Below are positions 1 through 35,445 of a stretch of 35,445 bases of DNA, in pieces. This DNA is from Myxococcota bacterium (GTDB lineage Bacteria > Myxococcota_A > UBA9160 > UBA6930). Under the pieces are notes generated by a model, which had not been told where the DNA came from, made no database searches, and was given only the letters and a program-made list of their open reading frames with translations. The stretch lies in assembly GCA_030065975.1 (NCBI GenBank), contig JASJCN010000038.1, positions 1 to 35,445 of the forward strand, read 5' to 3'. Each line of letters starts with the position of its first letter. Within the stretch, counting starts at the first letter, position 1. The position numbers were made by a program, and so were the translations under genes.

Positions 1-26
1 GCGCCGCCGGCTCGATCGCGGCCGCC

Positions 27-653
27 TCAGGCAGGGTCGGCCTCGCTCGCGCGGTCGACCAGGCGTCGCAGCCCCTCGAGCCGGCTCTTCTCCTCCGAGG
101 CATCGGGTTGGAGCAGAGCCAGCACCAGGATGCCGTCGAGCGCCGCCACCAGGGCCTGCGCTTGCTGCCGTGCGGGGCCTTGCCCGTGGCCGATCTCCAG
201 GAGCGCCCGCTCGAGCTCGCCTTCGAAGCGCGCGTGCAGGCGGAACACGGGCGCCATCAGCAGCGAGGCCGCGGTCTCCGATCCGACCAGCCAGCCCACC
301 AGGGTGCGGATCGTCTCCCGATGGTCGGTCACCGTGTTCTGGTAGATGTCGACCAGCGAGTGCAGCCGGGCCACGGCCTGGCCCTCGGCGAGCTCGGCGT
401 CGAGCAGCGCCTCGAAGGGCCGGAGGATGCGGTGGAAGGCCTCGCGGAAGAGCCCTTCCTTGTCATTGAAGTGCCAGAACGCCGCCGAGGTGCTCACGCC
501 CGCGCGGCTCGCGATGGCCGCCACGCTGGTGCCCTCGTAGCCCCGGCTCGCGAACAGCTCGACGGCCGCCTGGATGATCCGCTCCTGGGTCTCTTCCTTG
601 TCGCGCCGGCGGGGCGCCCCCGCGCGGCCTCCGGCCGAGCCTTCGTCGCTCAT
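27..653 (-). CDS. TetR/AcrR family transcriptional regulator
   Basis: N-terminal HTH TQERIIQAAVELFASRGYEGTSVAAIASRAGVSTSAAFWHFNDKEGLFREAF is typical of TetR. Confidence 0.93.
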   Translation of the reverse strand: MSDEGSAGGRAGAPRRRDKEETQERIIQAAVELFASRGYEGTSVAAIASRAGVSTSAAFWHFNDKEGLFREAFHRILRPFEALLDAELAEGQAVARLHSLVDIYQNTVTDHRETIRTLVGWLVGSETAASLLMAPVFRLHARFEGELERALLEIGHGQGPARQQAQALVAALDGILVLALLQPDASEEKSRLEGLRRLVDRASEADPA

Positions 654-733
654 GCCAACCCCCGCAGCGCGCAGCTCATGCCACCCCCACGCAGCGCGCA
701 GCTCATGCCACCCCCACGCGGCGCGCAGCTCAT
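650..733 (-). CDS. Candidate 27-aa repeat peptide MSCAPRGGG-MSCALRGGG-MSCALRGLA, ATGA-coupled at both ends
   Basis: ATG 733-731 overlaps the stop of the upstream gene (TGA 732-730); its own stop TGA 652-650 overlaps the TetR ATG 653-651; read directly from sequence. Confidence 0.45.
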   Translation of the reverse strand: MSCAPRGGGMSCALRGGGMSCALRGLA

Positions 734-744
734 GCCACCCCCCG
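664..744. repeat. 27-bp tandem repeat, 3 copies (first two identical)
   Basis: gcagcgcgcagctcatgccacccccac at 664-690 and 691-717; near-identical copy at 718-744. Confidence 0.95.
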
Positions 745-1605
745 CACGCCGAGCCAGGTGCCCGCCGCGATCGCCAGGCGCCGGCGTCGCGACAGCCGCA
801 GCGACTCGCCCAGACACGGGAAGCCCCGGGACTGCAAGGTGTCCAGCAGGTCGCGATAGATGGCGCCCATGGCGTGAGCCGGGCGCAACGAGCGGCGCGC
901 CGCGTCGGGAAGCGCGCGGTGGGCCCGCTCGTAGCGGATGCGCGCCCGCTCGGCGTAGAGGGCGAGCAGCAGCCGCACCTCCTCGGTCATGCGCCGCTCG
1001 AGCAGCAGCTCGGGGTCCACGCCCAGGCGGTCGAGGTCCTCGCGCGCCAGGTAGATGCGGCCACTGGCGGCATCCTCGCCGACGTCGCGCAGCACGTTGG
1101 TGAGCTGCACGGCGATCCCGAGATCGGTCGCATAGCGTCGCACCGCCTCGTCCTCGAAGCCGCGGATGCCCACGATGATCAGCCCCACCGTCGATGCCAC
1201 CCGGTAGCAATAGCGCTCGAGATCCTCGAAGCGTTCGATCCGACCCCCCGTCAGATCGAATTCGACGCCGTCGAGGAGCTCGTCGAAGAAACGCTGCGGA
1301 ATCGGGAAGCGCGAGACCGCGTCGCCGAGGGCGATTCCCACCGGACTCTCGGACTTCCCGAGGTAGGCGTCGACGAGCTCCGCTCGCCACCGCGAGAGGA
1401 TCGCCCCGCGATCTCCGCGGATGGCCGGATCGTCGGCGATGTCGTCGGCCATCCGGCAGAACGCGTAGACGGCGTGGAGTGCGCGCCGCTGCTCCTGCGG
1501 GAACAGCCAGAATGCGGCGAGGAAGCTCGAGCCGCTGGCGCGCGTCACGCCCGCGCAGTGGGCGTAGGCCTGCTCGATGGAGAGCGGTGCGGCCGGCTCA
1601 GCCAC
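730..1605 (-). CDS. Squalene/phytoene synthase family protein (HpnC/HpnD/CrtB-like)
   Basis: Asp-rich motifs FCRMADDIADD and NVLRDVGEDAASGRIYLAREDL; GTG start at 1605 overlaps the dxs stop by 8 bp. Confidence 0.9.
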   Translation of the reverse strand: MAEPAAPLSIEQAYAHCAGVTRASGSSFLAAFWLFPQEQRRALHAVYAFCRMADDIADDPAIRGDRGAILSRWRAELVDAYLGKSESPVGIALGDAVSRFPIPQRFFDELLDGVEFDLTGGRIERFEDLERYCYRVASTVGLIIVGIRGFEDEAVRRYATDLGIAVQLTNVLRDVGEDAASGRIYLAREDLDRLGVDPELLLERRMTEEVRLLLALYAERARIRYERAHRALPDAARRSLRPAHAMGAIYRDLLDTLQSRGFPCLGESLRLSRRRRLAIAAGTWLGVRGVA

Positions 1606-3457
1606 GCGTCCCTCCTTCGAGCCAGGCTCGGGCTGCGCGAAGGATCCCGTCCGCGTCGATGCCGGCCGCAGCCGCCTGGGCGTCCTGGGCAGCGTGATCG
1701 ACGAAGGCGTCGTGCTGGCCGAGACGCCGCACGGGGACCGGCGGTGCGCCGTTTCCGGCATCGGCGAGCGCCTCGAGCACCGCACTCCCGAGCCCGCCGG
1801 CCAGGCCGTGGTCCTCGACCGTGAGGATGCGTCCGCACTGCTCGCCCATCCGCCGGATCAGGCTCGCGTCGAGGGGCTTCACGAAGCGCGCATCGATCAC
1901 GCCCGCTTCGATGCCCTCGGAGGCCAGACGTTCCGCTGCTTCGAGCGCCGGCAACACCGTCTTTCCCACGGCGACGACGGCAAGGTCCGAGCCTTCGCGC
2001 AGACACTCGCCGCGGCCGATCGGGAGCGGCTTGGGATCGGGCTCGAGGGCCACTCCGGGCGCCGCGCCGCGCGGGTAGCGGACCGCGAAGGGCAGGCCCG
2101 AGTCGACGGCCGCCGCGAGCAGCCCGCGGAGATCGTTCTCGTCCCGGGGCGCCGCCACGCAGAACCCCGGGATCATCCTCAGGTAGGCGAGATCGAGGAG
2201 CCCGTGATGGGTCGGGCCGTCGGCACCGACGAATCCCGCGCGGTCGATCGCGAAGGTCACGGGCAGCCCCTGCAGGGCGACGTCGTGCACCAGCTGGTCG
2301 AAGCCCCGCTGCAGGAACGACGAGTAGATCGCGCACACCGGCCGCAGCCCCTCGGCCGCGAGCCCGGCCGCGAACGTGACCGCGTGCTGCTCGGCGATGC
2401 CGACGTCGTAGACGCGATCGGGGTGGCGCGCCGCGAAGCGATCGAGCCCGGTGCCGTCGGGCATCGCGGCCGTGAGCGCCACCACGCGTTCGTCGCGATC
2501 GGCGAGATCCGCGAGCGCGTCGGCGAACGCCGCGGTCCAGCTCGGCGGCGAGGCGGACTTCACGCGCTCCCCCGTCTCGCGCTCGAACCGGGCCGTCGCG
2601 TGCCAGCGATACGGGTCGGCCTCGGCCGGCTCGAAGCCCTTGCCTTTGCGGGTCCGCACGTGCAGCAGGGTCGGCTCGGGCGCGTCCCGGAGCGCGCGCA
2701 CCGCCTCGAGCAGCGCGGGCAGATCGTGCCCGTCCACGGGCCCGCGGTACGCCACGCCGAGCGCCCGCGCGTAGTCGGCCACGCGTCCCGAGCGGTTCAG
2801 CCCGCCGACGTTGGGCGCGATCGACATGCCGTTGTCGTTGAACACGATGCGCACCGGCGTCCGCAGATCGCCGGCGTGGTTCAGGGCCTCGAAGGACATG
2901 CCCGCGGTGGCGGCGCCGTCGCCGATCACGGCCACGGCCTGGCGCCCCGACCCCGCGCGGCGCGCCGCCTCGGCCATCCCGAGGGCCGCCGAGACCGACG
3001 TGCCCGCGTGGCCGGCCCCGAACGCGTCGAAGGCGCTCTCCGTCCGACGCAGGAAGCCGGCCGGGCCGTCGGCGTGCTTGATGCGACGCAGGGCCTCCCG
3101 ACGTCCCGTCAGGACCTTGTGCCCGTACGCCTGGTGCCCGACGTCCCAGACGATGCGATCGTCTGGCGTGTCGAAGACGTGGTGCAGTGCAACGGTGAGC
3201 TCGACCGTGCCGAGACTCCCCGCGAAGTGGCCCCCGATTTCCGAGCCCACGTCGATCAGGTGGTCGCGCAGCTCCCGCGCGACCTGACGGAGCTCGTCGT
3301 CACGGAGTGTGCGAAGTCGGGCCGGATCCTCGATCGTCGACAGAAGGCGCAGGGTCGTCCCCCCAGACAAGCAGTGCGTCCCTGCACGAGCGCCAGGGTC
3401 GCCCCTCCTGCGACTCGTGCGTGCGGGATGATCGCGACTGCCTCCGGAGCGCGGCAA
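1598..3457 (-). CDS. dxs: 1-deoxy-D-xylulose-5-phosphate synthase
   Basis: GHAGTSVSAALGMAEAARR, AVIGDGAATAGMSFEALNHAG, DVGIAEQHAVTFAAGLAAEG; only TTG starts available (3457, or more likely about 3370). Confidence 0.95.
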   Translation of the reverse strand: MPRSGGSRDHPARTSRRRGDPGARAGTHCLSGGTTLRLLSTIEDPARLRTLRDDELRQVARELRDHLIDVGSEIGGHFAGSLGTVELTVALHHVFDTPDDRIVWDVGHQAYGHKVLTGRREALRRIKHADGPAGFLRRTESAFDAFGAGHAGTSVSAALGMAEAARRAGSGRQAVAVIGDGAATAGMSFEALNHAGDLRTPVRIVFNDNGMSIAPNVGGLNRSGRVADYARALGVAYRGPVDGHDLPALLEAVRALRDAPEPTLLHVRTRKGKGFEPAEADPYRWHATARFERETGERVKSASPPSWTAAFADALADLADRDERVVALTAAMPDGTGLDRFAARHPDRVYDVGIAEQHAVTFAAGLAAEGLRPVCAIYSSFLQRGFDQLVHDVALQGLPVTFAIDRAGFVGADGPTHHGLLDLAYLRMIPGFCVAAPRDENDLRGLLAAAVDSGLPFAVRYPRGAAPGVALEPDPKPLPIGRGECLREGSDLAVVAVGKTVLPALEAAERLASEGIEAGVIDARFVKPLDASLIRRMGEQCGRILTVEDHGLAGGLGSAVLEALADAGNGAPPVPVRRLGQHDAFVDHAAQDAQAAAAGIDADGILRAARAWLEGGTRG

Positions 3458-3463
3458 GCAAAA

Positions 3464-3495
3464 CTACTGACCGAAGCGGGCCGAACGGTCAGTAG
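3464..3495 (-). terminator. 10-bp perfect inverted repeat followed by TTTT on the minus strand (terminator or operator)
   Basis: ctactgaccg (3464-3473) / cggtcagtag (3486-3495), 12-nt loop; minus strand continues TTTTGCTTGCC. Confidence 0.45.
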
Positions 3496-3579
3496 CCGCG
3501 GTCCGTAGCCGCGACGCGGGCCTGCCGGTCGAACGAGTCCGGTCGAACGGGTCCGTCGACCGGTTGCCTGGACGCGCGG

Positions 3580-3732
3580 CTAGCGAGGGACGTGCGACTC
3601 GCCGGCTTCGGGCTGCGCCATCGCCTGCTCGAGCAGGCGGTCGTCGAGGCCGAAGTGGTCACACGTGAGCCATCCGAGGATCAGGATCGCGAACGCGATG
3701 CCCTGGGCCGGGGTGACGATCGTGGCGTTCAT
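3580..3732 (-). CDS. Small hydrophobic 50-aa protein MNATIVTPAQGIAFAILILGWLTCDHFGLDDRLLEQAMAQPEAGESHVPR
   Basis: ATG 3732 with upstream GGGAGG, stop TAG 3582-3580, fills an intergenic gap, one predicted TM segment; below the ORF-track length cutoff. Confidence 0.55.
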   Translation of the reverse strand: MNATIVTPAQGIAFAILILGWLTCDHFGLDDRLLEQAMAQPEAGESHVPR

Positions 3733-3751
3733 GCCTCCCGGATCGGAAGGA

Positions 3752-4399
3752 CTAGCGGGGCGCTTGAGGCAGCTCCGGGCTCGGCTCGGGTGGGCGAGGC
3801 AGGCCGGGACGCAGCTCCACGTCGATCACCTCGATGCCCCGGGGCTCGATCACGACCCTTGCGGCGCGCGCGTCGTCCTCCGGGCCGCGGAGCGGTGCCA
3901 CGACCACCCGATACGTCCCCGGCGTGAGAGGCAGATCTCGATCGTCGCCCCTCGTCGTGAAGCGAGCCACCGTCTGCCCCTTCTCGTCCTGCACCTCGAC
4001 GCGGGCGTCCACCGGCTCGGAGCGAAGCGTGGCCCGCAGGTTCAGCACTCCCGTCACGAAGTCGTGCTCGAGCCGCACCTCGTCGCCCGGAGCGAGGCGG
4101 ACCTCGTCGAAGAACCGATCGACCTCCCCGTGGAGCTCGAGCGCCCGGACGTGAAGGCTCGCGACGCCCGGCCTCACCGAGAGGCGGGTCGCGCCCGCAC
4201 CGGGTGCGACCCCGGCCTCCGCCAGCGTCGTGCCGCTCTCCGGGTCGAGGACGACCACCCGAGCCCGCGTCGGCTCGCCGTTGTGCGTCACCCGGAGCTC
4301 GATCCGCGCGTTCGACTCGGCGTGGGTCGGCGGGGGCCATCCCGACGGGAGCAGCGCCAGGACGAGGGCGGTGACGCGGACGAGGCCGCAGCCCTTCAC
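3752..4399 (-). CDS. Secreted protein with signal peptide and repeated beta-sandwich (PEGA/CarboxypepD_reg-like) modules
   Basis: VTALVLALLPSGWPPPTHA signal; RVVVLDPESGTTLAEAG..., RVEVQDEKGQTVARFTTRGDDRDLPLTPGTYRVVV; GTG start overlaps the GST stop (GTGA 4399-4396). Confidence 0.6.
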   Translation of the reverse strand: MKGCGLVRVTALVLALLPSGWPPPTHAESNARIELRVTHNGEPTRARVVVLDPESGTTLAEAGVAPGAGATRLSVRPGVASLHVRALELHGEVDRFFDEVRLAPGDEVRLEHDFVTGVLNLRATLRSEPVDARVEVQDEKGQTVARFTTRGDDRDLPLTPGTYRVVVAPLRGPEDDARAARVVIEPRGIEVIDVELRPGLPRPPEPSPELPQAPR

Positions 4400-5412
4400 G
4401 CAGCCGGTTCGCCGTCGAGGGCGGCGCGCAGGGCGGGATCTGCCGCCTTGGCCTCGCGCAGACGCCGGCTCCCATACTCGACGATCGGGTGGGCGTGGCC
4501 CGCGATCGCGAGGGCGTAGGCCGGGCGCGCCCGCAGGGCCTCCCAGTAGGCGGCGCAACGCGGGCGCCGCCCGTCCGCGAGGAAGACGTCGAGGCTGTCG
4601 ACCTGCACCAGACGCTCGAAGATCACGAGCCAGGAGACGTCGGCCAGGCTGAAGAACGAGCCGAGGATCCACGGGCCGCCGCCCTCCTCGAGGCGCGCCT
4701 CGAGGGCATCGAGATGCTCGCCCATCTGCCTGCGGCTCTTGCGATGCACGGCCATGAGCGGGGCGAGGCGCGGGATGCCACGCACGCCGCGCAGCTTGAG
4801 CGCGAGGAAGAGCAGGGGCCGGCGCTTGTCGAAGTGGAAGAGCAGCCCCTCGATCACGCGCCAGGCAGGGATCCGCTCCATCATCGTCGCGAAGATCGGA
4901 AGCGTCAGACCGGGAACCGCATTGCCCGCGCTGAGGTCGCCCTCGTTGATCGGATCCCCGGTGAGCGACGAGCGATCCACCCACGCCTCCATCTGCTCGC
5001 GCGCCGCCGGATCGTCCGGGATCAGCCCCGGATGCGAGCCCGGCGCATGCTCCGCGGCATAGCGGATCTGCTCGTGGGACTCGTAGACGGGGTGTCCCTT
5101 GTGGACCAGCACCGGAACCGTGCCGGCGGGATTCACGCGCAGGAAGCCGGCGCGGATGTTCTCGTAGGCGCCGGTCTCGATCAGGTCGACGGGATGGCTG
5201 CGGTAGGGGAGCCCGAGCTCCGCGAGGCAGAGCCTCGACTTCATCGAGCAGAGCGAGAAGGCGTTGTGATACAGCTCGAATTCCTGCTCGTAAGGGACCG
5301 AAACGGCATCGCAAAGCCCGGGAGCCACGGGGTGGCGGCGGCGCCTGCGGCTCTCGGCGAGCCAGGCGAGGCCGCCGCCTAGAAGGATGGAGAGCGCGAT
5401 CCAGGAGATCAT
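4396..5412 (-). CDS. Glutathione S-transferase family protein with N-terminal membrane anchor
   Basis: MISWIALSILLGGGLAWLAES TM, then FELYHNAFSLCSMKSRLCLAELGLPYRSHPVDL...VNPAGTVPVLVHKGHPVYESHEQIRY thioredoxin-fold N-domain and GST C-domain. Confidence 0.85.
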   Translation of the reverse strand: MISWIALSILLGGGLAWLAESRRRRRHPVAPGLCDAVSVPYEQEFELYHNAFSLCSMKSRLCLAELGLPYRSHPVDLIETGAYENIRAGFLRVNPAGTVPVLVHKGHPVYESHEQIRYAAEHAPGSHPGLIPDDPAAREQMEAWVDRSSLTGDPINEGDLSAGNAVPGLTLPIFATMMERIPAWRVIEGLLFHFDKRRPLLFLALKLRGVRGIPRLAPLMAVHRKSRRQMGEHLDALEARLEEGGGPWILGSFFSLADVSWLVIFERLVQVDSLDVFLADGRRPRCAAYWEALRARPAYALAIAGHAHPIVEYGSRRLREAKAADPALRAALDGEPAA

Positions 5413-5537
5413 CGCGGGAATTTAGTCGATCGAACAATCCGGCGCACGTCGAGCCCGATCTGGCGGCCTTCGGCCATGTCCGGACGGCGGCGTCCCCGGC
5501 CCTCGACCGGGCCCGGAGCCTGCACTACACAGGGCTC

Positions 5538-7157
5538 ATGAGTCTACGAGGCACCGGTTCCGGCGGATCCATCCAACGTCTGATCGAGGGCGTGCAAGTC
5601 CTCGGAGGGGCGGGCTTCCTGAGCCCGAGCTTCCTCACGAGCCTGGCGCCGGCGGCGCGCAAGTACGGCTCGACGGCGGCGGCCGGCTTCCACGCCGCAG
5701 CGTCCCGCACCCCGAAGCGGATCGCGCTGATCGACGACGAGGGCGAGCTGACCTTCGAGGAGGTCGAGCGGGACAGCAACGCGATCGCCCACGAGCTGCG
5801 CAAGGCGGGCGTGGACGCGGGCGAAGCAGTGGGCCTGTTCGCGCGCAACCACCGCGGCTTCGTGCTCGCGCAGGTCGCCCTGGACAAGCTCGGCGCGAAC
5901 ACGCTGCTGCTGAACACCGGCTTCGCGTCGCCGCAGCTGCGAGAGGTCTGCGAGCGCGAGGGCACCCGGGTCATCCTCTACGACGAAGAGTTCAGCTCCA
6001 TCGTCGAGGGCGGAGCTTCGGAGCTCACCCGCTTCGTGACGCACTCGGAAGGCGAGGTGAGCGAGACCACCCTCGCGGATCTGGCGAAACGGGGCGACAC
6101 GGCCCCCCTCGAGGCGCCGGCCAAGCAGGGCCGCACCACCATCCTCACCTCCGGAACCACGGGGACGCCCAAGGGAGCCCAGCGCACCCTGAAGCGCACC
6201 AGCATGGAGACCCTGATCGGGATCTTCGGCCGCATGCCGCTCCGGACCGGGACGCGCACCCTGATCTCGGCCCCGACCTTCCACTCCTGGGGCGGCTTCC
6301 ATCTCCTGATGGGCGCCCAGCTCGGCAGCACGATCTGCCTGCGCCGCCGCTTCGATCCCGAGGATGCGCTGGCCGCGATCCACGACTACCGGCCCGAGGT
6401 GCTCGCGGTCGTTCCGGTCATGATGCAGCGGATCCTGGATCTCGATGACGCGACCATCGACCGCTACGACACGTCGAGCCTCAAGATGGTGTGCGCCAGC
6501 GGCTCCGCCCTGCCGGGCGAGCTGGCCCTGCGCTGGATGGATCGCTTCGGCGACAACATCTACAACTTCTACGGCTCGACCGAGGTCGCCCAGGCCTCGA
6601 TCGCCATGCCCGACGAGCTGCGCTCGGCACCGGGGACGGCGGGGCGCCCGCCCCGCGGCGTGACCGTCCGGATCCTCGACGACAAGGGGAAGGAGGTGCC
6701 CCAGGGCACCACCGGGCGGATCTTCGTGGCCAACGACAACCAGTTCGAGGGCTACACCGGCGGCGGCAACAAGGAGGTCATCGATGGCCTGATGTCGAGC
6801 GGCGACGTCGGGCACTTCGACGAGAATGGCCTGCTCTTCGTCGACGGACGCGACGACGACATGATCATCTCCGGCGGCGAGAACGTCTTCCCCCGCGAGG
6901 TCGAGGACCTCCTCTCGGATCACGAAGGCGTGCTCGAAGCCTCGGTGATCGGCGTTCCGGACGAGCAGTTCGGCCAGCGCCTGCGCGGCTTCGTCGTGCT
7001 CAAGAGCGCGGGCGCCGTGGACGAGGCCACCCTGAAGGAGCACGTGAAGAAGAACCTGGCCCGCTACAAGGTGCCCCGGGACATCGTCTTCCTCGACGAG
7101 CTGCCCCGGAACCCCACGGGCAAGGTCCTGAAGCGCGTCCTGGCCGAGCACCCCTAG
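5538..7157 (+). CDS. AMP-dependent acyl-CoA synthetase/ligase
   Basis: TILTSGTTGTPKGAQRT, NFYGSTEVAQAS, DDDMIISGGENVFPREVEDLL, PRNPTGKVLKRVL. Confidence 0.95.
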   Translation: MSLRGTGSGGSIQRLIEGVQVLGGAGFLSPSFLTSLAPAARKYGSTAAAGFHAAASRTPKRIALIDDEGELTFEEVERDSNAIAHELRKAGVDAGEAVGLFARNHRGFVLAQVALDKLGANTLLLNTGFASPQLREVCEREGTRVILYDEEFSSIVEGGASELTRFVTHSEGEVSETTLADLAKRGDTAPLEAPAKQGRTTILTSGTTGTPKGAQRTLKRTSMETLIGIFGRMPLRTGTRTLISAPTFHSWGGFHLLMGAQLGSTICLRRRFDPEDALAAIHDYRPEVLAVVPVMMQRILDLDDATIDRYDTSSLKMVCASGSALPGELALRWMDRFGDNIYNFYGSTEVAQASIAMPDELRSAPGTAGRPPRGVTVRILDDKGKEVPQGTTGRIFVANDNQFEGYTGGGNKEVIDGLMSSGDVGHFDENGLLFVDGRDDDMIISGGENVFPREVEDLLSDHEGVLEASVIGVPDEQFGQRLRGFVVLKSAGAVDEATLKEHVKKNLARYKVPRDIVFLDELPRNPTGKVLKRVLAEHP

Positions 7158-7201
7158 ACGCTCGCGCCGCGGCTCGAGAGCGCGCCCCTTTCGGAGAGCC
7201 C

Positions 7202-8299
7202 ATGATCTGGCTGATCGGCTTGTGCCTGCTCGTCGCCACGTTGGTGGTCCTCGTGCCCCGCTTCCATCTCGCGGGCCGCGACCACGGCCACTTCGACTCC
7301 CCGCGCCCGGGCCTCATGCGTCCCGCGGCGAGCCGGGAGAGCGACGCCGTCGAGACCCGCGTGAAGGGGCTCGTCGCCAAGAAGGGCAACGCGCGCCGCG
7401 GAAGCCGGGAGGGGGTGGAGAGCTCTCGCCGCATGCTCGACTCCGTGGGCGAGGACGCCGACCTGCGCGGCGTCACCCTCGAGCCCGTGGACGCCGGCGG
7501 CGTGGCGTCGGAGTGGGTCCTGGCCGAGGGCGCCCACCCCGAGCGGCGCCTGCTCTACATCCACGGCGGCGCCTTCGTCGCCGGGAGCCCGCGCAGCCAC
7601 CGCCCGATCACGGCCGAGCTCTCGCGGCGAACCGGCTGCTCGGTGCTCTCGATCGACTACCGCCTGATGCCCGAGCACCCTCGGCTCGCCGGGATCGAGG
7701 ACACCCGCACGGCGTGCGGCTGGCTCGCGCGCAACGGGCCGCAGGGCTCGTCCGAAGCCGGGGAGCTCTTCGTGGCCGGAGACTCGGCCGGCGGCAACCT
7801 GACCCTCTCGCTGGTGGCATGGCTCCGCGACAGCGGCGCCCGCCAGGTGGACGGCGCGATCGCGCTCTCGCCCGCCACCGACTCCTGCTTCGCGAGCCCG
7901 AGCCTGCGCTCGAACATCCCGAGCGACCCGATCCTGGGCCCCGCCTTCGGCTCGCTCGAGAAGGTCCCGGAGACGATGCTGCTCTGGATGGCGTGGGCCA
8001 GCAGCCGGGTCCGGCCCAGCGATCCCCGGGTCTCGCCCCTGCGCGGCGACCTCGCGAACCTGCCGCCCATCCTCGTCCACGCGAGCGAGTCCGAGATGCT
8101 CCTCGACGACTCCGTCCGCTACGTGAACAAGGCCCGCTCCGCGGGCAGCCCCGTCGAGCTGCACGTGTGGCCCGGGATGGTCCACGTCTGGCAGATGTTC
8201 GCGGCCGACCTGCCGGAGGCCGCCGAGTCCTACGAGGCCATCGCCGACTTCGTCGCGGCCCAGGGCTCGGCCGGCAGCGAGCAGCGCCGCGCCAGCTGA
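7202..8299 (+). CDS. Alpha/beta hydrolase, HSL-like esterase, with N-terminal TM
   Basis: YIHGGAFVAGSPRSHRP oxyanion motif, GDSAGGN nucleophile elbow, N-terminal MIWLIGLCLLVATLVVLV. Confidence 0.9.
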   Translation: MIWLIGLCLLVATLVVLVPRFHLAGRDHGHFDSPRPGLMRPAASRESDAVETRVKGLVAKKGNARRGSREGVESSRRMLDSVGEDADLRGVTLEPVDAGGVASEWVLAEGAHPERRLLYIHGGAFVAGSPRSHRPITAELSRRTGCSVLSIDYRLMPEHPRLAGIEDTRTACGWLARNGPQGSSEAGELFVAGDSAGGNLTLSLVAWLRDSGARQVDGAIALSPATDSCFASPSLRSNIPSDPILGPAFGSLEKVPETMLLWMAWASSRVRPSDPRVSPLRGDLANLPPILVHASESEMLLDDSVRYVNKARSAGSPVELHVWPGMVHVWQMFAADLPEAAESYEAIADFVAAQGSAGSEQRRAS

Positions 8300-8309
8300 T
8301 CGCGCTGCC

Positions 8310-9509
8310 GTGTCGCTGCCCACGCTTCCGGCCGAGGCTGCGCGCACGCTGCTGCTGGATGGGGGCGGGCTGCTCGAAGACCCGGGCGGCCGCTGTGGTC
8401 CGGCCCGCGTCCGCAAGCGGATCCAGGGCCTCGGCTTCGTGCAGGTCGACTCCATCAACGTCCTCGAGCGCGCCCACCACCAGACCCTGCAGAGCCGCCT
8501 CGACGGCTACCGACGCGAGCACCTGCAACGGCTGCTCGAGAAGGACCGCGCGCTCTTCGAGCACTGGACCCACGACGCCTCGATCATCCCGCTCGAGTGG
8601 TTCCCGTACTGGCGCCATCGCTTCGCGGCCGTGCAGCGAAGCCCGCGCTTCGAGCGCTGGATGACCCGCAAGCTCGGGCCCGACGCCGATCGGGTGATCC
8701 GCCGGGTCGCACGGCGCATCGACCGTGAAGGCCCGCTCATGACCCGCGACTTCGAGGACCACCGGGAAGGCCCGCGCACGGGCTGGTGGGACTGGAAGCC
8801 CGAGCGGGCGGCGCTCGAGCTGCTCTGGCGCATCGGGCGGATCTCCATCAGCGGCCGGCGGGAGTTCCACAAGGTCTACGACCGGACCGATCGCGTGTTC
8901 CCCGGCGCCCTCTCCGGTCGCCGCCCCTCGGCGGCGGCCCACCGCGACTGGGCCTGCCGCGAAGCGCTCAAGCGGCTCGGCGTCGCGACCCCTCTCGAGA
9001 TCGCGCGCTTCTTCGAGGCGATTCCCGTGGCCGAGGCGCGCGCCTGGTGCCAACGCGCCGCGCGCCGGGGCGCGTGCATCGCCGTGGAGGTCGCCGCGGC
9101 GGACGGTACCGATCCCCGCCCGGCCTATGCGCTCCCCGACTGGGAGCGCCGCGTCCGCCGGGCGCCCTCCCCGCCCGACCGCATGCGCATCCTGAGCCCC
9201 TTCGATCCGGTGCTCCGCGATCGCGAGCGCGCGAAGCGCCGCTTCGGCTTCGAGTTCCGCATCGAGTGCTTCGTCCCGGCGGCGAAGCGGCGCCACGGCT
9301 ACTACGTGACGCCGCTCCTCGACGGCGACCGCCTGGTGGGTCGACTGGATCCCCGCTTCGACCGCAAGCGAGGCGTGCTCTCGGTGCAGCGCGTCTTCTG
9401 GGAGGACGGGATCCGCGAGACCCGCGAGCGCGGTCGGCGGCTCGACGAGGCCCTCGACCGCTTCGCAAGGCAGATCGGCGCGACCTCCTTCGAACGGCCC
9501 AGGAGCTAG
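8310..9509 (+). CDS. YcaQ-like winged-helix DNA glycosylase family protein (HTH_42)
   Basis: LGFVQVDSINVLERAHHQTLQSRL...ALFEHWTHDASIIPLEWFPYWRHRF, PFDPVLRDRERAKRRFGFEFRIECFVPAAKRRHGYYVTPLL. Confidence 0.88.
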   Translation: MSLPTLPAEAARTLLLDGGGLLEDPGGRCGPARVRKRIQGLGFVQVDSINVLERAHHQTLQSRLDGYRREHLQRLLEKDRALFEHWTHDASIIPLEWFPYWRHRFAAVQRSPRFERWMTRKLGPDADRVIRRVARRIDREGPLMTRDFEDHREGPRTGWWDWKPERAALELLWRIGRISISGRREFHKVYDRTDRVFPGALSGRRPSAAAHRDWACREALKRLGVATPLEIARFFEAIPVAEARAWCQRAARRGACIAVEVAAADGTDPRPAYALPDWERRVRRAPSPPDRMRILSPFDPVLRDRERAKRRFGFEFRIECFVPAAKRRHGYYVTPLLDGDRLVGRLDPRFDRKRGVLSVQRVFWEDGIRETRERGRRLDEALDRFARQIGATSFERPRS

Positions 9510-9531
9510 GGAAGCTCTGCAGATTCCCTAG
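9506..9531. terminator. Bidirectional hairpin between convergent genes, both stop codons inside the arms
   Basis: CTAGGGAA (9506-9513) / TTCCCTAG (9524-9531); TAG stops at 9507-9509 (+) and 9530-9528 (-). Confidence 0.5.
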
Positions 9532-10193
9532 TCGGCGGTGCGCCGGGCGCTCACGATCCAGAGCGGGTCGGCGCCGAAGGGCGAGCGGTCCTCGACCTTC
9601 GCCTCCTCGAACCCGCCCGCGACCATGAAGTAGGCGCGCACCACCTCGAGCCGCTCCCGGGGCGGGAGGGCATGCCACGCGCGGATCGTCTTGGTCGGGA
9701 AGCAGCGATGGGAGAGCGCGACCAGGTGGAGCCCGCCGGGCCGGAGCACCCGGGCGACCGAACGGAACACCTCGACCGGGCGCACCAGGTACTGGATCGA
9801 GACGGCGTTCACGACCGCGTCGAAGCTCTTCTCCGGGTAGGGGAGCTCGGGATCGCGGTTCAGGTCGTGCACGCAGTGGTCGCTGAGCCGCGGGTTGCGG
9901 GCGAGCTCCGCCGCATTCATCCCGAGCCCCGAGACGCGGCCCAGCTCGAGCTCCTCGGGCAGGTGGGAGACCCAGGAGGACATGAGGTCGAGAACGTCGC
10001 AGCCGGGCGTCAGCACCTCGGCGTACACGCTGGACAAGGCCGCCACCGTGGCCTCGTCGATGTGCAGGACGAAACGCGGCTCGGCGTAGAAGCGCGCGTC
10101 ATCGCGTTCGTCCTGACGGGCGAAGAAGCCTTCGGGAAAGCGCGGAGCGGGGTCGGACACGGTCGACAGCGTAGGCATGGGGACGTGCCCCAC
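9528..10193 (-). CDS. SAM-dependent methyltransferase (Methyltransf_11-like)
   Basis: DVLDLMSSWVSHLPEELELGRVSGLGMN...FDAVVNAVSIQYLVRPVEVFRSVARVLRPGG. Confidence 0.85.
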   Translation of the reverse strand: MGHVPMPTLSTVSDPAPRFPEGFFARQDERDDARFYAEPRFVLHIDEATVAALSSVYAEVLTPGCDVLDLMSSWVSHLPEELELGRVSGLGMNAAELARNPRLSDHCVHDLNRDPELPYPEKSFDAVVNAVSIQYLVRPVEVFRSVARVLRPGGLHLVALSHRCFPTKTIRAWHALPPRERLEVVRAYFMVAGGFEEAKVEDRSPFGADPLWIVSARRTAD

Positions 10194-10207
10194 ACAACAC
10201 CCGCGCT

Positions 10208-11788
10208 CTAGACGCCCTGACTCCCTTCGACCTGGCTGTCGCGCCAGGCCCGCAGGACCGGCGCGGCGTAGTCGATCCGCGGGCCGTAGTGTTGGAAGAG
10301 CCCGCCGAGGGCGAGCAGCACCCGGCCGAGCATCACGAACTCGCCGGGGATCCGGACCACGGGATCCGCACGCAGCTGCTCCAGGGCCTCGTTGGCCTGT
10401 GCGAGCATCTCCTGGGGATCCAGGGGACCGCGGCCGGCCGAGCGCTCGCGGAACTCCGCGAGCAGGAGCTCGGCGAAGCGCAGCAGGGTCTCGGGATCAC
10501 CGCTGCGGGTGCGGAAGCCGAGCTCGTGGAGCCGGCTCGCGAGCGTGTCGAGATCGCCTCCGACGAACGCGGCGACGAGGTCCAGGTAGCGCCTCCGGGT
10601 GTCGGGCTCGAGCTCCCGGGTGCAGCCGAAGTCGAGCAGCACCAGCTCGTCGCGGTCGGTCACGAGGAAGTTCCCCGGGTGGGGATCGCACTGGAACACG
10701 CCCGCCACGAGGATCTGGCGAACGGTGACCTCGAGGAGCCGGCCGAGGAGCGCATCGAGGCGCCGCGCCGCCGCTTCGTCTCCCTCGGCGCGGGCGGCCG
10801 CCAGCTCGTCGAGGGCCCGGGTGATCTTGCGCCCCTCGACGAACTCGGCGACCAACACGTCGTGGGTGGTCAGCGCGGGATCCACCTCCGGCACGATCAC
10901 GTCGGGCTGGCCCGCGAAGAAGGCGCGCACCCGCGCCATCGTGTGCCCCTCGGCCGGGTAGTCGACCTCGGCGAGCAGCATCTCGCGGACCTCCCGCGTG
11001 ATCGTCTCGTAGTCGGCGGGCGGGAACTGGCTCGAAAGGCTCTGCAAGAAGATCTCGAGCAGGTCGAGGTCGAGGGACAGACGCGCGTGGATGTCCGGTC
11101 GCGTCACCTTCACGGCGACGTCCTCGCCCGCGTGGGTCGTCGCACGGTGCACCTGACCGATGCTCGCGGCGGCCACGGGCTCCGGATCGAACGCCGCGAA
11201 GCAGGCATCGAGGGGGCGGCCCATGCGATCCTCGATGCGCTCGCGTACGAGCTCGAACTCGACCCGGGGCGCGTCGTCCTGGAGAGGCGCGCAGGCCTCG
11301 ATCCAGGCCTCGGGGAGCAGGTCGGGCCGCGTCGAGAGCAGCTGGGCCGCCTTCAGGAGCCCGGCACCTTCGCGGGCGCTGGTCTCGGCGAAGAGCCGCG
11401 CGCTGCGCACGTGAAGGGCCACCCGCTCTCGCTCGCCGGCCTCCTCGCTGAGGAAGGCCCGGTGGGTGCGGTGGAGCCGGTAGCCCGCAGCCAGTCGGGC
11501 CAGGGTGAGGCCCACGCGCGCGGCGCGGGTGGTGCGCTCGGGCCAGGCGCCGAGCTCGCGTCGGAGCACGCCGACGTCGTCCTCGAGCTGCTGCCAGTCC
11601 GCGCTCACGTCGCGCGCGATCTGTCGCGCCTGGTGGTGCGCGCCGTCGAATACCGCCCGCAGGTCCCACGCGGTCTTCTCGACCACCGAGAGCAGGCCGT
11701 CCACGGCGCTCAGCACCGCGGGCCCGCGCCCGCGCTCCGTCGTGCCCTCGTTCGTCACCCGCTCCTCCAACGCACTCTGCACGTTCAC
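10208..11788 (-). CDS. ABC1/AarF/UbiB-family atypical kinase
   Basis: LLKAAQLLSTRPDLLPEAW, PVAAASIGQVHRATTHAGEDVAVKVTRPDI, CDPHPGNFLVTDRDELVLLDFGCTREL; GTG start overlaps the upstream stop (GTGA). Confidence 0.92.
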   Translation of the reverse strand: MNVQSALEERVTNEGTTERGRGPAVLSAVDGLLSVVEKTAWDLRAVFDGAHHQARQIARDVSADWQQLEDDVGVLRRELGAWPERTTRAARVGLTLARLAAGYRLHRTHRAFLSEEAGERERVALHVRSARLFAETSAREGAGLLKAAQLLSTRPDLLPEAWIEACAPLQDDAPRVEFELVRERIEDRMGRPLDACFAAFDPEPVAAASIGQVHRATTHAGEDVAVKVTRPDIHARLSLDLDLLEIFLQSLSSQFPPADYETITREVREMLLAEVDYPAEGHTMARVRAFFAGQPDVIVPEVDPALTTHDVLVAEFVEGRKITRALDELAAARAEGDEAAARRLDALLGRLLEVTVRQILVAGVFQCDPHPGNFLVTDRDELVLLDFGCTRELEPDTRRRYLDLVAAFVGGDLDTLASRLHELGFRTRSGDPETLLRFAELLLAEFRERSAGRGPLDPQEMLAQANEALEQLRADPVVRIPGEFVMLGRVLLALGGLFQHYGPRIDYAAPVLRAWRDSQVEGSQGV

Positions 11789-12276
11789 TCGGTCTCCTCC
11801 TGCGGCTCGGGCGCGGTCTCGGGGTCGTCGCGCAGCGCAGCCACCGCGCGGGGACACAGCCAGGTGCGCGGCGCCCCGGCCTCGGCCGAGAGGCCGAGAT
11901 AGGCGCGCGATCCCCGGGGCAGCTCGGCGGCGCAGCGGGCGCAGGGCGCCGACTGGTTCAGCACCACCTCGTTCCACGCAAGGACCCCGGCGAGCACCTC
12001 CTTCGATTCCGGAGTGGCCGGCCCACAGCGCGGAGATTCGAGCCGGCGGCGCGTCTCGCCCGCGGCGTCGGCGACCCGGCCGGCGAGGCGGGCCGAGTCG
12101 GTCACGAGCTGATCCACGTTGGCGACCACGCCGTCGACGAGCTGGAAGGTGTCTTCGAGGATGTCGCGGATCATCTGGGAGACCGTGGTCCGGCGGCGAC
12201 GGGCCTCGTTCTTGAGGCTCGTCTCGAGGGTCTCGGGGACCCGCGCCTGGACCAGCCGGTCCTTCCGTTCCGTCAT
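11785..12276 (-). CDS. Ribbon-helix-helix N-domain protein with Cys-containing C-terminal part
   Basis: MTERKDRLVQARVPETLETSLKNEARRRRTTVSQMIRDILEDTF RHH-like; APCARCAAEL...LCP Cys motif. Confidence 0.7.
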   Translation of the reverse strand: MTERKDRLVQARVPETLETSLKNEARRRRTTVSQMIRDILEDTFQLVDGVVANVDQLVTDSARLAGRVADAAGETRRRLESPRCGPATPESKEVLAGVLAWNEVVLNQSAPCARCAAELPRGSRAYLGLSAEAGAPRTWLCPRAVAALRDDPETAPEPQEETE

Positions 12277-12300
12277 ACGAGCCGTAATACAGTGTATGAC
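12272..12300. promoter_or_regulatory. Nested palindromes over the RHH start and upstream region (candidate operator)
   Basis: gtcatac (12272-12278)/gtatgac (12294-12300) and atacagtgtat (12287-12297). Confidence 0.5.
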
Positions 12301-12349
12301 AGCGCGCTGCAACCCCCAAAACGCTCCAGGACGCCGTAGCATCCCGGCG

Positions 12350-13495
12350 ATGCCCGCTCGCCCTTCCCGGCGTCGCAGCGCGATGCGACAGCCCCGCCGC
12401 TCCGACTGCCAGGTCGTTGCGAGCTCCCGCCTCGCGGACGACGCCCCCGAGGCCATCGCCGCGGAGGTCCGGGAGCAGCTCTCGAGCGGGGTCCGGCTGC
12501 TGCCCCAGGGCACGAGCAAGCGGCGCCCGGGAGAGCTCCTGCGACTCTACGGCCCGCGTGCGCGGATCACGCTCTTCGACACCCGCTACTACGTGAGCGG
12601 GCTGCTGCAGAACGAGGACCTGCGCTTCTTCGTGGCCTACGTACGGCTCGCCGACGACCCGAAGCGACTCTACCCGCGGATCTTCTACAAGGACGTCTCG
12701 CTGATCTGGCGCTCGGCCTCCCACGTGGTCCAGACCGCCGACGAGAACTGGGTCGGCAAGGGCGAGCTCAAGCCGAGTCTCGTCGACGGCGAGGAGGTCA
12801 TGTGCTCCGCCGAGGAGACCACGGACCTGCCGCTCGAGATCCAGTCGGCGCTCGAGGAGGCCGCGCGACGGCCCGGCCCCATTCCCTACGACCGCCGGGC
12901 GCTGACCCGGGTGCTGCGCAACGGCCCGAGCGATCGCATCGCGCCCTACCAGGACTTCACCCGCCCGCGCGAGCGCGCGGCGAGCGACCCGCGAAGGCGG
13001 ATCCACGGCGGCCGCCCGATCGCGCGCTTCCGGCGACGCGGCGACCCGAGCTCGCTGCGCTTCGTTGCGGGCTACGAGCCCGACTTCCAAAGCGGCATCG
13101 TCGAGCGCAGCCTCTCCCACAGCAAGCTCTACGGCGGGCGCGTGCGCCGCTTCCGCGTCGTGTCGGAGAACCGGCTCGTGCAGTTCTACTTCATGGCGAG
13201 CCCGGGCCACGCGTGGATCGGCTCCTGCCAGGCGACCACCACCGAGCTCTCGAGCTACGGCCTTCGGACCCTCGACGTGGAGCACGACGAGGATCTGCTG
13301 CTGCCCGCCTTCGAGTACCACTTCCAGGACGACGACGGCGAGTGGGTGACCCAGATCCCGAAGGGCTTCGCCGGCCCCCAGAGCGAGACGGATCCCTCGC
13401 GCGCGGACGCGTCGCCCTGGCTCGATCGCGTCCCCGTCATCCAGCGCTTTCAGCGCGAGGTCCTCGGCCGGCGAGGGTCGCCCCGGCGAGGATGA
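12350..13495 (+). CDS. Conserved-looking hypothetical protein, 381 aa
   Basis: Long ORF with normal protein composition (ITLFDTRYYVSGLLQNEDLRFFVAYVRLADDPKRLYPRIFYKDVSLIWRSASHVV...); family not recognised. Confidence 0.7.
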   Translation: MPARPSRRRSAMRQPRRSDCQVVASSRLADDAPEAIAAEVREQLSSGVRLLPQGTSKRRPGELLRLYGPRARITLFDTRYYVSGLLQNEDLRFFVAYVRLADDPKRLYPRIFYKDVSLIWRSASHVVQTADENWVGKGELKPSLVDGEEVMCSAEETTDLPLEIQSALEEAARRPGPIPYDRRALTRVLRNGPSDRIAPYQDFTRPRERAASDPRRRIHGGRPIARFRRRGDPSSLRFVAGYEPDFQSGIVERSLSHSKLYGGRVRRFRVVSENRLVQFYFMASPGHAWIGSCQATTTELSSYGLRTLDVEHDEDLLLPAFEYHFQDDDGEWVTQIPKGFAGPQSETDPSRADASPWLDRVPVIQRFQREVLGRRGSPRRG

Positions 13496-14297
13496 GCCCG
13501 GCGCCGACGGCCACGAGCAGGCCGGGCCACTCCGCGAAGAGCACGATCCCGAAGCCCGCCGCGAAGACGACCTGCAGATAGGAGAGCGCCGTGGCGCGGG
13601 CGGCCGTCTCGTGGCGCATCCCGTGGGTGAGCGCGACCTGCCCCACCTGCGCGAGCGCACCGATGGCGAGCAGCAGCGGCCACTCGAGCCCCTCGGGCCA
13701 GACCGGATTCGCCAGCACCAGGGGCAGGGTCGCGGGCACCGTCACCAGGGGGAAGTAGAGGACGATCACGAGCGGGTCCTCGCGCGCCGCCAGGCGACGC
13801 ACCACGACGTACGCGCACGCGCTGAACAGCGCTCCGGCCACCGCCACGCCCGCTGCGAACAGGTCGAGGGGCGGCCCGCCCGTCGCGAAGCCCGGCCGCG
13901 TCACGAGCACGAGCCCGGCGAGCGAGAGCGCCATCCCGGGCAGCACCCCCCGGCCGGGAGCCTCGCGCAGGGTCACGGCCGCCAGCAGGGCCGTGAAGAG
14001 CGGATGCAGGTACTGGAGCACCGTCGCCTCGGCGAGGGGCAGCCGGGAGACGGCGTAGAAGACGCAGTGGAGCCCGGCGAAGCCGCAGAGCCCCCGAACC
14101 AGGAGCCAGCCGCGCTCGTGCCCGAGCCAGTGGACGCCGGTGCCGCGCAAGAGCGCCAGCGACAGCACGAGGGACACCAGCGCACGCGCGAACACGATCT
14201 CCGCGACCGGGATGCGCTCGGACACGATGCGGACGCACGCCGTCATCGCCGCGAAGGCGAACGCCGAGAGCAGCATGTAGCGAACGCCGGGGCGCAT
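13437..14297 (-). CDS. DMT superfamily / EamA transporter
   Basis: Ten hydrophobic segments; VAEIVFARALVSLVLSLALLRG, EATVLQYLHPLFTALLAAVTLREAPGRGVLPGMALSLAGLVLV. Confidence 0.9.
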   Translation of the reverse strand: MRPGVRYMLLSAFAFAAMTACVRIVSERIPVAEIVFARALVSLVLSLALLRGTGVHWLGHERGWLLVRGLCGFAGLHCVFYAVSRLPLAEATVLQYLHPLFTALLAAVTLREAPGRGVLPGMALSLAGLVLVTRPGFATGGPPLDLFAAGVAVAGALFSACAYVVVRRLAAREDPLVIVLYFPLVTVPATLPLVLANPVWPEGLEWPLLLAIGALAQVGQVALTHGMRHETAARATALSYLQVVFAAGFGIVLFAEWPGLLVAVGAGLILAGATLAGRGPRAESAG

Positions 14298-14319
14298 GGT
14301 GATGGCGAGTGCGGAGCTT

Positions 14320-14976
14320 CTAGCCCTCGTCCACCTCGTCCACGGCCGCCATCACGTCGGCGGAGCCGCCGCCCTCGGCCGGCGCCGGCACCTCCTGTAC
14401 GCGATCGTCGACGTCGTCGTACTCGAGGCGCAGGGCCCGCGTCATGGTGGCGTGCATGGCGTAGGTGCAGGTGACGTAGGTCAGCTCCAGGATCTCGGTG
14501 TCGGAGAGCTCCGCCTTCAGCGCGTCGAACACGGCATCCGGCACGCGGCCGTGCTGGAGCACGAGGCAGTCGGTGTACGCCAGGACGGCCCGCTCGAGCG
14601 GCGAGAAGCAGGTCGCCACCGGCCAGGACGGAATCGCCTGGATCTGCTCCTCGCTGAGCCCCACGTCGCGGCTGGCCTTGCAGTGCTGGGAGAACACGAA
14701 CTGGCTCCCGGCCGCGAAGCCGGCGCGGGTCTGGCCGAGCTCGCGGAGCTTCGGATCGAGCTCCCGGCGCGGGCTGCGGTAGAAGGCGAAGCCGGCGACG
14801 GCGTGGTCGAAGCAGTCGGGCACGCCGGCAAACACCGTCCACCAGTTGCCGGGAGTGCCGGTGGCCGTCCCCGGCGACGCGACGGGATCGCGCTCGCCGA
14901 ACAGCATGCGATAGATGGTCTGCGCGTTCTCGTGCGCGTCCTGCTTGGGAACTTCGCGTAGCCGGGGCATCGTCAC
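14320..14976 (-). CDS. Carboxymuconolactone decarboxylase / AhpD-like protein
   Basis: LRELGQTRAGFAAGSQFVFSQHCKASRDVGLSEEQIQAI...ERAVLAYTDCL. Confidence 0.8.
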   Translation of the reverse strand: MTMPRLREVPKQDAHENAQTIYRMLFGERDPVASPGTATGTPGNWWTVFAGVPDCFDHAVAGFAFYRSPRRELDPKLRELGQTRAGFAAGSQFVFSQHCKASRDVGLSEEQIQAIPSWPVATCFSPLERAVLAYTDCLVLQHGRVPDAVFDALKAELSDTEILELTYVTCTYAMHATMTRALRLEYDDVDDRVQEVPAPAEGGGSADVMAAVDEVDEG

Positions 14977-15066
14977 TCCTCTCGTCGGGTCGTCGGGTCG
15001 GTGTGGCGCGACCCTAGCGCAGGCGACGCGGCCCCCCGGAGGAGGCCGCCCGCACTCGGCCTTCCG

Positions 15067-16764
15067 CTACGCCGCCGCGGGCTCCGCGTCGCCCTTCGGC
15101 TGCGCGGCCCGCGCGGCATTCACCGCCACCACCACGGCCTCGAGGGTCGCCGAGACGATGTTGGCGTCCCGGGCAACGCCCCAGCGGGTCTCGCCCGAGC
15201 CGTCCCGGATGGCGACGTAGGCCACCGCTACGGCGTCGGCGCCCTCGCCGAGCCCGTGCTCGTGATAGTCCACCACGCGCACGCCGGCGCCGAGCTCGCG
15301 GTTCAGGGCGGCGACGAAGGCCTCGAGGGGCCCGTGCCCCCGGCCTTCCCAGCGCGTGGCGACGCCGTCCACCCGGACGTGCGACGAGAGCACGCACTCG
15401 CCTCCCGCTTCGGCCCGCGACTCGTAGCCTTCGAAGGCAACCGGCCCCTCGACGTCCACGAAGGCCGCCCGGAAGATCGCGTCGATCTCGGCGAAGCCGA
15501 GCTCGGCCTCCTGAGCCTCGGCCTCGGCCTGCACCCGCTTCGAGAGCGCGATCTGCAGCCCACGCGGCAGACGCAGGCCGCTCTCGGCCTCCATCACGTA
15601 GGCCACGCCGCCCTTGCCCGACTGGCTGTTGATGCGGACCACCGCCTCGTAGCTGCGGCCGAGGTCGGCCGGATCGATCGGCAGGTACGGCACCGCCCAG
15701 TCCCGTTGGCCGCTCTCGGCCATGGCCGCGAAGCCTTTCTTGATCGCGTCCTGGTGCGAGCCCGAGAAGGCCGTGTAGACGAGCTCGCCCGCGTAGGGAT
15801 GGCGCGGATGCACGGGGAGCCGCGTGCAGTGGGTCGCCAGGCGCACCAGCTCGTCGATGTCGTCGATCACGAGCCCGGGATCCACGCCCTGGCTGTACAG
15901 GTTGAGGGCCAGGGTCACGATGTCGACGTTGCCCGTGCGCTCGCCGTTGCCGAAGAGCGTCCCCTCGACGCGATCCGCTCCGGCCATCACGGCGAGCTCC
16001 GCCGCGGCCACCGCGGTGCCCCGGTCGTTGTGGGGGTGCACCGAGAGCCGCACGCAGTCCCGGCCCTGGATGCGGCGTCCGAACACCTCGATCTGGTCGG
16101 CGAAGACGTTCGGCGTCGCCATCTCCACCGTCGCCGGCAGGTTGAGGATCATGGGCCGCTCGGGCGTCGGCTGCCAGACGTCCATCACCGCTTCGCAGAT
16201 CTCGACGGCGAAGTCGAGCTCGGTGCCCGTGAAGCTCTCGGGCGAGTACTCGAGCACGATGTCGTCGTCCATGTCCCGCGCTCGCGCCTTCACGCGCCGC
16301 GCCCCGTCGACGGCGATCTGCCGGCAGCCCGCCCGGTCCACCCCGAACACGACCCGCCGCTGGAGCGTCGACGTCGAGTTGTAGAGGTGCAGGATGGCCC
16401 GCCCCGAGCCCACCAGGGAGTCCATCGTCCGATCGATGAGCTCGTCGCGCGCCTGGGTCAGAACCTGGATCCAGACGTCGTCGGGCACGCGATCCTCCTG
16501 GATCAGCCGCCGGACGAAGTCGAACTCCACCTCCGCGGCGGCGGGGAAGCCCACCTCGATCTCGCGGAAGCCCATGGCGACCAGCGCCTCGAAGAGGCGC
16601 CGCTTGCGCTCGAAGCCCATGGGCTCGACGAGGGCCTGGTTGCCGTCGCGCAGGTCCACGCTGCACCAGCTCGGCGGCGCTTCGATCCGCCGGGACGGCC
16701 ATTGGCGCTCTTCGTTGGGGATCGGCTCGAAGGCCGCGTACTTCGTCTCGGGTCGCTCGATCAT
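15067..16764 (-). CDS. leuA: 2-isopropylmalate synthase
   Basis: PSWCSVDLRDGNQALVEPMGFERKRRLFEALVAMGFREIEVGFPAA, HPHNDRGTAVAAAELAVMAGADRVEGTLFGNGERTGNVD, C-terminal regulatory-type domain. Confidence 0.96.
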   Translation of the reverse strand: MIERPETKYAAFEPIPNEERQWPSRRIEAPPSWCSVDLRDGNQALVEPMGFERKRRLFEALVAMGFREIEVGFPAAAEVEFDFVRRLIQEDRVPDDVWIQVLTQARDELIDRTMDSLVGSGRAILHLYNSTSTLQRRVVFGVDRAGCRQIAVDGARRVKARARDMDDDIVLEYSPESFTGTELDFAVEICEAVMDVWQPTPERPMILNLPATVEMATPNVFADQIEVFGRRIQGRDCVRLSVHPHNDRGTAVAAAELAVMAGADRVEGTLFGNGERTGNVDIVTLALNLYSQGVDPGLVIDDIDELVRLATHCTRLPVHPRHPYAGELVYTAFSGSHQDAIKKGFAAMAESGQRDWAVPYLPIDPADLGRSYEAVVRINSQSGKGGVAYVMEAESGLRLPRGLQIALSKRVQAEAEAQEAELGFAEIDAIFRAAFVDVEGPVAFEGYESRAEAGGECVLSSHVRVDGVATRWEGRGHGPLEAFVAALNRELGAGVRVVDYHEHGLGEGADAVAVAYVAIRDGSGETRWGVARDANIVSATLEAVVVAVNAARAAQPKGDAEPAAA

Positions 16765-16870
16765 CGTTCTTCTCCCGTGGCTTGCCGCCACCGTGTAGAG
16801 CCCTCCCGGGCCCCGGATCGGAGAAGACCGTCGGCTTCGGCGCCGCTCGCGCTCGCGAGCCCCCGAAGCA

Positions 16871-16909
16871 CGAAGCCCTCTCCGGCCGGAGCGGCGGGAG
16901 AGGGCTTCG
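16871..16909 (-). promoter_or_regulatory. 13-bp perfect-stem hairpin in the leuA leader
   Basis: cgaagccctctcc (16871-16883)/ggagagggcttcg (16897-16909), loop 13 nt; no T-tract; a competing GGCTTCG/CGAAGCC pairing exists nearer leuA. Confidence 0.6.
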
Positions 16910-16933
16910 CGTCGGAATCGTGGTCCTGGTGCG

Positions 16934-17047
16934 CTAGCTCCCCCCCGCCCCCATAAGGAGCAGGCCCAGAAGCAGCAGCGCGAGCGTCGCACCGGCGTTC
17001 GCCGGCACGGGATTCACGTTCTTCGAGCTCGCGTTCGCGGTCACCAT
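16934..17047 (-). CDS. Leu-rich 37-aa small ORF MVTANASSKNVNPVPANAGATLALLLLGLLLMGAGGS, candidate leu leader peptide
   Basis: GGAGG at 17054-17050 upstream of ATG 17047/GTG 17044; 8 Leu codons clustered; stop TAG 16936-16934; absent from the ORF track. Confidence 0.55.
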   Translation of the reverse strand: MVTANASSKNVNPVPANAGATLALLLLGLLLMGAGGS

Positions 17048-17081
17048 GACCTCCGAAGAGTGTCCCACGTCTCTTCGGTCG

Positions 17082-18008
17082 TCAAGCGCCCGGACTTTCG
17101 GCCGGCCCCGCCCCTCCGGCGGACTCCTCCACGACCCGGCTCCAGCGGAACGGCACCCGCAGCTGGTCGAGGAAGCCCGTCGGGAACCCGGGCATGGACT
17201 CGATCCCGATCGCCTCCGGGGGCTCGCGATCGCTCGGCAGCCAGCGGGTACCGAACACCACGTCCCACAGGATCAGGTTGCCGCCGTAGTTGTGATTGGA
17301 CTCCTCGGGAACGGGCGAGTGATGCCAGCGGTGCAGCTCGGACATGCTGAAGATCCAGTTGAGCGGGCCGAGCCGGACGGGGACGTTGGCGTGCTGATAG
17401 GCCCCGTGCACCGCCGCGAAGAGCGTGACGAGCGCCAGCACCGCCTCTCCCGCGCCGAGGAACGCCAGCGGGACGAGCTTGACCGCCCCGACGACGAAGG
17501 CGTCGATCGGGTGGAAGCGGACGGAGTTGAACCAGTAGAGCCGCGCCGCGCTGTGGTGGGTGGCGTGGAAGCGCCACAGCCAGGGCACCTCGTGCATCGC
17601 CCGGTGGGCCCCGTACTCGACGGCCTCGGCCACGATCAGCGCGAGCGCGAGCTGTACCCCGATCGGAGCGGCGGCCGGCCAGAGATCCGAGCCGATCCAG
17701 CCCGAGAGCGCAGCGGCGGCCGAGGCCCCGGCGACGAGGACCAGGGGCGCCCCGAGCCCGTTCACGATCGCGTTGGTGACGAAGAGGCCGATGTCCGTGG
17801 CGACGTCGTCGTGGCGGCGAAGCCAGCGCTCGTGGAGCGGGAAGAGCCGCTCCGCCACGGCCAGGAACACGTAGGCGACGAGCACCCACGGAGCGATGGC
17901 GACCGAGGGCTTCGTCCCCGAGTCCATGGTCGAGAGCGCGCCCGCGATCGTGATCGAGAGCAGCAGCGGAAAGCCGAGCCGGGCGAGCGCCGTGCGGGCC
18001 GTCGTCAT
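17082..18008 (-). CDS. Fatty acid hydroxylase / sterol desaturase family protein
   Basis: His clusters EYGAHRAMHEVPWLWRFHATHHS and MSELHRWHHSP; multiple TM; ATGA overlap with the upstream stop. Confidence 0.93.
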   Translation of the reverse strand: MTTARTALARLGFPLLLSITIAGALSTMDSGTKPSVAIAPWVLVAYVFLAVAERLFPLHERWLRRHDDVATDIGLFVTNAIVNGLGAPLVLVAGASAAAALSGWIGSDLWPAAAPIGVQLALALIVAEAVEYGAHRAMHEVPWLWRFHATHHSAARLYWFNSVRFHPIDAFVVGAVKLVPLAFLGAGEAVLALVTLFAAVHGAYQHANVPVRLGPLNWIFSMSELHRWHHSPVPEESNHNYGGNLILWDVVFGTRWLPSDREPPEAIGIESMPGFPTGFLDQLRVPFRWSRVVEESAGGAGPAESPGA

Positions 18009-20902
18009 CCCCCTCCTCCCACCGCGCTGGCCCGCTGGTTCGCAGACGCCTGCTCCAGCGCCCGCCGCAGGGCCCGCTCGATCTCGGGGCTCTCCGGCGC
18101 GAGACCGCGGGCCACGAGGAGCGCGTCGCGGGCTCGCTCCGGACGCCCCTCGGCCAGCCACGCCAGACCCAGGCGGTAGCGGCCGAAGGCGTCGCCCGGA
18201 TGGTGGCGCACGTAGCCCTCCCAGGCCGCCCGAGCGGCCTCGGCGTCGCCGGCCTCCTCCTCGAGGCGCGCGAGCCAGAGCCAGACCTGGATCTGGTCGG
18301 GCACCCGGTCGAGGGACTCGCGAAAGGCGGCCGCCGCGTCGTCCGGGCGGCCCGCCGCCAGGAGGTCGTGGCCGCGTTGGTTCAGCTCGTGCAGCGCCCC
18401 CCAGTCGACGCGTGCCCAGCGCACCCCGTCGGCCCCGTCACTCCGTGCCAGCTGCTCGAGGCTTCCCAACGGAAAGTCGCGCACGTGGGACCGCAGCAGA
18501 CCGACGTTCCGGGTCACCCGCAGCAGGTCCTCCCCCGAGGCGAGGTTTGCAGCACCGAGCTCGTCCCACAGCGCGACCGGGTCGTACCCGATGCGAGGCA
18601 CCCCACCGCTCCCGAAGAACTCGTAGCTCCAGTCGTTGCGAAGATCCGAGAGCAGCCGGCCGTGGCCGACGTCGGCGCGGAGCTCCGAGTCCGATCGGAC
18701 CACCCGCGCCAGCATGCCGAGCACGCTGCGCACCTCGATCGCCTCGAGATGCTTGCGCACCAACGGGGCCTCGCGATAGCGCCGTTCGAGGACCCGGAGA
18801 TCCAGGGGAGCCCGACTTCCGAGCAGGATGAAGTCGTACTGCGCGCCCACGTAGAGGAGCGTGTGGGGGAAGACCTCGACGAAGGAGCGGATCGCGAGCT
18901 CCACGGCGCCCGGCGCCATCTGCCGCACGGTCAGCCACTGGGTCATCATCCCGCGCTCGGTGAGCCGCGCGGAGGCGGCCTCGTAGTACTCCTTCGAGTA
19001 GAGGCGATACACCCCCTCGTGTCGCGGCGGCGGCGGCTCGCTGGTGACGAGGTCGTAGCGTTCGTCGGTGAGCGACAGGAAGCGGCGCCCATCGTCGTGG
19101 ATCAGCCGAACCCGCGGATCCCGTGCAACCAGGCGGTTGCTGTGCGCGAACTCCTCTGCGGTGCGGAACACCTCGGCGTTCAGGTCGACGACGTCGAGGC
19201 GCTCGATCCCCGAGTGGGCAGCCACCGCCGACGCGGTGTTCCCGACGCCGAAGCAGATCACCAGGGCACTCCTGGGGTCGGGCTGGAGCAGCAGCGGGAA
19301 GTGCGCCATCAGCCGCATGTAGCGCTGGGCGCCCGGCGTCGTGGCCGACATCGAGAAGGCGTCGAAGTAGAGGTGCCGGGACTCGCCGCTCCCCACCACG
19401 AAGGTCGTCGTGGCCCCGTCGGATCGAAGCGCCCGCACCGGGCCGCTGCGGGCCGCGTCTCCCGGCCGGAAGTAGCTCGGGTCCACGCCCCGCGGCGTCC
19501 ACGCGAGGCAGGCGACGGCGATTCCCGCCGACGCCACGAGCCCGACGCGACGCAGCGCACTGCGCGGGCCGAGGCAGAGCAGCGCGAGCACGGTCGCGGC
19601 GAAGAGGCCGAGGAAGAGCTGCGTCGAGTAGAAGACGTCGACGCGCGGGGCGACCCAGCCGAACGCGAAGGTCCCGGCGCAGAAGGCCAGGGTGTTGAGC
19701 CCGTAGGCCCGCCCCAGATGCCGCCCCCGCGCCTGCAGCCGGTCGCAGGCGGCCGGGAGCAGGGTCGCCAACAGGAACAGCGGCGGGAACACCAGAACGC
19801 CGGTGAAGAGCGCCGTCGGAAGCAGCCCCGAGTGCGCGCGATACAGCGAGACGAGCCCGGCCGGGAGGTCGGCGGGCAGCGCGTCGGCGGACACGGCGCC
19901 GCCCAGCGCGGCCAGGAAGGCGTCCTCGATGGGGAAGAGGAAGATCCAGACGACGGCATAGGCGAGGAGCGCGCCCGCGCTCGCGAGGCGGACCGCGAGC
20001 AGGCCCGGGACGGAGCGCAGCCGGACGCTCGCGCTCCCGAGGAAGATCCCGAGGACGGCCCAGAACGAGACGAAGGAGAGCGCCGCCTCGGAGCGGAAGC
20101 CCGTGAAGCGGAGCCGCCGCACCACGTCGACCTCGAGCGAGCCGGTGAGGAAGCCGCTTCCGATGGCGATGGCGAAGAGCGTCGCGATGCCGAGGCCCGC
20201 ATCGGCGAAGGACGTGGGCGCGGCGAGCGGGGCCGGCTCCTCGAGGGTCGCAGCGTCGGGCGAGAGGATGGCGCCCGAGACGAAGACGAGGGCGATGGTG
20301 AGATTCGCGAGGAGCCAGAATCCGAAGGTGTTCCAGTGGCCGATGCTCGGGAAGAGCAGCAGCTCGCAGGCGAGGATGCCGAGACACGCGCCCGCGGTGT
20401 TGGCGGCGTAGAGCGCCGACGGGAAGCGCGGGTCGGCCGCGAAGGCCCGGCACAGGAGGGGGAAGGTCGTTCCCATGAAGAAGCACGGCGCAAAGACGGC
20501 CCCCGCGATCACGCCCGCGCGCAGCCAACGCTGGGCAGCCGTCGGCGCCCAGATGCCGTCCTGCAGCACGTAGGGGAAGCTCCCGCCGAGATCGGCCGGA
20601 AGCCAGAGCAGGAGCGCGCTCGCTGCCGCGGTCGCGACGACGAGGGCCTCGATGGCCCCATAGACGGCGAGCGAGGAGCGCAGGCCCCGTCGTGCGAGGA
20701 GGGGTGACAGCCACGCGACGAATCGCCGCGAGGCCAGCGCCCCGGCCCCGAGGCCCCCGATGAAGCTCCCGACCACGAGCGCGAAGGTGAGGGTGCTCGA
20801 GCCGAAGACGCCGACGAAGATGCGGAACCAGCACACCTGGTAGCCCAGGCTCGCCGCGCCCGAGAGGGCGTAGAGCAGGTGGACCGGAGCCTTGGGCGGC
20901 AT
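18005..20902 (-). CDS. Polytopic membrane domain + SpeE-like (spermidine synthase fold) + TPR fusion, 965 aa
   Basis: N-terminal TM repeats; SALVICFGVGNTASAVAAHSGIERLDVVDLNAEVFRTAEEF; C-terminal TPR-like AAAFRESLDRVPDQIQVWLWLARLEEEAGDAEAARAAWEGYVRHHPGD. Confidence 0.88.
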   Translation of the reverse strand: MPPKAPVHLLYALSGAASLGYQVCWFRIFVGVFGSSTLTFALVVGSFIGGLGAGALASRRFVAWLSPLLARRGLRSSLAVYGAIEALVVATAAASALLLWLPADLGGSFPYVLQDGIWAPTAAQRWLRAGVIAGAVFAPCFFMGTTFPLLCRAFAADPRFPSALYAANTAGACLGILACELLLFPSIGHWNTFGFWLLANLTIALVFVSGAILSPDAATLEEPAPLAAPTSFADAGLGIATLFAIAIGSGFLTGSLEVDVVRRLRFTGFRSEAALSFVSFWAVLGIFLGSASVRLRSVPGLLAVRLASAGALLAYAVVWIFLFPIEDAFLAALGGAVSADALPADLPAGLVSLYRAHSGLLPTALFTGVLVFPPLFLLATLLPAACDRLQARGRHLGRAYGLNTLAFCAGTFAFGWVAPRVDVFYSTQLFLGLFAATVLALLCLGPRSALRRVGLVASAGIAVACLAWTPRGVDPSYFRPGDAARSGPVRALRSDGATTTFVVGSGESRHLYFDAFSMSATTPGAQRYMRLMAHFPLLLQPDPRSALVICFGVGNTASAVAAHSGIERLDVVDLNAEVFRTAEEFAHSNRLVARDPRVRLIHDDGRRFLSLTDERYDLVTSEPPPPRHEGVYRLYSKEYYEAASARLTERGMMTQWLTVRQMAPGAVELAIRSFVEVFPHTLLYVGAQYDFILLGSRAPLDLRVLERRYREAPLVRKHLEAIEVRSVLGMLARVVRSDSELRADVGHGRLLSDLRNDWSYEFFGSGGVPRIGYDPVALWDELGAANLASGEDLLRVTRNVGLLRSHVRDFPLGSLEQLARSDGADGVRWARVDWGALHELNQRGHDLLAAGRPDDAAAAFRESLDRVPDQIQVWLWLARLEEEAGDAEAARAAWEGYVRHHPGDAFGRYRLGLAWLAEGRPERARDALLVARGLAPESPEIERALRRALEQASANQRASAVGGGG

Positions 20903-20943
20903 CGCAGCGGAGGGACGGGGGAGCTAGGCGGCTTCGACGCGGC

Positions 20944-21828
20944 TCACGACGTCGCGTCGCCCCCGAGGCCGCCCGGAAGTGCGAGGCTCAGCCCGAAGAG
21001 CCGCTCGAACTCCGCGTAGTACTCCTGGTCGTCCTCGATGGCCCCGAGTGCGACCCACTCGGCGTCGGACATGCGCTCGCGCCCGGCGGGCAGCTCCTCG
21101 CCGCCCCACGCGCAGGTGTACCGGAAGCGCGGATCGGGATCCTCGATGGAGTGCAGGATCGTCTCGGCGACGTCCTCGGCGGGGATCCCGACCTGGATGC
21201 CCTTGGCGTAGAACTGCAGCATGCGCCGGTAGTGCGGCTCGTAGGCCGTCGGCTCCGGGTGTCCCACGTTCTTGGGCAGGATCGCCGTGCGCGCGACGCC
21301 CGGCTCGATCACGCTCACGCGGATGCCGTGGTACGCCGCCTCCTGAGCCAGGTTCTCGCTCAAGCACTCGAGCGCCCACTTCGACGAGGAGTAGATCGGC
21401 TGCCCGATCGCGGCGATGCGCCCGGCGATCGAGCTGACGTTGACGATGTGGCCCTCGCCCCGCTCGCGCATCTGCGGCATCACGGCCTGGACGCAGCGGA
21501 TCACGCCCCAGTAGTTGGTGTCGAAGACGGCCTTCGCCGCCTCGATGTCCACGTCCTCGGTGGTCGCGTTGAAGCCGACCCCCGCGTTGTTGATCAGCAC
21601 GTCCACCCGGCCGACCTGCTCGACCGCGGACTGCACCGATCCCTCGGAGCCCACGTCGAGCTCCACCGGGTGCACGTCGACACCGGCCTCGGCCGCCAGC
21701 TTCGCGAGCTTCTCTCCCTTGGCGAGGCTCCGCATGGCCGCATGGACCCGGTGTCCCGCACTCGCCAGCCGCAGGGCAGCCGCCCGCCCGATGCCCGAGT
21801 TGGCTCCGGTGATCAAGACGCTCTGCAT
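20944..21828 (-). CDS. Short-chain dehydrogenase/reductase
   Basis: VLITGANSGIGRAAALRLASAGH, NNAG, YSSSKWALE. Confidence 0.95.
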   Translation of the reverse strand: MQSVLITGANSGIGRAAALRLASAGHRVHAAMRSLAKGEKLAKLAAEAGVDVHPVELDVGSEGSVQSAVEQVGRVDVLINNAGVGFNATTEDVDIEAAKAVFDTNYWGVIRCVQAVMPQMRERGEGHIVNVSSIAGRIAAIGQPIYSSSKWALECLSENLAQEAAYHGIRVSVIEPGVARTAILPKNVGHPEPTAYEPHYRRMLQFYAKGIQVGIPAEDVAETILHSIEDPDPRFRYTCAWGGEELPAGRERMSDAEWVALGAIEDDQEYYAEFERLFGLSLALPGGLGGDATS

Positions 21829-21994
21829 GGGGTCCTCCGCGCACCGCCGAGAAGGGGCGGATCGCCGCAGAGGCTAGCTGAATCCCCTCGGGGATCGGGC
21901 CCTCAGCGGCGGGGGATCGCCCCCTCAAGCCCGACCGCGCCCGCTCCGATCCGGAAGTTGGATTCGTTTCCCTTTCCACCAGGGTGCCCGACGC

Positions 21995-23593
21995 ATGTCC
22001 AGCTCTGCACGGCCGCCGATCCTGAGCGGCCTCGCCGTCCACTTCGGCGCGCTGATCCTGGTGCTCTCGCTGCTGAGCTCCGGCGTGATCACCTGGATCT
22101 CGGTGCGGGGGATCGAGAGCTTCCTCGAGCGGCGAATCGAGCGCCGCTTCCCCGAGGCGCTCTTCAGCGCGCGCGAGCGGGTCGACGTCTGGTATGGGCA
22201 GCGCGAGCTCGACGTCGCGAGCTTCGCCAACAACCGCATCCTGACCGAGGCCCTGGCGTCACCGAAGCGGGCCGACCGGCGCGCCGAAGCCGGCGACTAC
22301 CTGGGCTACGTACTCGGCCGCTTCCCCCAGTACGCCGCGCTGGTCGTGCTCGACGGCGAGGGCGAAGTCTGGGTGCAGGTGGGCGAGGGAGCCGAGCTGC
22401 CCACCTCGGTCCGCGCGGCCCTCGCAACGACCGAGCGCACGGCCGTGAGCCCGATCGTGGAGCTCGAAGGGCGCTCGTTCCAGCTGGTCTCCGCGCCGCT
22501 TCCGAGCTCTCGCGCGACGCTGCACGCGCTGCTCCGGCTCGACGCCATGGGCACCCTGCTCGCCGACGGCGCCAACAACGAGCGCTCGGCGCTCGCGCTG
22601 GTCGACGTCGACGGCAACGCGATCGCGGGCACCGACCCGCCGCCCCTGGACGAGCTTCCCGGCGACGGGCGGGGCACGCCCGCCATCGTCCACCACGCGG
22701 GCGAGCGCACCATCGCGAGCGCCCTGCCCCTCGAGCGCTTCGGCTGGAAGCTCGTGATCCACGAGCCCTACGACGTGGCGTTCGCGCCGGTCGGCAACGC
22801 CGTGCGGCGCGCGTGGACGGGAAACCTGGCGGTCGTGATCGCCGCGGGGCTGCTGGCCTTCGGACTCGGCGCCCTGCGCGCGCGGCCGATCCTCGCGCTG
22901 GCCGAAGGCGCGCGGCGCCTGGCGGCGGGCGAGAGCGGCGTGACGGTCCCCGTCTCGAGGGCGGGCGACGAGGTGCAGCTCCTCGCGCGCACCTTCAACG
23001 ACATGGCGTCGCGTCTGGCCGCCGGCCGCCTCGAGCTCGAGATGCGCAACCACGAGCTCGAAGCCGCGAACGAGGTGCTCGAGCAGCTGTCCATCACGGA
23101 CGGGCTCACCAAGCTCCACAACCACCGCTACTTCCAGGACCAGTTCGAGCGCGAGTCCCGTCGCGCCGACCGGACCCGCGAGCCGCTGGCGCTGATCCTC
23201 GCGGACATCGACGACTTCAAGCGCCTCAACGACAGCCTGGGCCACGCCATCGGCGACGAGATGCTCACCCAGGTCGCCGAGGAGATGTGCGCGGTGGTCC
23301 GGACCACGGACGTGTTGGCGCGCTACGGCGGAGAGGAGTTCGCGGTACTGGCTCCGGCCACGGACCTGGCGGGAGCTCTCGCGCTGGCCGAGAAGGTGCG
23401 GCTGGCGGTGAGCCGGGCTTCGGTCACCGTGGCCGATGAGCCCGAGCCCGTCTCGGTCACGACTTCGGTAGGCGTGAGCCTCTACTGCGGCGATCGCCGG
23501 GAGTGCTTCGAGCGCGCCGACAGGGCTCTGTATGCGGCCAAGCAGTCGGGCAAGGACTGCGTCCGGAGCAGCGAGGAAGAGAGCGCCGGCTGA
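21995..23593 (+). CDS. Membrane diguanylate cyclase (periplasmic sensor-HAMP-GGDEF)
   Basis: Two TM segments, HAMP-like linker, RTTDVLARYGGEEF (I-site RxxD plus GGEEF). Confidence 0.95.
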   Translation: MSSSARPPILSGLAVHFGALILVLSLLSSGVITWISVRGIESFLERRIERRFPEALFSARERVDVWYGQRELDVASFANNRILTEALASPKRADRRAEAGDYLGYVLGRFPQYAALVVLDGEGEVWVQVGEGAELPTSVRAALATTERTAVSPIVELEGRSFQLVSAPLPSSRATLHALLRLDAMGTLLADGANNERSALALVDVDGNAIAGTDPPPLDELPGDGRGTPAIVHHAGERTIASALPLERFGWKLVIHEPYDVAFAPVGNAVRRAWTGNLAVVIAAGLLAFGLGALRARPILALAEGARRLAAGESGVTVPVSRAGDEVQLLARTFNDMASRLAAGRLELEMRNHELEAANEVLEQLSITDGLTKLHNHRYFQDQFERESRRADRTREPLALILADIDDFKRLNDSLGHAIGDEMLTQVAEEMCAVVRTTDVLARYGGEEFAVLAPATDLAGALALAEKVRLAVSRASVTVADEPEPVSVTTSVGVSLYCGDRRECFERADRALYAAKQSGKDCVRSSEEESAG

Positions 23594-23620
23594 GCCGCGC
23601 TCTTCGAGGCGGCCCCCCCG

Positions 23621-23685
23621 GAGACCGAGCCGGGAGACCGGACTGCGAGACGGACCCGGCCGACCGAGCCGGGAGACGGATCAGT
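23621..23685. repeat. 13-bp degenerate tandem repeat, about 5 units
   Basis: gagaccgagccgg|gagaccggactgc|gagacggacccgg|ccgaccgagccgg|gagacggatcagt. Confidence 0.8.
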
Positions 23686-24346
23686 CGAGCAGGCTGTCGT
23701 GGACCCAGCCGACGCGTCCACGCGGCGTCCGCACCAGCACCCAGTCGCTCTCGACCCGCTCCTCCACGACCGGCGTCCCGTCGATCAGGACGGCCAGGAC
23801 CTCGTGACCCTGTGACGGGCCCTCGCGCAGGTTCACGCGGGCACCGTCGATCTTGCGCGCGTCGCTGGCGGACGACGCGATGCGCGCCTCCTCCAGGATC
23901 TGCGTCGCGATGCGATCGGCGCGCGACGCGAAGAACATCGCGGCCGCGAGCGTTCCGCCCTCGAGCTGACGCTCGGCCTCGGCCAGCTTCTCCGTCGCCT
24001 CATCGATCGAGCGGGTCTGCCAGGCGGCGCCGCGGCGCGCCCGCTCGAGCTGCACGCGTGCAGCGGCGGTCGCCGCCACGGCGTCGGCGCGGGTCTTGTG
24101 CCCGGTGAGGCCGGACTCGATCGCCACCACGTACTGCTCGGCCTCCTCGAGCTCCGCGCGCAGTCGCGCCACCTCCGCCTCGAGCACGCGGGCACGCTCG
24201 AGGTCGGCACGCCGGTAGATCTCCGCGTCCTGCCTCGCGACCGCTTCGACGGGGTCGGGAGCGATGGAGGCCGGCGGCGGACTGGAGCAGGCCACCAGGA
24301 GCCCGGCGGCCCCGAGGGCCAGGAGCATGGGAGAGGATGCGCGCAT
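23681..24346 (-). CDS. Lipoprotein with coiled-coil and C-terminal SH3b domain
   Basis: LLALGAAGLLVACSS lipobox; ARVNLREGPSQGHEVLAVLIDGTPVVEERVESDWVLVRTPRGRVGWVHDSLL. Confidence 0.85.
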   Translation of the reverse strand: MRASSPMLLALGAAGLLVACSSPPPASIAPDPVEAVARQDAEIYRRADLERARVLEAEVARLRAELEEAEQYVVAIESGLTGHKTRADAVAATAAARVQLERARRGAAWQTRSIDEATEKLAEAERQLEGGTLAAAMFFASRADRIATQILEEARIASSASDARKIDGARVNLREGPSQGHEVLAVLIDGTPVVEERVESDWVLVRTPRGRVGWVHDSLLD

Positions 24347-24509
24347 CGAGCACCCGTATCGTCCGCTCACGGGGGCAGGCTGAAGCCTCCGCGCCGCCCG
24401 AACGCGGGGATGCTCGCCGACCGGCAATCCGGGTGCAGCTCGCGTGCAGGATGAGCGCGCCTCGGCACACCCGACGACACGTGCGGAGCCGGGGGGAGCA
24501 CCCACTCCC

Positions 24510-24818
24510 ATGTCCGGGTTCGTGCCCTTCGACGCCGTGTGGATCTCGATCGCCGCCTTGCTGGTGACCTCGGCGGGCTGTCACTCGCGCCTGCGCGTCC
24601 GCCACCCCGTGCTCTGGCACGAGCTCGGGCGCCCCGGCCTCCTGCCGGGCCGCTCGCTCCGACCGAGCGCTTCGCTCACGCGCTTCTACTGGTCGGGCCG
24701 CGTCGCCTCACTCGAGGACCCGAGTCTCTCGCGCTGGGTCACGGCCCTGCGCGTGCAGCAGGTGTTCCTCTACACCGTGCTCCTCGTTCTCTTCGTACGC
24801 ATGTTAGGCGTCGGCTGA
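24510..24818 (+). CDS. Small two-TM membrane protein (UspB-like architecture, weak)
   Basis: MSGFVPFDAVWISIAALLVTSAG...HPVLWHELGRPGLL...VQQVFLYTVLLVLFVRMLGVG. Confidence 0.6.
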   Translation: MSGFVPFDAVWISIAALLVTSAGCHSRLRVRHPVLWHELGRPGLLPGRSLRPSASLTRFYWSGRVASLEDPSLSRWVTALRVQQVFLYTVLLVLFVRMLGVG

Positions 24819-24822
24819 CTTC

Positions 24823-24878
24823 CCCTTCCGTCCGCGCATCGGGCCGCGCGCGCGGCCTCGAGCCGCGCATCGGAAGGG
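24823..24878. terminator. Nested inverted/direct repeat structure
   Basis: CCCTTCCG (24823-24830)/CGGAAGGG (24871-24878); ggccgcgcgcgcggcc palindrome 24842-24857; ccgcgcatcgg direct repeats at 24832 and 24863. Confidence 0.5.
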
Positions 24879-24964
24879 CCTTTCCCTTGGGGGCGCGCCG
24901 GATTCGATCCTGCCACGAGGTCCGGTAGTCTCCCGCCCCCTTCGCGAAAGGGGGGAGGCATCGC

Positions 24965-26434
24965 GTGGCAGACGACACCAGCCGGGAGGAGACCGCGCTC
25001 CAGCTGCAACGGCTGGAGTCGGCGCTGGTGGACGATCTCTTCGACCACCCCGGCGTGCTGACGCGCAAGGCCGAGCACCAGCTGCGCTACGCGCTCTCGC
25101 TCTCGGCCCTGGACGTCTTCCAGCCGGGAGCAGCGCGACGCGGTACCCGCAGCGCGCGGCCGGACGTACGGGTTCGCCTGCACCGGCTCTCCCGCTTCCG
25201 CCGCAAGCTGCTCGATGGCCTCGTCCCGGTCCTGCAGCGCCACGGATCGAGCTCGGACCGGCTCGAGGCGGCGTTCCGCGTCGTGTCTCCCTGGCTCGAC
25301 GACGTGGAGACCATCCGCGCCGAGCTCATCGCCAAGTACGCCGACGACTTCTCGCCCGTCGAGCTCGACCAGGAGCTCGGCATCAAGACCCTGGTGAGCA
25401 TCGCGGGAGGCGGAGGAGGCTCCGCCTACGTCTACATCGGGGCCTGGGAGGTGCTGCACAACGCGGGGCTGGTGCCCGGCTACGTCATCGGCTCGTCCAT
25501 GGGCGCCGTCACCGGGCTCTTCCGCAGCCTGCGCCGGCGCGGCGACTTCGCCGAGTACGTCGCCATGGCCAAGCAGCTCCGCGCGGATCAGATCTTCCGC
25601 TTCGTGAGCCTGCGGACCCGCTACGGGCTGCCGGGCGTCACGCGTCTCTTCCTCCACGAGGGCCTCGGGCCCTTCTTCCGGACGCCGCGCGGCGAGGAGC
25701 TCCGGCTGTGCGACCTCGAGATCCCCTACTCCGCCGTCGTGGCCGGCATCCGTCGCGACGCCCTCGGCGAGACGCCCGAGCAGTTCGCCATCTCCCACCA
25801 CCTCCACGAGGACCAGCGCCCGAGCCCCCTCCAGTTCCGGGCCCAGATCGCCTCGCAGCTCGTCCGCGTCACGGGCTTCATCAACCCTCGCGTGGTGAAG
25901 GAGATCCTGATCGGCGGCGACGCCCTCACCCGCGAGTTCAACGCGCTCGATGCCGCCGGGTTCTCGGCCGCGGTGCCCGGCGTGCTCCACTACGACGTCA
26001 CTCACGAGGACCCGCACATGAACGGGATCCTGAAGACGTTGATGGAACGCGAGGACGTGACGGCACTGGTGGACGGCGGGGCGGCGAACAACGTCCCTTC
26101 GAGGAGCGCGTGGCAGGAGGTGCGAGCCGGCCGGATCGGCACGCGCAACTGCTACTACCTGGCCTTCGACTGCTTCCAGCCGCAGTGGGGCCCCGGGCAC
26201 GTCTGGATCCAGCCCGTGACCCGCACGCTCTCGCTGCAGGTCGCCGGCAACGAGCGCTACGCCCACCAACGCGTCGAGTTCCCACGCACGTTGTCTCCGA
26301 TCAGCCTGCTGCCCCGGCCCGAGGACCTGGACCGGGCCGTCGCCTGGGGACGAAACCGGATGGCGAGCGAGCTGCCGCGCATCCAGAAGTTCTTCGAACG
26401 GGTACGATTCGTCCCCACCCGGCGGGCGAGCTGA
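24965..26434 (+). CDS. Patatin-like phospholipase
   Basis: SIAGGGGGSAYVYIGAWEVLHNAGLVPGYVIGSSMGAVTGLF (GxSxG) and DGGAANNVP (DGG). Confidence 0.93.
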   Translation: MADDTSREETALQLQRLESALVDDLFDHPGVLTRKAEHQLRYALSLSALDVFQPGAARRGTRSARPDVRVRLHRLSRFRRKLLDGLVPVLQRHGSSSDRLEAAFRVVSPWLDDVETIRAELIAKYADDFSPVELDQELGIKTLVSIAGGGGGSAYVYIGAWEVLHNAGLVPGYVIGSSMGAVTGLFRSLRRRGDFAEYVAMAKQLRADQIFRFVSLRTRYGLPGVTRLFLHEGLGPFFRTPRGEELRLCDLEIPYSAVVAGIRRDALGETPEQFAISHHLHEDQRPSPLQFRAQIASQLVRVTGFINPRVVKEILIGGDALTREFNALDAAGFSAAVPGVLHYDVTHEDPHMNGILKTLMEREDVTALVDGGAANNVPSRSAWQEVRAGRIGTRNCYYLAFDCFQPQWGPGHVWIQPVTRTLSLQVAGNERYAHQRVEFPRTLSPISLLPRPEDLDRAVAWGRNRMASELPRIQKFFERVRFVPTRRAS

Positions 26435-26444
26435 AGGAGCATCC

Positions 26445-27221
26445 ATGGCCGAGTTTCCCCTCCCCCACGTGAGCCACGACCTTTCGGGCCAGGTCGCCCT
26501 GGTGACCGGCACGACGTCCGGCCTGGGACGGCGCTTTGCCAAGGTGCTGGCCGCGGCGGGAGCCTCCGTGGCCCTCACCGGCCGGCGCGTCGAGCGCCTC
26601 GACGAGCTCGCCGAGGAGATCCGCGCGGATGGTGGCACCTGCGTCGCCGTGCCCCTCGACATGACGGACACCGACAGCATCCTCGGCGTGGTCGACGCCG
26701 TCGAGAAGGCGCTCGGAACCGTGACGATCCTGGTCAACAACGCGGGCATCCCCGACGCCCAGCGCGCCCACAAGATGTCGCTCGAGCTGATCGACGCCGT
26801 CTTCGACACGAACCTGCGCGGCCCCTGGATCCTGTCCTGCGAGGTCGCGCGCCGCCTGATCGCGGCGAAGCGGCCGGGGCGCATGGTCAACGTCTCGTCG
26901 ATCGGCGCCTATCTCTACGGTGGCCAGGGCGCCGCCCTCTACTCCGTCACGAAGTCGGGCCTGGCCCGGATGACCGAGGTGCTGGCCGTCGAGTGGGCCC
27001 GCTACGGGATCAACGTGAACGGTATCGCGCCCGGCGCCTTCTCGTCGGAGATGATGGACGGCATGCTCGAGCGGATGGGCGACATCAGCAAGGGCTTCCC
27101 GCGCAAGCGGATCGGCGACCCCGCCCAGCTGGACAGCACCCTGCTCTACCTGTGCTCGCCGGCATCGGAGTGCGTGACGGGGACCGTCATCAAGGTCGAC
27201 GACGGCCAGAGCGCTCGCTAG
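26445..27221 (+). CDS. Short-chain dehydrogenase/reductase
   Basis: ALVTGTTSGLGRRFAKVLAAAGA, NNAGIPDAQ, YSVTKSGLARM. Confidence 0.95.
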   Translation: MAEFPLPHVSHDLSGQVALVTGTTSGLGRRFAKVLAAAGASVALTGRRVERLDELAEEIRADGGTCVAVPLDMTDTDSILGVVDAVEKALGTVTILVNNAGIPDAQRAHKMSLELIDAVFDTNLRGPWILSCEVARRLIAAKRPGRMVNVSSIGAYLYGGQGAALYSVTKSGLARMTEVLAVEWARYGINVNGIAPGAFSSEMMDGMLERMGDISKGFPRKRIGDPAQLDSTLLYLCSPASECVTGTVIKVDDGQSAR

Positions 27222-29017
27222 CGGTCGGACGAAGGAAGCGGAGGCAGAAGACGCTCCTGGGCGTAGCGCGCCCACCAGGCCTCGAAGTCCTCGGGGAATT
27301 CGCCGCCGCCGACGTCGTCGTACGTCCAGTAGCGAAGCGCCAGAGCGCTTCCCACCGTCGACACCAGGGCGTGATGCCGGTGCGCGCTCAGGGGCACCGG
27401 CTGGCCTTCGAAGGCCGGCGCATCGGGGCCCGGCCCCATCAGGAACGAGCCCCGCTTGACCGCGAACGAGAGCGGTCGCGGATCGACGAGGGCCGGCCCG
27501 ACGGCTCGAAGGAAGGCCGCCGGATCGGCGAACTCGACCGGGCCGAAGCCCGCCCAGGCGACCCAGGCCTCTCGAGGATCCGGCGACGCGATGTCGTCGA
27601 TCTCGTCGCGCCAGATCTCGGCCACCGGGTACCAGGCGAGCACGCCCCCGTTCCCGTCGGTCGTCCGTCCGAGTCGGGTGGCCGCCCAGGCGTTGACGGT
27701 GCGGAGCCGCTCGCGGAGGTCCGGAGCCGGCGATTCGATCCCGGCCGTCTCCTCGATCGCGACCAGGGCGGCCTCCTGGAGGCTCCCTCGGGTGGTGTTG
27801 GCGACCAGCACGAGCTCGTGCAGCACCTCGGGCTCGTCCTGGCCCGAGAGGGCCGAAGCCGACAGACGTTGGAGCGAGGCGAGCTGGGGCACGTCGCGCG
27901 ACAGCAGCTGAACCAGGAGCGGCCGGTGCAGGGCGGGGACCGACGCGATCAGCAGGACGGGAAGCAGCACGAGCGCGGCCGTCTGCAGCAACGCCGGCAG
28001 CCGCGAGCTTCGCGCAGCACCCAGGGGCTCGCCCGTGGCCTTGCTGGCGGCACGCCGTTCGGCCTCCGCGAGCTTGTCGCGCACGCCGCAGTCGAGGCGC
28101 TCGGCCAGCTCTCTCGCGAGACGGCGGAGCCCATCCGCATCGGCGCTGCGCATCAAGGGGATGGTCTCGGAGCCCCCGCGGACGATCAGGCCCGGCTCCG
28201 ACTCGTCGATGCTCGGGCCCACCACCTCGACTCGGGGCGCGTCACCGATGGGACGGGCCGCTCGCCGCCACTGCAGGGGACCGAGTGCCAGACAGCGTCG
28301 CGTCGTGCCGGCCACGGTGTCGACCTGCACCAGCGGGCGGACGACGAAGGGCAAGCCGATCGCCACGAGGATGATCCCCGCGATCCACAGTCCCTGGCTT
28401 TCGTTGCGCAGATCGCCCTGGATCCACAGGAGCCCGAACGCAACGAACGCGAAGCCGAACGCCGGAGCGGCTCCTTCGCCGGGAGCGATCCAGCCCTCCG
28501 GTCCGGCCCGCCAGCGGGCGAAGCGCGGCGTCCACACGTAGACGCCCTCGAGCGCCAGCAGGTACGCCAGGATGAAGGCGAAGCCGATGGGCCAGAGCCA
28601 GAGCTGTTGCCGGGCGAAGTCACGCGGATGGCCTCCGGCCTGGAGCGTCAAGCGCAGATTCTGGCCCGCTGCGCCGAAGGGCTCGAGCGCCGGCGCGTAG
28701 TAGATCGCGATCTCGTCGCCCGGCCGGTGGGACTCGACGCGATCGGCCCCGACGTGCAGGCGTTCGGCGCTCCCCTCGACGCGCCCCTCCAGGAAGCAAC
28801 GAGAGTGCTCGTAGACCATCCTCGAGCTGCCGTCGCGATCCCAGACCCGGTTCGCGCTCCCCATTGTGCAGTGGCTGCTCTCGACGACCAGGGTGCTCGG
28901 CCGGTACTGGTCGGCGACCGCGAGGACCTCGAGCTCCTGGCTGACGCGCATCCCGAGAATGGGAGACAGCGAGAGCAACAGTCCGAGCAAAGCCAGCAAC
29001 ACGCGTCGCGGACTCAT
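27218..29017 (-). CDS. Hypothetical multi-TM protein, 599 aa
   Basis: Long ORF with N-terminal signal/TM, two mid TM segments, soluble C-terminal half; family not recognised. Confidence 0.75.
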   Translation of the reverse strand: MSPRRVLLALLGLLLSLSPILGMRVSQELEVLAVADQYRPSTLVVESSHCTMGSANRVWDRDGSSRMVYEHSRCFLEGRVEGSAERLHVGADRVESHRPGDEIAIYYAPALEPFGAAGQNLRLTLQAGGHPRDFARQQLWLWPIGFAFILAYLLALEGVYVWTPRFARWRAGPEGWIAPGEGAAPAFGFAFVAFGLLWIQGDLRNESQGLWIAGIILVAIGLPFVVRPLVQVDTVAGTTRRCLALGPLQWRRAARPIGDAPRVEVVGPSIDESEPGLIVRGGSETIPLMRSADADGLRRLARELAERLDCGVRDKLAEAERRAASKATGEPLGAARSSRLPALLQTAALVLLPVLLIASVPALHRPLLVQLLSRDVPQLASLQRLSASALSGQDEPEVLHELVLVANTTRGSLQEAALVAIEETAGIESPAPDLRERLRTVNAWAATRLGRTTDGNGGVLAWYPVAEIWRDEIDDIASPDPREAWVAWAGFGPVEFADPAAFLRAVGPALVDPRPLSFAVKRGSFLMGPGPDAPAFEGQPVPLSAHRHHALVSTVGSALALRYWTYDDVGGGEFPEDFEAWWARYAQERLLPPLPSSDR

Positions 29018-29100
29018 CGGGTTCTCCGGCCAGGCCCCGGGATGGTACGCGCTGGAAGGCGTCTCGGGTAGAGTCGCGTCCTGCCCGGAGGAGAGGACGC

Positions 29101-29460
29101 ATGATCACCTATCTCTACTGGACCGTCGTGGTGCTGCTCGCCCTGCTGGTGGTGGTCGGGGTCGGCGCCCGGCTCGGGCGTCCGAAGGCCGGCATCGGCG
29201 GCGCCCTGCTGATCCTGGCCCTCGCGTCGGGCGCCTACACCTTCTACTTCCAGCAGATCTTCGTGAAGCGCTGGGGCGGGGTGATGACCATCTCGGTGCC
29301 CCCGGGACAGCGCCACATCGCGGCCACGTGGAAGGACGACAACCTGTGGATCGAAAACTTCGATCCGGCCACGAATCGCTGCATCTTCTCGGAGTACTCG
29401 CGCGGGAACCTGCTCGAGGGGCGCGTGACCATCAAGGACTGCAATCCGCTCGCGCGCTAG
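29101..29460 (+). CDS. Small hypothetical membrane protein, 119 aa
   Basis: MITYLYWTVVVLLALLVVVGVGARLGRPKAGIGGALLILALASGAYTFYF, two TM; GGAGGAGAG-like ribosome site upstream. Confidence 0.65.
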   Translation: MITYLYWTVVVLLALLVVVGVGARLGRPKAGIGGALLILALASGAYTFYFQQIFVKRWGGVMTISVPPGQRHIAATWKDDNLWIENFDPATNRCIFSEYSRGNLLEGRVTIKDCNPLAR

Positions 29461-29479
29461 GGGATTCTCCCGACTCCGC

Positions 29480-29533
29480 CGCTCGACCCGGCCGCTTGAC
29501 CCGACACGCTTGACCCGACCCGCTTGACCCGGC
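29480..29533. repeat. 13-14 bp tandem repeat, 4 units of GCTYGACCCG
   Basis: gctcgacccg at 29481 and gcttgacccg at 29494, 29508 and 29522. Confidence 0.9.
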
Positions 29534-29585
29534 CGAAGGGACTGCGCAGACTCCCCCGGGCCGAAGGCCCTGCCCGGAGCCCCCC

Positions 29586-30989
29586 CTGTCCCGCCGCGTC
29601 CTCTCGAGCCTGATCCCCTTCGTCGCAGCCCCCCTGGCGTGCGCGGTGGGACCCACCTACGAGGATCCGGAGCTCCAGGCGCCGGATGCCTGGCACGAGG
29701 CCGCCACGGCCGGGCTCGCCGCCGGCGACGCAGCACTCGAGACGTGGTGGACGCTGCTCGAGGATCCCGGCCTGAACCAGCTGATCCAGCGCGCCGCGGA
29801 GCAGAACCTGGACCTCGCCGGCGCCCTGGCCCGGATCGACGAGGCGCGCGGGCTGCGAGGCATCGCCGTCGGCGAGTGGTTCCCGGCCGTCCAGGCCGAC
29901 ACCTCGGCCGCGTGGAATCGAAGCTCGGGAGAGGTGGCGCCGCTGACGGACGCCATGACCAGCGAGTTCTTCAGCAGCGGCGGCACCGCCACCTGGGAGA
30001 TCGACCTCTTCGGCCGCATCCGTCGCTCGGTCGAAGCGGCCGACGCCGACTTGCAGGCCGCGATCGAGGACTACCGCGACACCTCGGTGGTGCTCTACGC
30101 CGACCTGGGAACCCAGTACGTCGAGGCCCGCTCCCTGCAGCGCCGCCTGGAGTTCGCTCGCGCGAACGTGCGGAGCCAGCTCGAGACCCTCGAGATCGTC
30201 CAGGTCCGCAACCAGGTCGGCCTGGTAGGCGACCTCGACCTGCGACAGGCCGAGCTCAACGTGGCCCGCACCCGCGCCTTCATTCCCCAGCTCGAGACGG
30301 CGCGAGTCGCGGCCTGGAACCGCATCGCCGTGCTCCTCGGGACCTACCCCGCCGAGGCACGCCGGGAGTTCGACGGCCCGGGCGACATCCCGGAGGCGCC
30401 CGCCGACCTCTTCGTCGGCCTGCCTACCGAGCTCTTGCGCCAACGGCCCGACCTGCGTCGCGCCGAACGACTGCTGGCCTCGGAGACCGCCCGGATCGGA
30501 GTGGCGAAGGCCGACCTCTTCCCGCGACTCTCGCTGCTCGGCAGCGTCGGATTCGACACCGACTCGGTCGCGAGCTGGTTCACGGGCAACGCCTTCGCGT
30601 ACGGCGTCGGGCCCCAGCTCACCTGGAACGCGTTCCAGGGGGGCCGGATCCTCAGCAACGTCCGCGCGCAGGAGGCCCGCACCGAGCAGGCGTTCGTGGC
30701 CTATCGCCAGGCCCTGCTGCTCGCCGTCGAGGACGCCGAGAATGCGCTGACGGCGCTCTCGCGCGAGCGGGCGCGGCTGGTCGACCTCGAGGCCTCGGCC
30801 CAGGCGGCGCTCGAGTCGGTCGAGCTGGTGAAGGTGCTCTACAAGACGGGCATCGTGGACTTCCAGAACGTGCTCGACTCCGAGCGTTCGCTCTTCGAGC
30901 AGCAAGATGCCCTGGCGCAGAGCCAGGGGCTCGTCACCCAGAACGCGATCCAGCTCTACCGGGCGCTGGGCGGCGGCTGGACACCGTGA
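29586..30989 (+). CDS. RND efflux outer membrane factor (NodT/OprM-like lipoprotein)
   Basis: LSRRVLSSLIPFVAAPLACAVGPTYEDPELQAPDAW lipobox, TolC-like repeats, WEIDLFGRIRRSVEAADADLQAAIEDYRD; start taken as CTG 29586, first ORF-track start is GTG 29646. Confidence 0.9.
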   Translation: MSRRVLSSLIPFVAAPLACAVGPTYEDPELQAPDAWHEAATAGLAAGDAALETWWTLLEDPGLNQLIQRAAEQNLDLAGALARIDEARGLRGIAVGEWFPAVQADTSAAWNRSSGEVAPLTDAMTSEFFSSGGTATWEIDLFGRIRRSVEAADADLQAAIEDYRDTSVVLYADLGTQYVEARSLQRRLEFARANVRSQLETLEIVQVRNQVGLVGDLDLRQAELNVARTRAFIPQLETARVAAWNRIAVLLGTYPAEARREFDGPGDIPEAPADLFVGLPTELLRQRPDLRRAERLLASETARIGVAKADLFPRLSLLGSVGFDTDSVASWFTGNAFAYGVGPQLTWNAFQGGRILSNVRAQEARTEQAFVAYRQALLLAVEDAENALTALSRERARLVDLEASAQAALESVELVKVLYKTGIVDFQNVLDSERSLFEQQDALAQSQGLVTQNAIQLYRALGGGWTP

Positions 30990-31020
30990 TCCGGGACGGC
31001 CGGAACCCGGCAGGAACCTC

Positions 31021-32262
31021 ATGAAGACGACCCTCCTCTCGTACGGGGCCCGCGCCCTCCTCGCCCTATGCCTCGTAGTGCTCGTCTCCTGCGGCGCCCC
31101 GCCTCCGCCGGAGCGCAAGCCGCCGGCCGTGACCGTCGCGCAGCCCGAGCTGCGTCGCGTCGAGCCCTACCAGGAGTTCACCGGCACCACCCAGGCCACG
31201 GCGTTCACCGAGGTGCGGGCCCGGGTGTCCGGCGAGCTGCAGAGCGTGCTCTTCGATCCGGCCAGCATGGTGGAGGTGGGGCAGATCCTCTTCGAGATCG
31301 AGCCGGAGACCTACGAGGCGGCCAAGGCCGAGGCGATCGCGAACCTGGCGAGCGCCGAGAGCGAGCTGCAGCGCGCCCAGACCGATCTGGGCCGGATCGG
31401 TGCGGCGCTCGAATCGCGCGCCGTGAGCCAGAGCGACTTCGACCAGGCCAAGGCGGCACGCGACCAGGCCCATGCCCAGGTCCTGACCGCGCGGGCGCGC
31501 CTCAAGCAGGCGGAGCTCGACGTCGGATACACGCGCGTGCAGTCGCCGATCTCCGGCCGCGTGAGCCGCAACTTCGTGGACGTGGGCAACCTCGTGGGAG
31601 CGGGAGAAGCGACCCTGCTCACCACCGTCGCCGAGGTCCGTCCCATCTTCGTCTACTTCGAGGCGCCCGAGGCGCTGGTCCTGCAGATGCTGCGCCTCGA
31701 CGAGGATCCCGCCAACGACGAGGAGGAGCTCCGGCGGGTGCACATCGCGACCGCGGCCGACGACGACTTCCCGTTCATCGGCCAGATCGACTACATCGAC
31801 AATCGGGTGAAGCAGACGACGGGAACGATCGAGCTGCGCGCCGTCGTCGAGAACGACGACATCCGGCTGATCTCCGGGCTCTTCGTGCGTGTACGCGGTC
31901 TGGGAGGGCCGGCCCGGGACGCGCTGCTCGTCGAGGAGCGCGCGATCAGCGCCGACATCGGCGGCAAGTACCTGCTGGTCCTGGGTGAGGGAAACGTGGT
32001 CGAGCAGCGCTACGTCGAGCTCGGCATCCCCCAGGACGACGGCACGATCGTCGTCCGCAAGGGGCTCGAGGCGGGCGAGACGTACATCGTCGACGGCTTG
32101 CTTCGGGCGCGACCGGGGCTCCCCGCCACCCCGCAGACCGTGCAGGAGGTCGCCGCGGCCCGAGCCGCGCAAAGCGCAAGGGCTCCCGACGCCATGGGGG
32201 GCCAGGGGCGCGGAGATGCCGACGCCCGGCCAGAGGCCGAAGCGCAGGCGGAGGCGCCCTGA
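31021..32262 (+). CDS. RND efflux periplasmic adaptor (MFP, AcrA-like lipoprotein)
   Basis: LALCLVVLVSCGAPPPP lipobox; lipoyl/hairpin domains, LKQAELDVGYTRVQSPISGRVSRNFVDVGNLVG. Confidence 0.95.
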   Translation: MKTTLLSYGARALLALCLVVLVSCGAPPPPERKPPAVTVAQPELRRVEPYQEFTGTTQATAFTEVRARVSGELQSVLFDPASMVEVGQILFEIEPETYEAAKAEAIANLASAESELQRAQTDLGRIGAALESRAVSQSDFDQAKAARDQAHAQVLTARARLKQAELDVGYTRVQSPISGRVSRNFVDVGNLVGAGEATLLTTVAEVRPIFVYFEAPEALVLQMLRLDEDPANDEEELRRVHIATAADDDFPFIGQIDYIDNRVKQTTGTIELRAVVENDDIRLISGLFVRVRGLGGPARDALLVEERAISADIGGKYLLVLGEGNVVEQRYVELGIPQDDGTIVVRKGLEAGETYIVDGLLRARPGLPATPQTVQEVAAARAAQSARAPDAMGGQGRGDADARPEAEAQAEAP

Positions 32263-32265
32263 GCC

Positions 32266-35200
32266 ATGGGCGGCTTCAGCGCGATCTTCATCGATCGGCC
32301 GATCTTCGCGATGGTGATCTCCATCGTCATCGTGCTCGTTGGCGGGATCTCGCTCCCCTTGCTCCCCGTCGAGAGCATGCCCGACATCACGCCGCCGACG
32401 GTGAAGGTGAGCACGAACTATCCGGGCGCCAACGCCGCGGTGGTCGAGGAGACGGTCACCAGCCCCATCGAGCAGCAGGTCAACGGCGTGGAGAACATGC
32501 TCTACATGTCCTCCAAGAGCTCGAGCGACGGCTCGCTGGATCTGACGGTGACCTTCGCGATCGGCACCGACCCGGACATGGCGACGGTGCTCACCCAGAA
32601 CCGCGTCAACCTCGCCAATCCGCTGCTCCCCGAAGAGGTGAAGCGCCAGGGCGTCAAGGTGGACAAGCAGTCCACGAACATGGTGATGGTCGTCTCCCTC
32701 GCCTCTCCGGACGGACGCTTCGACGACGTCTACCTGAGCAATTACGCCACGACGCGGATCATGGACACCCTCGCGCGGACCGATGGCGTGGGGCTCGTCA
32801 GCATCTTCGGCGCCAAGGACTTCGGCATGCGGATCTGGCTCGATCCGGCAAGGCTGAAGGCGCGCGGGCTCACCACCGACGAGCTCGTGTCCGCGCTTCG
32901 CGAGCAGAACGTCCAGGTCGCCGCCGGCCAGATCGGCGCCCCACCGAACCCCGCCGGACTCGCCTTCCAGTACACGGTCACGACCCTCGGGCGCCTCACC
33001 GAGACCTCCGAGTTCGAGAACATCATCGTCAAGACCGGAGCGGACGGCGAGCTCGTGCGGGTGAGCGACGTCGCCCGGGTGGAGCTCGGCGCCCAGAACT
33101 ACAACTGGTACGCCGAGCTCGACGGCAAGCCGGCGAGCAACATCGGCATCTACCAGAGCCCGGGGGCCAACGCCCTGTCCGTCGCCGAGTCCGTGATCGC
33201 GACCATGGACGAGCTGTCGGCGAGCTTCCCGGAGGGCCTGGTCTACGAGGTGCCCTACGACAGCACGCGGTACATCGAGCAGTCGGTGGCGGAGGTCCAG
33301 AGCAGCCTGCTCATGGCCATCGCCCTCGTGGTGCTCGTCGTCTTCGTCTTCCTCCAGGACTGGCGCACCACCCTCGTACCGGCGATCGCGATCCCGGTCT
33401 CCCTCGTCGGCACCTTCGCGGTGATGCTCGCCGCCGGCTTCTCGGTCAACAACCTGAGCCTCTTCGGGCTCGTCCTGGCCATCGGCATCGTCGTGGACGA
33501 CGCCATCGTGGTGGTGGAGAACGCCCAACGGATCATCGACGAGGAGGGGCTCTCGGCCAAGGAGGCCACGCGCAAGGCCATGGCCGAGGTCGGTGGCGCC
33601 GTGGTCGCCACGACCGCGGTACTCCTCGCGGTCTTCGTGCCCACGATGGTGATGCCCGGACTGACCGGCCGACTCTACCTGCAGTTCGCGGTGACCATCT
33701 CGGTCGCCACGGTCTTCTCCTCCTTCAATGCGCTCACCCTGAGCCCCGCCCTCTGCGGGCTGCTGCTGCGGCCGAGTCCGGACAAGCGCGGCCGCTTCTT
33801 CGAAGCCTTCAACGCCACCTTCGACCGCGTCACCGAGCGATACATGGGCGGCGTCGGGGTGGTGCTGCGCCGCCTCCCCGCAACGAGCGTGCTCTTCGCC
33901 GGCATCCTGGTGGCCACGGCCCTGGGCTTCGGGGCCCTGCCCGGGGGCTTCGTTCCCGAAGAGGACCAGGGCTACTTCTTCGCCAACATCGAGCTCCCGG
34001 CAGGCGCCTCCCTCGAGCGCACCCGCTCGGTGATGGACGAGACCACGGCCTACCTGCAGCAGATGGACGGCGTGCAGAACGTCGTCGGCGTGGGTGGCTT
34101 CTCCCTGCTCAATGGCGTGGCGGCCGTCAACACCGGCTTCCTGATCGCGACCCTCGACCACTGGGACGCGCGGGGCGCAGCCGGCCTCGACGTGTGGGGA
34201 CGCATGGCCGAGGCCGCCCCCGTGCTCTCGAGCTTCCGCGAAGGGCTCCTCTTCCCCTTCGGCCCCCCGCCGATCACCGGACTCGGCGCCGCGGGCGGCT
34301 TCTCGATGGAGCTGCAGGACCGGGGCGGCGTCGGTCTGCAGCAGCTCGAGGTCTTCGCCAACGATCTGGTGGCCGAAGCCAACGCGGACCCGTTGCTCCA
34401 GCGCGTCAACCAGAACTTCCGCGGCAACGTGCCCCAGCTCTTCCTCGACGTCGACCGCGAGAAGGTGAAGTCCCTGGGCGTGCCGCTGCAGTCCGTCTTC
34501 AGCACGCTCCAAGCCAGTCTGGGCTCGGCCTACGTCAACGACTTCAACCTCTTCGGACGCACCTGGAAGGTCCAGGTGCAGGCCGATCAGCAGTTCCGCG
34601 CGCGGCCCAGCGACATCCAGGGCCTCGAGGTGCGGAGCGCGAGCGGCGAGATGGTGCCGATCGGCACCGTTGCGACGGTCACCGACTCGGTGGGCCCCCA
34701 GAGCATCAACCGCTTCAACCTCTTCCGCTCCGCGAGCGTCACCGGGAGCCCGGGTCCGGGCTACTCCGAGGGCGAGGCCACCGACCAGATCGAGGCCCTG
34801 GCACGCGCGATCCTCCCGCCCCAGATGGGCTTCGAGTGGTCCGGCGTGACCTATCAGCAGAAGGCGGCGGGCGACCTCGCGCCCTTGATCTTCGGGATGG
34901 CGATCCTCTTCGGGTTCCTGTTCCTGGCCGCCCAGTACGAGAGCTGGGCGAATCCCCTCTCGGTGATGCTCTCGGTTCCGCTGGCCATCCTCGGCGCGAT
35001 CCTGTTCAGCTTCCTGCGCGGACTGTTCGAGACGGGTATGGAGAACAACGTCTACTTCCAGATCGGCCTGGTGCTCCTGATCGCGCTCTCGGCCAAGACG
35101 GCGATCCTGATCGTCGAGTTCGCGAAGCAGCAGCACGAGCAGGAGGGCCTCGACGTGGTCGAGGCGGCCCGCGAGGCGGCGCGCCTGCGTTTCCGCCCGA

Positions 35201-35430
35201 TCCTGATGACCGCCTTCTCGTTCATCCTGGGGGTGATCCCCCTGGTGATCGCCTCCGGAGCCGGGGCGCGCAGCCGCGTCTCGCTCGGAACCGCCGTGGC
35301 GGGCGGCATGCTGCTCTACACGGTGCTCGGCGTGTTCCTGATCCCGGGGCTCTACGCCGGCGTCGAGCTCGCGGCCAGGCGCCTCTTCGGCCGCGGCAGC
35401 GACTCCAGCGAGGCGCCTACGGAAAGCTGA
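32266..35430 (+). CDS. RND multidrug efflux permease (HAE1, AcrB-like)
   Basis: IFIDRPIFAMVISIVIVLVGGISLPLLPVESMPDITPPTVKVSTNYPGA, GLVLAIGIVVDDAIVVVENAQRII, C-terminal TM repeat. Confidence 0.97.
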   Translation: MGGFSAIFIDRPIFAMVISIVIVLVGGISLPLLPVESMPDITPPTVKVSTNYPGANAAVVEETVTSPIEQQVNGVENMLYMSSKSSSDGSLDLTVTFAIGTDPDMATVLTQNRVNLANPLLPEEVKRQGVKVDKQSTNMVMVVSLASPDGRFDDVYLSNYATTRIMDTLARTDGVGLVSIFGAKDFGMRIWLDPARLKARGLTTDELVSALREQNVQVAAGQIGAPPNPAGLAFQYTVTTLGRLTETSEFENIIVKTGADGELVRVSDVARVELGAQNYNWYAELDGKPASNIGIYQSPGANALSVAESVIATMDELSASFPEGLVYEVPYDSTRYIEQSVAEVQSSLLMAIALVVLVVFVFLQDWRTTLVPAIAIPVSLVGTFAVMLAAGFSVNNLSLFGLVLAIGIVVDDAIVVVENAQRIIDEEGLSAKEATRKAMAEVGGAVVATTAVLLAVFVPTMVMPGLTGRLYLQFAVTISVATVFSSFNALTLSPALCGLLLRPSPDKRGRFFEAFNATFDRVTERYMGGVGVVLRRLPATSVLFAGILVATALGFGALPGGFVPEEDQGYFFANIELPAGASLERTRSVMDETTAYLQQMDGVQNVVGVGGFSLLNGVAAVNTGFLIATLDHWDARGAAGLDVWGRMAEAAPVLSSFREGLLFPFGPPPITGLGAAGGFSMELQDRGGVGLQQLEVFANDLVAEANADPLLQRVNQNFRGNVPQLFLDVDREKVKSLGVPLQSVFSTLQASLGSAYVNDFNLFGRTWKVQVQADQQFRARPSDIQGLEVRSASGEMVPIGTVATVTDSVGPQSINRFNLFRSASVTGSPGPGYSEGEATDQIEALARAILPPQMGFEWSGVTYQQKAAGDLAPLIFGMAILFGFLFLAAQYESWANPLSVMLSVPLAILGAILFSFLRGLFETGMENNVYFQIGLVLLIALSAKTAILIVEFAKQQHEQEGLDVVEAAREAARLRFRPILMTAFSFILGVIPLVIASGAGARSRVSLGTAVAGGMLLYTVLGVFLIPGLYAGVELAARRLFGRGSDSSEAPTES

Positions 35431-35445
35431 CCGAGGCCCGGCCCG

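Follow-up and report, generated by a model that had tools for sequence, protein, structure and literature searches.

Tandem copies of a stop-start overlap between a squalene/phytoene synthase gene and a tetR gene of a Myxococcota bacterium, with similar arrays at other gene junctions

The window, meaning the whole stretch of 35,445 nucleotides analysed here, is one contig of a Myxococcota assembly (5.54 Mb in 369 contigs, 85.5% complete). Near its start, the following features are found:

27 to 653, minus strand: TetR-family regulator (PF00440, E=3.9e-18), which starts in the array's final ATGAGC (ATG at 653-651)
648 to 746, minus strand: tandem array of three units (27, 27, and 26 bp) and partial copies
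650 to 733, minus strand: mini-ORF of 27 codons, MSCAPRGGGMSCALRGGGMSCALRGLA, with in-frame ATGs at 733, 706, and 679
730 to 1605, minus strand: squalene/phytoene synthase, HpnD-like (PF00494, E=1.3e-68), whose stop TGA (732-730) lies in the first ATGA
1598 to 3400 (start approximate), minus strand: dxs, 1-deoxy-D-xylulose-5-phosphate synthase (TIGR00204, 696 bits), the upstream gene of the operon
3467 to 3492, no strand assigned: palindrome CTGACCG-N12-CGGTCAG upstream of dxs, the sole exact copy in the assembly

The tetR start at 653-651 is backed by an alignment with the TetR proteins of relatives, and the synthase reaches 275.5 bits against the HpnD family (TIGR03465), slightly below the cut-off of 278.6. 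The start of the window (positions 1-40) has 32 bp in common with the end of contig C253 (L058) of the same genome, including the tetR stop, while the window contig departs from C253 in its last ~7 bases. Since C253 begins with hpnC, the two contigs probably abut, joining tetR to hpnC, and the operon order is most likely dxs, hpnD, array, tetR, hpnC, hpnE, SHC.

The motif ATGAGC occurs on the minus strand at 733, 706, 679, and 653, giving spacings of 27, 27, and 26 bp, and every unit of the array combines a G-rich, Shine-Dalgarno (SD)-like stretch with GGC-ATGAGC. TRF reports 3.7 copies over 648-746 with a score of 166, whereas 40 dinucleotide shuffles of the whole 35-kb window reached at most 83, so that the array stands far above shuffled sequence. 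The original prediction gave the sequence, the coordinates, the ORF, and both overlaps correctly; it described three 27-bp units, but the spacings are not all 27. The diverged fourth copy that it suspected at the tetR start is borne out, with the tetR ATG inside the last ATGAGC of the array. It is the final spacing of 26 that brings the mini-ORF stop onto the tetR ATG; had this spacing also been 27, the peptide and TetR would be fused.

The copy number could be an assembly artefact, given the 369 contigs and a longest exact repeat of 30 bp inside the array. However, the whole array is only 99 bp long, its end units differ distinguishably, and similar arrays are present in separately assembled genomes, making this explanation extremely improbable.

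The mini-ORF is joined to both neighbours by an overlap of the NTGA/TGATG kind known from termination-reinitiation coupled pairs. Its ATG (733) shares bases with the synthase TGA (732-730) in an ATGA at 733-730, and its stop (652-650) shares bases with the tetR ATG (653-651) in an ATGA at 653-650. The predicted SD-like pairing before each ATG amounts to -13.2 to -14.2 kcal/mol at ATG1-3, with -14.2 kcal/mol at ATG1, and to -9.8 kcal/mol at tetR; the distance from the G-rich SD to the ATG is short, about 4 nt. As 78% of 27-codon stretches in the window (71.5% GC) are open, the open frame of the mini-ORF is by itself no evidence. The peptide matches no Pfam or NCBIfam family and no plasmid, and no Rfam element was found.

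The open frame with its three in-frame starts might encode a functional 27-residue repeat peptide, or slippage on the G-runs might yield an N-terminally extended TetR, since a single added base in the last unit would join peptide and regulator in one frame. The lack of a family match and of conservation, a peptide sequence set by the DNA repeat, and the unrelated peptides encoded by the arrays at other junctions described below speak against a functional peptide, and we consider both variants quite improbable. The 27-residue peptide is probably without function.

We compared the locus with Myxococcota and "deltaproteobacterial" metagenome genomes. In 17 of the 18 named related loci, the stop of the synthase shares bases with the following start (ATGA or GTGA), which marks the ATGA at 733 as the ancestral junction. 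The gene after the synthase in the relatives is mostly idi2, encoding a type 2 IPP isomerase (TIGR02151, 356 bits), or in some cases hpnE; behind an idi2 in this place, tetR is usually next. A strong idi2 is found in 22 of the 24 synthase-bearing genomes of the order, the exceptions being the source genome and G061. Judged by this gene content, idi2 has been lost from the source genome and tetR has taken its place; at 85.5% completeness, idi2 could lie in the missing part of the assembly, but not at its usual position. In G061 (L066), idi2 has been lost a second time from the same operon, and tetR stands behind the synthase at a greater distance, with neither overlap nor array.

The array is not conserved: it is found in one genome only, and none is seen in relatives, which carry idi2 or hpnE at that place. 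The original prediction had looked to relatives with the same gene pair for the repeat. They literally lack it, but they also lack the direct synthase-tetR overlap, because idi2 normally lies between synthase and tetR, and the missing repeat thus leaves the idea of a relay unrefuted.

The source genome also lacks the spacer before tetR that holds the palindrome CTGACCG-N12-CGGTCAG in several relatives. Six exact copies of this palindrome occur in the related loci (285 kb) and the window together, against none in the reversed control. All six lie upstream of dxs or tetR, in relatives before dxs and/or between idi2 and tetR, and this placement suggests that the palindrome is probably the operator of the hopanoid-operon TetR. 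A short tandem repeat, CCGGTCGAACGAGT (2.6 copies by TRF), lies at 3525-3559, slightly upstream of the operator region of dxs.

The last unit ends in CTG CGG GGG TTG GCA TGA (LRGLA*) and the synthase in GTG CGG GGG GTG GCA TGA (VRGVA*), two ends that are close in sequence and in the same codon phase. This likeness fits a 26-bp duplication followed by a one-base change and further copying, and the unit is likely derived from a 26-bp segment composed of the synthase tail, the overlap, and ATGAGC. The spacer bases of the unit alone show no significant similarity to the synthase tail. The duplication of an initiation site, which the original prediction had offered as one interpretation, is correct, and no other part of its reading is as well supported.

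A search with the array DNA led to an epimerase gene pair of G062 (84% match across 49 bp), where a start is doubled at an NTGA junction. A pattern search pointed to a P450-SDR pair in the source genome (two 23-bp units) and to trpG-trpD in the sister genome, where one 32-bp unit copies the trpD start. A sample of 2.28 Mb, drawn largely from G001, the sister genome, was searched for tandem copies across NTGA junctions, and the contexts of phylum-wide pattern matches were inspected as well. The sample holds 234 strict NTGA junctions, and nine of its 222 arrays with a period of 18-80 bp lie on such junctions, two of these being later excluded as doubtful. Altogether, 14 clear arrays on NTGA junctions were found, the window array included. 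They are listed here with their unit lengths in bp and with the outcome for a ribosome that restarts at each overlap (relay, the downstream start is reached; in frame, a fusion results):

hpnD-tetR (window), units 27/27/26, relay
trpG-trpD, unit 32, relay
nuoA-nuoE, unit 29, relay
prfA-prmC, units 26/26, relay
secY-adk, units 36/35, relay
histidine kinase-response regulator, unit 26, relay
P450-SDR (source genome), units 23/23, relay
adjacent gene pair with Gfo/Idh-type product downstream, units 29/29, relay
cofE-cofD, units 32/32, relay
T2SSE-family gene and neighbour, units 27/27/26, relay
hpnC-hpnE, unit 71, relay
BatD-like lipoprotein gene, units 27/27, in frame
hisH-lipoprotein gene, units 24/24, in frame
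epimerase pair, unit 27, in frame

Most of these gene pairs were checked against Pfam, the BatD, lipoprotein, epimerase, and PilT-like labels being assigned by eye. The unit sequences are unrelated between loci, and the unit lengths range from 23 to 71 bp. Many units consist of the tail of the upstream gene and the head of the downstream gene, for example, the trpD head MSVTAALE, the cofE tail DQDLYA, and the Gfo head MSDPLRV. The original prediction proposed that a relay may tune TetR expression; nothing in the window array is specific to TetR, as the same kind of array sits between unrelated genes.

Several loci deserve a description of their own. The essential pair secY-adk (L303, about 9269-9357, G001:C11) has a 36/35-bp array with a relay minicistron of 24 residues. 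In prfA-prmC, encoding release factor 1 and its methylase (L302, 3744-3817, G001:C9), two minicistrons of nine codons each are chained by ATGA. The T2SSE-family pair (L248, G311:C470), which is unrelated to the window genes, shows the identical 27/27/26 layout and encodes a three-repeat peptide of 27 residues. At L203 (G247:C61:1090-1181, minus strand), several 14-bp units each form a ATGAGCGAGAGAGC-type mini-ORF (MSERA*), and these are chained by ATGA; this locus was dropped as a junction array, having no upstream gene before the downstream gene. L214 (31 bp) and L243 (25 bp), with units at 1 mod 3, do not resemble gene junctions when read in context, and L338 and L259, with downstream frames of 7 and 9 residues, were excluded from the 14 as doubtful junctions.

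The array could instead be a dispersed mobile repeat inserting at NTGA sites, similar to the MIRUs that Supply et al. reportedly described from mycobacteria in 1997. The architecture is shared, a small ORF being coupled to its neighbour at -4 nt spacing (PMC12548453), and the match at the G062 epimerase pair (84% over 49 bp) points the same way. In the assembly, however, the 15-mer GGGGGTGGCATGAGC has no second site even with one mismatch allowed, and the 23- to 71-bp units of the other arrays are unrelated and built from local genes. Across 80 genomes, the doubled GGCATGAGC is no commoner than its reversed control; three of its four matches outside the window array are gene junctions. The dispersed-repeat reading is thus largely refuted, and we regard it as very improbable.

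The lengths of the units bear on whether ribosome hand-over matters. The path of a restarting ribosome reaches the downstream start in 11 of the 14 arrays and runs into an in-frame fusion in three, and it is broken in none. Non-junction arrays with a period that is not a multiple of three are split into 21 at 2 mod 3 and 18 at 1 mod 3, a split against which 11 relays out of 11 give P=0.0011. As equal thirds seemed too generous a null, microhomology nulls (4-8 nt of homology) were computed; they give P values of 0.006-0.033, or 0.009-0.045 with the window array omitted, for only 14 arrays, some of them from the motif search and with coding calls by GC3 bias. Under the harshest null, the result is marginal. 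Furthermore, the composite arrays 27/27/26 (twice, in unrelated genes) and 36/35 end in a closing unit that restores the overlap. The frame pattern supports, without proving it, selection on ribosome hand-over.

These lengths also have to be weighed against neutral tandem duplication, in which overlaps are safe sites since both proteins stay intact at any length, the mini-ORF is inconsequential, and tetR uses its own SD. The missing conservation, an open frame that is expected at the GC content of the window, and the SD-like site of tetR (-9.8 kcal/mol) are all compatible with this, and coding-phase microhomology at intact junctions already favours 0 and 2 over 1 mod 3. It accounts less readily for the absence of relay-breaking arrays among the 14, given that non-junction arrays fall about equally into 1 and 2 mod 3, and for the overlap-restoring last unit of all three composite arrays. 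We therefore consider purely neutral duplication rather unlikely.

The explanation that we favour, and hold to be probable, is local duplication of a stop-start overlap, retained where ribosomes are still handed on and recurrent in Myxococcota. As relatives suggest, idi2 and the spacer before tetR would have been lost, leaving tetR directly behind the HpnD-like synthase with an ATGA overlap. A 26-bp segment with the synthase tail, the overlap, and the first bases of the next gene would then have been duplicated in tandem, with one-base changes and more copying leading to the present 26/27-bp units. Since ATGA is present in each unit, the first copy still holds the end of the synthase and the last copy the beginning of tetR, with a minicistron in between. 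A ribosome ending the synthase may restart at ATG1 with the help of the SD, or fresh ribosomes may enter at ATG1-3; they would translate at most 27 codons before terminating on the tetR start, where they would begin again. The peptide would be a by-product of a ribosome-delivering minicistron, and a short ORF that merely delivers ribosomes is a recognised idea (PMC12548453). Thirteen of 14 tested overlapping gene pairs were translationally coupled (PMC6728339), and coupling drops 3- to 10-fold as the spacing reaches about +40 nt (PMC12548453), so that, if there were no relay, weaker coupling would be expected across the ~76 nt that separate the tetR start from the synthase stop. The translational relay of the original prediction gains indirect support from the recurrence at other junctions and from the fact that lengths breaking the relay are absent. 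The anatomy of the array, the difference in idi2, the recurrence, and the frame pattern are observed, whereas the order of events, translation of the mini-ORF, and any effect on TetR dose are inferred.

In general terms, stop-start overlaps would tolerate tandem duplication, with selection purging the lengths that break hand-over. A more tentative proposal, possible but somewhat short of probable, is that the stop-start overlaps of Myxococcota are recurrent sites of local duplication yielding minicistron relays, even at essential pairs such as secY-adk, that selection on hand-over shapes the unit length, and that the outcome is a translational control adjustable by copy number and not a MIRU-like mobile repeat. 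The array is of interest less as a TetR device than as an example of a process that recurs. NTGA is the commonest overlap between adjacent operon genes, and whether reinitiation underlies coupling is a matter of debate; the arrays at secY-adk, prfA-prmC, trpG-trpD, and other pairs are natural experiments on ribosome hand-over. If hand-over matters, lengths that break the relay should be missing, and they are absent in this small sample (n=14). The arrays also suggest that short translated ORFs can be born by a single mutation with neither neighbour harmed, and that repeat number may alter the dose of a downstream regulator. In open-access full text, we found no account of stop-start overlaps being recurrently duplicated in tandem by a local process.

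Among known systems, the array is similar to termination-reinitiation coupling at NTGA (Huber et al. 2019, PMC6728339; reviewed in PMC12548453), with -4 nt overlaps at both ends of the mini-ORF and an SD-like sequence before each start. It differs from NTGA-coupled pairs in interposing a very short third cistron that arose from tandem duplication. With mycobacterial MIRUs, it shares tandem units between two genes and a small ORF in the same direction that overlaps both neighbours. MIRUs likewise carry a small ORF coupled by a -4 nt overlap, and they are regarded as mobile elements inserted at start codons (PMC12548453); the senX3-regX3 MIRU has units of 77 and 53 bp, both 2 mod 3, with a strain-variable make-up (PMC4213456). 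However, MIRUs are a dispersed, apparently mobile 77/53-bp family, whereas the present arrays have units of 23-71 bp, are locus specific, and derive from the flanking genes. The window units measure 26-27 bp instead of 77 or 53 bp and lie at one place in the assembly instead of in dispersed, alignable copies, and the array is not classed as a MIRU because this defining dispersed family is absent. Bicistronic design leaders and other ribosome-delivering short ORFs (PMC12548453; PMC5995908) also have a short translated leader whose stop overlaps the target start, and the window array has such a short ORF with its own SD (-13 to -14 kcal/mol) ending on the tetR start. It differs from these leaders in lying inside an operon behind a full gene, in being repeated, and in having several in-frame starts. 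By analogy with these systems, the best reading is that the array may work like bicistronic leaders and MIRUs, though it is no dispersed element.
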